Positions 1-64,000 of a stretch of DNA of 64,000 nt are shown here, piece after piece; within the stretch, counting starts at the first letter, position 1, and the number at the start of each line of letters is the position of its first letter. The notes beneath the pieces are model-generated. The model saw only the letters and a list, made by a program, of their open reading frames with translations. It did no database searches and was not told the origin of the DNA. Origin of the DNA: Synechococcus sp. C9 (GTDB taxonomy: Bacteria; Cyanobacteriota; Cyanobacteriia; Gloeomargaritales; Gloeomargaritaceae); contig NZ_JALAAD010000001.1 of NCBI RefSeq assembly GCF_022984075.1, positions 2,740,501-2,804,500 of the forward strand, read 5' to 3'. Made by a program: the position numbers and the translations under genes.

Positions 1-2
1 CC

Positions 3-605
3 CCCAAGGGCTTGAGCAATTCCCAATTTACGGTGAATTGGCCGTTGATCACCCCCCTGCTGGTGTTTTTGGGGCTGAATTTCGCCTGCTTTGTGTGGTT
101 CATGCTCACCCAGGGCTGGCAATGGGTCTGGGTCTGGAGTATTTACAATTTAATCATGTTGTGCTTGGCTTGTCTGGCTTTAGTGGATGCCCCCCAAGCC
201 TCGCCCTATCCTTGGTTCCCCCTGCAGAAACTGGTGCAATTCCGGCAGGGAGAGCGTACCGCCTGGGGCGTGACCGAGCAGATGTCGGAACTGGGAGCCA
301 CTGTGACCCTGACCCAGGGACGATTAACCCGGGAACCCGTTACCGTGACCTTACCGGAGGTGGGGCTGACCCTCACCGCCCAACCGCACCACCAGGAGGC
401 TGGACGGGTGACCCTCGCCTGGACAAACCTCACCCTTGAGCAGGAACGGCGGTTGATTCCCCTACTTTTTTGCCGTCCGGGACAATGGCAGGAGCGGCAG
501 GTGCCGGGGGAATGGCGTTCTCTGGGGTGGCTGTTGCAGTCCTTAGTACGTTGGCCGTTGCGGGCACAGCTTAGGGATAGAGTCCCGGCGCATAGGCTTC
601 GATGA
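3..605 (+). CDS. Cellulose synthase-like glycosyltransferase, C-terminal part (5' end outside window)
   Basis: The reading frame is open to the first base of the window, so this is the tail of a longer gene. The visible 200 residues have two hydrophobic membrane segments (about residues 14-60), followed by a PilZ-like domain beginning near RQGERTAWG, with the small-residue pattern SELGATVTL where PilZ domains carry their second c-di-GMP motif. In the BcsA family this arrangement is the last membrane helices plus the c-di-GMP switch of an inner-membrane processive beta-glucan synthase. A full RxxxR motif is only partly matched, so c-di-GMP binding is inferred. Its 3' end overlaps the convergent zinc-ribbon gene by 35 bp. 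Confidence 0.7.
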   Translation, partial: PKGLSNSQFTVNWPLITPLLVFLGLNFACFVWFMLTQGWQWVWVWSIYNLIMLCLACLALVDAPQASPYPWFPLQKLVQFRQGERTAWGVTEQMSELGATVTLTQGRLTREPVTVTLPEVGLTLTAQPHHQEAGRVTLAWTNLTLEQERRLIPLLFCRPGQWQERQVPGEWRSLGWLLQSLVRWPLRAQLRDRVPAHRLR

Positions 606-741
606 CCTGGCCGCTGGCGGCGTGGAGGATCATCAGGTAATCACAGTGGGGACATTCCGTCTCCAACCGACCGGACTCCGTCTGGAGGGAACGCTGGGCG
701 TATTGGCCGCAGTTGGGGCAACGAACCAGTTCTGATGGCAT
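571..741 (-). CDS. Small cyanobacterial zinc-ribbon protein (56 aa)
   Basis: An ATG at 741 opens a 56-codon frame ending in TAA at 571-573. The product has two cysteine pairs, CPNCG near the N-terminus and CPHC about 22 residues later, and ends with EAYAPGLYP. This matches a short cyanobacterial family that databases often mislabel as replication restart helicase PriA because of the zinc knuckle; it contains no helicase part. The function is unknown; a treble-clef or rubredoxin-like zinc site is inferred from the cysteines. It overlaps the 3' end of the converging glycosyltransferase gene by 35 bp. Confidence 0.75.
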   Translation of the reverse strand: MPSELVRCPNCGQYAQRSLQTESGRLETECPHCDYLMILHAASGQVIEAYAPGLYP

Positions 742-1235
742 TTTTGGTAATCCTCTAAAAATGGGTTTATTATCGGTTATCCTTGATCCCCATCATAAAT
801 AAGCCCATTCATTTTGTGGTTTTCTCTTAATGAATCTTTGGAGATATGTCCCACGTAGTACAGCAAATTTTAGGACATTTTTAGGTGTTCTACGGGTTTG
901 TACCCCCAGCCAGGGATGGTAATCTCATCTGAATCGTGAGAAATATTTTAATTATTCTAAAATTATTCTAAAAATTTTATGGTTAGAAAATTAAAGTTTG
1001 CAAGACCACTGCCCCCTGGGTCGTATTGATGGATGATTTATGGAGGGCAAAAGATAAATGTTGTGATTTTAGATGAAAATATAGCAGTCCTAAATGGGAA
1101 TAGAACAGGGGTCGCAGGGGCACCGCCCCCGTATTTGGTTCTGGAACATTTTTATTTGCAAATCAAGTAGAATTGCTATATGAATGTGGAGTTTCACAGG
1201 TAACCTATTTTATGCTTGTGAAATCACGGTAGTAG
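742..1235. other. AT-rich intergenic region with one MITE-like repeat
   Basis: About 490 bases without a supported gene. The first 340 bases are AT-rich and hold no recognisable gene or RNA. One complete family-1 repeat lies at 1080-1180. The promoter of the mlaE-trpF pair should lie between that repeat and 1236, but I see no clear -35/-10 pair. Confidence 0.5.
1080..1180 (+). repeat. Family-1 MITE-like repeat (101 bp)
   Basis: The ends are near-perfect inverted repeats: TATAGCAGTCCTA on the left, and on the right TAGAATTGCTATA, the reverse complement with mismatches. The core carries GGGGTCGCAGGGGCACCGCC and then TTGGTTCTGG. The same unit recurs at 21157, 46151, 55730 and 63591, among other places. 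It has no coding capacity. The element is flanked by TA. Confidence 0.8.
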
Positions 1236-2024
1236 GTGAAGGGCATGGTCATGTTTGGGCAATCCTGGCGGTGGGGGCAACGGTTTGGCAGTACGGTGTT
1301 GCTGTGGGGACAGGTGCTGGTGCATCTGCTCCAGGGGCGGGTACATCGGCGCAATCTGCTCACCCAACTGGAAGTGGTGGGTCCCGAATCCCTGCTGGTG
1401 GTGATTCTCACGGGTTCGTTTGTGGGGATGGTCTTTACGATTCAGGTGGCACGGGAATTTATCCAGTTTGGTTCCGGGGATTTGGTCGGGGGGGTGTTGG
1501 CGCTGGCGCTGGTGCGGGAGTTGGCGCCGGTGTTAACCGCTGTGATCGTGGCGGGGCGGGTGGGAGCCGCTTTTGCCGCTGAGTTGGGTACCATGCAGGT
1601 TACGGAACAGATTGATGCCCTCTATATGCTTAAAACCGACCCGGTGGATTATTTGGTTTTGCCCCGAGTGTTGGCTTGCATTTTGATGGTGCCATTACTC
1701 ACTGTGGTTGCCTTTGTGGTGGGGGTTACGGGTGGAGTTATGATTGCCAATAGTATGTACAATCTTAGTATATCTCAGTTTATGGACTCGGTACAGCAAT
1801 TTATGGATGGCTGGGATATGGTCAAGGCGTTGATCAAAGGGGCAATTTTTGGGATGTTGGTGGCGACCATTGGCTGTGGCTGGGGTTTGACTACTACCGG
1901 TGGGGCGAAAGGGGTGGGGCAAGCGACGACGGCGGCGGTGGTGACGGGGCTATTAGCCATTTTTGTTTCGGATTTTTTCCTATCCTGGTTGATGTTTCGG
2001 GGCTTGGAGACCTCGGTGGGCTGA
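1236..2024 (+). CDS. MlaE-family ABC transporter permease (lipid transport)
   Basis: A 262-residue polytopic membrane protein of the MlaE/YrbE/TGD1 permease family, which together with an ATPase and an MCE-domain protein moves lipids between membranes. Family hallmarks are visible: HRRNLLTQLEVVGPESLL near the N-terminus, GMVFTIQVAREF, and a hydrophobic core with VARVGAAFAAELGTMQVTEQ-like residues (AGRVGAAFAAELG is read directly). The listed start is GTG; ATGs at 1245 and 1251 are equally possible. Its stop TGA shares a base with the ATG of trpF, so the two are probably translationally coupled although functionally unrelated. The partner ATPase and MCE genes are not in the window. Confidence 0.85.
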   Translation: MKGMVMFGQSWRWGQRFGSTVLLWGQVLVHLLQGRVHRRNLLTQLEVVGPESLLVVILTGSFVGMVFTIQVAREFIQFGSGDLVGGVLALALVRELAPVLTAVIVAGRVGAAFAAELGTMQVTEQIDALYMLKTDPVDYLVLPRVLACILMVPLLTVVAFVVGVTGGVMIANSMYNLSISQFMDSVQQFMDGWDMVKALIKGAIFGMLVATIGCGWGLTTTGGAKGVGQATTAAVVTGLLAIFVSDFFLSWLMFRGLETSVG

Positions 2025-2656
2025 TGGAGATAAAAATTTGTGGGTTGACCCGGGTGGATCAGGCGGTTGCCATTGCACGGCTGGGGGTAACGGCGGTGGG
2101 GCTGGTCTGTGTCTCCAACTCGCCCCGGTATGTGGCTCCTGCCCAACAACGGGCACTGAACCAAGCCCTCGCTGATTATCCGGTGTGGCGGGTGGGGGTG
2201 TTTGCCCGAAGCCCTTTGCCAGCGATCATCGAGGCGGTTCAGGGGAACGGGTTTAATGGGGTGCAATTGCATGGGGAAGAGTCCCCGGCGGATTGTCAAG
2301 TCCTGCGGGAAACTTTGCCTGAGGTTCTGCTGATCAAAGCGATTCGGGTGCGGTCTGCGGCGAGTTTAGGGTCAATTGCCGCCTATCTTCCTTGGGTGAA
2401 CCGGGTGCTGTTGGATGCCTATCATCCGCACAATTTGGGGGGTACGGGGCTGGCTTGGGATTGGCAGATGTTGCGCAATCATGGGTTAAATGGGTCTTGG
2501 TGGTTAGCGGGGGGGGTCACGCCGGAAAATTGTCGGGTTGCGATTGCCCAAACCCAACCGGCTGGCATTGATGTATCGAGTGGGGTGGAAATTGCCCCTG
2601 GGGTCAAGGATTTGGCACGGGTGGCGCAACTGTTGCAGGAGGTCGCAGGGCATTAA
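2024..2656 (+). CDS. trpF: Phosphoribosylanthranilate isomerase
   Basis: A 210-residue TIM-barrel enzyme that converts N-(5-phosphoribosyl)anthranilate to the carboxyphenylamino-deoxyribulose phosphate in tryptophan synthesis. The N-terminal KICGLTR contains the catalytic cysteine, GVQLHGEES holds the second conserved strand, and the catalytic aspartate is in LLDAYHP. The phosphate-binding end (LAGGVTPEN and DVSSGVE) is intact and the length is typical. The start codon overlaps the mlaE stop by one base, and a candidate terminator follows immediately. It stands outside any trp operon, as is usual in cyanobacteria. Confidence 0.95.
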   Translation: MEIKICGLTRVDQAVAIARLGVTAVGLVCVSNSPRYVAPAQQRALNQALADYPVWRVGVFARSPLPAIIEAVQGNGFNGVQLHGEESPADCQVLRETLPEVLLIKAIRVRSAASLGSIAAYLPWVNRVLLDAYHPHNLGGTGLAWDWQMLRNHGLNGSWWLAGGVTPENCRVAIAQTQPAGIDVSSGVEIAPGVKDLARVAQLLQEVAGH

Positions 2657-2813
2657 AAAACCCCTGGTTGGGGGTTCGTGGGTTTTGATTTTTGATTTTT
2701 TGCACCGCCGCTTGAATGCGAGCCAGAGCTTGTTGTCGTTTCCGGGGTGTGCTTTTGCCCTTGCGTTTCCCAGGCCGACCCCGTGAGTCCACCCGCCAAC
2801 CTGCTTGTTTCAT
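2604..2813 (-). CDS. Possible small basic protein (69 aa), uncertain
   Basis: An ATG at 2813 opens a 69-residue frame rich in Lys and Arg, with RGRPGKRKGK resembling an AT-hook core (RGRP), then a short predicted helix and a Pro-rich tail. It overlaps the 3' end of trpF by 53 bp on the opposite strand and includes the candidate trpF terminator. No good ribosome-binding site precedes it. It may be a real nucleic-acid-binding peptide or a chance frame; I do not recognise a family. Confidence 0.25.
   Translation of the reverse strand: MKQAGWRVDSRGRPGKRKGKSTPRKRQQALARIQAAVQKIKNQNPRTPNQGFFNALRPPATVAPPVPNP
2659..2676 (+). terminator. Candidate terminator after trpF
   Basis: Directly after the trpF stop, AACCCC and GGGGTT can pair around a six-base loop. 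A T-rich run follows slightly downstream at 2685-2700. The stem is short, so the call is tentative. Confidence 0.4.
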
Positions 2814-2838
2814 CCGATTGCCCCCCCAATGTTTGCCA

Positions 2839-2936
2839 TATATAACAATTCTACTCGATTAACGAACAGCAATTTTTCAGAACCAAGTACGGGGGCGGTG
2901 CCCCTGCGACCCCTATGTTTATTTAGGACTGCTATG
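2839..2936 (-). repeat. Family-1 MITE-like repeat, reversed
   Basis: This is the family-1 unit in reverse orientation: it begins with TATATAACAATTCTAC, contains CAGAACCAAGTACGGGGGCG and CCCCTGCGACCCC, and ends with TTAGGACTGCTAT. The inverted ends have diverged at a few positions. Confidence 0.65.
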
Positions 2937-2939
2937 GGC

Positions 2940-3008
2940 ATTAGCAACGACTACTGGGACAATGCCCCTGCCACTCCTGTTCTATTCTCATTTAGGATTC
3001 TTCTAGCT
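2940..3008 (-). repeat. Decayed family-1 half-repeat
   Basis: Immediately after the previous copy, a degenerate second half is visible: GCCCCTGCCACTCC, then TTCTCATTTAGGATTCTTCTA. It resembles the right half of reversed family-1 copies such as the one ending near 37001. It touches the 3' end of the following minus-strand gene. Confidence 0.4.
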
Positions 3009-4019
3009 TGAAGCAGGGAGGAGAACCAATTTGCCGACCAATCCCCCCCGTTCCAGATGGCGATGGGCCGTAGCCGCTTCCGCTAGGGGGTAGGTCTGGG
3101 CCACGTTTACCCGCACCCGTCCCGCCGCCACTAAATCTGCCAGTTGTTCTAAAATGCCGGTTTGGCGCACCTGTTCCTGGGGTAAATTGGCGGTTTGGGG
3201 GGTGAGCATCAGGGTATAGCCGACGGTCAAATTGCGCTGGCGGGCGATTTCCCATCCCTGTCCCGTGGGTGGGGGTTGCAAGAGGGTCACGACCCGTCCG
3301 TAGTACCGCACCGCCGCTGGGGTTTGGTGAAAGGTCTCGCCCCCGACCGTATCCAGGGCACAATCCACCCCTCGTCCTTGGGTGGCGTACTGCACTGCCT
3401 GCCCAAAGTCGGTTTCCCGGTAGTAGATCACCCCATCGGCTCCTAAATCCTGGGCAAACTGTCCCTTGGCGAGGGAACTGACGGTAGTAAGTACTTTGGC
3501 ACCCCGATATTTAGCCAATTGCAGGGCGATATGCCCCACCCCCCCGGCTCCGGCATGAACCAGTACGGTTTCCCCCCCTTGCACCTGGCCCCGGTCAAAC
3601 AGGGCTTCCCAAGCGGTAATGCCCACCAGGGGGAGCGCCGCCGCTTCCGCAAAACTGAGCCGTGCCGGTTTGGGCGCTAGGGCGGTTTCGGGCAGGACGA
3701 TAAATTCCGCATAACTGCCGGTCATGCCCCCCAGTCCCCCCATGCAGTAGTACACCGCCTGACCCGGTTGAAATCGTTTCACCTGCGAACCACAGGCCAC
3801 CACCACCCCACTGCCGTCACACCCCAGGATGGCGGGTTGCCCCGGATGTAGGAGCGTCCCCCGTCGCCGCAGTTTGGTATCAATGGGGTTGACACTCGCC
3901 GCCTTCACCTGGACGAGTACTTGGTGGGGAAATTGAATTTCCGGTCGGGGAACCGATTGATGGCGCAAAACCTCTGGTTCTCCAGGGTTGGTCATGACAA
4001 TTGCCGACATTACAGACAT
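3003..4019 (-). CDS. Zinc-independent MDR oxidoreductase (quinone oxidoreductase type)
   Basis: A medium-chain dehydrogenase/reductase of about 338 residues. The N-terminal GroES-like domain contains VNPIDTKLRRRG and LGCDGSGVV. The Rossmann domain has HAGAGGVGHIALQLAK, the NADPH-binding AxxGxxG-type motif of the quinone-reductase branch. The structural-zinc cysteine cluster of alcohol dehydrogenases is absent, which supports an NADPH:quinone or enone reductase. The open frame extends to 4202, but that would run into the divergent gene; starts at 4019 or 4010 give the family's usual N-terminus (MSVMSAIVMTNPG). The substrate is unknown. Confidence 0.85.
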   Translation of the reverse strand: MSVMSAIVMTNPGEPEVLRHQSVPRPEIQFPHQVLVQVKAASVNPIDTKLRRRGTLLHPGQPAILGCDGSGVVVACGSQVKRFQPGQAVYYCMGGLGGMTGSYAEFIVLPETALAPKPARLSFAEAAALPLVGITAWEALFDRGQVQGGETVLVHAGAGGVGHIALQLAKYRGAKVLTTVSSLAKGQFAQDLGADGVIYYRETDFGQAVQYATQGRGVDCALDTVGGETFHQTPAAVRYYGRVVTLLQPPPTGQGWEIARQRNLTVGYTLMLTPQTANLPQEQVRQTGILEQLADLVAAGRVRVNVAQTYPLAEAATAHRHLERGGLVGKLVLLPASS

Positions 4020-4150
4020 GAACGTGACCCGGCGTTGCGTAGGCGCAATGGTAATTTTAACTTTATGATTGACCCGATGATGCCTGAATGCTCCCCACAT
4101 CCCCTCTGGTTCTCGTAAACTGGTAAATTGGTGCCTAAAGTGATTTGCCC

Positions 4151-4771
4151 ATGATGACCCAATCGTCCGCCACGGAACTCGATACTGCTGGGGTGCTGGC
4201 ACTGCAACTCCTGCCTGACCCGGAACCTCCCCTTGCCCAGGGGCTGTGTCCGCCGGTGGTGGCGGGTAAATTGGATTTGCTGTTGCTGGCGATTGAAGCG
4301 TTGGATCGCACGGGGGCGGAACTGATGATGATGGTGGTCAAGGAGTTGGAACTCACCGCCGTAATCCCCAACCGGGTCCTGCTCTGGCAATTGCGGGGAG
4401 CCAATCCCCTGCGCCGTGCCTACAACCGCCGTTTATTGACCTTGAATCAAGCCAGGGCGTTGATTTTGGTGCTGGTGTATCTCGCCAAACGGCTTACCAT
4501 TTTGATCCGGCAACTGCTGTTAGCGGGGGAACAACTGCAACAGCATGGGGTGGACATTCGCCATCACCCCCGTTTGGATGACTATTGCCAACGGTTTCGC
4601 ACCCATTTTCGCAAGCGGATGAACCTGCGCCGGGAACGCCTGCAAATCTATCGGGATGATGCCCGGTTGAACCTACTGGCAATTGACCTTCTGCATCAGC
4701 TGTTGTTCTGCACCGGCACCTGTGGGGCACAACGGCTGTGGGCAAGTTTATTTATCGGTGAGGTGCTGTGA
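4151..4771 (+). CDS. DUF3038 domain protein
   Basis: A 206-residue cyanobacterial protein of the DUF3038 family. It is mostly helical, with a Leu-rich N-terminal half (AGKLDLLLLAIEALDRTGAE) and a central basic stretch (NPLRRAYNRRLLTL). ATGs occur at 4151 and 4154; an upstream TTG at 4145 is less likely. Its stop overlaps the GTG start of the next gene by four bases (GTGA). The DUF3038-DUF4335 pair is kept together in many cyanobacteria, which suggests a shared but unknown task. No catalytic motif is visible. Confidence 0.8.
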   Translation: MMTQSSATELDTAGVLALQLLPDPEPPLAQGLCPPVVAGKLDLLLLAIEALDRTGAELMMMVVKELELTAVIPNRVLLWQLRGANPLRRAYNRRLLTLNQARALILVLVYLAKRLTILIRQLLLAGEQLQQHGVDIRHHPRLDDYCQRFRTHFRKRMNLRRERLQIYRDDARLNLLAIDLLHQLLFCTGTCGAQRLWASLFIGEVL

Positions 4772-5724
4772 GTACGGTTCTGCGGGAATACCGTTTACCC
4801 CATTGCACCCTGATCCTGGAGGGGTTTACCACCCAAGCCGGGGGGCCACTGGCGGTATTGATCCAGATGGATTGTTACCTGCCGGGGCTGGAGCAACCCA
4901 TGCGGGGGGGCAGTGAATTACTGGAGCAGTTGTCCCAGACGGTGAGCGAGTATGTGCAGAATTTTTTGAGCTACCGGGAACCCATCCCCGTCCATCCCGC
5001 CGGGCCAGTCGCCCTGGAACCGTTGTCCCAACATCAGCATCGCCTGCGGGTACACCCGGAACTCTTGCAGGACGCAAGGGAACCGGTACAACTGGATTTG
5101 ACCACCATTCAACTGTTTGACCTCTTGGAAGCCTGTGACCAGGGCATGAGCGACCCCCAAACCCTGCCGGACTGGACGCTGAACCTGGTGCCCCGCATTC
5201 CCCGGAGCCTCAAAATTTCTCAGCAGACCCTGCCTGCCGGAGTGGGGTTAGCCACCCTAGCCACTGCCGCCCTTGCCCTGGCATTATTGCCCACCCCGAA
5301 GATCGAACCCCCTCGGGAACTGCGGGAAACTGCGACTCAGACCAGTGGGGAACCAACGCCCACCGCCAGCCCTAGCCCGACTGTTACCCCGATAGCGACT
5401 CCAACGGCAACCCCCACCCCTAGTCCAACCATCACGCCGACCCCCAGCCCCACCGTCGCCTTGGAATCGGTGGATGCGAGCCGGTTACTCATCCAGGTGT
5501 ACGAGGAAATCAACGCCGCCTGGACGGAGCGGATCACCCAGGACATGAGTTTCCGGGTGGGGGTCAATCGGGAGGGGAAGATTGTCAATTTCACCCCCCT
5601 GGGAGCCGCCACCGGGGAAGAACAATTGTTACCCCTAGAGAAGTTACGGCAACCGGGGCAAGTGGTTGCGGAATTTCGAGTGGTCTTTAGGCAAAATGGG
5701 GCACTGGAAGTCAGTCCTTATTAA
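4768..5724 (+). CDS. DUF4335 domain protein with membrane segment and Pro/Thr linker
   Basis: A 318-residue protein that starts at a GTG overlapping the DUF3038 stop. The N-terminal domain (REYRLPHCTLILEGF) is the DUF4335 signature. One hydrophobic segment lies near residues 157-180 (GVGLATLATAALALALL), followed by a roughly 50-residue low-complexity linker of TP and SP repeats. A C-terminal domain of about 90 residues ends in EFRVVFRQNGALEVSPY. The layout suggests a cytoplasmic N-domain, one membrane pass and an extracytoplasmic C-domain on a flexible stalk. The function is unknown. Confidence 0.75.
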   Translation: MSTVLREYRLPHCTLILEGFTTQAGGPLAVLIQMDCYLPGLEQPMRGGSELLEQLSQTVSEYVQNFLSYREPIPVHPAGPVALEPLSQHQHRLRVHPELLQDAREPVQLDLTTIQLFDLLEACDQGMSDPQTLPDWTLNLVPRIPRSLKISQQTLPAGVGLATLATAALALALLPTPKIEPPRELRETATQTSGEPTPTASPSPTVTPIATPTATPTPSPTITPTPSPTVALESVDASRLLIQVYEEINAAWTERITQDMSFRVGVNREGKIVNFTPLGAATGEEQLLPLEKLRQPGQVVAEFRVVFRQNGALEVSPY

Positions 5725-5832
5725 GATTTGGGTCGTACCTTATATCGAGAACCAGACATGGGGAAAATACCGGTGTGACCGCTGGGCAGAGATGCCCTTA
5801 AAATAGGGGTATTGGTTGATAATTAATTGCCC

Positions 5833-6921
5833 ATGAATTTATACCCTTGGTTATTACGTCCGTTACTTTTTACTCTTGACCCGGAATGGCTCCATCACAC
5901 CCTGATTCAACAACTGCATCAACTGAGAAACCAAGCGGGTTTAAGAAGATTAGTTCATCAGCAATTTAGTTATAATCATTTGGCATTGCATCAACAAATT
6001 TGGGGTCTGCATTTCCCTAATCCCCTGGGCTTAGCCGCTGGTTTTGACAAAGACGGTTTAGCGTGGCATTGGTGGTCAGATTTTGGGTTTGGGTTTGCGG
6101 AATTGGGCACTGTAACGCCTCAAGCGCAACCGGGAAATCCCCCGCCCCGGTTATTTCGTTTACCCCAGGATCAAGGGATCATTAATCGCATGGGTTTTAA
6201 TAATCAAGGGGTAGCGCATTTAGAACAACAATTAACCGGTAACTGGGGATCAAAAAACCGCCAAATTCCCCTTGGGATTAACTTGGGTAAGGGTAAAAAT
6301 ACGCCTTTAGACCAGGCATGGCGGGATTATTTATATGGGTTTCAATGCTTAAAAAACTACGGCGATTATTTTGTCATTAACGTTAGTTCCCCGAATACTC
6401 CCAATCTCAGGGATTTGCAGGTTCAGAGCTTGCTAAAACCGATTTTAGAAGCATTACAACAGGAAAATCAGGGCGCAAAACCCCTTTTGATTAAAATTAG
6501 CCCGGACTTGGAAAATGGGGCAATTATTGACCTGCTGGAATTAGTGACTACCTACGATTTAGCGGGGGTGGTTGCCACGAATACCACGATTACCCGCCCT
6601 AGCTTAAAAAGCCCTCACGCTCAGGAAACGGGGGGCTTGAGTGGTCGTCCCTTGACCCGGCGTTCCACCGAGGTGATTCATTTGATTTATCAACAAACCC
6701 ACGGTCAATTGCCGATTATTGGTGTAGGAGGAATTTTCAGTACAGCGGATGCTTGGGAAAAAATTACGGCGGGGGCTTGTTTACTACAAATTTACACTGG
6801 TTGGGTCTATCAAGGACCAGGTATTGTGAAAGCAATTTTATCGGGCTTAGCAGAAAAATTGACCCTATTAAATTTTACTACCATGACCCAGGCGGTGGGT
6901 TTGGCGCATCATTCAGGTTAA
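5833..6921 (+). CDS. pyrD: Dihydroorotate dehydrogenase (quinone), class 2
   Basis: A 362-residue FMN flavoenzyme that oxidises dihydroorotate to orotate in pyrimidine synthesis and passes electrons to membrane quinone. The N-terminal amphipathic helix region (YPWLLRPLLFTLDPEWLHH) is typical of class 2. Motifs visible are GLAAGFDKDG, INRMGFNNQG, the substrate loop NVSSPNTPNLR with the catalytic serine, KISPDL, and the FMN-phosphate site GVGGIFS. ATG at 5833 is preferred over the TTG at 5827. The gene has its own leader and is followed by a strong hairpin at 6967. Confidence 0.95.
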   Translation: MNLYPWLLRPLLFTLDPEWLHHTLIQQLHQLRNQAGLRRLVHQQFSYNHLALHQQIWGLHFPNPLGLAAGFDKDGLAWHWWSDFGFGFAELGTVTPQAQPGNPPPRLFRLPQDQGIINRMGFNNQGVAHLEQQLTGNWGSKNRQIPLGINLGKGKNTPLDQAWRDYLYGFQCLKNYGDYFVINVSSPNTPNLRDLQVQSLLKPILEALQQENQGAKPLLIKISPDLENGAIIDLLELVTTYDLAGVVATNTTITRPSLKSPHAQETGGLSGRPLTRRSTEVIHLIYQQTHGQLPIIGVGGIFSTADAWEKITAGACLLQIYTGWVYQGPGIVKAILSGLAEKLTLLNFTTMTQAVGLAHHSG

Positions 6922-6966
6922 CAATCTACGCATTAGCCGCAGTATAGAGGGCAGTTAACAGTGTCT

Positions 6967-6986
6967 AAAAAGTGTTGCACTTTTTT
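6967..6986 (+). terminator. Rho-independent terminator after pyrD
   Basis: AAAAAGTG and CACTTTTT form an 8-bp stem around the loop TTG, ending in a run of six T. It lies 46 bp after the pyrD stop. The stem is symmetrical and could also act on transcripts from the other strand. Confidence 0.6.
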
Positions 6987-7001
6987 CTGAAATAACTACA
7001 A

Positions 7002-7078
7002 CTATGGTAATCCTTACTAAGTTTAGAATGGGGGTAGCAGAGGCACCGCCCCTTACTCAGTTTTTAAGGTTGCCATAG
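7002..7078 (+). repeat. Diverged family-1 MITE-like repeat
   Basis: The ends CTATGGTAATCCTTA and TAAGGTTGCCATAG are imperfect inverted repeats related to the family-1 ends. The core keeps GGCACCGCCCC. It is shorter than intact copies (77 bp). Confidence 0.5.
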
Positions 7079-7098
7079 CATTTCTGTAACGTGATTAA

Positions 7099-8973
7099 TT
7101 AGGTGACAAACTCCGGCCAAGTTCTCCCGTAGGTCTCCAGTTCCGGGGCAGAACAGACTACGGTCAGGAAACTTCCTTTTTCACTACTGCGTAAGCGTGA
7201 CAGAGCGACATAAATTTCAGCGAGATCGCTAGCTGTCATAGCCTGGCTGATGTGGACGACCAATGCCCTAGTTTCCCAGCCTTTGAAGCTATGCACTGTG
7301 GCTGCTTTTAGCCGCGGATCGCCCATCCAAAACTGCATCTTGAGCCTTTTTTGGGATTGATGATCCTTAGCAAATACATGACAAACTTGGATGTTTTTCT
7401 CTTTGAATTTATCAAGACAGCACATGCCCATTTTGTGGGTAGCGACCAGTAGGGTAATATCGGCCCAGGTGATATTGGGTGAGTTGCTGACCAAATCGCA
7501 CACTGCTTGGACGCAGGCATCTACCGCATCCTGTTCCCGCACCTGCAACCAGCGGAGCGTGAGTGGTAACCAATCGCCTTGCACCTCTGTTGGCAGAGTT
7601 GGAAGATCGATGTCGCTACCGGACAAAAAGGTTTCGGCAAAACGCCGCAGGTAGGGAATCAGTCCCGGCGGCAACCGATAGCTCCCCTCCAGTTGGAACC
7701 AAGGGCCAGTAAAGCCCGCCCCGCGCATCTGCTCATCAGTCCAGTGGCAAGCCTGCCGGTATAGGTCTTGGGTGGCATCGGCAACCAAAAGCATTTCGCC
7801 GCCCTCCCGACGCACCTGGCGCAACAAATTCCACCACGTCAGGTTAAAATCCTGGCCCTCATCAACCAAAATGGCATCGTAGGAGCTAATGGATTCCGGC
7901 GCTTCCTTGAGTGCCCGTTCCACCAAGGCGGGAATGCGTTCTTTAAATAGGTCATCATGGGCGTCTGAATGTGCGAAAAGTTGCCTGTAATCCTGCCCCA
8001 AACCCACTTCCTGACAAACGCATCCGCACCATTCGTGAAAATGTAACCAAGTAATGTTCTGCATAAAATTCGGGACAGGCTGGCTAGGGTGGTCGTAACG
8101 CACGGCTAAATCCCGCAAATAGTGCCAAAGGGTGATATTGAATGTGACCACCAGGACTTCCTTGCCTTCGCCTGCCAGATGAGCCGCCCGCGCCGCCAAC
8201 GCCAGGGACTTGCCAGCACCCGCTGCTCCTTTCACCCGGCGGTAGCCCGTCTGGGTACGGGTAGTGGCGATTTCTTTTTGCTTGGGGGTCAACGGCAGGG
8301 GCGTTCGCTGTTCGACAGCATGGTCAGGTTCCCGGAGCCAACTGCGCAGGTCATCCGCCAGGGCAGGGGTCATAAACCGGGATTGCTTTAACTTGGCACT
8401 GGGAAATATGGCGTTAAGATCACCCTTTGCCAGAGCGTCTTGACCCACAACGGGATGATATTTTTTAGCCTTGTCATCGAGCCAGCCAAAATGGTGCAAG
8501 AAGGGCTGAAACAGTTGGGCAACCTGCTCCGTACTGGCTTCTGTCATGATCACACCTGCGGTTATCACCGACAGTGCGTATGCCTGCTTCTTCACCAACA
8601 AGCCCAGTTTGGGGCAGTACAGGTCAAGGATTTTCTGCTGGTACCACACCACTTTTTCGACCGGGTTGTCTGGGTGGCGAAACTCTTGGCCATGTTTATC
8701 TCTGCTCCACAGGGAAGGAACACCATTGGTTTCCCGCACAAAATACGGCATGGCCTCCAAGTGCCAATCTTTGACTTCAAACACGGCAATACCAATCTGG
8801 GGATGGAGGAGCACAAAATCTGGACGTAACCCATTCAGGTGCGGTTGCACGTAAATTTCCCATCCCTCTGGCAGGTACCGGTCAAAGAACTCCAGTACCT
8901 GTAATTCACCCGCCGTTAGAGGAGTACGCAAGCTATCTAATTCGGTGCGTGAGGGGCAAATGAGGTGTGCCAT
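7099..8973 (-). CDS. NERD nuclease-related domain fused to UvrD-like SF1 helicase
   Basis: A 624-residue protein. Residues 20-120 form a NERD domain, with PDFVLLHPQIGIAVFEVKDW carrying the D and ExK residues of the nuclease-like fold. A superfamily-1 helicase core follows from about residue 225: Walker A GAAGAGKS, Walker B ILVDEGQDF, motif III-like LLVADATQDLYR, motif IV-like SYRLPP, and the late motif TVHSFKGWETRALVV. The start ATG has an AAGGAG site eight bases upstream. It stands alone between pyrD and aroF, beside a MITE. Family members are implicated in DNA processing and sometimes in anti-phage islands; the role here is unproven. Confidence 0.8.
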   Translation of the reverse strand: MAHLICPSRTELDSLRTPLTAGELQVLEFFDRYLPEGWEIYVQPHLNGLRPDFVLLHPQIGIAVFEVKDWHLEAMPYFVRETNGVPSLWSRDKHGQEFRHPDNPVEKVVWYQQKILDLYCPKLGLLVKKQAYALSVITAGVIMTEASTEQVAQLFQPFLHHFGWLDDKAKKYHPVVGQDALAKGDLNAIFPSAKLKQSRFMTPALADDLRSWLREPDHAVEQRTPLPLTPKQKEIATTRTQTGYRRVKGAAGAGKSLALAARAAHLAGEGKEVLVVTFNITLWHYLRDLAVRYDHPSQPVPNFMQNITWLHFHEWCGCVCQEVGLGQDYRQLFAHSDAHDDLFKERIPALVERALKEAPESISSYDAILVDEGQDFNLTWWNLLRQVRREGGEMLLVADATQDLYRQACHWTDEQMRGAGFTGPWFQLEGSYRLPPGLIPYLRRFAETFLSGSDIDLPTLPTEVQGDWLPLTLRWLQVREQDAVDACVQAVCDLVSNSPNITWADITLLVATHKMGMCCLDKFKEKNIQVCHVFAKDHQSQKRLKMQFWMGDPRLKAATVHSFKGWETRALVVHISQAMTASDLAEIYVALSRLRSSEKGSFLTVVCSAPELETYGRTWPEFVT

Positions 8974-9052
8974 TGGGCAACACTCCTTGTACCGAATAGC
9001 GGTTACATCTCACCCTAAATGGGGATTTTTTACCGAACTGATGAGGAAGTGC

Positions 9053-10111
9053 TTACACCCCCACCGCCACCTGCGGCCAACGTCCCACCGCCTGGGCAAT
9101 CACCGCCAATTCCTCGCGCATTAAACGATCAAACCGCTCCGGCGTTAGGGATTGGGGACCATCGGAAAGGGCTTTGGCTGGGTTGGGATGGACTTCGATC
9201 ATCAGGGCATCCGTACCCGCCGCCACCGCCGCCATCGCCATCGCTGGCACATACTCGGATTTGCCCGTGCCGTGACTGGGGTCAATCATAATCGGCAGGT
9301 GGGTGAGCTTGCGTAGGACGGGAATCACCGATAAATCCAGGGTATTGCGGGTGTAACGGGTGTCAAAAGTGCGAATCCCCCGCTCGCACAGGATCACATT
9401 CGGGTTGCCCCCGGCGAGAATGTACTCAGCCGCCATCAGCCATTCCTCAATCGTGGCGGACATCCCCCGTTTCAGCAATACCGGCTTGTTTTGGGCACCG
9501 ATTTTTTTCAGCAGGGCAAAATTCTGCATATTCCGTGCCCCCACCTGCAACACATCCGCCACCTGAGCAATTTTGTCAATATCGGCGGTGTCCATGACCT
9601 CCGTGATAATTCCCAGCCCGGAAGCCGCCCGAGCCGCCGCCAACAATTCCAACGCACTTTCCCCGTGCCCCTGGAAGGCATAGGGAGATGTCCGGGGCTT
9701 GTAGGCTCCCCCCCGCAAAAACTTGGCACCAGCCGCCTTCACCCGCAGAGCCGTTTCCACAATCATTTCTTCGTTTTCCACCGAGCAGGGACCCGCCACC
9801 ACCACCAAGGGCTGGGCTTCCCCGAACACCACCGTCCCATTGGGCGTGTCAATGGCAACATCACTGGGTTGCCCGTGGCGAAACTCCCGGCTCGCCCGCT
9901 TAAACGGCTGTTCCACCCGTACGACTTCGTCAATCCAGGGGCTGAGTTCCTGAATGCGCTCCGGCTGTAAACCCGCCGTTTCCCCCACCAGCCCAATGAT
10001 TACCTTGTACTGACCAACAATCTTTTCAGGATGCAATCCCCAGGTACGGAGTTCATCGCTGATGCGCTCAATTTCCAATTCCGGCGCACCGGGTTGCATC
10101 ACAATAATCAT
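9053..10111 (-). CDS. aroF: 3-deoxy-7-phosphoheptulonate (DAHP) synthase, class I beta
   Basis: A 352-residue enzyme that condenses phosphoenolpyruvate and erythrose 4-phosphate, the first step of the shikimate pathway. The N-terminal 85 residues form the ferredoxin-like regulatory domain of the beta subtype ([17 protein letters not shown]). The barrel follows, with [26 protein letters not shown] and DPSHGTGKS, which supply metal and phosphate ligands. The length and start agree with cyanobacterial homologues. It is the only shikimate gene here. Confidence 0.95.
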
Positions 10112-10162
10112 GGCAGTAGAAAGGATAAGTCAGGGCTTTTGTATTGTAACGAGGGAAGGGGT

Positions 10163-10552
10163 TCAAGTTGGGGCATTGTTACGATTTGCTTTAGAATTTG
10201 CCCGCAATCGCCCCCAATTGATGCGAAACTCCTGCCAGCCCAGCCAATGCCCCACCCGCTCCGCATCCCAACAGGTGGACAGGATGCCATAGCTCAAACC
10301 GACAATCCCTAGCCCAAAACAGCCCAGGGTGACGGCGACCACGGCGGCTACCGGAATTTTTAGCCCCTGTTGGATCAGGAAATAACTCATCGGAAAAGCC
10401 AGCAATCCCAGCCCGGTCGGCACCCCACAGAAAAAAGCCATCCGCCGCACCATCCGGTTGCTGACCACCTGGGGCATCCCTGGTTCTTCAATTTGTTGCC
10501 AGCCCCGTTTTTTGGGAGGGGGGGGTGGGGTACGCCGGTTTTTTTTCGCCAT
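10163..10552 (-). CDS. PAM68-family photosystem II assembly protein
   Basis: A 129-residue protein with a basic, Pro-rich N-terminus (KKNRRTPPPPPKKRG) and two transmembrane helices (about residues 38-60 and 68-92), ending in a hydrophilic tail. This is the layout of the PAM68/DUF3464 family, thylakoid proteins that help early photosystem II assembly by acting on CP47 insertion. It sits 41 bp downstream of rpsO, an arrangement common in cyanobacteria. The start ATG at 10552 fits the family N-terminus. Confidence 0.85.
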   Translation of the reverse strand: MAKKNRRTPPPPPKKRGWQQIEEPGMPQVVSNRMVRRMAFFCGVPTGLGLLAFPMSYFLIQQGLKIPVAAVVAVTLGCFGLGIVGLSYGILSTCWDAERVGHWLGWQEFRINWGRLRANSKANRNNAPT

Positions 10553-10592
10553 AATGACCTACGGTGCAAAACTATTCAAAAACTATCCAAAA

Positions 10593-10871
10593 TTAAGAAC
10601 GTAACCCCCGGATGCCAAGCCGCTTAATCACATTTTCATAGCGGTCAAAATGGTGTTTGCGTAAATACAAGAGCAACTGCCGCCGTTGGCTGATCAACCG
10701 CAACAGCCCCCGCTGGGAGGAAAAATCTTTTTTGTGGGTACGCAAATGTTCGCTCAGTTGGTTGATCCGGGTACTCAACAGGGCAATCTGTACCTCTGGG
10801 GAACCCGTATCCGTGGCGTGCATTTGATACTCGTTGATCAACGCTTGCTTTTGTTCTTGCAGTAGGCTCAT
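10593..10871 (-). CDS. rpsO: 30S ribosomal protein S15
   Basis: A 92-residue ribosomal protein that binds the 16S rRNA central domain. Recognised by DTGSPEVQIALLSTRINQLS, LRTHKKDFSSQRGLLRLI and the C-terminal YLRKHHFDRYENVIKRLGIR. The frame extends to 10886, but the start at 10871 (MSLLQEQK) gives the family's usual length of about 89-92 residues. It is followed on the same strand by the pam68 gene. Confidence 0.95.
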   Translation of the reverse strand: MSLLQEQKQALINEYQMHATDTGSPEVQIALLSTRINQLSEHLRTHKKDFSSQRGLLRLISQRRQLLLYLRKHHFDRYENVIKRLGIRGLRS

Positions 10872-10954
10872 GGAAAACATCGGCAATTGAAGGGGCAGTT
10901 AATTACGATACCACGATTAGCCCAGCCACCGCAAGGATAACCGAACCAATCACC

Positions 10955-11233
10955 CTAGGGCAGGGGGAGCAATTCATCACCGCCATGCCAATTGGCTTCG
11001 ACCCAGGCTTCCATTTCGGCAACTTGGGCGGGACTCGGTTGCCAAAGGTGTGCGGAAGCGACCCCCAACCAGAGGGAAAGACCGGCGACCGCCAAGGCAG
11101 GGGGAAACCAATGCCACACGGGGCGGGGTTGGGGACGGGTGGCATTCAGAATCCGGGCTTCCAGTCCCGGCGAGGGCGGGGGCGCAGTGGGGGCGTACTG
11201 CTGGAGAAAATTCACCAAGGGGTCGGGGTTCAT
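10955..11233 (-). CDS. Small membrane anti-sigma-factor candidate
   Basis: A 92-residue protein whose ATG overlaps the stop of the ECF sigma gene by four bases. The N-terminal 40 residues are hydrophilic and Pro-rich, with NPDPLVNFLQQYAPTAPPP. One membrane segment (FPPALAVAGLSLWLGVASAH) is followed by about 28 residues outside. This size and coupling match the one-TM partners found next to SigG-type factors in cyanobacteria. Anti-sigma activity is inferred from position. A zinc-binding HxxxCxxC motif is absent. Confidence 0.6.
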   Translation of the reverse strand: MNPDPLVNFLQQYAPTAPPPSPGLEARILNATRPQPRPVWHWFPPALAVAGLSLWLGVASAHLWQPSPAQVAEMEAWVEANWHGGDELLPLP

Positions 11234-11820
11234 AGGGTCACTCCTTGCTGTTCCAAATGACGGCGCAGGGCGGCACGGGCGTGAAATAACCGGGATTTAA
11301 CGGTGCCCACTGGGATGCGTAAAATCTCGCTGATTTCCTTTTGGGGCAGGGATTCCAAATCGTGTAGTACCAACACGGTGCGATGCTCAAAACTGAGGGT
11401 TTCCAGCCCCTGGCGCACCAATTCCTCGTAGTGCAGGTGCATCAAATCCGGGGCGGGCACCCGGTCAGGGCTGGTCTGGGTCAGGGTTTCCATCTGGGTA
11501 CGTTTTTGGGCGCACTGCCGCCGGTAGTCTGAAGCCACATTCAGGGTAATCCGGTACAGCCAAGTGTTGAAAATATCCAATTGTCTCAGCCGGGGCAACC
11601 CCCGCCACACCCGCATAAAAACCTCTTGGGTCAGGTCATCCAGGGCGACCGCACCGCACAGACGATAAAGGGTTCCCCGCACCCGGGGCTGAAACCGGCG
11701 GTACAACCAGCGAAACCCCTCCGGGTCTCCCTGCTGACACCGTTGCACCAGTGCCAAATCGGGATGCAAAGGCGTTTCCGCCTGGGTCGGGCTGGGGTTG
11801 ACGCACGCCGCTGGAATCAT
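11230..11820 (-). CDS. sigG: ECF (group 3) RNA polymerase sigma factor, SigG-like
   Basis: A sigma-70 family factor of about 196 residues. Region 2 is visible as FRWLYRRFQPRVRGTLYRL and DDLTQEVFMRVWRGLPRL. Region 4 is a helix-turn-helix containing LPQKEISEILRIPVGTVKSR. Regions 1 and 3 are absent, as in ECF factors. ATG at 11820 is preferred to the GTG at 11826. The stop overlaps the downstream one-TM protein, indicating a coupled sigma/anti-sigma pair that responds to an envelope signal. The symbol follows the cyanobacterial SigG resemblance and is an inference. Confidence 0.85.
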   Translation of the reverse strand: MIPAACVNPSPTQAETPLHPDLALVQRCQQGDPEGFRWLYRRFQPRVRGTLYRLCGAVALDDLTQEVFMRVWRGLPRLRQLDIFNTWLYRITLNVASDYRRQCAQKRTQMETLTQTSPDRVPAPDLMHLHYEELVRQGLETLSFEHRTVLVLHDLESLPQKEISEILRIPVGTVKSRLFHARAALRRHLEQQGVTL

Positions 11821-11871
11821 AAACACCCACGATAACGCTAAGAATTTAGACGGCTTCCCCTGGGGAGAGGT

Positions 11872-13512
<1,641 letters not shown>

Positions 13513-13679
13513 TTAATACGTTTCGATTATTCGATTATAGGATGCTTCTACGGCAATCCCAGACGGTCAATACAAGTAACCCATGGGAGTAACCAGGCTA
13601 TGCAAAACTTGGGGAGATGCCCTGCAACCCGTAAGTTTCTGTAACCTTTGAGGTATCATTTTCCCTGGAATTCACATAG

Positions 13680-13810
13680 GGGTACCTCTATTTATTTACA
13701 CCCATTGGAGGTTATCTCGCTGGAATGCCCATCCCAATGGCTACGCCACGCAGGCTATCGAGAACCAAAGCCGGGGGCTACGCCCCTGCGACCTATCTTT
13801 AGAAGTACCC
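13680..13810 (+). repeat. Family-2 MITE-like repeat, copy 1 (compensated ends)
   Basis: The ends GGGTACCTCTA and TAGAAGTACCC are inverted repeats. Relative to other copies, both ends carry the matching change from C/G to T/A. The core contains GGAGGTTATCTCGCTGGAAT, GAGAACCAAAGCCGGGGG and CGCCCCTGCGACC. Confidence 0.75.
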
Positions 13811-13825
13811 ATAGTTCAAACTTAT

Positions 13826-13935
13826 GGGCACCTCTATTTATTTGCACCCATTGGAGGTTATCTCGCTGGAATGCCCATGTTATCGAAAACCAAGGACGGG
13901 GGCAACGCCCCTGCGACCTATTTTTAGAAGTGCCC
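13826..13935 (+). repeat. Family-2 MITE-like repeat, copy 2
   Basis: The ends are GGGCACCTCTA and TAGAAGTGCCC, with the core GGAGGTTATCTCGCTGGAAT and GGGGGCAACGCCCCTGCGAC. It lies 15 bp from copy 1 in the same orientation. Confidence 0.75.
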
Positions 13936-14273
13936 TTACTTATGATCCAAATAAAAATAAAATTATCCTAGCCCTATCATGAATGTACGGCGGGGATGGT
14001 ACAAACCTTTTGTCAAATCATTGGATTTGAATTTTAAATTGCCGGGGAAACGCCCGGTGCATGGGGACGGGGGCAACCACCTCCAACCCCAAGAAAGCCC
14101 CCCGAGACGGAATTTAACGCAAGAACACGAAACATAATTTAACAGAATCGGTGCTATTTATAAATTTATGTAAATTTTTGCAAATATATTTAACTATCCC
14201 TGGGGTAAAACGGTTGGGAACGACAGGGAGTTTAACTATTATTAACGCCCGGAACGAGAGGCTGTGGGGAGCC

Positions 14274-14279
14274 TATAAT
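14274..14279 (+). promoter_or_regulatory. Candidate -10 element for psaAB
   Basis: TATAAT lies 147 bp before the psaA ATG in an otherwise GC-rich leader. No consensus -35 is found 17 bp upstream, so light-dependent activator sites may matter more than a -35. Confidence 0.3.
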
Positions 14280-14407
14280 GCTGACTAAGTTGACGGTGTT
14301 ACCGGGTTGGCGTGGGGGAGACTCCATGCTGGCTGAAGGGTGCAAAACTCCGTGATTTGGTAGCGGGGTCTTGCGCCGGGGGGCACCGGATTTATTCCTT
14401 GCCGTAT

Positions 14408-14418
14408 TAGGAGAGGAG
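14408..14418 (+). promoter_or_regulatory. Strong ribosome-binding site of psaA
   Basis: TAGGAGAGGAG ends seven bases before the psaA ATG and fixes the start at 14426. Confidence 0.7.
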
Positions 14419-14425
14419 CGTTCTA

Positions 14426-16741
14426 ATGACCATCAGTCCACCGGAGCGGGAAGCGAAGGTCAAGGTGACTGTGGATCGCGACCCTGTACCGACTTCATTT
14501 GAGCGGTGGGCGAAGCCGGGGCATTTTTCCCGGACTTTGTCCAAGGGTCCGAAGACCACCACCTGGATCTGGAATCTGCACGCCAACGCTCATGATTTTG
14601 ACAGTCATACCAGCGACCTAGAGGATATTTCCCGGAAAATTTTCAGCGCCCACTTCGGCCATCTGGCGGTGGTGTTTGTGTGGCTGAGCGGGATGTATTT
14701 CCACGGGGCGAAATTTTCTAATTATTCGGCCTGGCTGGCGGACCCCTTGCATGTGAAGCCGAGTGCCCAGGTGGTCTGGCCGATTGTGGGTCAGGAAATT
14801 CTCAACGCCGATGTGGGGGGTGGATTCCAGGGGATTCAGATTACCTCTGGGTTTTTCCAACTCTGGCGGGCGAATGGGATTACCAATGAGTTCCAGCTGT
14901 ACTGCACGGCGATTGGGGCGCTGGTGATGGCGGCGCTGATGCTGTTTGCGGGTTGGTTCCATTACCACAAGGCGGCGCCGAAATTGGAGTGGTTCCAGAA
15001 TGTGGAATCCATGCTCAATCACCACCTGGCGGGTCTGCTGGGGTTGGGGTGTTTGGGCTATGCGGGGCAACAGATTCATGTGTCTCTGCCGATCAATGCC
15101 TGTTTGGATGCGATTGATGCGGGGGCACCGTTGACCGTGGGCGGCAAAGTGATTGCCACGGCGGCGGATATTCCCTTGCCCCATGAGTGGATTTTGCATC
15201 CCAATTTGATGGCGGATATTTTCCCCCATGTGCCCTGGGGTGTGCCGTCCGGGGTGATCCCCTTCTTTACCCTGAATTGGGGGGCGTACACGGATTTCCT
15301 CACCTTTAAGGGGGGGTTAAACCCGGTGACGGGGGGTCTGTGGCTGACGGATACGGCGCACCACCATTTGGCGTTGGCGGTGTTGTTCATCGTGGCGGGG
15401 CATATGTACCGCACCAATTGGGGGATCGGTCACAGCATGAAGGAGATTTTGGAAGCCCACCGGGACCCCCTGCTGATTGGCGGTACGGGGCACAAGGGGT
15501 TGTACGAAATCCTGACGACTTCCTGGCACGCCCAGTTGGCGATTAACCTGGCGTTGTTGGGTTCTTTGACGATTATCGTCGCCCAGCATATGTATGCCAT
15601 GCCGCCTTATCCGTACCTGGCGACGGATTATCCCACCCAGTTGTCCATCTTTACCCATCACATGTGGATCGGGGGCTTTTTGGTGGTGGGCGCTGGGGCG
15701 CACGGGGCGATCTTCATGGTGCGGGATTACGACCCGGCGAAGAATGTGAATAACGTGCTGGACCGGGTGATTCGCCACCGGGATGCGATCATTTCCCACC
15801 TGAACTGGGTGTGTCTGTTCCTGGGCTTCCACAGTTTTGGGCTGTACATCCACAACGATACGATGCGGGCGTTGGGTCGTCCCCAGGATATGTTCTCGGA
15901 TTCGGCGATCCAGTTACAGCCGGTGTTTGCCCAGTGGATTCAGGGGATTCATGCGGCGGCGGCGGGGGCGACGGCTCCCTATGCGACGGCGGGGGTGAGT
16001 CCGATTTTTGGTGGGGAACCCCTGATCGTGGGGGGCAAGGTGGCGATGATGCCGATGGTGTTGGGCACGGCGGACTTTATGGTGCACCACATCCATGCCT
16101 TTACCATCCATGTGACGGTGTTGATCCTGCTGAAAGGGGTGTTGTTTGCCCGCAATTCCCGGTTGATTCCCGATAAGGCGAATCTGGGGTTTGCGTTCCC
16201 CTGTGATGGACCGGGGCGGGGCGGTACCTGCCAGGTGTCCGGCTGGGACCACGTGTTCCTGGGGCTGTTCTGGATGTACAATTCCCTGTCTATTGCGATT
16301 TTCCACTTCTCCTGGAAGATGCAGTCGGACATCTGGGGGACGGTGGATGCGGATGGCACGATCAACCACATTACCAGTGGGAATTTTGCCCAGAGTGCGA
16401 TCACGATCAATGGCTGGTTGCGGGATTTCCTGTGGGCGCAGGCTTCGCAGGTGATTGGTTCCTACGGCTCGGCGCTGTCTGCCTACGGGATTATGTTCCT
16501 GGGGGCGCACTTTATTTGGGCGTTTAGCCTGATGTTTTTGTTCAGTGGCCGGGGCTACTGGCAAGAACTGATCGAGTCCATTGTTTGGGCGCACAACAAG
16601 CTCAAGGTGGCGCCGGCGATTCAGCCGCGGGCGTTGAGCATTATCCAAGGACGGGCGGTGGGGGTGGCCCACTACCTCTTAGGGGGGATTGTCACCACCT
16701 GGTCGTTCTTCTTGGCACGGATTATCGCCGTTTCCGGCTAA
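14426..16741 (+). CDS. psaA: Photosystem I P700 apoprotein A1
   Basis: The 771-residue PsaA subunit, which with PsaB binds P700, the primary acceptors and most antenna chlorophylls in the thylakoid membrane. The hydrophilic N-terminus ends in [16 protein letters not shown]. Eleven membrane helices are expected, rich in paired histidines ([23 protein letters not shown]). The iron-sulfur FX loop [12 protein letters not shown] supplies two cysteines. The C-terminus [12 protein letters not shown] is typical. A strong ribosome-binding site precedes the ATG. It is followed after 15 bp by psaB; the two are surely co-transcribed. Confidence 0.99.
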
Positions 16742-16756
16742 GGAATAGGAGAGAAC

Positions 16757-18988
16757 ATGGCAACGAAGTTTCCTAAATTTAGCCAAGCCTTGGCGCAGGA
16801 CCCGACCACCCGGCGGATCTGGTACGCTTTGGCGACGGCGAATGACTTTGAGAGCCACGATGGCATGACCGAGGAAAATCTGTACCAACGGATTTTTGCC
16901 TCCCACTTCGGCCATTTGGCGATTATTTTCCTGTGGACCTCGGGGAATCTGTTCCACGTGGCCTGGCAGGGGAATTTTGAACAGTGGATCAAGGATCCGT
17001 TGAATGTGCGGCCCATTGCCCACGCCATCTGGGACCCCCAATTTGGGCAGGCGGCGGTGGATGCCTTTACTCAGGCGCAGGGGGCGGCGGGCCCGGTGAA
17101 CATCGCCTATTCCGGGGTGTATCAGTGGTGGTACACGATTGGGATGCGGACGAACGATGACCTGTATGTGGGTTCGATTTTCCTGTTGCTTTTGGCGGCG
17201 GTGGCTCTGTTTGCGGGCTGGCTGCATTTGCAACCCAAGTTCCGGCCTTCCCTGGCCTGGTTCAAGAATGCGGAATCCCGTTTGAACCACCACCTGGCGG
17301 GCTTGTTTGGGGTGTCGTCTTTGGCCTGGACGGGGCACTTGGTGCACGTGGCGATTCCCGAGTCCCGGGGGGTGCATGTGGGCTGGGATAATTTCCTGAG
17401 TATGCCGCCCCACCCGGCGGGTCTAGCACCCTTCTTCTCGGGGAACTGGGGGGTGTATGCCCAAAATCCCGATAGCCTGGAGCATACCTTTGGGACGGCG
17501 CAGGGGGCAGGGACGGCGATTCTCACCTTTTTGGGTGGGTTCCATCCCCAGACCCAATCCCTGTGGTTGACGGACATGGCGCACCACCACCTGGCGATTG
17601 CGGTGATTTTCATCATCGCCGGGCATATGTACCGCACCAACTTTGGCATTGGTCATAGCATCCGGGAAATCCTGAAAGCGCACCGGCCGCCTGAAGGTAC
17701 GCCGTTTGGGGGTGCCCTGGGGCGGGGTCACGAGGGGTTGTACGACACGATCAACAACTCCCTGCACTTCCAGTTGGGGTTGGCGTTGGCTTCCCTGGGG
17801 GTGATTACCTCCCTGGTGGCGCAACATATGTACAGTCTGCCGCCCTACGCTTTTATGGCGCAGGATCAGACCACGATGGCCGCTCTGTACACCCATCACC
17901 AGTACATTGCTGGGTTTTTGATGGTGGGGGCGTTTGCCCACGGGGCGATCTTCTTCGTGCGGGATTACGACCCGGAAGCCAATAAGGACAATGTGCTGGC
18001 CCGGATGCTGGAGCACAAGGAGGCGATCATTTCCCACCTGAGTTGGGTGTCCCTGTTCCTGGGTTTCCACACCCTGGGCTTGTACGTCCACAACGATGTG
18101 GTGGTGGCCTTTGGGCAGCCGGAAAAGCAAATCCTGATTGAGCCAGTGTTTGCCCAGTGGATTCAGGCGGCGCATGGGAAAGCCCTGTACGGGTTTGATG
18201 TGCTGTTGTCGAATCCCGACAGCATTGCCGCCACCGCTTGGCCGAACTATGGCAATGTCTGGTTGCCGGGTTGGTTGGAAGCCATCAATTCTGGTACCAA
18301 TTCCCTGTTTTTGACCATTGGACCGGGGGATTTCCTGGTGCACCATGCGATTGCGTTGGGTCTGCACACCACCACCCTGATTTTGGTCAAGGGGGCGTTG
18401 GATGCCCGGGGTTCTAAGCTGATGCCGGACAAAAAGGACTTTGGCTACAGCTTCCCCTGCGATGGGCCGGGGCGGGGCGGCACCTGCGATATTTCCGCCT
18501 GGGATGCCTTCTACCTGGCCATGTTCTGGATGCTGAACACCATTGGCTGGGTGACCTTCTACTGGCACTGGAAGCATCTGGCGATTTGGCAGGGGAATGT
18601 GGCGCAGTTCAACGAGTCCTCGACCTACCTAATGGGTTGGTTGCGGGATTACCTGTGGCTGAACAGTTCCCAGTTGATCAACGGCTACAACCCCTACGGG
18701 ATGAACAATCTGTCGGTCTGGGCCTGGATGTTCCTGTTCGGGCACCTGGTCTGGGCGACGGGCTTTATGTTCCTGATTTCCTGGCGGGGCTACTGGCAGG
18801 AGTTGATCGAAACCCTGGTCTGGGCCCATGAGCGCACGCCCTTGGCGAACCTGGTGCGTTGGAAAGACAAGCCGGTGGCACTGTCCATTGTCCAAGCCCG
18901 GTTGGTGGGTCTGGCGCACTTTACGGTGGGATATATCTTCACCTATGCCGCCTTTTTGATTGCTTCGACCGCGTCCATTTTCGGCTAG
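16757..18988 (+). CDS. psaB: Photosystem I P700 apoprotein A2
   Basis: The 743-residue PsaB partner of PsaA. It starts [20 protein letters not shown] and carries [13 protein letters not shown], the FX loop [12 protein letters not shown] (two cysteine ligands, completing the 4Fe-4S cluster with PsaA) and the C-terminal P700 region [33 protein letters not shown] precedes the start. The gene ends with a compact hairpin terminator. The length is at the upper end of the usual range, with no disruption. Confidence 0.99.
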
Positions 18989-19010
18989 GTTAAATCCCTA
19001 GTAAAAACCC

Positions 19011-19042
19011 AATCCCCTGCCTGTGGGTGGGGGATTTTTTTA
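19011..19042 (+). terminator. Terminator of the psaAB operon
   Basis: AATCCCC (19011-19017) pairs with GGGGATT (19030-19036), followed by a run of T up to 19041, 22 bp after the psaB stop. It overlaps the end of the integrase remnant on the other strand. Confidence 0.8.
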
Positions 19043-19324
19043 TGTATCCAAGGGGCTTTTGATCGCTCTCGCCCCCTTCTGCAAGACATGGGTATAAATC
19101 ATGGTGGTTTTCACATCCTTATGCCCCAACAATTCTTGCACCGTTCGGATGTCATAACCCTCCTCAAGGAGATGGGTGGCAAAACTATGGCGAAGGGTAT
19201 GGCAACTCCCATTTTTAGATATTCCTGCCCTTTGTATCGCTCGTTTCATGGCTTTCTGTACGGAGTCTTCTAAAATGTGGTGACGATGAATCGTGCCCGT
19301 TTGGGGGTTGATATAGCTAAGCAT
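19040..19324 (-). pseudogene. C-terminal remnant of a tyrosine recombinase (integron-integrase-like)
   Basis: 94 residues correspond only to the end of a lambda-integrase-type catalytic domain. Visible active-site residues are the H-x-x-R box ([16 protein letters not shown]), the second His in ELLGHKDV and the nucleophile Tyr in TMIYTHVL. The ending [11 protein letters not shown] resembles integron integrases. The first catalytic arginine and the whole N-terminal DNA-binding domain are missing, so it should be inactive. Upstream, a fragment resembling the MITE core (19345-19385) may mark the truncation point. It sits in the shadow of the psaB terminator. Confidence 0.75.
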
Positions 19325-19497
19325 ACAAAGGTTGACATGATATAGGTCGCTGGGCGTAGCCCCACATTGGTTTCTCAGAATCTTAAGGCGACAACCTTAA
19401 CCTACCTAGCTATAGCATCGCATTCTAAATTTTTAGAGATGCCCTTTATCCAAATTTTCAGTGCATCTTTAGTGCCTTCCAAAGCAGTTCAATTTAA

Positions 19498-21108
19498 TTA
19501 ACTTAATGCCAGGATAGCGTCATGAAATTTGCCAACGATATTCAAATGCGATCCCAAACCATTCCCCACCTTGGGATGTCCATTGAACACGCTATCACCA
19601 AGGCGGAAAACCGGACAGCCAAAAATCCGTGGTAGTTTCTCCGGGAGTATGCGGATGTAGGGTTCATAGAGAAAGGGTGGCTCAATATACGATGCTTTTT
19701 GAGTATCACGCTCTCGGATTTGTTCAAAAAAATCTAAAATCCGCTGATCCAGGTGCAAATCCCTCCCATGCGCCATCATAAACGAGTGTAAGTCAGTTTT
19801 TTGGGTAAGAAAACGACCCAGTTGGTGATAATCGGCGGAGGAAAGATTAATTAAAATCAAAAGGCTATTGAGTTCCCTGCGAAGTTTACCAGGCCAAACA
19901 TAAATCAAGCCATCACGATTATCCTTTTGCACGTGAGCCAGAAGCTGATCGTAAAGCTCTAAGGGTACATTGGTGAGCTTAAACATGGCAGATTTTAATT
20001 GTTTTTCTTCAAAACTGGGGTAAAAAAAAGACCCTTTTTGGTCAAATATCAAACGCATATTCGGCATATCATCAAAGTTAGTAATGGCAAAGCCGCTATA
20101 CTTCCGACCAAATTCACGACAGGCGGATAAATTGACGGCGAAAGAAGCATTATCTTGGTCATTTGAGGTAATAAAATTCAACTTTCCGCCCGTGGCATCA
20201 ATGACCATATCGGTTTCAGTCCCGTTGATCAGCGATAGTTTATAGCTATTTGTAAAATAAAATCGGACTCCCTGCGCTCGATTGGCAAGAAAAAGTAAGG
20301 TCTCCAAAATATTGAGAGGCACCCCCATATAATCCCCATTGCCAAATTCACGGAGAATCGTGACCACTCTAGGGTCAAAAAAGTCTTCATAAATGGGATT
20401 AGATAGATTGGTCAACCAATTGCGGGTGTAGGGCTTTTTAATATGTTTTGCTTGAATGCGATTTTCAATCACCAAAATATTGACTAATTCACCTAAGGAA
20501 GTTTTCAAGGTATTCGCTAAAGCCAACCCAACGCAACCCGCCCCAAGGATCAGAATGTTCAGTTTACCCCCACTCAGGGTTTGTTTGAGGGAATTGGATA
20601 ATTCCAGGTCGCTCATATCAGCAAAATCATCGAGTAAAAGTTGATTATTTTGAGCCATGACTAGCTCATTCACATAGTGCCACCGGGTTTGAATATCAGT
20701 GATACTCAGAATTTGTTCTAGGTATTGGGAAGCGGTGTGAGGGGCTTTTGGTAAAATAATTTCCTGATTAATGTCCAGTTGTTTTTTCGGCAAAATCGCT
20801 TGTAATGAAGGGTCAATAAATGCCGAATCTATTCCCAGACAATATCGCCAGCCAAGCGATGCCATCGTAATAACATCTTTATAGATGGCTTGATATTCTT
20901 TTTCCAAAGCTACGAGAAATTTTTGTTTATCCTGCAAAAAAATAGAGCCATTGTTTTGAGCAATTTGCCGCAATAATTGACGGGTTGCGTAGTCCTCCGG
21001 TTGCTGGGCAAGAATTTGGTAAAGTCGGTATTTTTCCTGAGCAATATTCTCCTCATCGGGAAAAGATTGGCTGGTAGCGGTAACTTGTGCCACTTCTTCA
21101 GAAGTCAT
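19498..21108 (-). CDS. FAD-dependent oxidoreductase-like protein with long N-terminal extension
   Basis: A 536-residue protein. The first 180 residues are helical and unrecognised (EKYRLYQILAQQPEDYATRQ). A Rossmann FAD motif follows: LNILILGAGCVGLALANTL, with an acidic strand end at LVIENR. Later motifs are DMVIDATGG, typical of group-A flavin monooxygenases and squalene/geranylgeranyl-reductase-like folds, and GDSVFNGHPKVGNGLGSHL near the C-terminus, which corresponds to the GD box binding the FAD ribityl chain. The substrate is unknown. It is AT-richer than its neighbours and lies between an integrase remnant and a MITE, suggesting acquisition. Confidence 0.65.
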   Translation of the reverse strand: MTSEEVAQVTATSQSFPDEENIAQEKYRLYQILAQQPEDYATRQLLRQIAQNNGSIFLQDKQKFLVALEKEYQAIYKDVITMASLGWRYCLGIDSAFIDPSLQAILPKKQLDINQEIILPKAPHTASQYLEQILSITDIQTRWHYVNELVMAQNNQLLLDDFADMSDLELSNSLKQTLSGGKLNILILGAGCVGLALANTLKTSLGELVNILVIENRIQAKHIKKPYTRNWLTNLSNPIYEDFFDPRVVTILREFGNGDYMGVPLNILETLLFLANRAQGVRFYFTNSYKLSLINGTETDMVIDATGGKLNFITSNDQDNASFAVNLSACREFGRKYSGFAITNFDDMPNMRLIFDQKGSFFYPSFEEKQLKSAMFKLTNVPLELYDQLLAHVQKDNRDGLIYVWPGKLRRELNSLLILINLSSADYHQLGRFLTQKTDLHSFMMAHGRDLHLDQRILDFFEQIRERDTQKASYIEPPFLYEPYIRILPEKLPRIFGCPVFRLGDSVFNGHPKVGNGLGSHLNIVGKFHDAILALS

Positions 21109-21156
21109 AATCAGTTCCCAGTCCTCGTTCCTTTAGGTTACCCGTAATCTTATACC

Positions 21157-21277
21157 ATAGTAATCCTAAATGAGAATGGAACATGGGGTCGCAGGGGCAC
21201 CGCCCCCGTCCTTGGTTCTGAAAAATTTTTGTATGCCTACGGCACGCAAGCTAATGCAAATCAAGTAGGATTGCTAT
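21157..21277 (+). repeat. Family-1 MITE-like repeat, long form
   Basis: ATAGTAATCCTAAATGAGAA at the left and TAGGATTGCTATA at the right are inverted ends. The core is intact. The long form carries an extra segment, GCCTACGGCACGCAAGCTAA, also found near 36910, 44708 and 55806. Confidence 0.75.
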
Positions 21278-21334
21278 ATGGCAATTTTATTCGATGAACA
21301 GACAAAAACTCTATAAAACCAAGGTTTTAATCGC

Positions 21335-24064
21335 TTATATCCAAGGTGCAAACCGATTGAGTAAGTAGGCAGGAATCATAACTGGCATTCCCGCAACAAT
21401 GCACATGAAGGCTTGGGTTACATCCATTGGCTGGGTGTTAAATAGGGGGTTGATGGCGGTCACCTGACTAAAGAATATTTGAAAAATACAAACGCAAACT
21501 ACCCCAATTGCCGGAATATAAGCAACCGGGTGAGTGCGATCTCTTAAATAAGCAAATAGGGATGGTATCAATTGACTCATGCTTAACAAGTAAAAAGTTT
21601 CAGCCGCAACCAGGGTGTGAACGGACATGGTGCGAGCCAAAGTGATATTGCCTGTGGTTTGTAAAGTCCATTCAAACATACCAAAAACCACGATTAGATT
21701 GCAGATGGAAATGGTCAGGATACGCCACAATAATTTACCCGTGAGGAGGGGTTGATTGGGAGGAATAGGTCCTCGCGCCATCGTGCCCTGTGATTTTGGC
21801 TCAAAGGCAAGGGTCGCACTGAGCGCCACAGAACTCACCATATTGACCCAGAGAATTTGTACAGGCAAAATCGGCAAGGTAGTAGCAACAAGGATGCCTA
21901 CCAAAATGGTCATGGCTTCGCCACCATTCACAGGTAAGATAAAGCCAATGGTTTTGAGGAGGTTGCGATAAACCGTGCGTCCTTCTTCGACGGCGGCAAC
22001 AATGGATGCAAAGTTATCATCGGTCAACACCATATCCGCCGCTTCTTTCGCAACTTCTGTGCCCGTAATTCCCATCGCAATACCAATATCTGCCTGCTTT
22101 AAGGCTGGGGCATCGTTCACCCCATCCCCTGTCATGGCGACAATTTCCCCTTGGGCTTGCAAGGCTTCCACTAAACGCAGTTTTTGTTCAGGGGCAACCC
22201 GTGCAAACACGGCACTGGCGGTCACGGCATTGGCGAGGTCCCGATCATTCATGGTTGCCAGTTGTTGCCCGGTGCATACGGATGGGGTTTCCGGTTGCAT
22301 CAGTCCCAATTGCCGGGCGATGGCTCCAGCGGTCAGGGCATGGTCCCCCGTAATCATCTTGACCCGGATGCCCGCCGATTGACAGGCTCGCACCGCCAGG
22401 ATGGCTTCGGCTCTGGGGGGGTCGATCATCCCCTGCAATCCGATCCAGGTCAAATTGGCAATATCCCCGTGATCAATGTGATCCATCTCCCGCTGTGCCC
22501 CAGGTATCTCTTTTTTGGCAAACGCCAGTACCCGTAAGCCCTGGGCAGCCAGGTCGTGGGTGATCTGCTCAATTTGCTTGGGGTCGCAAGGGATGATTTG
22601 ACCATCCGCCGTGAGTTGATAATCGCATCGGGACACCAGGGCTTCCATCGCCCCTTTGACGTAAATCACCTGGTAATCAGAGCGTTCCTGGTGCCGGTGC
22701 AAGGTTGCCATGTACTGAAACTGGGATTCAAAGGGGAGGGTATCCAGGCGGGGGTAAGTTGATTCCAGATCGGGGCGGCTAAGCCCCGCTTTTTGGGCTG
22801 AGACAATTAATGCGGCTTCCGTGGGATCGCCGACGACGGCAAGTTGCCCCCCCTGCATCTGGAGATGGGAATCATTGCACAACAAACCGCACCGCAAACA
22901 CTCCCGCAAAGCCAGGTTGTGACCGATGTCCACAGCCTGTTCATTCCAGCAAATAGCGCCTTCGGCATGGTAACCCACACCACTCACCGTGTACGCCATG
23001 CCCCCGGCATAGACCGCCTGGACGGTCATCTGATTTTCCGTCAGGGTGCCGGTTTTGTCAGAACAAATGACAGTGGTACTCCCCAGGGTTTCGACCGCAG
23101 GCAATTTGCGGATAATGGCGTGTCGTTGTGCCATCCGACTGACCCCAATCGCCAGGGTTACTGTCATCACAGCTGGCAGTCCTTCGGGAATCCCACTCAC
23201 CGCCAGGGCAACAGCTGCCTTAAACGCTTCCGACCACCGACCTCCCTCACCCAGCACCACCGCAAAGGTCAACGCCGCCAAGCCCAAAATCATGTACAAA
23301 AGCGTCTGGCTAAACCGTTTCATCTTGCGGGTGAGTGGGGTTTCCAGTCCGCTACTTTGCGCCATCAGCCGGGAAATGCGCCCCGTTTCCGTCTGGTTGC
23401 CAATCGCCACCACAATGCCTCGGGCTTGTCCAAAGGTCACCAAACTGCCCGCATAAGCCATATTGCGGCGATCCGCTAGGTTGGTTGCCAAGGGGAGTGG
23501 CTCACTGGATTTCTCGACGGGAACCGATTCTCCAGTCAAGGCGGCTTCACTCACCTGCAAGTCCCGCACCGCCATCAACCGCACATCCGCAGGCACCTTA
23601 TCGCCAGAAACGAGCAATACCAAATCGCCGGGAACCAGTTCACGGGAATTGAGCCGTATTTTTTCACCGTTCCGTATAACGGTCGCCTCGGTGGTGACCG
23701 ATTTGGCAAGAGCGGCGATGGCATTTTCTGCTTTTGATTCTTGGATAAAGCCAATCACGGCATTAATCAATGTAACGCCAAAAATTACCCCCGCATCCAC
23801 CCAATCCCGTAACAGTAAGGTCACCGTACCAGCCACGAGCAAAATATAAATCAAAGGTTGGTTAAATTCCATTAGAAAGCGCACGATAGGACTTTTTCCC
23901 GCTTGCCCCTGTAGTTCATTCCAGCCATAACGCTCCCGACGTTGAGCGACTTCTGCCCTCCCTAGCCCCATTGCTAAATCTGTCCCCAAAGAGGCGGCAA
24001 CATCGGCAATAGACATCTGGTGCCACTGCCCTGCGGATAGATGCTCACTCGCAGAAGATACCAT
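21335..24064 (-). CDS. P-type cation-transporting ATPase (P2 type, Ca2+/Na+ pump-like)
   Basis: An ATP-driven cation pump of about 909 residues. In order: an N-terminal cation-ATPase domain ([19 protein letters not shown]), the actuator TGES loop ([13 protein letters not shown]), helix 4 with [11 protein letters not shown], the phosphorylated aspartate in [12 protein letters not shown], the hinge [16 protein letters not shown] and C-terminal helices. These place it in the P2 group (PacL/PMA1-like); the ion cannot be fixed by eye, as the M4 site reads SGIPEGL rather than AAIPEGL. The frame extends to a GTG at 24109; ATG 24064 is preferred. It is isolated on the minus strand. Confidence 0.9.
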
Positions 24065-24341
24065 ACTCAAATACGGTAATAGAACTGGATTATTATAACT
24101 TCCAGACACCTTTATTCATTGATTTTTGCACGTACAAAGCGGCTCTGAGTAACCTCACCATAAGCCCCATTCCTGCGTTAGCAATTATCACGAAGTTAGG
24201 GGCATTCTCAATAGTTGTGAATCATATATGAGGGCACCTCTGAATTAAAATAATCACGCCATGACAAGAAATTTACTCCTAAAATTTTAGTGTTGATTCA
24301 GGACTTATTTTCTGAAATGATGAGTAATCCACTCTGAGATT

Positions 24342-25472
24342 TTAGGTGAGGTAACATCCTGTTTGCTCCAACAAACGCAACTGTTTATAATCCGTGACAG
24401 ATGATTGCGCCATCTGCCACTTAGGGGTGATTGTGGGATAATCTATGCCTGCAAAGGTTTTGAGTATGGCATCAATAATGACTTTAGCGGCAAGGGGAGG
24501 TACAGCCATGCCGATCTGTCGCCGCACACTTTCCTTAGAACCATAGAACGTAAAATCATCGGGAAATGTTTGTAATCGTGCCCGTTCACGATTGGTTAAA
24601 GCTCGATGTTCTTCCCAATGATAAACATGAGTACCCCCACCCCCACTCCCTGTGATCGTGTAGGCTGGTTTATCTGGGTCTAAGCGTTTGTAGATTTGAC
24701 TCATCGTTGCTCCTTTAACATTCAAGCGCAATTCTGGAGGAATGTTAGCCGTCCAAGCATTTTCGCCAGGAAGAATATGTTTCAGACGAGCCACAACCGA
24801 TGCAGATTGCCTGGTAATTTCTTGATTGGCAACACCGGGTAAAATGGGGGGAGTTTCTAGGGCTTGGCGAGCAGTAATATGTTGATTGAGATGGGTTGGT
24901 GCAGGGACTAAAAATTTGAGATTTAGACATTTTTTAATACCGACAATAATAATGCGCTGGCGTATCTGCGGTACCCCATAATCAGCAAAATTATACAGGT
25001 GAGTGGTTAACTCATAACCTGAACCGGCACCCTGAAGTTCTGCTAAAATTTTCAAAAATGTTTGTCCTTGATTTGCACTCCGAAGTCCCCCCACATTTTC
25101 AGCGATAAACCAATCAGGTTCAAACTGATTAAGAACATGAATCCCATACTGATAGAGTGGACCGAATTTTCCATAAATACCTTGTTTCTCTCCCACTAAA
25201 CTAAAGTCATTGCAGGGAAAACCAAAGGCGAATGCGTTGATTTTAGGTAAGATGGTAATATCAAAATTACGAACATCTGCACAAATAACCTTATGCTCTT
25301 CTTCAGGACAAAGACTATGGCGATAAGTTGCACAACTATCCGCATCATAATCAATCGCCCATGCGTGTTGGACTTGCCATCCTTTTGCTTCCCATTCCAT
25401 ATTGGCCAGTTTCACTCCTAGCCCCATACCCCCTGGCCCGCAAAACATTTCTCCTAATTGAAAAACTCTCAT
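24342..25472 (-). CDS. DNA (cytosine-5) methyltransferase, orphan
   Basis: A C5-cytosine methyltransferase of about 376 residues. Motif I is EMFCGPGGMGLG; motif IV has the catalytic cysteine in FGFPCNDFSLVG; motif VI is AENVGGLRS; motif VIII is RQRIIIVG; motif X contains GMAVPP. Between VIII and IX lies the target-recognition region (about residues 195-275) with MSQIYKRLDPDKPAYTI. The motif IV sequence PCNDFS departs from the common PCQ. No restriction endonuclease gene is adjacent, so it is either a solitary regulator or a relic of a restriction-modification system. Recognition site unknown. ATG 25472 is preferred over TTG 25484. Confidence 0.9.
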   Translation of the reverse strand: MRVFQLGEMFCGPGGMGLGVKLANMEWEAKGWQVQHAWAIDYDADSCATYRHSLCPEEEHKVICADVRNFDITILPKINAFAFGFPCNDFSLVGEKQGIYGKFGPLYQYGIHVLNQFEPDWFIAENVGGLRSANQGQTFLKILAELQGAGSGYELTTHLYNFADYGVPQIRQRIIIVGIKKCLNLKFLVPAPTHLNQHITARQALETPPILPGVANQEITRQSASVVARLKHILPGENAWTANIPPELRLNVKGATMSQIYKRLDPDKPAYTITGSGGGGTHVYHWEEHRALTNRERARLQTFPDDFTFYGSKESVRRQIGMAVPPLAAKVIIDAILKTFAGIDYPTITPKWQMAQSSVTDYKQLRLLEQTGCYLT

Positions 25473-25524
25473 GGGAGTTGGCAAATGATTAACAATTACT
25501 AGCCAGAGTTTACCAGAAATTCAG

Positions 25525-26976
25525 CTACCCCCCCAAATACCGTTGAGTCGCTATGATTAATCCCACCACTGCAATTCCCCAGGCGTAGGGCAGGGTTTTG
25601 ATTAATAAAACATTCACATCGGTTTTCACTTCGTTAGCCAGCCAAACATTGTGGGTATTGGTGGGGTCGCACACCCCCTGAATTACCCCTAGGGACATCA
25701 GTACCCCCATCACTGCCCCCCCCGGCAGTCCGGCACTCAGCATTACCCCACCCATGCCGTAGCCCAACCCCCACACATTCAACGGCCCCCGGTACAGTGC
25801 CAGGGGAGCCAGCAGGGCAAACCCCACCACATACTCCCAGGGCGAGGTGGGAATCAGGGGTGCAAGCAGGGGCTGAATGGCGGCCAACACCGGCCAGACC
25901 GCATCCGGGTGGGTCGTGTACCAAACGGCTCCGGCTCCCGTTTTGGTCGGCCCCAGCACCGCACTCAGGGTCATGCCAATCCCCATCATGAGGACAAGGG
26001 CGGCTACCACGCTGGCAGCACCTTCCAATATGGCTCCTGTCAACAGGTTAATCCCCCCCCGGCGCAGGGTCACGGCAAACCCGTAGGCTAACCCCAGCAG
26101 AAACGCCGGAATAAACGGCACCCCCAACCCCAGGATCAGGATTAAGGGCACTACTGGCGTGAGATAGGCATACCAAGCCAGACGGGGCGGTTGTCCCCAG
26201 CGGCGCAACCCTTGCCCCAGCCCCCACAGGGTCACACAGCCCAAACCCCACACCACTCCCCACCGCCAGCCCGGAACCGTCACCCAAGGGCGCAACACCC
26301 AGGGCACACCCACCAGCCCCAGCCAACCCACCGGTTCCCACCGCCAACCCGACCAGACCAACATCCGGGTGCGTGCCAATTCCACCCCCACAAAGGTCAC
26401 TGCCCCCACCGCCATCACCCCAAACACCCCCAGGGCATAGCGACTCACTTCTGTGTCACTCAACCCCAACACCGTCTTGTACACCGCCCAATTCCCCGGA
26501 TTGAGCAGTCCCCCCAAACTGATCCCAAACAACAGCACCCCCGCACTGATGTATTCCCGCAAGCCCAGGGAATGTAAAATCGGCAGAACCACCGTCCCCA
26601 CCATGATCACCGCCCCCAAGCCCCCCACTGCCGAAAACAGCAGTGCCACCAGCCCCAACACCAGCACCGAGAGCAACCAAGGGCGATCCCCCGCCAGTTC
26701 CGCCCCCCCCCGCACCAGATTTTGGGCAACCCCGGTTTTTTGCAACCAACTGCTCAGCATCCCCCCTAGCATGGCAATCACCATCGGTTCCGCCAACCGC
26801 ACCGCCCCATCCGCCCAAATCCCCAAAAACACATCCTGCCAAGTGAGTTGCCCCGCCCCCACCAGAAGCACCCCCATCCCCGTCGCCATCAACGGCAAAG
26901 CCAGCAGAGCCGGTAACACCCGTGCCACCATCAGCGCCGCCGCCGTCAGAAAGATGAACCCTATTCCCCAGCCCAT
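25525..26976 (-). CDS. Multi-pass permease, possibly of the ion-transporter superfamily
   Basis: A very hydrophobic protein of about 483 residues with roughly 12 membrane segments. Features are repeated Gly-rich helix breaks (AVGGLGAVIMVGTVVLP, ISLGGLLNPGNWAV) and a C-terminal loop QGVCDPTNTHNVWLANEVKT. Such Asn/Pro-rich re-entrant loops occur in anion or dicarboxylate carriers of the IT superfamily; I cannot name the family with certainty. The ATG at 26976 overlaps the DUF1350 stop (TGATG), so it is the last gene of the Mrp cluster operon. A longer frame to 27048 would overlap DUF1350 and is rejected. Confidence 0.6.
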   Translation of the reverse strand: MGWGIGFIFLTAAALMVARVLPALLALPLMATGMGVLLVGAGQLTWQDVFLGIWADGAVRLAEPMVIAMLGGMLSSWLQKTGVAQNLVRGGAELAGDRPWLLSVLVLGLVALLFSAVGGLGAVIMVGTVVLPILHSLGLREYISAGVLLFGISLGGLLNPGNWAVYKTVLGLSDTEVSRYALGVFGVMAVGAVTFVGVELARTRMLVWSGWRWEPVGWLGLVGVPWVLRPWVTVPGWRWGVVWGLGCVTLWGLGQGLRRWGQPPRLAWYAYLTPVVPLILILGLGVPFIPAFLLGLAYGFAVTLRRGGINLLTGAILEGAASVVAALVLMMGIGMTLSAVLGPTKTGAGAVWYTTHPDAVWPVLAAIQPLLAPLIPTSPWEYVVGFALLAPLALYRGPLNVWGLGYGMGGVMLSAGLPGGAVMGVLMSLGVIQGVCDPTNTHNVWLANEVKTDVNVLLIKTLPYAWGIAVVGLIIATQRYLGG

Positions 26977-27737
26977 CACTGGCGCAAACTCCCCACCATC
27001 ACCCGCTCCAGGGTCAACAAATCCTGGTACAGCCACTCCTTGCACCACTGCCCCAGCGCATCCAAGGGACTAAATGCCCCTTTTTGCCCCCAATTCACCT
27101 CCAACCCCAAGGGCGTCAGGTGATTCCCGGTTAAATAATGCAACCGCAAGCCATCGGGAAACTTCTCCCGCAGAACCTCTGTCAATTGGGGCGTTTCATC
27201 CAACGTGTCATCGGCAAACCGAATCAACACATTCCGGGGCACCCGATACCGCCTGCGGATAAAATCCAAGGTTTCCTTCGGCGACGGGCTAAACTCCAGC
27301 GGCAGTTGATCCAACACCGGCACATGGCGCAACGCCTCCAGCCAGGGCAACGCCCCCTGCAACCCAAAATTGTTGTAACTAATGAATATCTGCCCCGCCC
27401 GCTCCACCGGGAACAGCCCGCCGATGAGTAAATGCAATTTACAGCCCAAACTGTGCCCCACCCCATACACCGGCAAATCCGTAGGCAGTTTTAACACCTG
27501 CACCACATCGTTAAACTCCCCGTAGGCTTTCGCCGCCAAACCCCGATGATCCAGGTCAGGAATCACCGATTTGGTAATAATAATGTACCCATGTGCCGCC
27601 AACCGCTCCAGCAACCAACGATAACTCCACTGGGGCAGTGCCCCCACAAACGCCCCCCCCAAAAAGTGAATAATTCCTTGAGGTTCCGGCGGGAGCAACA
27701 CCTGCGATTCCCCCAAATCCTGCCACAGCCAATCCAT
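26976..27737 (-). CDS. DUF1350 family alpha/beta-hydrolase-like protein
   Basis: A 253-residue soluble protein. GVGHSLGCKLHLLI resembles the nucleophile elbow of alpha/beta hydrolases (G-x-S-x-G type), and IHFLGGAFVGALPQWSY resembles an oxyanion-loop region; DUF1350 proteins are common in cyanobacteria and plastids with no settled function. GGAGGTGAACGC before the ATG at 27737 fixes the start, and the 15-residue extension upstream is rejected. It lies 53 bp after mnhB and is coupled to the following permease. Confidence 0.8.
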   Translation of the reverse strand: MDWLWQDLGESQVLLPPEPQGIIHFLGGAFVGALPQWSYRWLLERLAAHGYIIITKSVIPDLDHRGLAAKAYGEFNDVVQVLKLPTDLPVYGVGHSLGCKLHLLIGGLFPVERAGQIFISYNNFGLQGALPWLEALRHVPVLDQLPLEFSPSPKETLDFIRRRYRVPRNVLIRFADDTLDETPQLTEVLREKFPDGLRLHYLTGNHLTPLGLEVNWGQKGAFSPLDALGQWCKEWLYQDLLTLERVMVGSLRQ

Positions 27738-27789
27738 GCGTTCACCTCCAGCCCCTCTCCCAGTGTAATTGCAAACCCCCAAAGCTGGC

Positions 27790-28452
27790 TTACAGCAAGC
27801 CCCGATACCGGATAAACACCAGCACCATTCCCCAGGAACCCAACGTCACCTTCACCGCCACCAGCACATTCAACACCGGAATCATCCCCCCACTCACCAA
27901 AGCCCCCACCTCCCCCTGGGGCAGCTCCCACCCCGTCAAAGTTAATACCGCCAGGACAATGAACACCAAGACCACCACCTTTTCCCAGGTGGGGATATGC
28001 CAGCGTTGGTAAATCCGTTGTAATAACTCCGGCGAAGAGGTCATGGCAATCAACCCAATAGCTGTCCCCCCCGCTACCCCAGCGGCAAACCCACCCCCCG
28101 GCGAGAGATGCCCCCGCAGTGCCAATTCCACCCCCACCATAGCAGCAATCGTCGCCCCCAACTGTGCCAGCACCACCGAGGGCGCATCCGTGAGTTGGTA
28201 AATCCGGCGCAAAGGTCGTTCATTCGCCATCAGCTTCTGCACCCCCATGATGGCAATCGTAAAGACAACGACTTCACACACCGTATCGTACAGCCGATTG
28301 CGGAGAATGATCGCCGACACCGTATTGGGAATGCCGCTATCCTGCACCACCGCCGCCACCACCGCCAGGGGAGATTCGGAGATGGGATGGGGCACTACCA
28401 CCATCTTTACCCCAAACGCCAACACCGCCAGCACATACACCCACTTCGCCAT
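27790..28452 (-). CDS. mnhB: Mrp-type Na+/H+ antiporter subunit B
   Basis: A 220-residue membrane protein. The C-terminal half is an MnhB domain with ELALRGHLSPGGGFAAGVAG, the family signature. The N-terminal part (VVAAVVQDSGIPNTVSAIIL followed by RNRLYDTVCEVVVFTIA) resembles the tail of MrpA (MbhE-like) usually placed before subunit B. So the product joins the MrpA C-terminal fragment and MrpB. The ATG overlaps the DUF4040 stop (TGATG). It acts in the Mrp complex in the cytoplasmic membrane. Confidence 0.85.
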   Translation of the reverse strand: MAKWVYVLAVLAFGVKMVVVPHPISESPLAVVAAVVQDSGIPNTVSAIILRNRLYDTVCEVVVFTIAIMGVQKLMANERPLRRIYQLTDAPSVVLAQLGATIAAMVGVELALRGHLSPGGGFAAGVAGGTAIGLIAMTSSPELLQRIYQRWHIPTWEKVVVLVFIVLAVLTLTGWELPQGEVGALVSGGMIPVLNVLVAVKVTLGSWGMVLVFIRYRGLL

Positions 28453-28976
28453 CAGTGCCCCCCCGTTGCCGTAACCAGCGGTTGGTAATCAACCGTCATG
28501 GGAATTGTCCATTCCCTTTGCAGTATTTCGTATAAACGCAGGATGGGGGTGGTCGTGTGAATCCCCATCGGTTCCGAGCAGGTACACATGGCGTGAACCT
28601 CCTGCTGTGCCAACCCCTGCTCCAAGGCTGACGGTTCCGCATAGGTGACCCATTCCACCAAAAGGTGCTGTTGCCCCAACACCCGCCGCAGTTCGGTCAT
28701 CAGGGTTTGCAACTCCTGACCCCGCCGTTCCAAGTCCGCCGTCAGCACCCCCAAACGCACCACCAGAGACGACCGCACCGCCACCGCATAGAGAATCACC
28801 GCCAGCAGCGTCCCCACCAGGGCTTCCGTCAACGCCACATCGGCGGCTCCCAACAGGGCATAGACAAGTGCCGCCACCGACCCCAAAATCCCCCGCACCA
28901 CCAACGCCCGGTAGGGATTGGTTTGCAGAACCAGCAAGCCCGCCGATAGGGGTAATAACGCCGTCAGTACCAGCAT
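28452..28976 (-). CDS. MbhD/DUF4040-type subunit of Mrp antiporter (MrpA C-terminal-like) with extra tail
   Basis: 174 residues. The first 85 form three membrane helices, with GAADVALTEALVGTLLAVIL, the signature shared by MbhD and the C-terminal part of MrpA. Unusually, about 85 further soluble residues follow (LERRGQELQTLMTELRRVLG to the end), including AMCTCSEPMG. The start at 28976 lies one base after the mnhG stop. The tail is not part of the standard family and may be a cytoplasmic regulatory or cyanobacterium-specific piece. Confidence 0.75.
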   Translation of the reverse strand: MLVLTALLPLSAGLLVLQTNPYRALVVRGILGSVAALVYALLGAADVALTEALVGTLLAVILYAVAVRSSLVVRLGVLTADLERRGQELQTLMTELRRVLGQQHLLVEWVTYAEPSALEQGLAQQEVHAMCTCSEPMGIHTTTPILRLYEILQREWTIPMTVDYQPLVTATGGH

Positions 28977-28977
28977 C

Positions 28978-29259
28978 TCACTCGTCACGCTTTCGCTCCG
29001 GTGGGTGGGCGCAATAAGCCAACACATACCCCAGCACCGTATTCCACATCACCAGGGACAGCACCGCCAACAACCACAACGACCATTCCTGCGGACGGCG
29101 GATCACTAAACCCACCATCAACGCCAGGGAACCTAGGGTATCCGCCACCGATAGATAGTGCAACTTAAATAAAATCGAACGGCGGGTCAGCAGGATGGGC
29201 GTGCCCCACCACCAGAGAATCAGCCCGACCCCGAAACATACCCCGCTGGCAATCTCCAC
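28978..29259 (-). CDS. mnhG: Mrp-type Na+/H+ antiporter subunit G
   Basis: A 93-residue protein with three membrane helices. RRSILFKLHYLSVADTLGS matches the MnhG/PhaG signature (FxRLHxxSxxDTLG-like). It lies between mnhF (3 bp gap) and the DUF4040 gene, and its size is normal. Confidence 0.85.
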   Translation of the reverse strand: MEIASGVCFGVGLILWWWGTPILLTRRSILFKLHYLSVADTLGSLALMVGLVIRRPQEWSLWLLAVLSLVMWNTVLGYVLAYCAHPPERKRDE

Positions 29260-29262
29260 AGC

Positions 29263-29523
29263 CTACCTCCCTGTCTGCCCCATGCGCCGCAGTAAATGCG
29301 CCAACAACATAAACCCCGCATTCCCCACCGCCAGGGTAATCACCCCCACCAACCCCATCATCCAGTCATCCCGCATTACCGCCACCAGCAACATAATCAG
29401 CGACGACTTGGTTGCCACACTGGAAAGTGCCAACATGGTTTCCCAAATATCCCCCCGCCGGGTCATCTGATAAATCGGGATTAAAAACGCCCCGATCATC
29501 CCCCACAAAACCACCGTTAACAT
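29263..29523 (-). CDS. mnhF: Mrp-type Na+/H+ antiporter subunit F
   Basis: An 86-residue protein with three membrane helices, beginning MLTVVLWGMIGAFLIPIYQM. TRRGDIWETMLALSSVATKS is the conserved cytoplasmic loop (D-R/I-x-x-x-L-A-x-x-x-x-x-x-K). The ATG at 29523 overlaps the mnhE stop as TGATG. A longer open frame upstream to 29943 gives a Gly/Ala-rich out-of-frame translation of mnhE and is not real. Confidence 0.85.
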   Translation of the reverse strand: MLTVVLWGMIGAFLIPIYQMTRRGDIWETMLALSSVATKSSLIMLLVAVMRDDWMMGLVGVITLAVGNAGFMLLAHLLRRMGQTGR

Positions 29524-29927
29524 CAGGATTTTTGCCCCCCGGAATGATTGTCCGTTGGCGGGTATAAATGATGCACCACATACCCCTCCGGTTCTTGATA
29601 ATTCAACACAATCGTTTTCGGCGTAAAGGTAATTAAAAATGTATCCAAAAAAATCAACCCCGGGGTGCGGTTGGGAGCCACTGGGTGTACCTGAATTTTC
29701 TCCTGGGTATGGGGGGTAACCATCATTTCCACCGCTTCCCGATAAGCCTGGGGAATCGCCCGTAGCATCTGCCCCAACCCCCGCCCCAACTCTGTCCAAC
29801 TCCGCCGCACCCGCATCCCCCCCGGCAGGAGCACCGCCACCAGCAAGCCCACCAGCAGATTTACCCCCGTAAAATTCGCTGTCAGCAGGAGCCACAGAAT
29901 CAATCGCAGGAGAATCGTCCCTACCAT
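29523..29927 (-). CDS. mnhE: Mrp-type Na+/H+ antiporter subunit E
   Basis: A 134-residue protein starting MVGTILLRLILWLLLTANFT. Two N-terminal membrane helices are followed by a soluble domain with TFLITFTPKTIVLNYQEPEG and VVHHLYP, the usual MnhE pattern (TPGT-x-x-x-D-L). It overlaps the mnhD 3' end by seven bases. The C-terminal NHSGGQKS is unremarkable. Confidence 0.85.
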   Translation of the reverse strand: MVGTILLRLILWLLLTANFTGVNLLVGLLVAVLLPGGMRVRRSWTELGRGLGQMLRAIPQAYREAVEMMVTPHTQEKIQVHPVAPNRTPGLIFLDTFLITFTPKTIVLNYQEPEGYVVHHLYPPTDNHSGGQKS

Positions 29928-31354
29928 ACCCACACCAACCCAAACAGCACCACCAAACCCACGCTCATCAACCCCAATATCTGCTCCACCTGTTCCCAGC
30001 CCCGGGGCAAAGCCACCTGCACCCGCCGCACTACCCCCCAATATAACCCCCATCCGCAGGCGATGATCACCAAAGGTTTCAGGATATTCTCCCAGGTAAA
30101 CGCCTCGTAATACACCCCATTCGCCACCAACAAGCCCCCCAACAACACCCCCATCGCCCCCCAAAACCCCGGCGTTAATGGCACAGTCAGCGGTTGCCAA
30201 GCCAGAAACAACGCCCCCGCATAGATCGTCGCCGTCCCCACCGCCGCCCCCGTCATCCCCCACACCTGCCAAGGCAAAAGATTCTTCATCGTCAGCACCT
30301 TTGCCCCAAACCCCGCCAACAGAGGAAACCCGGAGATGGAAAAACACGCCAACGCCCAAGGGATGCCCAAGGTGCGGGGAATCCCCTGCTGTTGCAACAC
30401 CCCCAGATTCCGGCTTGGTAACTGCCCCGCCAGGAGAAACAACGCCCCCTTCACCAACCCATGCGCCAGGGCATAAAACCCCCCCACCTCCGGCGCCGCC
30501 AAAATAAACCCCACCTGGGACGTGGTACTCCACGCCAGCACCCGCTTCACATCCCGCTCAAACATCCCACACCCCACCCCCAGCAATGCCGTGCCCACCC
30601 CCAGCAACCGCACCACCGGCTCCACCTGCGGCACCAGCAACGCACAGCGGATCAGGGCTAACACCGCCGCCTTCACCACCACCCCCGACAGCAGAGCCGA
30701 CACCGGTGCCTCCGCCGTAGCATGGGTCATGGGCAACCACAACCCCAACGGAAACACCCCCCCCTTGACCAGCAACCCCAGCAACAGCAACGCCGCCGCC
30801 TCCGGGGGTGCCTCCCCCAACCCCACAAAATCAAACGAATGGTGCGATTCATACACCAACACCGCCCCCACCAAATAAAACAACATCGCCACATTACTCA
30901 CCAACAAATACCGCAACCCCACCCAAATCACCCGCTCATTGCCTGGGTAAGTGACCAGCAAAAACGCCGCAATGCCCAATACTTCCAACGCCACATATAA
31001 ACTGATCCAATCCGTGCTGGCAAACGCCACATTCACACTGCCATGCACCATCAAAACTTGGGCGAAAAAAAACGGGGTTTTATCACTCTCCCAAAGGGTA
31101 AATATCACCGCAATCGTGACCAGGGCATTGGTAATAATAAAAAAACTGGTCAAGTCATCCAAAAATAAACCCACCCCAAAACTATCCAGCAAACGCAAGC
31201 GCACCGGTTCCAATCGCACCGCCAAAGTCAAGCCATACCCCAAGGAAAAAAAGCCCTGCACCAAAGCCAAAGACCGGGTTAATTGGGGCAATAAATAGAT
31301 GATAAATCCCAGGCAAAAAGCACTGGCGAGCCACACAATGGTTAGGGTATTCAT
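29921..31354 (-). CDS. mnhD: Mrp-type Na+/H+ antiporter subunit D (proton-translocating)
   Basis: A 477-residue polytopic protein related to complex I NuoL/M/N. The key helix-5 glutamate lies in DWISLYVALEVLGIAAFLLV, and the helix-7 region with lysine and histidine is LLVKGGVFPLGLWLPMTHAT followed by AEAPVSALLSG. A second lysine-bearing half follows (DVKRVLAWSTTSQVGFILAA). It is the only large antiporter subunit in the cluster. Its ATG overlaps the mnhC stop by four bases. Confidence 0.9.
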   Translation of the reverse strand: MNTLTIVWLASAFCLGFIIYLLPQLTRSLALVQGFFSLGYGLTLAVRLEPVRLRLLDSFGVGLFLDDLTSFFIITNALVTIAVIFTLWESDKTPFFFAQVLMVHGSVNVAFASTDWISLYVALEVLGIAAFLLVTYPGNERVIWVGLRYLLVSNVAMLFYLVGAVLVYESHHSFDFVGLGEAPPEAAALLLLGLLVKGGVFPLGLWLPMTHATAEAPVSALLSGVVVKAAVLALIRCALLVPQVEPVVRLLGVGTALLGVGCGMFERDVKRVLAWSTTSQVGFILAAPEVGGFYALAHGLVKGALFLLAGQLPSRNLGVLQQQGIPRTLGIPWALACFSISGFPLLAGFGAKVLTMKNLLPWQVWGMTGAAVGTATIYAGALFLAWQPLTVPLTPGFWGAMGVLLGGLLVANGVYYEAFTWENILKPLVIIACGWGLYWGVVRRVQVALPRGWEQVEQILGLMSVGLVVLFGLVWVW

Positions 31355-31689
31355 CGGGAATTTTTTAACTCAATATCACGAACATCCAACGTGGGATAGG
31401 AACGGGACAACTTCATCACCCCCACCAACATCAACGCCTGAATGGATAAGCCAATCACAATCGCCGTTAAAATCACCGCCTGGGGCACCGGGTCAGCATA
31501 ATCCACCTGCCGTTGCGGGATCAAAATCGGCGTGAACACCCCTTTGCGTGCCGCCGACAACACATAATAGGCAATCACCCCCGTACTCATCACATCCATG
31601 GCAATTACTTTCATAATCAGATTCCGTTTGTATAGTAAGCCTAAAAAACCCACCAAGACCGTAGCAAATACACAGATTTCTAAAACCAT
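31351..31689 (-). CDS. mnhC: Mrp-type Na+/H+ antiporter subunit C
   Basis: A protein of about 112 residues related to NuoK, with three membrane helices: MVLEICVFATVLVGFLGLLY, VMSTGVIAYYVLSAA and AVILTAIVIGLSIQALMLVG. TAIVIGLSIQA keeps the conserved VIG-x-x-x-x-A/S pattern. ATG 31689 is preferred over 31716. It is the first intact gene of the Mrp operon and follows the SulP-STAS stump by about 45 bp. Confidence 0.85.
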   Translation of the reverse strand: MVLEICVFATVLVGFLGLLYKRNLIMKVIAMDVMSTGVIAYYVLSAARKGVFTPILIPQRQVDYADPVPQAVILTAIVIGLSIQALMLVGVMKLSRSYPTLDVRDIELKNSR

Positions 31690-31733
31690 TATGACCCCCT
31701 CAAATCCAGAAATCAATGCAAAAATAAATACCC

Positions 31734-32228
31734 CTAGGAATGGAGAACTTTCTCCCCACTTCCCACCAAGGAATGGGATACGGGTATATTCAACTCCACC
31801 AAGGCTTTCGCCAGTGCCAAACGGCGTTCACTCACCAAATGATCCAGGGGTAAACGGTCTAACACCCCGAATTTTTGCAGGCGATTGTGGGTACTTCCCG
31901 CCGCCCCCACAATATACACCACCCGCCCCTGTTCTAAGGCTTCTAAAACCATATTTTCAATCGCCAAACAAGCCGTCACCCCCAACATGGGCACATCGGT
32001 TAAATCCAAAATAATTGCCCCGACATTTCCCATAGCGCTGTGTTCCCGGGCAATCGCTTTCGCCACCCCAAAAATCATCGGTCCACTCAGATAAAACAGC
32101 AACACTTGCCCATTGGCTTGATTGAGTAATTTTTTTTCTTCATCACTCAAATCAATCGCATCATCCGCATCAGTAATCGTTTTGACCTCCTGGGATTGCA
32201 AGGCTGACAACCGTTCAAAAGTGCACAA
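31734..32228 (-). pseudogene. STAS-domain stump of a SulP/BicA-type anion transporter
   Basis: About 164 codons encode only the cytoplasmic C-terminal part of a SulP transporter. It begins with the linker FERLSALQSQEVKTITDADD, then the STAS domain proper, with VLLFYLSGPMIFGVAKAIAR, NVGAIILDLTDVPMLGVTAC and YIVGAAGSTHNRLQKFG. The ten or more membrane helices are absent. The homologous sequence begins within about seven bases of the pilA stop, there is no ATG and no ribosome-binding site, only a TTG at 32228. BicA-like bicarbonate transporters are often neighbours of Na+/H+ antiporters, which fits the Mrp genes downstream. It could survive as a free STAS protein, but a relic is more likely. Confidence 0.7.
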
Positions 32229-32234
32229 TCAGAA

Positions 32235-32819
32235 CTATGTACCAGTCCGGAAGTTAACGCTACCCTCGGCACAAACTACTTGGACATCACCATCTTCGGT
32301 CAAACTCACATCAGGAGCATCTAACTTGTCGGTTCCCGGATAGATAGCTTCGCAGAGACCATCCGGCATATCCACAGCAACCTCGGTTATGTCACCATTG
32401 GCAGTTTCGATAGTGATGATTTTATTGGTCACAACAACTACCCGGGCAGCATAGCCCTTCAAATCTTGGCTACGGCTCGTACCGAAGCCATCGACATTGA
32501 GAGCAGCCCCACCACCGGTTTGTTCATAGTCGTAATTCTTGGTTTGAGTCTCCAAGCCTAGACTAAGAGATGCCCAATCAGTAGAAAAGGCATTGTTGTC
32601 TGTGCGGAAGGCCTTTTGTGCCTTAGCCCAAGAACCTAAGGTACTACGAGCTTCGGACTGTTTGGCCTTGGCGGTCTGAGCCAGGAAGGAGGGCAGGGCA
32701 ATCGCGGCCAGGATACCGATGATCACGACCACCACCAGCAGTTCCACCAGGGTGAAACCTTTGCTGTCGTTTTTCTTCGCCAAGTGCTGGAGCAGTTTTA
32801 CCTTCAAGTTAGCGGCCAT
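32235..32819 (-). CDS. pilA: Type IV pilin (major pilin-like, PilA)
   Basis: A 194-residue prepilin. A 21-residue positively charged leader ends in KG before F, the prepilin peptidase site (G/FTLVE), followed by the hydrophobic N-helix LLVVVVIIGILAAIALPSFL. The globular part holds two cysteines (DGLCEAIYPG and VQVVCAEG) that could form the C-terminal disulfide loop. TAGGAGTACATCC precedes the ATG. Type IV pili serve twitching, phototaxis and DNA uptake. The stop abuts the SulP stump. Confidence 0.9.
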   Translation of the reverse strand: MAANLKVKLLQHLAKKNDSKGFTLVELLVVVVIIGILAAIALPSFLAQTAKAKQSEARSTLGSWAKAQKAFRTDNNAFSTDWASLSLGLETQTKNYDYEQTGGGAALNVDGFGTSRSQDLKGYAARVVVVTNKIITIETANGDITEVAVDMPDGLCEAIYPGTDKLDAPDVSLTEDGDVQVVCAEGSVNFRTGT

Positions 32820-32959
32820 GGATGTACTCCTAAGAAAGTAATGGATGAATTGGGGTTTATTTACCCCATCGCTAAGTTACCCAGGGCATTCAGCGGATCG
32901 ATCAGGGAAATTGATTATTTTTTCTTATCAGTGGTGCTTTACCCCCGCCGCCTCTTTGC

Positions 32960-33000
32960 CCTCACCCCCAGCCCCTCTCCCAGGACGGGCGAGGGGAGAG
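32960..33000 (+). repeat. Common cyanobacterial palindromic intergenic repeat
   Basis: CTCACCCCCAGCCCCTCTCC followed by CAGGACGGGCGAGGGG can fold with a CCCCTC/GAGGGG stem. Partial matches occur at 27744 and 39812. Repeats of this wording are widespread between genes in cyanobacteria. It may end transcripts on either side. Confidence 0.45.
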
Positions 33001-33009
33001 AAAATCCAC

Positions 33010-33408
33010 TCAGTTCATATCGTCAATGTGGGCACTGATGCCACTGCCCAGCACCTGAATGAGTAAATCCAGGGTTTCCTGCGAGCAGGGGATGTGGGCA
33101 TTGCTCTCCATCCGCATTTGTCCCAGTTGCAGATGCAGACCCCGCACCACCTGTTCACATTCCTGCGCCTGATGTTTGCTCCAGGATTCCCAATGGCTGA
33201 GCAGGTCGTAGATAAAGGCCATCCGGGTCACGGTGGAATCATCCATCTCTAACCCCTGGTACCACAGGGCACTGATCACCCGCATCAACGCCCGGGCATC
33301 CTCGCCGGTGTGGATCAAACTGCCGAGTTCCAAAATGGGGCGGGTTCCCGTTCCCCAGGTTTGGCAGGCTTCCCGAAAATTGGTCACGTTCATCGCCTCA
33401 TGTCCCAT
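33010..33408 (-). CDS. Hypothetical protein (132 aa)
   Basis: I do not recognise this family. The product is soluble and mostly helical, with no signal peptide. Visible features are a conserved-looking N-terminus FREACQTWGTGTRPILELG, a central EDARALMRVISALWYQGLE and three cysteines. A start at 33393 (MNVTNFREA) is also possible. It is divergent from ndhN (75 bp apart) and upstream of pilA with a 190-bp gap. Confidence 0.6.
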   Translation of the reverse strand: MGHEAMNVTNFREACQTWGTGTRPILELGSLIHTGEDARALMRVISALWYQGLEMDDSTVTRMAFIYDLLSHWESWSKHQAQECEQVVRGLHLQLGQMRMESNAHIPCSQETLDLLIQVLGSGISAHIDDMN

Positions 33409-33482
33409 TCCTAAGGTTACTTTACCCTGATGGGGGAAAAACTCTGTTACAGTTTTAAGCAGTTGCCCGTCCAGGTATCGCT

Positions 33483-33950
33483 ATGGGACTTTTGGTAATT
33501 GGGAATGCGTTTGAACAGGATTTAGCCACCCAAGGGGCGTTGGCGGTTTGGGTGCCGCCGGAAGGGGGGCATGAGGGACGGTATCAGCGGCGGCTCAAGG
33601 GGGCAGGCTATCGCACCCTCCACATGACGGCCCGGGGGATGGGGGATTTGGAAGCCTTTTTGACCCGGTTTCATGGGGTGCGGCCGGCGCATTTGGGAAA
33701 AGCCCTGGCCCAAACGGCGGCGGTGGGGGATGTGTATTATTTCCCGCCTTTATTGGATAATGCCCTGGCCGCTTTGCCCCCCCAGGCGAAGGGTTTAGTC
33801 CTCTGGTTAATCGAAGGTAAGGTGTTATCCCGGCAGGAATTGCGCTATCTGAGTTTGGTGCCGTCTTTGAACCCCCGCTGTAAGGTGGTGGTCGAGGTGG
33901 CGAGTGACCGGGAATTTCGCTGGCAGTCCCTCTCCCAATTTCTCGCTTGA
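33483..33950 (+). CDS. ndhN: NAD(P)H-quinone oxidoreductase (NDH-1) subunit N
   Basis: The 155-residue NdhN subunit, specific to the oxygenic photosynthesis type of complex I, on the membrane-facing side of the peripheral arm. Matches to the family: GALAVWVPPEGGHEGRYQRR, YRTLHMTARGMGDLEAFL, GVRPAHLGK, YFPPLLDNALAALPPQAKGL, VLWLIEGKVLS. The last codons overlap the start region of the following ABC ATPase by four bases. Confidence 0.9.
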   Translation: MGLLVIGNAFEQDLATQGALAVWVPPEGGHEGRYQRRLKGAGYRTLHMTARGMGDLEAFLTRFHGVRPAHLGKALAQTAAVGDVYYFPPLLDNALAALPPQAKGLVLWLIEGKVLSRQELRYLSLVPSLNPRCKVVVEVASDREFRWQSLSQFLA

Positions 33951-34630
33951 GGGTGGTTGATTCCGCCATTGTTTTGGAAGAGGTGGGGTTCGGTTGGTCG
34001 GAGGCACGACCGGCCTTGGTGTCCTGCAATTTGCGGGTACCCCAGGGGGCGTTTTGGATGCTCTTGGGGGCCAATGGCAGTGGTAAATCCACCCTGTTGA
34101 AACTGTTGGCGGGGTTGATCACGCCTACCCAGGGGCGGATTCGCTTGGCGGGGGCGGTGGGATTGGTCATGCAAAATCCCGACCATCAGGTGATCATGCC
34201 CAGCGTGGGGGCGGATGTGGCGTTTGGGTTGGCGGACGTACCCCCGCACCTCTGGCCCGAACGGGTGGAGCAAGCCCTGCGGTTGGTGGGGTTGTGGGAA
34301 TTGCACCAGCGACCGGTCTATGCCCTCAGTGGCGGTCAAAAGCAACGGTTGGCGATTGCGGGGTGTTTGGCCCGGCGGGTACCGATTTTGCTGTTGGATG
34401 AACCCACCGCCTTTTTGGACCCGGAACAGCAGTTGGAACTGGCGCAACAGGTACAGCATTTGGTGCGGACAACGGGCATTACCGCCCTGTGGGTCACCCA
34501 TCGCCTGGAGGAATTGGTCTATTGCGACCAAGCGGTACTTTTAGCCGAAGGACGCATTACCCAGCAGGGCACGGGGGCGCAACTACAGCAGTACATTCAC
34601 CAGCACCATCTGGATGCCCAGACCGCTTGA
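33947..34630 (+). CDS. ECF/CbiO-type ABC transporter ATP-binding protein
   Basis: A 227-residue ATPase. Walker A GANGSGKSTL, Q-loop VMQNPDHQVIMPSVGADVAFG with the NPD-x-Q form typical of energy-coupling-factor transporters, signature LSGGQKQRLAIAG, Walker B ILLLDEPTAFLD and the switch His in VTHRLEE. The start is TTG 33947 (overlapping ndhN) or GTG 33953. No permease or substrate-binding component is nearby, so the substrate (cobalt, nickel or a vitamin) cannot be told. It is translationally linked to ndhN and rsmG without functional logic. Confidence 0.85.
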   Translation: MRVVDSAIVLEEVGFGWSEARPALVSCNLRVPQGAFWMLLGANGSGKSTLLKLLAGLITPTQGRIRLAGAVGLVMQNPDHQVIMPSVGADVAFGLADVPPHLWPERVEQALRLVGLWELHQRPVYALSGGQKQRLAIAGCLARRVPILLLDEPTAFLDPEQQLELAQQVQHLVRTTGITALWVTHRLEELVYCDQAVLLAEGRITQQGTGAQLQQYIHQHHLDAQTA

Positions 34631-34638
34631 AATGAGAA

Positions 34639-35304
34639 ATGAAGCCCCTACCCAGTCCGCTTGACCCTTGGCCCGGGACGGAATCCCACCCAGACCCCCG
34701 CTGGCAGGCTCTTTACACCGCCATTTTACGGGGCAATGAGCAGATGAACCTCACCCGCATTACCACCCCGGCGGACTTTTGGGAAAAACATCTCTGGGAC
34801 AGTGCCCAAGGGATTCGCCCCTATTTAGGAAATAATGAACCCTGGCGGGTGATTGATGTGGGCACGGGGGCGGGGTTTCCGGGTTTAGTGGTGGGAATTT
34901 TGCACCCCCATTGGCAAGTAACTTTATTAGATGCTCGCCAGAAAAAAATCCGTTTTTCAGCCCAGGTGATTGCGGATTTGCGCTTAGATAATGTGACAAC
35001 TTTAACTGGGCGGGCGGAGGTACTGGGTTTGACTGCGCCCCATCACCAAAACTATGATTTAGTCCTCCTACGGGCGGTGGCACCTGCCCCCGAAGCGTTG
35101 AGTTATGGCACCCCCTTTCTCAAACCCGGCGGGCATTTGGTGCTGTACCAAGGGCATTGGACACCGGCGCAAACCGAGGCATTGAACCCCCAAAAATACC
35201 GGCTCAAATTAACGCAAATGGATGCCCAAACCACCCCGCTCACCGAAGGGGTACGCCATTATCTCCACTTCCTGGGGAACTTCCCGGCGACGGCTGATTC
35301 ATAA
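34639..35304 (+). CDS. rsmG: 16S rRNA (guanine527-N7)-methyltransferase
   Basis: A 221-residue SAM-dependent RNA methyltransferase (GidB). The SAM site reads VIDVGTGAGFPGLVVGI, an N-terminal NEQMNLTRIT precedes it, HLWDSAQG is the family's substrate-side motif, and LLDARQKKIRFSAQVI binds ribose. The ATG is nine bases after the ABC ATPase stop. The length is near the usual 210-240. Confidence 0.93.
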   Translation: MKPLPSPLDPWPGTESHPDPRWQALYTAILRGNEQMNLTRITTPADFWEKHLWDSAQGIRPYLGNNEPWRVIDVGTGAGFPGLVVGILHPHWQVTLLDARQKKIRFSAQVIADLRLDNVTTLTGRAEVLGLTAPHHQNYDLVLLRAVAPAPEALSYGTPFLKPGGHLVLYQGHWTPAQTEALNPQKYRLKLTQMDAQTTPLTEGVRHYLHFLGNFPATADS

Positions 35305-35330
35305 TGGGAGTAATCTTGCCGGAGGTGAAT

Positions 35331-35690
35331 ATGCGTGCGTTTGCCCTAGCCGTTTTTCTGGTGGCGGTCGCTGTCCCGACCCTGCCGACCCTTGCCCAGG
35401 CGAACCGTTTTGAAAGCATTGCCAACCTGAAGCGGGCCCAAAACCAAGCCCGTTTTGCCGGAGAACGAGCCAATGGGGGCATCAACGTCTATCGCACGGA
35501 ACCCGCCATGCACCAAACCGTCGGCACCCTGGGGGAAGCCCGCTATGAAGATGTGGGGGATGCCTGGATTTTCACCTTCCGGGGTGGCTCGCCCGAGGAA
35601 ACCGCCGCCGGTCGTTATTCCATTCGGACAGTGGTGCGGGTGGACAAAGGCACCTTCAAAACCACCATTCTCAGTAACGAACGGATTTAG
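35331..35690 (+). CDS. Secreted hypothetical protein (119 aa)
   Basis: GGAGGTG before ATG 35331 fixes the start. The N-terminus MRAFALAVFLVAVAVPTLPT followed by LAQA is a clear signal peptide with a signal peptidase I site after AQA. The mature part has about 95 residues with no cysteines. I do not recognise the family. It is 26 bp after rsmG. Confidence 0.6.
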   Translation: MRAFALAVFLVAVAVPTLPTLAQANRFESIANLKRAQNQARFAGERANGGINVYRTEPAMHQTVGTLGEARYEDVGDAWIFTFRGGSPEETAAGRYSIRTVVRVDKGTFKTTILSNERI

Positions 35691-35718
35691 TACCAATTAA
35701 CCGGACAAGGGGGTAGGC

Positions 35719-36600
35719 ATGAAAAAAACCGGGTTAGCCATCTTAGCGGCGTTGACCCTGTGGTTGACAACAGTGCCTGCCCAGGCGGGCGACCCGTTTC
35801 GGCGGAAACCACCCCGACCGATTGACAGCCAGACCGAACAGGTGTTTGAGCAGGTATTTATCTATGGCAACTACCCCCAAGCCCGCAATACCCTGACGGA
35901 ATTATTAACCAAAAACCCCACAGAACCGCTGGTGTATGCCCTAGCCGCCTCGATGGCGTACTTAGACGGGGATTTGACCACGATGGGGCAGTTTGCCGCC
36001 CAGACCATGAAAACCGCTGAAGCCCTGCAGGCTACTGACCCACTGCGGGGGCATTTGTATGTGGGGGTGGCGCATTTTTTGGAAGGGGGGGTGATTGCTA
36101 CGGAAAACCGCAAAAATTTACTGCCCGTGGTGCCCCAACTATTGGACAAGGTGCGGGTGGCGTTGGAGTCCTTTGATAAGGCGGCTTTGGTCAATCCCAA
36201 CGACCCGGAGTTGAATTTAATTCGGGGATTTGCAGATTTACTCCTGGCGGTCAACATCCCCTTTAGCAATGTGGGAGATGCGGTGAATCGCCTGCAAAAT
36301 TCCGGTGCCCCGCCCTACTTGGTGCATCGGGGTTTAGCCTTAGCCTATCGGGATTTGAAACAGTTTCCCGAAGCTCTAGCGGCAGTGGACAAAGCCCTGG
36401 AAGCCGCCCCCAACCACCCGGAATTGCATTACCTCAAGGCGCAAATTTTAGTAGGGCAACAAAACTACATCGAAGGGGTGAAATGGTTTGACCAATCCCT
36501 GGCGATGGAAGCCCAATTACCCCCAGCGTTGGTGCGGCAAATCCGGCGGGAACGGGAACGGGCACAGCGGCGGGTGATGGCTACTGGTAGTGAAAAGTAA
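35719..36600 (+). CDS. Secreted TPR-repeat protein
   Basis: A 293-residue protein with a signal peptide (MKKTGLAILAALTLWLTTVP, cleavage after QAG or QA). At least three TPR-like units are visible: one near NYPQARNTLTELLTKNPTEP, and two towards the C-terminus around GLALAYRDLKQFPEALAAVD and YLKAQILVGQQNYIEGVKWF. It resembles Sll0314-type periplasmic proteins of cyanobacteria, function unknown. It is probably cotranscribed with the small secreted protein 28 bp upstream. Confidence 0.75.
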   Translation: MKKTGLAILAALTLWLTTVPAQAGDPFRRKPPRPIDSQTEQVFEQVFIYGNYPQARNTLTELLTKNPTEPLVYALAASMAYLDGDLTTMGQFAAQTMKTAEALQATDPLRGHLYVGVAHFLEGGVIATENRKNLLPVVPQLLDKVRVALESFDKAALVNPNDPELNLIRGFADLLLAVNIPFSNVGDAVNRLQNSGAPPYLVHRGLALAYRDLKQFPEALAAVDKALEAAPNHPELHYLKAQILVGQQNYIEGVKWFDQSLAMEAQLPPALVRQIRRERERAQRRVMATGSEK

Positions 36601-36673
36601 AACCACATCCCATCAAAACGAATCAAACTGCGTTCCGGGAAATCGCATTTTTATTTAACCTGGGGATGGGGTA

Positions 36674-36747
36674 CGGGACTGGCCGGAATTGAACCGGCGG
36701 CCTGTCACTTAGGAGGCGACCGCTCTATCCTGCTGAGCTACAGCCCC
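36674..36747 (-). tRNA. tRNA-Arg (anticodon CCU)
   Basis: A cloverleaf folds on the minus strand: acceptor GGGGCTG with CAGTCCC (one G-T pair), D-arm GCTC/GAGC, anticodon arm GTCGC-CTCCTAA-GTGAC giving anticodon CCU, and T-arm GCCGG-TTCAATT-CCGGC. The discriminator base is G, and CCA is not encoded. It reads the rare arginine codon AGG. Tandem family-1 repeats follow 44 bp from its 5' end. Confidence 0.93.
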
Positions 36748-36790
36748 AAACAATTCCTGATTCTAACCCCCAGTGCCCACATCCAGCCAC

Positions 36791-37001
36791 ATAGCAATTC
36801 GAGATGATCCATGTGAAAATAAATTCTCTGAAATTTCCTGAGAACCAAAACGGGGCGGTGCCCTGCGACCCCAGATTTTTTAAGTGTATGGCAATCGCAC
36901 CTGATGAAGGTTAGCTTGCGTGCTGTAGGCATATAAAAATTCCTGAGAACCAAAACGGGGCGATGCCCTGCGACCCCGATTCTCATTTAGGATTGCTGTA
37001 G
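36791..37001 (-). repeat. Two tandem diverged family-1 repeats
   Basis: Two reversed copies lie back to back. Each has CCTGAGAACCAAAACGGGGC and CCTGCGACCCC; the second ends TTTAGGATTGCTGTAG. The second carries the long-form segment TTAGCTTGCGTGCTGTAGGC. They separate tRNA-Arg from the lipoprotein gene. Confidence 0.6.
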
Positions 37002-37046
37002 TTAATCGCTGTTACAATCAAGTCATTCCATTGTACTGGTACATCT

Positions 37047-37586
37047 ATGAAATCCTGGTGGTGGGGTATCGGCGCAGGGCTGGTGGTCAGTGGTTGTCAA
37101 CTGGGCACTCGTTGGCAAACCCTAGAGGGAGATGGGTTTCAGGTGAATTTTCCCGGTACGCCCCAGCAGGAACAACGCACCCTGGAAACCGGCGTGGGGG
37201 AGGTGGTAACCCAAGCCTGGGGAGTGAACCGCCCCAAGGGTTCCTATGCGGTGGTATTTAGCCAGTATGACCAGCCGGTGGCTCGCTTAGCCAATTCCCC
37301 CCTGGTGTGGGAGCAACTCAAAGCCCAGGCGCAACAACGGGTACAGGGGCAGGTGACCCAAGAACGCCAAGTCACCCTCAATCGCCATCCGGGGCGGGAA
37401 ATGACCGTGACCATCCCCCCAGAACGCTTGACCGGCGGTGGTGTCGCCAAGGTGCGGTTTTATTTTGTCGGTCAGCGAGTTTATGGACTGTACGCCATCG
37501 TGCCCCAGGAGCAAGAGGCAGATTTGGCACAATTTTTCGATTCCTTTCAAGTGATAGAAAATCCCACCCCTCCTCCGGCAAATTGA
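37047..37586 (+). CDS. Putative lipoprotein (179 aa)
   Basis: The N-terminus MKSWWWGIGAGLVVSGC ends in a lipobox (VVSGC), predicting lipidation at Cys17. The mature domain starts with LEGDGFQVNFPGTPQQEQRT and ends with RVYGLYAIVPQEQEADLAQF; its alternating pattern resembles PsbP-like or MOG1-like folds, but I cannot assign a family. A nearby TTG-started frame (37633) follows on the same strand. Confidence 0.65.
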   Translation: MKSWWWGIGAGLVVSGCQLGTRWQTLEGDGFQVNFPGTPQQEQRTLETGVGEVVTQAWGVNRPKGSYAVVFSQYDQPVARLANSPLVWEQLKAQAQQRVQGQVTQERQVTLNRHPGREMTVTIPPERLTGGGVAKVRFYFVGQRVYGLYAIVPQEQEADLAQFFDSFQVIENPTPPPAN

Positions 37587-37632
37587 ACTACATTAGGAAT
37601 CAGGGCAAACCCACTTGAGGAATGGTCAACCC

Positions 37633-39696
37633 GTGACCCGCCGCACTTGGTTAGAAATAACGGAATATGGACTGGTGCTGGTGTCCCTGGTGGGAACTGT
37701 GGTCGCCGCCGTCTCCCAGCAGGTGGTGCTTGCCGCCCTACCCATGTCCTTGGCGCTGTTGGTAAATCTGATCCACCGCAACCAGTTGGAAGCCAGCCAG
37801 CAACAATTGCTCCTGACCGCCCTGGAAAGCCTCAACCAACGCTACAGCACCGACATCAAGTTTTTGCGCCGCCGCCTCCAGGATGTGCTCCTCCTGCCCG
37901 AACCGGTGAACCTCACCCCCCTGGAACAATCATTACAGGAATTGCAACAGGCGTTGGGCAACCTCCACCAGGAAATGGATCAACGGCTGGAAACCGTAGA
38001 AGGCTTGAATCTGCAACCCCTGCAAACCCAACTCGCCCAACTCCAAGAGCAGTACGTTAGCCTCCGCACTGGGCTGGGGGAACTAAGTCAAAATTTGGGG
38101 GAATTTCCCAGGGCAGAGCAGGTCGCCCAGATGGAAAAAGGATTGGAGCAACTGCAACGCCAAGCCGCCCAACTGCAAACCCAGGTGCAGCAACTCCGGC
38201 AAACCCCGGTGGTGGATGTGCAACCCCTATCCGCCCAATTGCAGTACCTCAGCGAACAGATCACCGCCCCCCAAGCCCTCAAAACCCAAATTGCCACCCT
38301 TGAAACCGCCACCCAACGCCTCCAGTCCGCCGTCGAACGGTTGGGGCAGGATGTCGCCGCCAGCCTCCAGGTACGAGAAGCGGTGGGACGGTTGGAGCGG
38401 GAACTCCACAGCCAAACCAAACTGGCTCCCCTGATCCAAAAACTGCAACAGGATTTGGCGCAGGTGGTCAGCCAACACCAACAACAGCAACGGTTGACCC
38501 AAAAAGTCAGGGAAGAACTCCAGCAACTCCACGCCCAGCAAGCCCAGGTTGCCTCCTGGGAATCCCGGTTGAGCCAATTGGAGCAACAAACCCAGGCGAT
38601 CCAGGCATTGCACGAGCGGGTGAATCAACTCCACCAACAAACCCGCAGTCAGGTCAGCCGCGCCGCCCTTTTGCCCCTGGTAACCGCCGTAGAGCGACTG
38701 CACCAGCAACAAATCCAACAACAAAACCAGCTTGCGCCCCTCGCCAGCACCCTCGGCACCCTCCAAAGCGACCTCACCGAATTACAAAATGCCCCCGAAC
38801 CCGCCGCCCTCACCCAAGTCCGCCAGACCCTGACCCAACTCAGCCAGCAGATGGAAGCCCTCAGCCAGGGGCACACCCAACAACTCCAACAGGTCAAACA
38901 GGAACTCAGCCGCACCCAAGCCCAACTCAGCGGGTTAAAAGACCTGCCCCACCTGCAACAGCAACTCACGGAGATGGCGCAACTGGTCAGCCAGATTGAC
39001 CACAGCCACGGCGACCTACGGGAATCCACCCAGACCCTTGCCAGCCGCCAAAGCCAAATGGAACAGCAGTGGCAGACCACCCAAGCCCAACTCCAGCAGA
39101 TTCCTGACCAAGTCGCCGCCGCCATTCAGGACTGGGCTAAAACCATCAATCAGCAATTGGAAAAACTCCCCAACTATCGCTATGAACTGGTGACCGACCG
39201 GTTTGGGGGGCGGGAAGTCCTGCACCAGGCGCTGACCCAAACCACTCAAGAATTAATCATCGTTTCCCCCTGGCTGAGCCAACAAGTCATTGACCGCCCC
39301 TTTTTGCAAGCCCTGCGGCAGTTACTCGCCCAAGGGGTGCGGGTCTCCATCGGTTGGGGGGATGCCCAGGACATCAAAACCCAGGAACTTTGCCGCAACA
39401 AACGCAACCAATGGCGGGAAGGACCGGGGCGATTCTCCTGGAAATACAACGCCCTGGGGGATTTGGAACAACTGGAACAGGAATTTCCCGACCACCTGCG
39501 CCTCAAAATCATCGGCACCCACGAGCATTACCTGGTCAGCGACGACCAATTCGCCCTGGTGGGCAGTCATGCGCTCCTGGGGGGCAGTGGCACCAGCCGG
39601 GAAGTGAGCTTAAAAACCAATGACCCCCACCTGATTCAGGATTTGCGGAAACGGTTTCAACGTGCCGCCGATTTGGATGCAATTAACTGGTCATAA
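37633..39696 (+). CDS. Membrane-anchored coiled-coil protein with degenerate phospholipase D-like domain
   Basis: A protein of about 687 residues. Two short N-terminal membrane segments (YGLVLVSLVGTVVAAVSQQV and VVLAALPMSLALLVNLI) are followed by about 450 residues of Gln/Leu-rich coiled coil. The C-terminal 170 residues form a PLD-like domain: YELVTDRFGGREVLHQAL, TTQELIIVSPWLSQQVID and the active-site strand IIGTHEHYLVSDDQFALVGS. There the canonical HxK(x4)D reads HEHYLVSD, so the lysine is histidine. Catalysis is doubtful. The start may be GTG 37633 or TTG 37615. Confidence 0.7.
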   Translation: MTRRTWLEITEYGLVLVSLVGTVVAAVSQQVVLAALPMSLALLVNLIHRNQLEASQQQLLLTALESLNQRYSTDIKFLRRRLQDVLLLPEPVNLTPLEQSLQELQQALGNLHQEMDQRLETVEGLNLQPLQTQLAQLQEQYVSLRTGLGELSQNLGEFPRAEQVAQMEKGLEQLQRQAAQLQTQVQQLRQTPVVDVQPLSAQLQYLSEQITAPQALKTQIATLETATQRLQSAVERLGQDVAASLQVREAVGRLERELHSQTKLAPLIQKLQQDLAQVVSQHQQQQRLTQKVREELQQLHAQQAQVASWESRLSQLEQQTQAIQALHERVNQLHQQTRSQVSRAALLPLVTAVERLHQQQIQQQNQLAPLASTLGTLQSDLTELQNAPEPAALTQVRQTLTQLSQQMEALSQGHTQQLQQVKQELSRTQAQLSGLKDLPHLQQQLTEMAQLVSQIDHSHGDLRESTQTLASRQSQMEQQWQTTQAQLQQIPDQVAAAIQDWAKTINQQLEKLPNYRYELVTDRFGGREVLHQALTQTTQELIIVSPWLSQQVIDRPFLQALRQLLAQGVRVSIGWGDAQDIKTQELCRNKRNQWREGPGRFSWKYNALGDLEQLEQEFPDHLRLKIIGTHEHYLVSDDQFALVGSHALLGGSGTSREVSLKTNDPHLIQDLRKRFQRAADLDAINWS

Positions 39697-39705
39697 GGTG
39701 GCAGA

Positions 39706-39795
39706 AGGGCACTTCTAAAAATGGGTCGCAGGGGCACCGCCCCCGTCTGTGGTTCTGGGAAATCTCTGTTCACTAATCAAGTAGGATTGCTATAT
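39706..39795 (+). repeat. Chimeric MITE: family-2 left end, family-1 right end
   Basis: It begins AGGGCACTTCTAAAAATGGG (a family-2 end) and runs through the shared core GGTCGCAGGGGCACCGCCCC to TAATCAAGTAGGATTGCTAT (a family-1 end). The two ends are not inverted repeats of each other, so it cannot be an intact element. Confidence 0.75.
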
Positions 39796-39823
39796 ATGAG
39801 AAAAACTCAAAGCCCTCTCGCCT

Positions 39824-40489
39824 TCACCCCAAATCTGGACGACGGTTTTGGGTACGTTCCCGCTGTTGGGCTAAACGCCACTCGGCAATCGCCTGGTGAT
39901 TCCCGGAACGAAGCACCTCTGGCACTGACCAACCCCGAAACTCCGCCGGACGGGTGTATTGAGGATATTCAAGTAGGGGTTCACTGAAACTTTCCGAAAT
40001 TAAAGAGGCGGATTTACCAACGGTTCCAGGTAATAAACGCAGTACCCCATTAATAATCGTTAAAGCGGGAATTTCGCCACTGGTTAACACAAAATCCCCC
40101 AGGGAAATTTCTCGGTCGGCTAAATAACGAATTCGCTCATCAAAACCTTCATAAGCACCACAAATTAACACCAATTGCTGATAGTTTGCCCAGTTTCGGA
40201 AGTGAGATTGGGTGAGGCGTTCCCCCTGGGGCGTAAGTAGGATAATTTCCCTGGGTTCCAGACGGGGCAAGGATTCCACGGCGGCAAAAATAGGTTCCGG
40301 TTTGAGTACCATGCCCACCCCACCCCCATAAGGTTCATCGTCCACCCGCTGGTGTTTGTCTGTGGTAAAATTCCGGGGGTTCGTATAAACCACGGTGGCA
40401 ATTCCCTTCGCCAAGGCTTTACCAACCAAACCCTGAGCGAGGGGACTGGTGAAAAATTCTGGGAACAAAGTCACCACATCAAAGCGCAT
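39824..40489 (-). CDS. trmD: tRNA (guanine37-N1)-methyltransferase
   Basis: A 221-residue SPOUT-class enzyme that methylates G37 next to the anticodon and prevents frameshifts. MRFDVVTLFPEFF, VDDEPYGGGVGMVLKPEPIF, CGAYEGFDERI and LTSGEIPALTIINGVLRLLPG form the trefoil-knot SAM site. The length is slightly below the usual 230-250. Here it lacks the common rpsP-rimM neighbours. Confidence 0.95.
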   Translation of the reverse strand: MRFDVVTLFPEFFTSPLAQGLVGKALAKGIATVVYTNPRNFTTDKHQRVDDEPYGGGVGMVLKPEPIFAAVESLPRLEPREIILLTPQGERLTQSHFRNWANYQQLVLICGAYEGFDERIRYLADREISLGDFVLTSGEIPALTIINGVLRLLPGTVGKSASLISESFSEPLLEYPQYTRPAEFRGWSVPEVLRSGNHQAIAEWRLAQQRERTQNRRPDLG

Positions 40490-40504
40490 CAGGATTCACC
40501 AAAG

Positions 40505-40936
40505 CTAGTGCGGATAAATGTGCTTTTCGGCAACCTTCCAATAGCGGGAAAATCGTTTTAAGTCCAGATATTTTTGGGGTGGAATCAGCGGTGGTATTGC
40601 AAGAATTTCCAAGGTAAATTGCCGGGATAATTCCTGACAAATGTGCTGAAACCGAGGGCTGGGACTTTGGGTAGTGACTAATTTTTGGGCACCATATTCT
40701 TGCATCAATTGGGTTAATTTCTCCATCACATTCCCCCGGTGAATTTCTACGGGCAATTCTAATAGACATTCATAGATAAAGACAATGCGTTTGCGGCTGA
40801 TTTGCCATTGGTTCAATAACTCCTCGTCCCACACCCACACCGCCGGGGCATCGGGGTAAGCTAACAACGCCGGATTCGTCGGGCTGAGGCTATCGCCGTG
40901 TACCCAAACGAGAGTGGGACTGGGGCAATTCGGCAT
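40505..40936 (-). CDS. Photolyase N-terminal (Rossmann) domain as a separate protein
   Basis: About 143 residues with the start of the photolyase/cryptochrome alpha/beta domain: TLVWVHGDSLSPTNPALLAY, APAVWVWDEELLNQWQISRK, RIVFIYECLLELPVEIHRG, ending PPQKYLDLKRFSRYWKVAEK. The FAD-binding helical half is not here but in the upstream gene, whose 3' end this gene overlaps by 47 bp. The frame extends to TTG 40996, but ATG 40936 gives the correct domain start. Likely partner of the product of 40890-41708. Confidence 0.7.
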   Translation of the reverse strand: MPNCPSPTLVWVHGDSLSPTNPALLAYPDAPAVWVWDEELLNQWQISRKRIVFIYECLLELPVEIHRGNVMEKLTQLMQEYGAQKLVTTQSPSPRFQHICQELSRQFTLEILAIPPLIPPQKYLDLKRFSRYWKVAEKHIYPH

Positions 40937-41708
40937 GGGGAAACAGGCGTTTGTGCAATTGTTCGTAACTCCCCCAAAAGGGGCAGGTTTTCGCAAGATG
41001 TGGGCAGGACATACACCATTTTTTCTGGGTATAACGGGCTAAATTTTCCTGATTGAAATAGTAGGGTTTGACGCTAAAGGTACTCGCCACCCATTGCCAG
41101 GATAAATTATTACTCGCCGGATCCCCATCCAACAGGTGCATCAAAAACCACGCCGCCCCGGTTTGCCATTTGACCCTGCGCCAGTGAATGATATAAGCCG
41201 CCAACCACAACCGGACATGGTTATGCAGGTAGCCGGTGGTCTGCAATTCCTGGCTAAAACTGTCCATACAAGGTAAACCCGTTGTCCCGTTGATAATCTC
41301 TTCCGGCAGTTCCTCCCCGTAGTCAGCGGCGGTAAAACCGGTTTTGTAGGGTTCCCGATCCTGCCAAATGCCCTCCCCCCATTGTTCGTACAATTTCTGC
41401 CAATAGTCCCGCCAAGCCAGTTGCCGCAGGAACGGTTCCACCACCGACCAGGGGTAGCCCTGGGATTGCAGATAGTCCCGCACCTCCGCCAAAGTGAGTA
41501 CCCCATGCCGGATATAGGGCGATAAGCGGGTGACCGCCCCATCCAGATAGTTGCGGGTGTCGCCGTAGGAATGGGGTTGCAGTTGCGCTAGCTTGTACAG
41601 AGCCGCCCGTCTGCCCCCCACCGTTTCACTCACCGCCCCCTTTGCCCCCGGAAAAACCTGGGTCACATAGGCAATCAGGTCTTCCCGGCTGGCAAATTCC
41701 CGCTGCAT
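40890..41708 (-). CDS. Photolyase/cryptochrome FAD-binding domain as a separate protein
   Basis: A 272-residue protein equal to the helical FAD domain of photolyases. Motifs in order are YGDTRNYLDGAVTRLSPYIR (FAD phosphate contact), FLRQLAWRDYWQKLYEQWG, the adenine/lesion pocket TGYLHNHVRLWLAAYIIHWR, and DGDPASNNLSWQWVAST. It ends with a cysteine-rich KKWCMSCPHLAKTCPFWGSY. It lacks the N-terminal antenna domain, which follows as the next, overlapping gene. DNA repair or light sensing is inferred; the substrate class is not known. Confidence 0.8.
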   Translation of the reverse strand: MQREFASREDLIAYVTQVFPGAKGAVSETVGGRRAALYKLAQLQPHSYGDTRNYLDGAVTRLSPYIRHGVLTLAEVRDYLQSQGYPWSVVEPFLRQLAWRDYWQKLYEQWGEGIWQDREPYKTGFTAADYGEELPEEIINGTTGLPCMDSFSQELQTTGYLHNHVRLWLAAYIIHWRRVKWQTGAAWFLMHLLDGDPASNNLSWQWVASTFSVKPYYFNQENLARYTQKKWCMSCPHLAKTCPFWGSYEQLHKRLFPHAELPQSHSRLGTRR

Positions 41709-41711
41709 GGG

Positions 41712-43481
41712 TTAGACCGTGGCGACTTCACTCCGGCGTTTGCGGGTGCGGCGGTTGACTTCCTCACTCGGACTGGCGGTTGATACCGTGGTTTGCAGGA
41801 GGAAAATCAACAGGGGATGACTTTTGAGTTCCCGGCGGATCAACCGTTGCAAGGCGGCTTCCATCGCCTCCCGCAGACCTGTCCAGTCCACATCCGTGCC
41901 ATTCACGGCAAACTCCGACCAGCGTTCCCGCACGGTTTGCGCCAGGGTATCCTGCACCAGACGACGCAGTACGCCCAACTCCACCGCCGTCACCACCCCC
42001 CGCACATGGACTTCTGGGATCGCCACCAGTTGCCCTTGCCCATCCAGGGTAGCCGCCACCGTCACCACCCCTTCGTCGGCGAGGCGTTGCCGCTCCTTCA
42101 GCACCTTCCCGTCCACCACCCCGTCCCCGGAGGTGTCCACCAGTTCAATCCCTGCCTTGACCCGACCCACCACCTGAATCCGGTCGGGGGTGAGTTCGAT
42201 CACATCGCCGTTGTCCACGATCACGATGTTTTCCGCCGGTACCCCCAGGGCTTGCGCCGTTTCGCTGTGTTTGACCAGCATCCGGTGTTCCCCGTGAATC
42301 GGCACAAAAAACTTCGGCTTGGTCAACGCCAACATCAGCTTTTGATCCTCCTGGCTCCCGTGCCCGGACACGTGAATCCCCCGCTCCTTGCCGTAGATGA
42401 CCTTCGCCCCCTGCGCCATCAGCTTGTCAATCGTATTCACCACCGCAATCGTATTGCCCGGAATCGGGTTGGCGGAAAAGACCACCGTATCCGTGGGGCG
42501 AATTTGAATCTCCTTGTGCTCCCGGTTGGCAATCCGGGTCAACGCCGACAGCGGCTCCCCCTGGGAACCCGTGGTCAAAATCACCACTTGGTCATCGGGT
42601 AAATGCCGGATCACGTGCATGGGTTGCAGTAAATCATCAGGACATTGGATATACCCCAGGGTGCGGGCATGGGCAATCACATTCAGCATCGAACGCCCCA
42701 ACACCGACACCTTGCGTTTGTGTTTTTGCGCCAACTGCAAAATGATATTCACCCGATGCACCGAGGAGGCAAAGGTGGTGATCAGCAACCGCCCCGGGGC
42801 TTCCGTAAACGCCCGGTCTAACCCCGGAATCACCGCCCGCTCGGAGGGGGTAAACCCAGCCAACTCCGCATTGGTGGAATCGCTCATCAAACACAGCACC
42901 CCCTTTTCCCCATGTTCGGCGAGGCGTTGCAGGTCAAACCGCTCCCCATCAATCGGGGTGTGATCCATCTTGAAATCCCCAGTGTGGATGACCACCCCCA
43001 CCGGCGTGTGTAATGCCACCGTAAAGCTATCGGCGATGGAGTGGGTATTGCGGATAAATTCCACCAAAAAGGAACTGCCAATCCGCACAAAATCCCGGGG
43101 ACCAACGGGGTGGAGTTGGGTGCGATTCGCTACCCCCGCTTCCTCCAATTTGGCTTGCAGGAGGGCAATCGCCAGGCGGGGACCGTACATGATGGGAATG
43201 TCAAGCTGTTGCAGATGGAAGGGAATGCCGCCGATGTGGTCCTCATGTCCGTGGGTGATGATCATCCCCTTGATTTTGTGGCGATTTTCCCGCAGGTAGG
43301 TCAAATCCGGCAGTACCACCTGCACCCCGTGCATGGCTTCCGTGGGAAACGCCAACCCCGCATCCAGCAGGAGGATTTCATCGTTGATTTCAAACACGCA
43401 GGTGTTTTTGCCAATTTCGTGCAGACCCCCCAAAGGAATGATCTTCAGGGCGGCATTGGTCTGGGCATGGGCTTTGGTCAT
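41712..43481 (-). CDS. rnj: Ribonuclease J
   Basis: A 589-residue metallo-beta-lactamase/beta-CASP nuclease with endo- and 5'-exonuclease activity in mRNA decay. The N-terminal LKIIPLGGLHEIGKNTCVFE and the zinc site MIITHGHEDHIGG are intact, as are the beta-CASP motifs (MSDSTNAELAGFTPSE, TTFASSVHRV, FVPIHGEHRML). AAAGGAGCCT before ATG 43481 fixes the start. The C-terminal tail RRTRKRRSEVATV is basic. It follows dapA on the same strand, as in many cyanobacteria. Confidence 0.95.
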   Translation of the reverse strand: MTKAHAQTNAALKIIPLGGLHEIGKNTCVFEINDEILLLDAGLAFPTEAMHGVQVVLPDLTYLRENRHKIKGMIITHGHEDHIGGIPFHLQQLDIPIMYGPRLAIALLQAKLEEAGVANRTQLHPVGPRDFVRIGSSFLVEFIRNTHSIADSFTVALHTPVGVVIHTGDFKMDHTPIDGERFDLQRLAEHGEKGVLCLMSDSTNAELAGFTPSERAVIPGLDRAFTEAPGRLLITTFASSVHRVNIILQLAQKHKRKVSVLGRSMLNVIAHARTLGYIQCPDDLLQPMHVIRHLPDDQVVILTTGSQGEPLSALTRIANREHKEIQIRPTDTVVFSANPIPGNTIAVVNTIDKLMAQGAKVIYGKERGIHVSGHGSQEDQKLMLALTKPKFFVPIHGEHRMLVKHSETAQALGVPAENIVIVDNGDVIELTPDRIQVVGRVKAGIELVDTSGDGVVDGKVLKERQRLADEGVVTVAATLDGQGQLVAIPEVHVRGVVTAVELGVLRRLVQDTLAQTVRERWSEFAVNGTDVDWTGLREAMEAALQRLIRRELKSHPLLIFLLQTTVSTASPSEEVNRRTRKRRSEVATV

Positions 43482-43546
43482 AGGCTCCTTTAGATAAAAC
43501 AACAGCACAAACGAGCACGATTCACCTCTGGTCAAGAGGGAAACTT

Positions 43547-44440
43547 TTAAGCCAACAGATGCAACTCCTGCATCACGGGGCGTAAAATCTGATCCACCGC
43601 CGGGTCAGCCCCCACCAAGGGTAAACGAGGGGCACCTACCGACCAACCCATCAATTCTAAGGCTCGTTTCACCGGAATCGGGTTGGTGGTCGCAAACAGG
43701 GCTTTGAAGAGTGGATATATTCTATTGTACAGTGCCTGCGCCCGTTCTGGTTGCCCCTGGAAAAATGCCTGCACCATAGTTTGGATTTCCACCCCCACCA
43801 GATGGCTGGCGACACTCACCACCCCCACCGCCCCCATCGCCAACAGGGGCAGGGTCAGGCTGTCATCCCCGGAGTAAATCGCCAATCGTTCCGGGGGCAC
43901 CAACCGCCGCAATTGCGCCACCTGTTCCAGATTGCCGCTGGCTTCTTTGATGGCAATGATATTCGCCTCTTTGTCCGCCAATGCCGCCACGGTTTCCGGC
44001 AGGAGATTCACCCCTGTACGCCCGGGAATGTTGTACAGCATCAGGGGAAAATCCGGCACCGCCTGGGCAATCGTGCGAAAGTGCGCCAGCAGACCCGCCT
44101 GGGGGGGTTTGTTGTAGTAGGGCACCACCTGCAAACTGCCATCCAGCCCCAATTCTGCCGCTTTCACCGTTGCTACCACCGCTTCCCGGGTACTATTCGC
44201 CCCCGTGCCCGCCAAGACCTGCGCCCGTTCCCCCACCGCTGTTTTCACCACCCGGAATAGCTCGTACTCCTCCTCCCAAGTGAGGGTCGGGGATTCACCC
44301 GTCGTTCCCGCTACCACCAGCCCATCGCTCCCGTGCGCCACCAGATGCACCGCCAGCCGTTCCGCCAATGCATAATCCACCTGTCCATCCGGGGCAAAGG
44401 GAGTGACCATCGCCGTCAGCACTCGTCCGAAGCGGGGCAT
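43547..44440 (-). CDS. dapA: 4-hydroxy-tetrahydrodipicolinate synthase
   Basis: A lysine/diaminopimelate pathway aldolase of about 297 residues that condenses pyruvate with aspartate semialdehyde. [18 protein letters not shown] opens the barrel, [13 protein letters not shown] binds pyruvate carboxylate, [14 protein letters not shown] holds the catalytic tyrosine and [14 protein letters not shown] the Schiff-base lysine. ATG 44440 ([11 protein letters not shown]) fits the family; the frame also allows GTG at 44470. It is followed by rnj after 65 bp. Confidence 0.94.
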
Positions 44441-44636
44441 CCCAGCCCGATTTCCCTGTTCACTCACCACGCCATTCGCTACCCATAAGCACGAAAAGAA
44501 TTACCACCAGCAGACGGCTGAACCGTAGGCAGTCTTCCCTTGAGTTTATCGCAAAGACCACAGGTTGCGGGACGGGTATGGGATTCATCACTCCCCTGCC
44601 AATGGGAAAAACATATCACCAGCATCAGTAACAATC

Positions 44637-44753
44637 GGGCACCTCTACAAATTCAAAGTTAGCAGTAGCAGGGGGCACCCCCGCCCTTGGTTCTGGAGAA
44701 TTTTTGTATGCCTACGGCACGCCAGCTAATGCTAATCTAATAGAACTATTATA
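44637..44753 (+). repeat. Second chimeric MITE (family-2 left, long family-1 right), 5' of the IS
   Basis: GGGCACCTCTACAAATTCAA at the left matches reversed family-2 copies (56031 end). The right half is long family-1, with GCCTACGGCACGCCAGCTAA and a decayed end CTAATAGAACTATTATA. The IS target site begins at its right edge. Confidence 0.6.
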
Positions 44754-44761
44754 TGTAGAGC
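44753..44761. repeat. Target site duplication, left copy
   Basis: ATGTAGAGC directly left of the IS; the identical right copy is at 45849-45857. Confidence 0.9.
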
Positions 44762-45848
44762 CAGTAGTGTTGAATGTTAACGAAAGGGTGGAAAAGGGAG
44801 ACTAAAAATGGTATTTTAGATTGGTAGAAACCACGAGTAACAGTATTTTTATGAGACGACAAATTCAGGGACTTATCAAGCCCTTGCTGAACCTTCTTCC
44901 CAAAAACGACTATCCAGTCTTGGATACTCGCTTGTTTGTACTCATATGGATGCACTTCATTTTAGATGCAAGAGTCGCCACCATGCGGGGCTTATTCTTC
45001 CTCTTGAATCATCTCAATTTTAAAGTTGACATATCAACGTTTTCTAAGGCGTGTAAACATCGTAGCACCGAGCCGTTTCAAGTGATCCTAAGAGAACTGC
45101 AAAAACGGCTTAAACATCATCAAGGTGAATTTAAGCACTTATTCCCATTAGATTCTACCATTATCACCCTGACCAGCAAATTATTCTGGCACTACAAGCA
45201 GGTAAAATTGACGCTTGGCCTGGATATAAATGAGGGCAATATCGGTGACGAATCAATTATATTTGGAAAGACTAATGACCATAAAATTGGGCATCTTGTG
45301 ATTGGGACGATACCTGAGAATGCCGTTGGTATCATGGATAGGGGTTTTGCTTCCTGGAAATTAATGGACGAAATGTGTAAACGAAATACATTGTTTATTG
45401 TGCGGATTAGAAATAATATGAAGTTGCAACCTGACAATCCGGATATTCGGGTAATTCAATTTTTTAATGAAGAGGAAAACACAGAATATAGGCTAGCGAC
45501 TAACGTGACTTCGATGACGGATGAAGAGATTTGTTCAGCCTATCGTTTGCGCTGGCGAATTGAGTTGCTTTGGAAGGCACTAAAGATGCACTTGAAATTG
45601 GATAGAATCATTACCAAGAATGAGAATGGTGTGCGGCTACAGATTTATGCCGTATTGATTGGTTATCTAATTTTAAGATTGCTGGAGATAGGTCACAATA
45701 AGACCTATGAATTGATTGACAAGTTGCGATATTTACAAATAGAAATAGGCCGACACTGTAGCTTCATGGAACTCGTAGGGGTAGAGCCGCTCGTAGGATA
45801 ACCCTGACCCCTTATGTTAAGTTTTATTACGGACATTCAACACTACTG
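44762..45848 (+). mobile_element. IS4-family insertion sequence, intact (1087 bp)
   Basis: Terminal inverted repeats of 16 bp, CAGTAGTGTTGAATGT, are perfect at both ends. The 9-bp target duplication ATGTAGAGC is present at 44753-44761 and 45849-45857. One transposase gene fills the element. The perfect ends and duplication indicate a fairly recent insertion between two MITE copies. Confidence 0.93.
44851..45801 (+). CDS. IS4-family DDE transposase
   Basis: About 316 residues (326 if TTG 44821 is used). The DDE residues are visible as LDSTIITLTS (first D), GIMDRGFASW (second D) and the signature YRLRWRIELLWKALK, which fits the IS4 Y-(2)-R-(3)-E-(6)-K pattern exactly and supplies the catalytic E. 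The N-terminal domain is helical and DNA-binding. The frame has no stop or frameshift, so the element may be active. Confidence 0.92.
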   Translation: MRRQIQGLIKPLLNLLPKNDYPVLDTRLFVLIWMHFILDARVATMRGLFFLLNHLNFKVDISTFSKACKHRSTEPFQVILRELQKRLKHHQGEFKHLFPLDSTIITLTSKLFWHYKQVKLTLGLDINEGNIGDESIIFGKTNDHKIGHLVIGTIPENAVGIMDRGFASWKLMDEMCKRNTLFIVRIRNNMKLQPDNPDIRVIQFFNEEENTEYRLATNVTSMTDEEICSAYRLRWRIELLWKALKMHLKLDRIITKNENGVRLQIYAVLIGYLILRLLEIGHNKTYELIDKLRYLQIEIGRHCSFMELVGVEPLVG

Positions 45849-45857
45849 ATGTAGAGC
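45849..45857. repeat. Target site duplication, right copy
   Basis: ATGTAGAGC directly right of the IS, identical to the left copy. Confidence 0.9.
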
Positions 45858-45963
45858 ATCTCTAAAAATAGGTCGCAGGGGCGTAGCCCCCGTTTATGGT
45901 TCTCGATAATATCGGTATTCCAGTGCGATAACCTTCTGGTAAGGCAAATAAATAGAGGTGCCC
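45853..45963 (-). repeat. Family-2 MITE-like repeat next to the IS
   Basis: The right end TAGAGGTGCCC is intact. The left end, AGAGCATCTCTAAAAATAGG, is altered where the IS target duplication meets it. The core is GGTCGCAGGGGCGTAGCCCC and GGTTCTCGATAATATCGGTA. Confidence 0.65.
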
Positions 45964-46150
45964 TTAAGAAACTAATTAAGAGGCAAGCCTATGGCTTTTC
46001 AAATTTTGACAACTTCCGGGCGAGAACCTTAGCCACATTCTCTAATTAGAAAAAAATCATCACCCTAAATCTAGGAGAGCCTGGCAGTCATTGTTTTGGT
46101 AGCACGCAGTAATTGTTTACCAAATTGAGTACCTTTGATGTCTGATGTTT

Positions 46151-46252
46151 ATATAGCAATCCTAAATGAGAATAGAATAGGGGTCGCAGGGGATTGTCCC
46201 CGTCCTTGGTTCTGGAGAATTCTTGTTTGCTAATCAAGTAGGATCGCTATAG
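46151..46252 (+). repeat. Family-1 MITE-like repeat
   Basis: Left end TATAGCAATCCTAAATGAGA, right end TAATCAAGTAGGATCGCTAT. The core GGGGTCGCAGGGGATTGTCC is slightly altered. Confidence 0.75.
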
Positions 46253-46458
46253 TGTATTAACTACAATTGCACCGGGGCAAATAATTGCAGTCGGAGGCTC
46301 CCAATAAATCGCACCAGTGACGCAACTTAATAACCCCAATGCCCCCAACCCCCCAAGAAGTTATTTGCAAGTGTTCAAGGTTATCTGCTGGGATTGCTAT
46401 GGGATTTAGGATACATTATACTACCATTAGTTAGAAAAAATTTACCTGGAAAAGCAAA

Positions 46459-46836
46459 ATGAAAGTCGCCTACATCTTCGCCACAAACCTAGCCAGTACC
46501 TTCAAATTGGCTACCATGATTCTGCCCCAATTGGAACGGGGTGAACACGGTGCCCAAGTCGTAGGCATGATGTTTTTCGATGACAATATTTTCTGCCTGC
46601 GGGTGGGGGATCCGGTGGGGGAAAGGCTCGCCCATATTGCCAAACAAAATGGGATGTTACTGATGGTCTGCGACCAATGTGCGGTGCGGCGTGGTTTGGC
46701 GGAAGGAACGTTTGATCAATGCGGCACTGGCTCCGTCAAGGCAAAGGGTTTGGTGGAAGGGGTGGTGTGCGGGTGTTTCCCCCAACTTTATGAGGCACTC
46801 GCCGAAGCCAAGCCTGACCAAGTGATCACCCTATGA
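46459..46836 (+). CDS. DsrE-family protein (SaoD-like)
   Basis: A 125-residue small alpha/beta protein. The N-terminus MKVAYIFATNLASTFKLATM and the cysteine motifs MVCDQCAVRRGLAEG and VCGCFPQLYEAL are typical of DsrE-like sulfur-handling proteins, where cysteines carry persulfide. The wording is closest, as I recall, to the DsrE-related SaoD group linked to selenocysteine-assisted organometal metabolism. The next gene downstream, 162 bp away, belongs to the GDCCVxC family connected with the same system. The substrate is not shown by sequence. Confidence 0.75.
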   Translation: MKVAYIFATNLASTFKLATMILPQLERGEHGAQVVGMMFFDDNIFCLRVGDPVGERLAHIAKQNGMLLMVCDQCAVRRGLAEGTFDQCGTGSVKAKGLVEGVVCGCFPQLYEALAEAKPDQVITL

Positions 46837-46998
46837 AAAACCGGTGTTGCTGATTGCCAAAAACCGTATAACGAAAACTCCAGGCTGAATGAATAACCTG
46901 CGTGGACTTCGTACCTTAAGTCAGCAACGCCTGTCCTTTATTCCTACCCTAAAATAATTGCATAACCGCTTTTACTGCAAACCTATTCAGGTTTCGAC

Positions 46999-47223
46999 AT
47001 GAACAAAGAAGCTGTTAATTTTGGCATACTCACTTGCCCCAGTTGTCACAGCCGCTCGGAGGTTGCTATGCCCACCCATGCCTGTGTGATTCTCTGGCAG
47101 TGTCCCCAGTGTGATATGGAGCTACAACCCAAGCCGGGTGATTGTTGTGTTTTTTGCAGTTACGGTGACACTCCCTGTCCGCCCATTCAACGGGAGAAAA
47201 CTCTACAACAAGAGCATTGCTAA
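46999..47223 (+). CDS. GDCCVxC-motif small Cys-rich protein
   Basis: A 74-residue protein. CPSCHSR and CPQCDMELQPKPG form a zinc-ribbon-like pair of CxxC motifs, followed by the signature GDCCVFCSYGDTPCPP. NCBI names this family GDCCVxC domain-containing (seleno)protein, because some bacteria encode Sec at one Cys. Here every position is Cys and no in-frame UGA is seen. It is a likely metal- or organometal-binding thiol protein. The companion DsrE-like gene lies upstream. Confidence 0.8.
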   Translation: MNKEAVNFGILTCPSCHSRSEVAMPTHACVILWQCPQCDMELQPKPGDCCVFCSYGDTPCPPIQREKTLQQEHC

Positions 47224-47391
47224 AAATACGTCGCCGGGGGCTTAGTTCTTCAAAATCTCTGCCTTCCAGGGATGAATTCTTCGCATGGTTTTAATAGAAT
47301 CAAAGATATAGTCTATTTGTCAATTAAAGGATACAAAAAGCCTTGATAATTCTAAAACTTCAGCATGATTGACCTACGGCAAGTGGGGTTC

Positions 47392-47424
47392 AACTGTATC
47401 CCATAACTACTTAAAAGACTGTAC
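47392..47424 (+). repeat. Copy A of a 34-bp repeat pair
   Basis: AACTGTATCCCATAACTACT and the following bases to GACTGTACC recur with three mismatches at 62596-62629. Both copies lie next to the 3' side of small repeats and end a short open frame (..NCIP stop). Origin unknown. Confidence 0.45.
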
Positions 47425-47450
47425 CTCGATTTATTCAAAAATGGAGTGCC

Positions 47451-48578
47451 CTAAATTTTTTCCCATTGGCGGATGGGGGCGGGGGGAGGATGCCAATCTG
47501 CCTGCTCCGCTGGGGATGGGGTATTCAGACCAATCACCCGCAGGGCCGTGGGGGGTAAATGCACCTGCACCCGTTCCCCGACTTGGAACCCACCCCCGGC
47601 TTGGCGTACTTGCAGGCGGATGCCCCCCGGCAGTTGCACCCAGTAGCGGCTGTCCACACCCAGGTAGTCCACGTCGGTGATCCAAGCGGCGGATTCCCCA
47701 CTGGTGGCGGGTTGGAGTTGCACCTGTTCCGGGCGGATGACCAATGTGACTGCCGCACCCAAGCTCAGATGCCCGCCGGGGTGATGCACCCGCACCTGCT
47801 GGTCATGGGGCAAACGCACCTGTATCCAAGGGCAACCCAGTTCCACCACCTGGCCGGTCAAAAAGTTGGATTCACCGATGAAATCCGCCACGAAATAACA
47901 GTTGGGCTGTTCGTACACCTCCTGGGGGGTGCCCACCTGCAGAACCCGTCCCCCCTGCATCACGGCGAGGCGGTTGGAGAGGGCAAGGGCTTCCTCCTGG
48001 TCATGGGTGACGTAGAGAAAGGTCAAGCCCAACTGCTGTTGCATCTGTTTTAATTCGCTCTGCATTTGCTTGCGAAGTTTTAAGTCCAGGGCACCCAGGG
48101 GTTCGTCGAGCAAAAGGACTTGGGGTTTTTGGATCAACGCCCGGGCCAGGGCGACCCGCTGTTGTTGACCGCCGGAGAGTTCCCGGGGATAACGGTGGGC
48201 CAAGCCGTCCAACCGCACCAAAGCCAGCATTTCCCCCACCCGGGAGCGGATTTCCCCCCGGCTCACCCCCCGCACCTCCAACCCAAAGCTGATATTCCGG
48301 GCAACGGTCAGGTGGGGAAACAGGGCGTAGTTTTGAAAAACCGTATGCACCGGGCGTTGAAAGGGCGGCACCCCCAGCAGGGAACGTCCCCCCAGGTGCA
48401 GTTCCCCCTTGTCCGGGGTTTCAAATCCGGCAATCAGGCGCAGGGTCGTGGTTTTGCCGCAACCGGAAGGACCCACCAGGGAGAAAAATTCCCCCGGTTG
48501 AATCTCCAGGTCAATCCCCGCCACCGCCGCCCGGGCCTCCCGACCGTAGGTTTTCCACACCTGGGTCAAGCGCAACAT
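47451..48578 (-). CDS. potA: Spermidine/putrescine ABC transporter ATPase
   Basis: A 375-residue importer ATPase of the polyamine/Fe/thiosulfate group. Walker A GPSGCGKTTTLRL, signature LSGGQQQRVALARAL, Walker B VLLLDEPLGALDLK, switch VTHDQEEALALS. The C-terminal TOBE-type domain runs from about residue 240 (DFIGESNFLTGQVVE). The ATG at 48578 overlaps the potD stop as TGATG; the extension to 48881 overlaps potD and is rejected. It energises PotC and its missing partner. Confidence 0.92.
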   Translation of the reverse strand: MLRLTQVWKTYGREARAAVAGIDLEIQPGEFFSLVGPSGCGKTTTLRLIAGFETPDKGELHLGGRSLLGVPPFQRPVHTVFQNYALFPHLTVARNISFGLEVRGVSRGEIRSRVGEMLALVRLDGLAHRYPRELSGGQQQRVALARALIQKPQVLLLDEPLGALDLKLRKQMQSELKQMQQQLGLTFLYVTHDQEEALALSNRLAVMQGGRVLQVGTPQEVYEQPNCYFVADFIGESNFLTGQVVELGCPWIQVRLPHDQQVRVHHPGGHLSLGAAVTLVIRPEQVQLQPATSGESAAWITDVDYLGVDSRYWVQLPGGIRLQVRQAGGGFQVGERVQVHLPPTALRVIGLNTPSPAEQADWHPPPAPIRQWEKI

Positions 48579-49672
48579 CAGCCTTTGCTCACCTGGAGTT
48601 TGACCGCATTCCAAGCCGCCTCGTAGAGCTTGAGGGTAGGGGCGGGCAGGTTCTTGAGAATGTACAGTTTGCGCATCACCGCTGGCGGGGGGTACATGGC
48701 CGGGTTGGTCAAATCCTCCGCCCGGATCAGTTTGTCCTGGATGGCGGTTTGGTTGGGGGTGGCATAGCGGGTGTAGTTGGAAATTTGGGCGGCCACCTGG
48801 GGTTCCAGCAGATAATTGATGAATTGGTGCGCCAATTCCACCTGGGGTGCCCCCTTGGGAATCGCCATTGTATCCACCCACAAAATGGCTCCCTGCTTCG
48901 GAATACTGTAGGCCAGGTCGGGGTTTTCCGCCATCACCTGAAACACATCACCGCTATTTTCAAACGCCAATACCACCTCCCCCTGATTGAGCAGTTCCTC
49001 CCCCGTATCCGGGGCAAAGGCGACGATATTCCGCTTGTGTTGGATCAGCCAATCCCGGGCCCGGTTGATCTCGCTGGCTTCAGTGGTATTGGGGTCCAAA
49101 CCCAGGGCAATCAACACCGCCCCCAAAGTCGCCCGGGATTCCTCCTGCCAGGAGACCCGGTACTGGGGGTCAAACATGGCCTCCCAACTGTCAAGGGAGC
49201 GACCAATCTTTTTTTTGTTGTAGCCAATGCCTTGGGTGCCCCACTGGTAGGGCATACTGTAGCGGTTGCCGGGGTCGTAGGCCGGGTTGCGAAAGGTTTC
49301 CCCTAAATGCACCTGGTTGGGAACTTGCGCCTGATCCAGGGGCAATAGCATCCCCTCGTTGATCATCCGTGCCACCAGGTAATCCGAGGGAAAAATCACA
49401 TCATAGCCAGGGTTCCCCGGTTTCAGCTTGGCGTAGAGGGTATCCGGGCTGTCAAAAGTGTCGTACTTAATCCGTACATTGAACCGCTTTTCAAACTCGC
49501 TCAACGCCTGGGGGTCAATATAGGTCGCCCAGTTGTAAATACTCAAAGTCGCCGTAGGGGAGGATGGGGTCGAAGGAGCGTTCACACCCGTACATCCCAG
49601 AGGCAGGCAAGCGACCAGCCCCAAGGTCAACAACCCCAACCACCACCGTCGCCACCAGGATTTTGTCCCCAT
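48578..49672 (-). CDS. potD: Spermidine/putrescine-binding lipoprotein
   Basis: A 364-residue extracytoplasmic binding protein with a lipoprotein signal (LGLVACLPLGC, lipobox LPLGC). PotD-like sequences include LSIYNWATYIDPQALSEFEK, GYDVIFPSDYLVARMI and MPYQWGTQGIGYN. The C-terminal INYLLEPQVAAQISNYTRYA is the usual closing block. AAGGGGTG before ATG 49672. It sits between potC (7 bp) and potA (overlap). Confidence 0.93.
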   Translation of the reverse strand: MGTKSWWRRWWLGLLTLGLVACLPLGCTGVNAPSTPSSPTATLSIYNWATYIDPQALSEFEKRFNVRIKYDTFDSPDTLYAKLKPGNPGYDVIFPSDYLVARMINEGMLLPLDQAQVPNQVHLGETFRNPAYDPGNRYSMPYQWGTQGIGYNKKKIGRSLDSWEAMFDPQYRVSWQEESRATLGAVLIALGLDPNTTEASEINRARDWLIQHKRNIVAFAPDTGEELLNQGEVVLAFENSGDVFQVMAENPDLAYSIPKQGAILWVDTMAIPKGAPQVELAHQFINYLLEPQVAAQISNYTRYATPNQTAIQDKLIRAEDLTNPAMYPPPAVMRKLYILKNLPAPTLKLYEAAWNAVKLQVSKG

Positions 49673-49678
49673 CACCCC

Positions 49679-50497
49679 TTACACCTCCTTCGGCTTACCG
49701 TTCCCCCGCTCCCCCTGCATCCACCAGGCCACCAGCACCAATAGGGTCGAAGCCAAGAGCATCAGGGTAGAAATGGCATTGATGGCGGGAGTTACTGAAA
49801 ATTTAATCATGCCATAGACAAATACTGGTAGCGTTGTAGCGCCAACCCCCGCTGTAAAAAAAGTCACCACAAAGTCATCCAAAGAGAGGGTAAACACCAA
49901 CAACGCCCCGCTCCCGATGGCCGGAGTCAACCAGGGCAAAGTAATCCGCCAGAGGGTCTGCCAGGGATTCGCCCCCAAATCCATCGCCGCCGCCTCCCAC
50001 CGGGGGTCCAATTCCGCCAACCGGGCCCGCACCACCAACGTGACAAAGGAAATCGCAAACGTAATATGCCCAATCGTCACCGTAGGCAACCCCAGGGTCA
50101 GTTTCCCGCCCCCCCAAGCCTCCCACAGCCGGAACCCCCAGGTAAAAAACACCAGCAGGGACACCCCCTGGGCAATCTCCGGGATCACCAAGGGCAACAG
50201 CACCAACGCTTCCACTGCCATCCGCCCCGGCCCCCGCCCCCGCTCCAACCCCAAAGCCAAGGCCGTGCCCAGCACCGTCGCCACCCCCGTCGTCACCACC
50301 GCCACCACCAGGCTATTGCCCAGGGCGTGCATCACCCCATTGGCACCAAACCCCACGGTTTCAGGAAAGGCCCCCCCTTCCCCGGTGAGCAACACCCGAT
50401 ACCAATCCCAGGTAAACCCCTGCCAAACCCCGGTGAAACGGGAATGATTAAACGAATAGACCACCAAGACCAGGATGGGCAGGTAAATAAACCCCAA
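49679..50497 (-). CDS. potC: Spermidine/putrescine ABC transporter permease, PotC type
   Basis: At least 272 residues with six membrane helices. The EAA loop that docks PotA reads AAMDLGANPWQTLWRITLP. FSLDDFVVTFFT-like residues (LSLDDFVVTFFTAGVG) are typical of PotC. The TTG at 50497 starts inside the first helix. Upstream, the frame stays open through WPKWGLGLWAALGLG back past 50557 without ATG or GTG; an ATC at 50557 with GAGGGG five bases before it is a candidate start. No potB is found beside it, though PotC normally pairs with PotB. Confidence 0.85.
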   Translation of the reverse strand: MGFIYLPILVLVVYSFNHSRFTGVWQGFTWDWYRVLLTGEGGAFPETVGFGANGVMHALGNSLVVAVVTTGVATVLGTALALGLERGRGPGRMAVEALVLLPLVIPEIAQGVSLLVFFTWGFRLWEAWGGGKLTLGLPTVTIGHITFAISFVTLVVRARLAELDPRWEAAAMDLGANPWQTLWRITLPWLTPAIGSGALLVFTLSLDDFVVTFFTAGVGATTLPVFVYGMIKFSVTPAINAISTLMLLASTLLVLVAWWMQGERGNGKPKEV

Positions 50498-50538
50498 GCC
50501 CAGCGCCGCCCACAGCCCTAGCCCCCATTTCGGCCAGC

Positions 50539-51057
50539 CTAACCCCGATCCGATGATTCCTGCCCCTCGCTATGGCCATGCCGCCCCACAAAATCCTCCG
50601 GTCGCAGTTGGGCAACAAACTCCCGGAACGCCTCCAACTCCGCCTCATCCGCCTCCCGGTCCACCGGAATCGAGGCATTGGCCACCACCTCCTCCATCAC
50701 CCAAATCGGCAAGTCCGCCTTCAGGGCCAGGGCAATGGCATCGCTGGGGCGGGCATCCAACTGGCGCAACTCGTCCCCCCGGTACAGGTACAGCACTGCG
50801 TGAAATACATTGTCATGCAAAGAATGGATCACCACCCGCTTGAGGGTGACATCCCACAATTTCCAGCCATTGAGCATCAAGTCATGGGTCAGGGGGCGGG
50901 GTAAATCCTCCCCCTCCAGGGCACTGATGATGGCCTTGGCTTCCGCCTGCCCAATCCAAATGGGGATAGCCCGCCGTTCGGTGGTATCCTTGAGGAGTAC
51001 AATCGGATTACGGCTCAGGGCATCCAGGGCGATCCCGGCAACCTTCATCTCAATCAT
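50539..51057 (-). CDS. DUF151 (bifunctional nuclease-like) protein
   Basis: A 172-residue protein of the DUF151/BFN family. MIEMKVAGIALDALSRNPIV, RAIPIWIGQAEAKAIISALEG, LPRPLTHDLM and LDARPSDAIALALKADLPIW are the family blocks. Plant BFN proteins have in vitro DNase/RNase activity; in bacteria the role is not known. The frame is open to 51342, but ATG 51057 is the correct start as the extension overlaps ribE. It is divergent from ribE and its end overlaps the potC N-terminal frame. Confidence 0.88.
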   Translation of the reverse strand: MIEMKVAGIALDALSRNPIVLLKDTTERRAIPIWIGQAEAKAIISALEGEDLPRPLTHDLMLNGWKLWDVTLKRVVIHSLHDNVFHAVLYLYRGDELRQLDARPSDAIALALKADLPIWVMEEVVANASIPVDREADEAELEAFREFVAQLRPEDFVGRHGHSEGQESSDRG

Positions 51058-51142
51058 GCTTGGGTCGTGCCGCCTTCGGGTTAACGATGGATTTGCTGTA
51101 TTTACTATACTAAGACGGAATGACCGCTGAGGTGATCCCCCC

Positions 51143-51793
51143 ATGTTTACCGGGCTGATCCAGACCCTGGGGCAGGTGATTGCCCAGACCCCCGACCGGC
51201 TCACGGTAGCGACGGAGATGCACCATTTCCCCGACTTGGCTGTGGGGGACAGTATCGCCGTGGATGGGGTTTGTCTGACGGTCACACAGTATGATGGGCA
51301 GGGGTTTACGGCGGCGACTTCCCCAGAAACCCGCCAGCGCACCTGTTTGGGGCAACGCCCCTGGGTGAATTTGGAACCGGCCTTACGGGTGGGGCAAAAG
51401 TTGGGGGGGCATTTTGTCAGCGGCCATGTGGATGGGGTGGGGACGTTAACCCGCCGTGAGCAGGTGGGCGGGGATTTTTGGGAATTGGACTTTAGCGTGC
51501 CCCCGCTGGTGCGCCGTTATCTGATCCCCAAGGGCAGTATTGCCATCAATGGGGTGAGTTTAACCGTTGCCCAGGTGTGGGCGGATGGCCTGCGGGTGGC
51601 GGTGATTCCCCTGACCTATACAGCGACCAATTTGCCCTACCTGCGCCCTGGCGACCCGGTCAATTTGGAAGCCGACCTGTTGGGTAAATATGTGGAACAA
51701 TTGCTCCAGCCCAGGGTGGTGGAGACCCCCATTTCTCAGAATTTTTTAATGCAACACGGGTTTATGGACAGCGGGGCAAACCTGGTACAGTAG
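51143..51793 (+). CDS. ribE: Riboflavin synthase, alpha subunit
   Basis: A 216-residue enzyme that makes riboflavin from two 6,7-dimethyl-8-ribityllumazines. The two homologous beta-barrel repeats are clear: the first opens with MFTGLIQTLGQV and has DSIAVDGVCLTV; the second begins with GGHFVSGHVDGVG and has GSIAINGVSLTV. A C-terminal trimerisation helix (LLGKYVEQLL) is present. The 85-bp gap to the divergent DUF151 gene must hold both promoters; TATACT at 51108 is a possible -10. Confidence 0.95.
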   Translation: MFTGLIQTLGQVIAQTPDRLTVATEMHHFPDLAVGDSIAVDGVCLTVTQYDGQGFTAATSPETRQRTCLGQRPWVNLEPALRVGQKLGGHFVSGHVDGVGTLTRREQVGGDFWELDFSVPPLVRRYLIPKGSIAINGVSLTVAQVWADGLRVAVIPLTYTATNLPYLRPGDPVNLEADLLGKYVEQLLQPRVVETPISQNFLMQHGFMDSGANLVQ

Positions 51794-51819
51794 GGGTGCC
51801 GTCTCCCCAGGTGCCCCCG

Positions 51820-53970
51820 ATGAATGACGTTGCCGCTCTCCCCTTGGCGCATCCCAGCCACTTTATCAACCGGGAAAAAAGTTGGCTCTATTTCAACGAC
51901 CGGGTGCTGCACGAAGCCCTCGACCCCCGTACCCCCCTGTTGGAACAGGCGAAATTCCTGGCCATTTTTAGCACCAATTTAGATGAATATTTCATGGTGC
52001 GGATTGATGCCCTGCGGGATCAGGTGGAAGCCAATGTGACCACCCCCAGCCCCGACGGTCTCACCCCCCAACAGCAACTGGATTTGATCAGCGCCCATCT
52101 GGCACCCGTGATTAGCCAACAGCATGATTATTTCGCCCAAAATCTGCGCCCCCGTTTGGCAGAAGCCGGGATTATGATCGCCGATTACCCCACCCTCACC
52201 CCGGAACAACAGGCCTATTTGCACAATGATTTTCTGCGCCAGGTGTTTCCCATCCTCACGCCCCTGGCGGTGGACCCCGGCCATCCCTTTCCCTATATGT
52301 CCAATTTGAGTCTGAACCTGGCTGTATTACTTGAGGATACGAAAACCGGCCAGCACCATTTCGCCCGGGTGAAGGTGCCCACCAAGGCGGCGTCCAACCC
52401 TGGGGGTAAGGCGTTGAAACGGTTTGTCACCCTGCCGGAGCCGTTGCGGCCAGCGGGGGTGCGGTGGTTGGGGGTGCCCCTGGAGCAGGTGATCGGTCAC
52501 AATTTGGGGGCACTCTTTCCGGGGATGGCATTGGTGGGCTGGTATCCGTTTCGGGTCACCCGGGATGCGGATTTGGAAATTCGGGAAGATGAGGCGGGGG
52601 ATTTGCTGGCGGAAATTGAAAAAGAAGTCCGGAGCCGCCGCTACGGCCGGGATGCCACCCGTTTGGAAATTGCTAAGTCCGCCCCGGAGTTGGTGCGGGA
52701 GACCCTCACCCAGGGGTTGAAAATTCAAGCACCTTGGATTTATGAAATCAACACCCTGTTGAATCTGGGGGATTTGATGGAGTTGGCCTTTTTGCCCTAC
52801 CCGGAACTGCGGGACCCGGATTGGACCCCGGTGATCCCCGCCCTATTTGAGGAAAAAGCCTACAGCGAAGCCCAGGGGGGGGTGGATTGGTTTAGTTTGA
52901 TCCACCAGGGGGACGTGTTGGTTCATCATCCCTACCATTCCTTTGCGGGGACGGTGGAACGGTTTATTGCCCAGGCGGCTACTGACCCGGAAGTCCTCGG
53001 CATCAAAATGACCCTGTACCGTACTTCGGGGGATTCGCCCATCGTCCAGTCCCTGATTACGGCGGCGGAAAATGGCATCCAGGTGGCAGTATTGGTGGAA
53101 TTGAAAGCCCGTTTTGATGAGGAAAATAACATCCTCTGGGCCCGGCGGTTGGAGCAGGCCGGGGTACACGTGGTGTATGGGTTGATTGGTCTAAAAACCC
53201 ACAGCAAATTGGCCTTGGTGGTGCGCCGGGAGGGGGAAGGGATTCGCCGTTATATGCACCTGGGCACGGGGAATTACAATTCCAAAACCGCCCGGATTTA
53301 CACGGATTTGGGGATTTTGACCTGTCGGGATGACCTGGCCGCCGATGTGACGGAATTGTTTAATTTCCTCACCGGTTATTCCCGCCAACGGCAGTATCGC
53401 CATCTACTGGTGGCGCCGGTGAATATGCGGGAGGAACTGGTTCGGTTGATTCGGCAGGAAGCGGCCCACGCCCGAGCCGGACAACCCGCCCGGATTTTTG
53501 CCAAGATGAACGCCCTGGCGGACACGGGCATTATTTTGGAACTCTACGAGGCGGCGCAGGCGGGGGTGGAAATTCGCCTGTTGGTGCGGGGGATGTGTAC
53601 GCTCCGGCCAGGGGTGCCGGGCTTAAGCGAGCGGATTCAGGTGGTGAGCATTATTGGGCGGTTTTTGGAGCATTCCCGGGTATTTTGGTTCCACAATCAG
53701 GGGCAGGAAAATCTGTACATTGGCAGTGCGGATTGGCGTACCCGCAATTTAGACCGGCGGGTGGAAGCCCTGACCCCGGTGCTGGATGCGGGGATCAAAC
53801 AGCAGTTGCAGGAGATCATGGAACTGATGTGGACGGACAACCGCCAGGCGTGGGATTTGCAACCCGATGGCACCTACATCCAACGCCAGCCTGCCCCCGG
53901 GGAGCCGGAACGGGGTTCCCATGCCCTATTGATGCAAAAAGCCTTGGCGGAGGCCACCCCAGTGGTGTAG
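51820..53970 (+). CDS. ppk: Polyphosphate kinase 1
   Basis: A 716-residue enzyme that reversibly transfers the ATP gamma-phosphate to inorganic polyphosphate. The N-terminal domain has NREKSWLYFNDRVL and STNLDEYFMVRIDAL; the catalytic PLD-like domains contain LIHQGDVLVHHPYHSF and the phosphorylated histidine in RYMHLGTGNYNSKTAR, and near the end YIGSADWRTRNLDRRVE. Start ATG 51820 is chosen; a GTG at 51796 is possible. It converges with the nucleotidase gene, leaving four bases between the stops. Confidence 0.96.
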   Translation: MNDVAALPLAHPSHFINREKSWLYFNDRVLHEALDPRTPLLEQAKFLAIFSTNLDEYFMVRIDALRDQVEANVTTPSPDGLTPQQQLDLISAHLAPVISQQHDYFAQNLRPRLAEAGIMIADYPTLTPEQQAYLHNDFLRQVFPILTPLAVDPGHPFPYMSNLSLNLAVLLEDTKTGQHHFARVKVPTKAASNPGGKALKRFVTLPEPLRPAGVRWLGVPLEQVIGHNLGALFPGMALVGWYPFRVTRDADLEIREDEAGDLLAEIEKEVRSRRYGRDATRLEIAKSAPELVRETLTQGLKIQAPWIYEINTLLNLGDLMELAFLPYPELRDPDWTPVIPALFEEKAYSEAQGGVDWFSLIHQGDVLVHHPYHSFAGTVERFIAQAATDPEVLGIKMTLYRTSGDSPIVQSLITAAENGIQVAVLVELKARFDEENNILWARRLEQAGVHVVYGLIGLKTHSKLALVVRREGEGIRRYMHLGTGNYNSKTARIYTDLGILTCRDDLAADVTELFNFLTGYSRQRQYRHLLVAPVNMREELVRLIRQEAAHARAGQPARIFAKMNALADTGIILELYEAAQAGVEIRLLVRGMCTLRPGVPGLSERIQVVSIIGRFLEHSRVFWFHNQGQENLYIGSADWRTRNLDRRVEALTPVLDAGIKQQLQEIMELMWTDNRQAWDLQPDGTYIQRQPAPGEPERGSHALLMQKALAEATPVV

Positions 53971-53974
53971 CTCC

Positions 53975-55621
53975 CTAATTCACAATCCGTCCCAAAGCGG
54001 GCGGAGAAACGGGGGACTGGGCCCGGAAATAGGCTTCCCAGGCGGCCATATCCGTCACCCCCCCCACCCGTTCCTGTCCCTGGCGCAAAACGGTGAAATT
54101 GTCCCCCCCATCTGCGAGAAAACTATTTACCGTCACCCGATAGGTTTGCTCCGGGCGAATGGGCTGGCCGTTGAGGCTCATGTCCTGCACCCGGTTGCCT
54201 GGGGGGGCCGTGGGCGACCAACGGTAACGAAAGCCCTGGGAGACCTGGAGAATGCGGTTTTGTCCGGGTGTCGGGTTATCAAACTGCTGTTCCAAAAGTG
54301 CCTTGATCTGCGCCCCCGTCAGGCTCATCGTCACCAAATTATTGCCAAAGGGTTGCACCGCAAAAGCCTGCCCATAGGTCACCTGCCCCCCCGGTGCCAA
54401 GGTCAACTCCGCCCGAATCCCCCCCGGGTTCATGAACGCCACCACCGCTCCCCCTTGCTCCGGAGCTTGGGTAGCCGCCAACTGGGCATCGGCAATCAGA
54501 TTCCCCAGGGGCATTTCCCCACTCGGGCTGGCAGTACGAAGTATATCCGCTGTAATTTGGCCAATCACCCTGTTTGCCAACGGGTCCGCCAGGGCTTTGT
54601 AACGGTTGATTAAACGGGTGAGCGCCCCATCCGCAGGCACGTCCCGGGTGACAATCAGGTTCTGGGCCTGAATCGCCCGCACATCTTTTGTCCGACGGTC
54701 AAGAGTGAGCGTGATTGCCGTCAGCAACCGCCCAAAGGAAGCGGCACTGGTCACCACCCGTCCACCCAGCACGCAATTGTAGGCTTGATGGGTATGCCCC
54801 GTAATGAACAAATCCACCGCCGGGTCAGTGCGTTGGACAATCTCCACAATCGGCCCGGCAATACTCGGACATTCATTGTACCCCCCGGTGGGCAGCCCTC
54901 CCTCATGCACCAGCACCACGATTGCCTGCACCCCTTGTTTTTGCAATTCTGGCACCAGGGCATTTACCGTATCCGCTTCATTCTGAAACCGCAACCCCTG
55001 AATCCCACGTTGGGAAACAATTTTCGGAGTCCCTTCCAAAGTCATCCCAATAAAGGCAATTTTTACCCCATCAAATGTGTAAATTTTATAGGCAGGTAAA
55101 ATTGGTTGACCCGTTTTTTCATCAATCACATTCGCCGCCAAATATTGAAATTTTGCCCCTCTAAATGGCTGATTGTCCCGACAGCCATCCTGGGGATGAC
55201 ACCCCCCTTTTTGTAAGCGGAGTAACTCGGCTGTCCCCTGGTCAAATTCATGGTTGCCCACTGCATTGACCGCCAATTGCATGACATCCAGGGCTTCAAT
55301 GGTCGGTTCATCATGGAAGAGGGCAGATAGCAAAGGACTGGCACCGATAGAATCCCCTGCCGAGACCAATAAAGTGTGGGGATATTTGCGCCGCAACTGC
55401 TGAATATGACTGGCTAAATATTCCACCCCGCCCGCAGGAATGCGCTGTCCATCGGGTAGCGTAAAGGTTAAATTAGCCGGTTCCAAATTGCCATGCAAAT
55501 CATTAAAAGCAATCAATTGCACCGTGACGCTCTCACTCTGAGCGACAATCCTAGGCACAAAGACCAGGGTTAAAACCAGGGAACATAAACCTACCAAGAG
55601 TATTTTGAACATTTGATTCAT
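53975..55621 (-). CDS. Secreted 5'-nucleotidase / UshA-like metallophosphoesterase
   Basis: A 548-residue enzyme with a signal peptide (about residues 1-28, cleaved after VAQ). Two-metal motifs are FNDLHGNLEP, SAGDSIGASP, GNHEFDQGT, and GHTHQAYN. The C-terminal nucleotide-binding domain holds NPGGIRAEL, QPFGNNLVTM, and NSFLADGGDNFT. It hydrolyses extracellular nucleotides or UDP-sugars for phosphate supply. Convergent with ppk; a joint role in phosphate handling is suggested only by position. Confidence 0.9.
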   Translation of the reverse strand: MNQMFKILLVGLCSLVLTLVFVPRIVAQSESVTVQLIAFNDLHGNLEPANLTFTLPDGQRIPAGGVEYLASHIQQLRRKYPHTLLVSAGDSIGASPLLSALFHDEPTIEALDVMQLAVNAVGNHEFDQGTAELLRLQKGGCHPQDGCRDNQPFRGAKFQYLAANVIDEKTGQPILPAYKIYTFDGVKIAFIGMTLEGTPKIVSQRGIQGLRFQNEADTVNALVPELQKQGVQAIVVLVHEGGLPTGGYNECPSIAGPIVEIVQRTDPAVDLFITGHTHQAYNCVLGGRVVTSAASFGRLLTAITLTLDRRTKDVRAIQAQNLIVTRDVPADGALTRLINRYKALADPLANRVIGQITADILRTASPSGEMPLGNLIADAQLAATQAPEQGGAVVAFMNPGGIRAELTLAPGGQVTYGQAFAVQPFGNNLVTMSLTGAQIKALLEQQFDNPTPGQNRILQVSQGFRYRWSPTAPPGNRVQDMSLNGQPIRPEQTYRVTVNSFLADGGDNFTVLRQGQERVGGVTDMAAWEAYFRAQSPVSPPALGRIVN

Positions 55622-55729
55622 CACCTGAGCACCTCCATCACAATCTGTATTGAATTGATAGTAATTTTAAGACATTTTTGCTCCCACAGCGTCATGATAC
55701 TCCTGTCCCGAAACGCTCATTGGAATAAC

Positions 55730-55855
55730 TATAGCAATCCTAAATGAAAATAGAATAGGGGTCGCAGGGGCACCGCCCCCGTCCTTGGTTTTTTAGAATT
55801 TCTGTATGCCTACAGCACGCAAACTAACGTCACTCGAATTAGGATCGCAATATAT
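55730..55855 (+). repeat. Family-1 MITE-like repeat, long form
   Basis: Left end TATAGCAATCCTAAATGAAA; right end TTAGGATCGCAATATA. It carries the long-form segment ATGCCTACAGCACGCAAACT. The core is GGGGTCGCAGGGGCACCGCC. Confidence 0.75.
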
Positions 55856-55912
55856 AGTCATTTTGATTTAGAATGCGACACTTTTTAGGTATTTGTAATC
55901 GCTCTATCTCCT

Positions 55913-56031
55913 GGGAACCTCTATTTATTTGAACCAATCATCAATCCCATCGTGGGAATGCCCATATTACCCAGAACCAAGGGCGGGGGTGCCCCCCTGC
56001 GACCGCTAACTTTGAATTTATAGAGGTGCCC
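55913..56031 (+). repeat. Family-2 MITE-like repeat
   Basis: Left GGGAACCTCTATTTATTTGA, right TATAGAGGTGCCC, core CCAGAACCAAGGGCGGGGGT. The left TIR has one mismatch. Confidence 0.65.
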
Positions 56032-56130
56032 TCCTTTTAGGACAGGGTTTTTAAGTAAAAGCGAATGTCGCAAACTTGTTTGAAACTACTATATCAGTAA
56101 TCTGGGAATATGCTCAAAATTACGCCACAG

Positions 56131-56144
56131 TTACAGCCCATTCA
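56131..56144 (+). repeat. Left 14-bp direct repeat flanking the radical-SAM operon
   Basis: TTACAGCCCATTCA recurs identically and in the same orientation at 62539-62552, on the far side of the six-gene operon. It may be an attachment-site or recombination scar. Confidence 0.4.
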
Positions 56145-56199
56145 GTATTTGCGGGATATGGTTAAACTGCACCCTCGAAAAAATGATGATCAACCCGAT

Positions 56200-56640
56200 T
56201 TATTGCCTCTGCCATTGGTTACCAGTTAGGACAAATTTTTGGTCATAAACTTCATCATCCCTCGATGAAACCTGCCTGATGATTACATTATCTTTAATCG
56301 TCCATTTTTCATCCCATCTATTATTTCGATTCAGGTCAATTTTAACACGATTCCAGCGATTGAATCCCGCATCCCGATAAAGATTAACCTTGTAGTTACG
56401 ACCTGGTAGTGCATCCTTGATCTTATCAGTGTTGGCGTTGGGACTCCGGATTAAATCCAAAACCTCCCTATCAACTGTTCGGAGATGAACGCTCTGAGCA
56501 TAGGCGGGAGAATTGAACTTAAAAATATAGGACTGATTACTCGGAGAATGTACAATAATTAAGTCGGTTATGAATAGTGCTACAAAACTCCCAACAATAC
56601 CTACAGCACTGTTAACAATACTTGCTCTAGTTAGTTCCAT
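56200..56640 (-). CDS. Small membrane-anchored protein, last gene of the radical-SAM operon
   Basis: A 146-residue protein. Residues 8-30 are one hydrophobic segment (IVNSAVGIVGSFVALFITDL), so it is anchored or has an uncleaved signal. A short linker contains SPAYAQSVHLRTVDREVLDL. The C-terminal half, with YKVNLYRDAGFNRWNRVKID followed by LNRNNRWDEKW, has an Asp/Asn-rich loop (DLNRNNRWDE) reminiscent of a calcium-binding loop. AAGGAG lies just before the ATG; the gene starts four bases after the upstream stop. I do not recognise a named family. It is a candidate substrate or partner of the operon's enzymes. Confidence 0.7.
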   Translation of the reverse strand: MELTRASIVNSAVGIVGSFVALFITDLIIVHSPSNQSYIFKFNSPAYAQSVHLRTVDREVLDLIRSPNANTDKIKDALPGRNYKVNLYRDAGFNRWNRVKIDLNRNNRWDEKWTIKDNVIIRQVSSRDDEVYDQKFVLTGNQWQRQ

Positions 56641-56643
56641 AAC

Positions 56644-57504
56644 CTACTCCTTGATAAACATCATGTTACGTTCAATCGGAACAGTACAGTTACAGTAACT
56701 GTACAAGCAAGGGCGAGGCGTGTCAAACAATTGTAAAGAACCTGCAAGAATGTTACCTAAATACTCTTTTCGGTAGCGTCTCGCAGGGTAACACCGCCAT
56801 GCCTCTCCCCGATCATCTAAGGTAAAATACCTGCTACCAGCCCAACACAATCTTCCCTTAAAATTAAACACTATTTCCTGTAATTGATTATGACCACCTA
56901 ATTTTTTTAATAACAATTCTTCTTCGGGAGAATATTTGATTACTTCACGATCCTGTTTTTCTGGTTGAATCTTAAAGGTAATTTGATGTGAGGTAAACCA
57001 GTTATGTAAAAACACCAAATGAGGCAAATTATCTCTAGTAGCGACACAGGTCACATTGACACTAGAATGTATGGGTATATGAGACTGTAACCAATTAATT
57101 TTATTGGTAAACTCCAGTAGGGCTGATTCAGTATTGACATACTCTCTATGCAAACTGATAGAAAACACCTTGAGATGATCACCTACGGCTCCTAAAAAAC
57201 TGCTCAGCCTAGAAATGGTGGCAGAAAAGTTAGAAACAATGCTTACATAGTGCCCTAAACTAACAATCCCCGCTACCAATTCAGTTAATTGCGGATGCAA
57301 AAATGGTTCTCCCCCAGATAACTTTATCTCCCATTTACCTGATAATTGAGCAAAAGTTCTCAAGAAAGCCTCTATTTCTCCCCCCCGTCTCGTTCGATCT
57401 TTCAGATGACGTTGTGTACAGTAGGAACAACGATAGTTACACGCTGTATTGATATTCCAGGTAATTACCCCTCCTAAAGATTCAGCAAAATCCTTACTGT
57501 TCAT
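56644..57504 (-). CDS. Radical SAM protein with SPASM-like C-terminal cysteine set (paralogue B)
   Basis: A 286-residue radical SAM enzyme. The SAM-cluster motif is CNYRCSYC (CxxxCxxC), followed by the GGE motif KLSGGEPFLHP that binds the methionine end of SAM. The C-terminal block CWAGSRYFTLDDRGEAWRC to CLYSYCNCTVP carries five cysteines, arranged as in auxiliary-cluster (twitch/SPASM) domains. It is clearly homologous to the next upstream gene, with the same C-terminal pattern. ATG 57504 is preferred and overlaps the upstream stop by 11 bp. The substrate is unknown. Confidence 0.82.
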   Translation of the reverse strand: MNSKDFAESLGGVITWNINTACNYRCSYCTQRHLKDRTRRGGEIEAFLRTFAQLSGKWEIKLSGGEPFLHPQLTELVAGIVSLGHYVSIVSNFSATISRLSSFLGAVGDHLKVFSISLHREYVNTESALLEFTNKINWLQSHIPIHSSVNVTCVATRDNLPHLVFLHNWFTSHQITFKIQPEKQDREVIKYSPEEELLLKKLGGHNQLQEIVFNFKGRLCWAGSRYFTLDDRGEAWRCYPARRYRKEYLGNILAGSLQLFDTPRPCLYSYCNCTVPIERNMMFIKE

Positions 57505-58336
57505 ATTCAATCATCCCTCGATTAGCAGGTACAGTGCAAGGACAAATGGTATAGGGACAGGGTTGGGAATTATTCCACAATTTGACACTTTCTTGGAAAA
57601 CATTACCTAAATAGCCTTCTTTATAACGCTTAGCAGTGCGACAGGACCAAGCATTACCAAACTGGTCTAGGATAAAATAATCAACACCTGCCCAACATTG
57701 ATAGCCATAGTAACTAGGAGATAAATTTGCCTGTTTGGAATTTGGTTTATCGCCAATAAGTAGTGGCAAAATCTCTCGGTCGGATTCGCTATAATTAAAT
57801 GTTCCTGTTTTAGTCTTTAACCACTGAGGGAAATAAATAAAACCTGCCGACTCGATTTCATTTTTTACTTCTAGTAATTCTGCCAAAGTTGTGGGCACGA
57901 GTACGCTATTGACTACAATTGTTACTTCCTGGGGTAATAAGGAACGTAAGTATTTTAGTTTAGTTAAGAAAGGTTTGAGACTGACAAATTCACGATGCAG
58001 ACTCGCAGAAATGATATTAATTTTGTGTCCTATTAGTTTGCAAAATTTTGATAAAGTATGAGGAGAAGCAGATAGATTAGTCAGTACAGAAATACGATGA
58101 TTTAGCTGAGCTAACCCAGGTATAACTTGATTCATAAAACCAGGAAAAGCAAAGGGTTCGCCTCCAGACATTTTAATTTCCCATTCCCCTTCTAGGTGGC
58201 TAAAGAATCTTAAAAATTTATCTATTTCTTCAGATGTAGGATAACCTTGACGATATTTAGGGGATTGGATGCAATAAGAACAATTATAATTGCATATTCC
58301 ATTAGTTTGCCACTCGATGGTGCGCTGACGTTTCAT
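57494..58336 (-). CDS. Radical SAM protein with SPASM-like C-terminal cysteine set (paralogue A)
   Basis: A 280-residue radical SAM enzyme. Cluster motif CNYNCSYC, GGE motif KMSGGEPFAFPGF. The C-terminal block CWAGVDYFILDQFGNAWSC to CPYTICPCTVP matches paralogue B. ATG 58336 overlaps the upstream stop by four bases (ATGA) and has GGAGGCAGAG upstream. Tandem duplicates with a shared auxiliary-cluster motif suggest two related modifications, or a heterodimer. No known name fits. Confidence 0.82.
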   Translation of the reverse strand: MKRQRTIEWQTNGICNYNCSYCIQSPKYRQGYPTSEEIDKFLRFFSHLEGEWEIKMSGGEPFAFPGFMNQVIPGLAQLNHRISVLTNLSASPHTLSKFCKLIGHKINIISASLHREFVSLKPFLTKLKYLRSLLPQEVTIVVNSVLVPTTLAELLEVKNEIESAGFIYFPQWLKTKTGTFNYSESDREILPLLIGDKPNSKQANLSPSYYGYQCWAGVDYFILDQFGNAWSCRTAKRYKEGYLGNVFQESVKLWNNSQPCPYTICPCTVPANRGMIEYEQ

Positions 58337-59367
58337 GTTGACTCTGCCTCCAACCGTTGTTTCCATTTGAAATTCTGATTTAACTTACCGCACTGATAAC
58401 AACTATTAAAATAGTTCCCCCCCCTTAGTCGCTCCCTCAATTCTTGCCACTTTTTACCATACCAATGTTGAGAAAATGGAGCTTCCGCCAGAGAACCTAC
58501 CACAACTTCTTTTGAACAGCAGTATAAAATGGTTCCATCCACCGTAATACGACTGTAAACCCAACCCATATAACAACCAATTGATTCAATCGGGGCAGTT
58601 GCTAGAGACCCAGTGGTAACCTGCTGTTCAAATACATCCAAATTTGTTTTTACTTCTAATTTTTTAGCTATATTTTTAGCCAAGGGAATTAACAGGGTTA
58701 ATAATTCTTCTCGTTGCTCGTTGCTGATCGTCCAAATCTCAGTCCCCTCTCCTAAACTAGCGAGCTTAAAAGTAATTTGGGAGGCTTGGTAGTCATGGGC
58801 AAATTTGACCATTTCAACTAACTCTCGATAATTTTCATTTATTATTACCTGGACTTGTTTGAATCTCTTTCCTGCTGATGCAAATTCTCTTAAAATTTCG
58901 CACAATCGTTCAAAATCTTTAGGCGTTAAGTTTGGATGAAATGCGGTGTATGATTTGGGAGTAACACCATTTACTGAAATCAATAGCATATCTACATTAG
59001 ATACTAAAACACGTTCTGGATCACACTTTAAGGCATTAGTCAAAACTGTAGTGTGCCAACCGTATGCCTTACATTGAGCAATCATTTGGTAAATATAAGG
59101 ATTGAGAAACGGCTCTCCCATTCCTGATAAAATTATAGCTTGTACAGAGTTCATCCTCGCTATATCCTGTGTGAGAGAATCAAACATTTCCCAAGACATT
59201 TGTTGCTTTTTCCAGCCGTGAGAACGGGGTGTTTTTAGTGAAGGTGAGTGATCCCAACAAGTAACACAATTTGTATTACACGCATTGGTAATATCAATAT
59301 GAACTGTTTGTGGCCCAGTGTAAATACTCCCAGTTTTCATACCCAGAATATACAGATGATTTTTCAT
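58333..59367 (-). CDS. Radical SAM/SPASM-like protein (third, distinct type)
   Basis: A 344-residue radical SAM enzyme distinct from the two smaller paralogues. The cluster motif CNTNCVTC is followed by WDHSPSL, the SAM-binding motif is LSGMGEPFLNPYI, and the C-terminal cysteines are in IGCYMGWVYSRITVDG, TILYCCSKEVVVGSL and SCYQCGKLNQ, consistent with an auxiliary 4Fe-4S domain. Such proteins often modify peptides or sugars. ATG overlaps the glycosyltransferase stop by four bases. Confidence 0.82.
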   Translation of the reverse strand: MKNHLYILGMKTGSIYTGPQTVHIDITNACNTNCVTCWDHSPSLKTPRSHGWKKQQMSWEMFDSLTQDIARMNSVQAIILSGMGEPFLNPYIYQMIAQCKAYGWHTTVLTNALKCDPERVLVSNVDMLLISVNGVTPKSYTAFHPNLTPKDFERLCEILREFASAGKRFKQVQVIINENYRELVEMVKFAHDYQASQITFKLASLGEGTEIWTISNEQREELLTLLIPLAKNIAKKLEVKTNLDVFEQQVTTGSLATAPIESIGCYMGWVYSRITVDGTILYCCSKEVVVGSLAEAPFSQHWYGKKWQELRERLRGGNYFNSCYQCGKLNQNFKWKQRLEAEST

Positions 59368-60956
59368 ACAGCTTTAATCTCCTCTCTGCTCAGTTGAAGT
59401 GACATTGATAAATTGGCATCAGTTTGGTTCCAGTAGCGATGAAATACACTTAAACCTCGCCATAAACTCTCATGTTTGTCCAATAGGGTTTCTAAAAATT
59501 GGCTTACAGATGTGACGAAATTCTTATCAATTGAGAGTGGCAAAAGTCTTAAAAAAGATCGCACACCGTTATCATCATTAAAAGATAATAATAGAGGTAA
59601 CCATTCTCTAAAAGCTTCGTATACAATTTGATAGTCATGTGCTTCTAGTTTCCATCGTTTTGACCATAACAGCCACCAATCCCAACCTGTGGTTATCTGT
59701 CCTTGAGGCATACGTTCTATAAGTTTGTAAAATACTGTTGCTTTCATTTCACTGTCTTCTAACATTGATAACCCTTGATGAACAAGCTCCCAGTCCAATC
59801 CTGTTTTCTCTACTGCTTGGCAGAAATCTATAGTTAATAATTCATCAACCTCTTCTAAAAATAGTTTGGGGGCGAGCAAATGCGTAACTATTTTGGCAGT
59901 ATCTTTAGCATAGTTTTTAGGTACAAAACTTTTAGCTCTTTGAGAGAGTTCTTCCCTTTTTTTATCATCTTTCATCTGTAGGACTAAATTGTCAATATCG
60001 TCCAGAGCTAACGCAGCACCTGCTTTTACAGCAGTATTAAGTCGTTTTTGTTGGTCGTCTGCTGTCTTAGATTGACTGTAGAAGGCGGTAGGGACTCCAA
60101 CATGAAGAAGTTCATAATAGCTGTTAAAGCCAGCGGCAGAAATTGCCCAGTCTATTCCAGGGAATAAATTAACTGCCAAGGGATCATTTAACCAGGTAAT
60201 GTTTCCTCCTCTGATAGGCGTACCACGGTATAAAATTCCTGCACCAATCACTAGATGTAAATGATGATAACTTTCTAGTTGTTTGGCGAGACGATTCAAT
60301 AAATACTCAGCTTGGGAATCTCCGCCGCCGCCAGCACTCAGCCATACGGCTTGTTTCCCCTCGGGTATGCCTAAAATCTTCCGGGCTTCACTTCGTGATA
60401 GTAACTCTTCTCTTTCTCTCAGAAAGATAGGACCAACGATATCGAGTCTGTCTTTTATCTCATCAGTAAATTCTACAGGGGGTAATTCAGATTCCTTAGG
60501 TATAATGATCCGATTGTAATAGGGCAAAAAGTTATATATATCTGCTTCTTCAGCAAATTCCGGCTTTACAGACCGGAGAATAAGTACCTTCTTCGGGACA
60601 CTATCAAGAATTTGATATAATTCTCCAAAGGTGCCACAGGGAAAGGTGTCAACAATTAGAAGATCAGGATTAATTAACCCAATTGAGTGCCATATCCACT
60701 GCCTAGCGAGACGCAAATAATCTTCTTTCACAAGTTTACCTAGTTGCGCTACAGTCTTGCTCGGTATCTTAAAAGTAGCAATCCCTTCCTGAGTAGCCAG
60801 TTGAATTCCTTCAGAAGATGTGAGCAAGTAGATTTGTGGTTTTATGCCTAACAAATACAGGTATCTTTTTAGCCAGCGTAAAATACTACAAAGACGAGTA
60901 AGATGTCCTAGTCCAGACCCATTGACTCCATAAGCAACTATTTTACAGGTATTCAT
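59364..60956 (-). CDS. MurG-like (GT-B) glycosyltransferase with unknown C-terminal domain
   Basis: 530 residues. The N-terminal 370 form a GT-B glycosyltransferase: YGVNGSGLGHLTRLCSILRW (GxGHxxR acceptor loop), PDLLIVDTFPCGTFGELY, VWLSAGGGGDSQAEYLL, and the donor site WAISAAGFNSYYELLHVGVP. The last 150 residues (from about LLTIDFCQAVEKTGLDWELV) are helical and not part of MurG. The start ATG overlaps the upstream stop as TGATG, with AAGGAGA as ribosome-binding site. Donor and acceptor unknown; a cytoplasmic sugar transfer to a peptide or lipid is inferred. Confidence 0.75.
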   Translation of the reverse strand: MNTCKIVAYGVNGSGLGHLTRLCSILRWLKRYLYLLGIKPQIYLLTSSEGIQLATQEGIATFKIPSKTVAQLGKLVKEDYLRLARQWIWHSIGLINPDLLIVDTFPCGTFGELYQILDSVPKKVLILRSVKPEFAEEADIYNFLPYYNRIIIPKESELPPVEFTDEIKDRLDIVGPIFLREREELLSRSEARKILGIPEGKQAVWLSAGGGGDSQAEYLLNRLAKQLESYHHLHLVIGAGILYRGTPIRGGNITWLNDPLAVNLFPGIDWAISAAGFNSYYELLHVGVPTAFYSQSKTADDQQKRLNTAVKAGAALALDDIDNLVLQMKDDKKREELSQRAKSFVPKNYAKDTAKIVTHLLAPKLFLEEVDELLTIDFCQAVEKTGLDWELVHQGLSMLEDSEMKATVFYKLIERMPQGQITTGWDWWLLWSKRWKLEAHDYQIVYEAFREWLPLLLSFNDDNGVRSFLRLLPLSIDKNFVTSVSQFLETLLDKHESLWRGLSVFHRYWNQTDANLSMSLQLSREEIKAV

Positions 60957-62428
60957 CAGGAAATATCTCCTTCATAGATAGAACGTGAAGATTCTCTGCG
61001 TCTTATGATGCGCCTTGAGCGTCGCCTAGAACGTCGTCTAGGAATATCATCAGTAATGGTACGTTCCTGAAGGAATTCTGGATCAGAGGTGTAATCATCA
61101 GGGATTCCACTTTCCTCAAAGGATTCTAAATCAGAGATGTCATCTAAATCTAAATTAGGATCATCATGAGTCATAACTGTCCACCAAGGAACATTTTGAT
61201 TGTAGTCATAGAGTTCATAGTCTCTGAAATTCACAATTGATTCTCTAGCTTGTGTGTAGCGCATGGAATTTTCCCTAATCCTCTGGGCAGGATTTTTTAT
61301 CCACATATTTGCATCACTCGCAGGGATGTTCACATCCTGATTTTTTGTGCGAGAGTATTTGGTAATTTTTTTGCGTAATTTCTGTAATTTTGTTTCTAAT
61401 TGAGAGATGCGGGGTTGGAATCCTTTTTGTGCTATTTCATCCATATATTCTGCTTTTTTCTCTAGTCCATGCAGACACTTAATCATATTGGCAATTTCTG
61501 GTTCTGCCTGCGCACGTCTGCATAATTCACTGCGGTCAATATACTGTAAATGATCTTTTAATGCCTGACGACACTGGCGCAGATAGACTTCTTCTAAGGT
61601 ATTGAGTTCTCTAATTACTCTCTCTCTTTGTTTGACATTATCTTCAATAGCTCTTATTTGGGCTTTAATTGGTTCAACAATACGATTCATTTCATCTAAG
61701 CGACTTCGTAAATCACGATAGTGGTTGGCTACATCGATAAAGGATTTTTGGTTGAACTTCCTGGCTGTCAAAATTGCCCAAAGCCAATGTTGGTAATAGG
61801 TTATATTCCACCACCTCCCGGTGTAAGTATAGCTATTGGTGCCGTAATTACAACGATAGAGGGTCATAAAACGTCTGTCATTCTCGTAGAGGTTAACCGC
61901 TCGCATCAATGGAGAAATCGTTTGGTTATATTCTGCTAGTTGCACTTTTAGTTGTCCACTCGGCTCTACTTCTCTGCGTCTTTGATACAATTCACTAGTC
62001 TCAAGCATCTGCAGTTCGTATTCTAAATTTCTTCTTGTTTGCTCCAAACTAGCGATAGGATTTTCAAAATCAAATCTACTGTAGCCTGTCAGCGGATTTA
62101 TTCTGGCAATTACGTCTGGGTCTAGAGATGGCAGATACGAATTAACTAAATTAGAAAGTGTTAGTTGAATATCACTGTTTAATTTTCTTTCTGTCTCTAT
62201 GGTTTCATTATATTCTCGTTTTAGGGAATTTAATAATTCAGCTATTTCTGTTTCTATGCTACGGGCTCTCCTGACAAATTCTGACCCTCTGACGTATCTA
62301 TTGGAAAAGTAACCATTACCCCGATTAGTGCCTTCCAAATTCCTGCGGTCACCTCTAGCAGAAGAGCGTAAATATTCAACGAAAATTCCTATTACAGCAA
62401 TTAATAAAAAAATAATAATAAATCCCAT
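60956..62428 (-). CDS. Membrane-anchored coiled-coil protein, first gene of the operon
   Basis: 490 residues. The N-terminus MGFIIIFLLIAVIGIFVEYL is one membrane helix. Long coiled-coil stretches follow (EIAELLNSLKREYNETIETE; LKDHLQYIDRSELCRRAQAE). A central aromatic block NSYTYTGRWWNITYYQHWLW is unlike a coil. The C-terminus is first acidic (DPNLDLDDISDLESFEE), then Arg-rich (RRRSRRRSRRIIRRR). It looks like a scaffold or receptor tethering the soluble enzymes. No homologous family is recalled. Confidence 0.65.
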   Translation of the reverse strand: MGFIIIFLLIAVIGIFVEYLRSSARGDRRNLEGTNRGNGYFSNRYVRGSEFVRRARSIETEIAELLNSLKREYNETIETERKLNSDIQLTLSNLVNSYLPSLDPDVIARINPLTGYSRFDFENPIASLEQTRRNLEYELQMLETSELYQRRREVEPSGQLKVQLAEYNQTISPLMRAVNLYENDRRFMTLYRCNYGTNSYTYTGRWWNITYYQHWLWAILTARKFNQKSFIDVANHYRDLRSRLDEMNRIVEPIKAQIRAIEDNVKQRERVIRELNTLEEVYLRQCRQALKDHLQYIDRSELCRRAQAEPEIANMIKCLHGLEKKAEYMDEIAQKGFQPRISQLETKLQKLRKKITKYSRTKNQDVNIPASDANMWIKNPAQRIRENSMRYTQARESIVNFRDYELYDYNQNVPWWTVMTHDDPNLDLDDISDLESFEESGIPDDYTSDPEFLQERTITDDIPRRRSRRRSRRIIRRRESSRSIYEGDIS

Positions 62429-62538
62429 GATGGCTGTCCCGCAAAGTTGTAGTGCATCTTATGATATGCTAGACTTAAAACCTATAGTAATGTGATTTTT
62501 TTACTTTCATTTTAGATTTATTAGATTTAGTGCTTGCA

Positions 62539-62552
62539 TTACAGCCCATTCA
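62539..62552 (+). repeat. Right 14-bp direct repeat flanking the radical-SAM operon
   Basis: TTACAGCCCATTCA, identical to 56131-56144. The spacing between copies is about 6.4 kb and encloses the whole operon. Confidence 0.4.
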
Positions 62553-62595
62553 TAAATTAGTTGAGCATCTACAGAATTCAAACCAATGGGTTTGT

Positions 62596-62629
62596 AACTG
62601 TATCCCGTAACTACTTAATAGGCTGTACC
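62596..62629 (+). repeat. Copy B of a 34-bp repeat pair
   Basis: AACTGTATCCCGTAACTACT and the following bases to GGCTGTACC, three mismatches from the copy at 47392-47424. Confidence 0.45.
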
Positions 62630-62645
62630 ATATCTACAATCTTTA

Positions 62646-62753
62646 GGGCACTTCTATTTATTGCCACCACTGGAAGATTATTTCGCTAAAATTCCTATAT
62701 TATCGAGAACCAAGACGGGGGCTACGCCCCTGCGACCCATTTTAGAAGTGCCC
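62646..62753 (+). repeat. Family-2 MITE-like repeat, perfect ends
   Basis: GGGCACTTCTA and TAGAAGTGCCC are exact inverted repeats. The core is GAGAACCAAGACGGGGGC and ACGCCCCTGCGACCC. Confidence 0.8.
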
Positions 62754-62856
62754 TTTAGAGAGTGCAATATCAATACCAGATAGTGCTATTTACAGTGGTC
62801 AAAATTAAGAATAGCGTGCCCTTGTCGTCATCGGTCAGGGTTGTATAATTGCATTT

Positions 62857-63432
62857 ATGACCCTAGCTCCTTGGCGTGTCCCGCTTGCCCGTGCCCTACA
62901 TCGCAACCGCTCTTTGGTCTATAGCCGTTATGCTCAATTGGCTACGGTTGATGCCCAAGGTCGTCCCCACAATCGCACTATTGTGTTTCGTGGTTTTTTT
63001 GGGGATAGCAATACTCTGGAATTTATTACTGACCAACGGAGTGAAAAAATCAGCCAAATTCATCAGCAACCCTGGGCAGAATTGTGTTGGTATTTCCCCC
63101 AAACCCGAGAGCAATTTCGTTTGGCAGGATTGGTACAAATCATTGATAGTTCACACCCTGACCCTGTTGCCCAAATGGCTCGTCACCAACGGTGGTATAG
63201 TCTATCGGATGCGGGTCGTCAGCAATTCACCTGGCCGCACCCTGGACAACCCCGCCAGGGCAATTTACCAACGGAACCTACCGATCCCCACGCCCCGCCT
63301 GCCCATTTTTGTTTGCTCTGGTTGTGTCCCCAGCAGGTAGATCACCTGGAATTGCGAGGAAATCCCCAAAATCGCTACCTTTATCACCACAATGCAGACC
63401 AGGAATGGACAGTACAGGAAGTGAACCCCTAG
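62857..63432 (+). CDS. Pyridoxamine 5'-phosphate oxidase-like FMN flavoprotein (Npun_F5749-type)
   Basis: A 191-residue protein of the split-barrel PPOX family. VYSRYAQLATVDAQGRPHNR, NRTIVFRGF and EFITDQRSEKISQI are the FMN-binding blocks, and ELCWYFPQTREQFRLAG is typical of the cyanobacterial Npun_F5749-type subgroup, whose substrate is not known. True PdxH residues for pyridoxal phosphate are not fully kept, so it is more likely a general FMN oxidoreductase. It sits alone downstream of a family-2 repeat. Confidence 0.85.
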   Translation: MTLAPWRVPLARALHRNRSLVYSRYAQLATVDAQGRPHNRTIVFRGFFGDSNTLEFITDQRSEKISQIHQQPWAELCWYFPQTREQFRLAGLVQIIDSSHPDPVAQMARHQRWYSLSDAGRQQFTWPHPGQPRQGNLPTEPTDPHAPPAHFCLLWLCPQQVDHLELRGNPQNRYLYHHNADQEWTVQEVNP

Positions 63433-63779
63433 GGCTGATCCCATGCTCTAGCGTAAGATTAATGGGCAGGTGAGTTCATACAAAGTAAGCGTTCACAAGG
63501 GCGCAACGCCGGTGTCCCTAAAGTTTGGCAAGACCAGAAATCAATTTTTATTAGTTCCAATAAATAATGATGTCCTTATGACCGCTTAGATATAGCAGTC
63601 CTAAATGAGAATGGAACAGGGGTCGCAGGGGCACCGCTCCCGTACTTGGTTCTGGAAAATTGCTGTTTGTTAATCAAGTAGGATTGCTATAGCTTTGATT
63701 GACTTATTCGTTACGATGTCCTAGGATGTGGTCAACTAAATCTATATGCAATTGTCTGCATGGTGTTAAGGAGTTTAAT
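63433..63779. other. Intergenic region before the exoprotein gene
   Basis: No supported gene. It contains an intact family-1 repeat (63591-63691) and, near the downstream gene, the ribosome-binding site AAGGAG at 63769-63774. Confidence 0.5.
63591..63691 (+). repeat. Family-1 MITE-like repeat (101 bp)
   Basis: TATAGCAGTCCTA at the left and TAGGATTGCTATA at the right, differing by one base as inverted repeats. Same length as the copy at 1080. Confidence 0.8.
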
Positions 63780-64000
63780 ATGCGTCATTTACTTTGTGGC
63801 ACAGTTTTAGGTGGGTTAATTGTAGTACAAGGTGGGCTAGCGTCTGCCCAACAGATTGTTCCCAACGGGCTAGGGACGCAGGTAACGGTGAATGGTCAGC
63901 AGTTTGACATCACGGGCGGTACGAGGGCGGGGGCGAATCTCTTTCACAGTTTTGCCAAGTTTGGGTTGAGTCAGGCGCAGATTGCCCATTTCCTGTCCAA
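63780..64000 (+). CDS. Filamentous haemagglutinin-type exoprotein, N-terminal start (truncated by window end)
   Basis: The frame is open to the window end (73 codons seen). The signal peptide [20 protein letters not shown] followed by ASA is clear, then [20 protein letters not shown] and [20 protein letters not shown], the start of the TPS (two-partner secretion) domain of cyanobacterial haemagglutinin-like proteins. AAGGAG precedes the ATG. The protein is expected to be long and exported by an outer-membrane TpsB partner that is not visible here. Confidence 0.85.

Follow-up and report, generated by a model that had tools for sequence, protein, structure and literature searches.

A conserved six-gene operon with three radical SAM enzymes and a GT-B glycosyltransferase in Synechococcus sp. 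C9, possibly a dedicated protein-maturation system

We present an analysis of a 64,000-nucleotide stretch of DNA (the window) from Synechococcus sp. C9 of the Gloeomargaritaceae, in which the ORF listing contains six consecutive, tightly coupled ORFs on the minus strand at 56200-62428 (Table 1). The operon order is P0006 (coiled coil), P0005 (GT-B), P0004, P0003 and P0002 (radical SAM), and P0001 (envelope-anchored beta-domain). P0006 and P0005 have 1 bp in common (TGATG at 60956), P0005 and P0004 overlap by 4 bp (ATGA), and so do P0004 and P0003, provided that the P0003 start is taken as the ATG at 58336, in agreement with its relatives, and not as the listed 58366. P0003 and P0002 overlap by 11 bp, with the P0002 ATG at 57504, and a gap of 3 bp separates P0002 from P0001. 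A preliminary description of this DNA had regarded the six minus-strand genes as one unit, and the ORFs, the junctions and the recurring gene order all agree with that view. The Rfam search of the operon region gives no RNA family match.

Table 1. Positions of the operon genes and of two features within them, numbered from the first letter of the window
Feature	Position	Strand	Length	Description
P0006	60956..62428	-	490 aa	helical protein (coiled coil); acidic, disordered tail with D-I-S at its end
P0006 C-terminal Asp-Ile-Ser codons	60959..60967	-		last-position Ser invariant in 44/44 relatives
P0005	59364..60956	-	530 aa	MurG/YjiC-like GT-B glycosyltransferase with helical C-terminal extension
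P0004	58333..59367	-	344 aa	radical SAM, CNTNCVTC and SPASM/Twitch-type cysteines C265, C283, C284, C323, C326
P0003	57494..58336	-		radical SAM, invariant auxiliary cysteines C..C..CxxxxCxC
P0002	56644..57504	-		radical SAM, P0003 paralogue; P0001 almost always directly downstream
P0001	56200..56640	-	146 aa	N-terminal membrane anchor or signal and one operon-specific beta-domain
P0001 domain, residues 51-146	56203..56490	-		1-4 copies in relatives

The six-gene set is found with its order kept in about forty bacteria of at least five phyla, represented by more than 35 distinct non-truncated loci or genomes, and it is recovered from either of two unrelated seed members. The co-occurrence in several unrelated genomes that had been proposed as a check on the system is therefore seen, with the gene order intact. 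Since this order is kept across Cyanobacteria, Acidobacteriota, Myxococcota, Spirochaetota, Ozemobacteraceae and others, the operon must serve something selectable. Distances between the operon genes co-vary (r 0.75-0.87, 38 loci). The P0006-P0005 adjacency is kept in all 44 cases and never split, and P0002 and P0001 stand together in 56 of 57 cases and apart in one, while each remaining junction is broken more than once. The occurrence is patchy, with the operon in 27-29 of 284 Myxococcota and 7 of 257 Acidobacteriota. Its neighbours are housekeeping genes with no enrichment of defence genes; one small upstream gene, without a recognised domain, recurs beside the operon in 14 loci, and no other neighbour family recurs around the loci. 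No Pfam, NCBIfam or PADLOC family covers P0001 or P0006, so two of the six families are new to these libraries, as they are to solved folds, and the open-access literature searched holds no paper uniting the operon's features; the system is thus undescribed in these sources, as had been supposed.

P0002, P0003 and P0004 all score above the Pfam cut-off for Radical_SAM, and the domain begins no more than about 20 residues into each protein. P0004 passes both PF04055 and the SPASM family PF13186, and P0002 and P0003 have no match to Pfam SPASM. In the alignments, none of the three families departs from CxxxCxxC or from its C-terminal cysteine set, namely the five C-terminal cysteines of P0004 listed in Table 1, and in P0002 and P0003, which are 38% identical and have the same pattern, the core cysteines together with five C-terminal ones. 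Three radical SAM genes with this combination of cysteines had been claimed from the start, and both Pfam and the family alignments support it. The core and auxiliary-cluster cysteines place the enzymes in the SPASM/Twitch superfamily. Many radical SAM enzymes that modify peptides or proteins share auxiliary Fe-S cysteines of this type as a hallmark (PMC6231123, PMC8326336), and in this subfamily function is not readable from sequence similarity (PMC6231123). In the PDB, the radical SAM profiles have among their best matches the sugar-acting cytosylglucuronate decarboxylase and BtrN. Radical SAM proteins like those of gut Gastranaerophilales were considered as relatives and set aside, being distant single genes with 26-31% identity to P0003. 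Radical SAM matches in IMG/VR are likewise distant singles, P0005 has no match there, and no close relatives were found on plasmids or phages.

For the single P0005 sequence the GT-B call is weak (E=0.12). However, the relative L079 passes the cut-off of PF04101 (Glyco_tran_28_C) and the family profile matches the structures of YjiC (7.6e-9) and MurG (7.4e-7), which upholds the earlier GT-B assignment, and a C-terminal UDP-sugar-binding domain agrees with membership of the GT-B (GT28/GT1-like) enzymes. P0005 has the fold signature of MurG and YjiC, GHxxR, GGGGD and AAGxNSxxEL...P..Q..D.Q, but differs from MurG in its long helical C-terminal extension and in a score of 13.3 bits, far under the 250-bit cut-off of the MurG equivalog TIGR01133.

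The P0006 family consists of helical proteins of about 430 aa (range 430-490 aa), and in all 44 genomes its C-terminus is (D/Y/E/F)-x-Ser, despite about 25% identity elsewhere. The terminal Ser is present in 33 of 33 sequences of the first set, and the other 11 of the 44, found only after the pattern was noticed in loci reached via P0001 or P0004, have it in 6/6, 1/1 and 4/4 cases. Across the tail, which is disordered and unconserved before the terminal motif, Ser has a frequency of 9%. A by-product of the start/stop overlap was considered and rejected, because the terminal Ser is encoded by codons of both serine boxes (TCN and AGC), because TGA, TAA and TAG are all used after it, and because some loci have 66-75 bp before the next gene. 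The AF2 model of P0006 has a mean pLDDT of 86 with residues 444-490 disordered; neither its fold nor its sequence profile gives a significant or useful match in the PDB, and the domain search gives no ATPase domain. The preliminary description had spoken of two membrane-anchored proteins, one of them a membrane coiled coil with an Arg-rich tail. This holds in the Gloeomargarita lineage, where alone P0006 (490 aa) has an N-terminal TM helix and an Arg-rich tail, but the other members begin directly in the coiled coil and are soluble, and the soluble P0006 is the ancestral form.

P0001, predicted to be extracytoplasmic, is the fastest-evolving gene of the operon, with dN/dS of 0.40 versus 0.07-0.22. 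Its domain has the motif K.KD..G..KVNLY.D.G....NR.K.DLNRN..WDEKW with invariant K, D, Y, R and W, is modelled with a pLDDT of about 97, and occurs in 1-4 copies among relatives. The domain is operon-exclusive: its profile has 1-4 matches in 25 of 25 operon genomes, consistent with the operon copies only, and it is found in 1 of 386 cyanobacterial genomes and absent from all other sampled cyanobacteria. Against PDB and viral structures the fold gives nothing significant, with weak matches to MORN/OspA-like sheets, and the sequence profile gives nothing useful against the PDB.

The operon has 37-40% GC versus 52-59% across most of the window, as the earlier remark on low GC had it; the composition alone is not special, since the window has further low-GC stretches at 19-22 kb and 44-47 kb. 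The idea of an acquired operon is partly favoured by this atypical GC and by the patchy occurrence within the genus (2 of 8 Gloeomargaritaceae genomes). However, its closest relatives are those of another early-branching cyanobacterium and of Acidobacteriota, and it is 91.8% identical to the sister species in DNA, like ordinary flanking genes (87-96%), so any acquisition is older than the split of the two species. A transposable or plasmid unit was also considered. In the sister species the operon lies at a different position. Its flanking genes, however, are dispersed in that genome as well, with the same degree of divergence, and the short repeats close to the operon abound throughout the genome, hence mobility is unsupported.

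Among known systems, those of the radical SAM/SPASM-Twitch type (RiPP maturases, anSME, QhpD-type) are alike in having several auxiliary-cluster enzymes beside small dedicated proteins, tandem substrate-like domains and operon-exclusive partners. Unlike RiPP-type systems with a short leader-core precursor, the partners here are a helical protein of about 430 aa that carries Ser as a C-terminal tag, and a folded, envelope-anchored beta-domain; the enzymes show no evident leader-binding winged helix of the RRE type, the conserved set has no dedicated exporter or protease, and a GT-B enzyme is always present. The closest concept to the invariant C-terminal residue of P0006 is found in the pearlin/PEARL scaffold-peptide pathways, for example of 3-thiaglutamate and ammosamide, where chemistry takes place at the C-terminus of a ribosomal scaffold (PMC9016710, PMC12715798). 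Here, however, no peptide aminoacyl-tRNA ligase occurs in the operon or in its recurring neighbour families, P0006 as a scaffold has about ten times the length, and the enzymes are different ones. P0002 and P0003 match the STM4011 family (NF038073) at full length but weakly, with 49.9 and 55.1 bits versus a cut-off of 200 bits (51.4 bits for the Gloeobacterales orthologue), and the gene partners of STM4011-type clusters are missing here.

As to substrates, modified residues, chemistry, topology and biological role, we infer that the operon may be a dedicated protein-maturation system acting on the P0006 tail, on P0001 or on both, to which we give a probability of roughly 0.45. The four enzymes would modify proteins of their own operon, a view favoured by the kept order and co-varying distances of the genes, the invariant terminal Ser on a disordered tail, the operon-exclusive P0001 domain, the two hardly split gene pairs and the auxiliary cysteines. 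In the likeliest arrangement, P0006 would provide a large recognition scaffold or leader in its soluble helical body, and through its flexible tail may offer the C-terminal (D/Y/E/F)-x-Ser to the radical SAM enzymes and to P0005. P0002, from which P0001 is hardly ever split, would modify or mature the 1-4 beta-domains of P0001, a candidate substrate in view of its fast evolution and varying domain number, both frequent in substrate genes. As radical SAM enzymes cannot act outside the cytoplasm, where P0001 is predicted to reside, this modification would have to precede export, and P0001 would end anchored in the envelope as an outward-facing product or partner. The lack of an evident RRE and of a conserved exporter or protease, and the predicted location of P0001, speak against maturation. 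If the three radical SAM enzymes and the glycosyltransferase do work on a dedicated protein, a new substrate type would be added to those of radical SAM chemistry. It is doubtful, though conceivable, that the terminal Ser of P0006 is oxidised and/or glycosylated by the three radical SAM enzymes and P0005 and then transferred, released or displayed via P0001, giving a new protein-tail product or conjugation; by analogy with anSME or BtrN, the alcohol might for example be dehydrogenated to a reactive carbonyl. If true, this tail chemistry would be a categorically new maturation system across several phyla.

The preliminary description had conjectured a modified and glycosylated protein or small molecule at the membrane, and the main rival to protein maturation is indeed a small-molecule or membrane-glycolipid pathway with two accessory proteins, which we regard as rather unlikely. 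In that pathway P0005 would glycosylate an acceptor linked to a lipid or nucleotide and the three radical SAM enzymes would modify the sugar or headgroup, with P0006 as an assembly scaffold whose C-terminus is only a docking tag and P0001 as an envelope receptor or carrier. MurG-family enzymes use lipid-linked acceptors, and the profile matches to BlsE, BtrN and YjiC (sugar, aminocyclitol and small-aglycone enzymes) would suit this pathway equally. Yet no conserved sugar-nucleotide, lipid-carrier or transport gene adjoins the operon, and it would be unusual for a pathway of this kind to include, in nearly all copies, two operon-exclusive proteins of which one has a C-terminal residue that never varies. 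It is still less likely that P0006 stays covalently unchanged, with (D/Y/E/F)-x-Ser serving recognition, whether as a PDZ-like ligand, as a degron or as a peptide on which P0005 docks, and P0001 as the sole radical SAM substrate. A C-terminal residue that never varies and whose carboxylate is free is what one typically sees in recognition tags, and the hardly split P0002-P0001 pair and the invariant residues of the P0001 domains fit as well; however, the conserved set has no PDZ protein, the small upstream gene offers no recognised domain, and P0001 is predicted outside the cytoplasm.

An anti-phage or other conflict system is highly improbable: P0002 scores 4e-17 with the PADLOC pVip models and P0006 1e-5 with the LmuB model, and the distribution is patchy, but the Viperin model NF038283 gives 53.3 and 36.3 bits versus a 180-bit cut-off over residues 15-122 only, that is the radical SAM core, beyond which the enzymes here differ from prokaryotic viperins by auxiliary-cluster cysteines and a fixed six-gene context, the Lamassu match (23 bits) is confined to the coiled coil without SMC/ATPase heads or an LmuA partner, the flanks are housekeeping genes, and P0004 has no phage match. 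A link to the intracellular calcium carbonate of Gloeomargarita was also considered and rejected; a motif resembling Ca-binding ones hints at it, yet most sampled relatives lack the operon and unrelated phyla have it.

The operon of Synechococcus sp. C9 has a G+C content of 37-40%, against 52-59% across most of the window. The sister species, Gloeomargaritales cyanobacterium VI4D9, carries the same block with 91.8% DNA identity at a different genomic site, and comparison of the two shows every one of the six genes to be under purifying selection (dN/dS 0.07-0.22; 0.40 for P0001). On either side, the operon is flanked by MITE-like, partly palindromic interspersed repeats of 100-120 bp, which have dozens of copies in Gloeomargarita-type genomes. 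Near the sister-species operon, two ORFs resemble by eye a broken IS630-type transposase.

Features of the operon, its surroundings and related loci (window coordinates unless a locus is named)
Feature	Position	Strand	Remark
Six ORFs, no real gaps	62428 to 56200	minus
P0006, coiled-coil			490 aa
P0005, GT-B			530 aa
P0004, radical SAM			344 aa
P0003, radical SAM	ATG at 58336		280 aa from this ATG
P0002, radical SAM	ATG at 57504		286 aa from this ATG
P0001, beta-domain			146 aa
Block shared with VI4D9	56199-62520
MITE-like repeats	55726-55852, 55913-56032, 62645-62754, 63587-63692
Transposase-like ORFs	L055:15846-16706		near sister-species operon
GT outside operon family	L002:1483-2577		36% to P0005
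Seventh gene	L078:3455-3802	+	equivalents in 14 of first loci, e.g. L079, L083, L084, L085, L112, L113, L117, L119
Seventh gene, further loci	L252, L260, L288

The operon recurs across several phyla. Scanning 84,980 species genomes with the P0002/P0003 alignment as query yields 55 loci, about 49 of them family members, and almost all non-truncated family loci have all six genes in the order P0006-P0005-P0004-P0003-P0002-P0001. The hosts, mostly MAGs and named here as in the records, include Myxococcota/Deltaproteobacteria, Acidobacteria (including Blastocatellia and Chloracidobacterium), Gloeobacterales, Spirochaetes, Ozemobacteraceae, Planctomycetota and Oligoflexia. The same operon is recovered by an independent route, a profile of the P0001 domain unrelated to the first query. 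It hits 29 of 284 Myxococcota genomes, 27 of them strongly, along with 7 of the 257 Acidobacteriota. Spirochaetota give one hit among 237, in the genome that served as centre, and Cyanobacteria one among 386, in the window genome. At the fetched loci the rest of the operon is present if the contig is long enough, the exceptions being a few loci where the operon is split and the very weak matches L271 and L272, which lack the remaining operon genes. In 25 operon genomes the domain has 1-4 hits each, the same number as in the operon. Pairwise distances of P0002-P0006 are correlated (r=0.75-0.87, 38 loci), and in the concatenated tree Gloeobacterales join the window and its sister, with Acidobacteriota next.

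P0006 is a helical coiled-coil protein; its tail is disordered, and the fold search gives no match for it. Its orthologues have a mean identity of 25%, and their last 30 residues are poorly alignable. The final residue is nevertheless Ser in all 33 of the first set, and position -3 is D in 27, Y in 5 and E in 1. Since the terminal Ser uses both codon boxes (28 TCN, 5 AGC) and all three stop codons are represented, it is selected at the protein level. Loci found later by other routes agree (6/6, 1/1 with F at -3, and 4/4), giving 44/44, or about 41 independent cases given three near-identical pairs (window/L071, L078/L114, L290/L291), against 21/224 for the other operon proteins. The membrane helix and Arg-rich tail of P0006 are present in the window and absent from other phyla. 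Directly upstream of P0006, many members, the window not among them, have a seventh gene of about 110 aa with the motif LDGFDP..RVGFEYITTEAGD and no match in Pfam.

P0001 combines a positively charged N-terminus with a membrane helix, in most members a Pro/Ala-rich linker, and one to four copies of a domain containing two acidic DxDxD-like loops; the AlphaFold2 domain model is of high confidence (pLDDT about 97) and has no significant structure match in the PDB.

As for the enzymes, the paralogues P0002 and P0003 (38%) share a CxxxCxxC core and, towards the C-terminus, five cysteines (C220, C238, C266, C271 and C273 in P0002), all of them invariant. Similarity to viperins and to the STM4011 family is weak; the structures that match their profile best are those of cytosylglucuronate decarboxylase and viperin. 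P0004 joins a radical SAM core to a SPASM/Twitch-type end, weakly matching PqqE, BlsE and BtrN, and P0005 is a GT-B enzyme. Membership of the operon in viperin, STM4011, MurG or Lamassu systems is rejected by the family tests run. The genes around the operon are housekeeping ones that share no family and show no enrichment for defence; the P0004 search yields distant relatives on plasmids and none in phages. Distant full-length P0003 relatives (24-31%) occur as single genes in small, host-associated Gastranaerophilales-like genomes of cyanobacterial lineage (L024-L041). Outside the operon family, the closest GT of the phylum sample comes from a genome of a non-photosynthetic cyanobacterial lineage; it adjoins a membrane protein and has no radical SAM neighbours.

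The operon-exclusive domain, the disordered tail with its invariant last residue and the four modifying enzymes together favour a putative protein-maturation system over a free pathway. Sulfatases and the quinohemoprotein amine dehydrogenase gamma subunit are precedents for radical SAM modification of proteins ahead of periplasmic export. One concrete idea is that the radical SAM enzymes would oxidise the terminal Ser of P0006, because auxiliary-cluster radical SAM enzymes also include anSME, a Ser/Cys dehydrogenase, and BtrN, an alcohol dehydrogenase (PMC6231123, PMC8326336). The open-access literature searched contains no paper combining these features.

Two gene pairs hardly ever split, which suggests functional pairing of P0005 with P0006 and of P0002 with P0001: the former are adjacent in 44/44 informative loci, the latter together in 56 and apart in one (L113, with P0001 elsewhere in the genome). 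A second apparent split, L268, is rejected as a profile-assignment artefact. The P0003-P0002 junction is broken in four loci, two of them (L116 and L278) being the two operon halves within one genome (G662), and the P0005-P0004 and P0004-P0003 junctions in two each. Split operons are seen at L116, L278, L292, L293, L072, L098, L101 and L073. P0002-P0001 stands alone as a pair in three genomes, in one of which P0006-P0003 lies on another contig. Other split loci have a P0004-P0001 or P0003-P0001 block whose upstream genes are not nearby.
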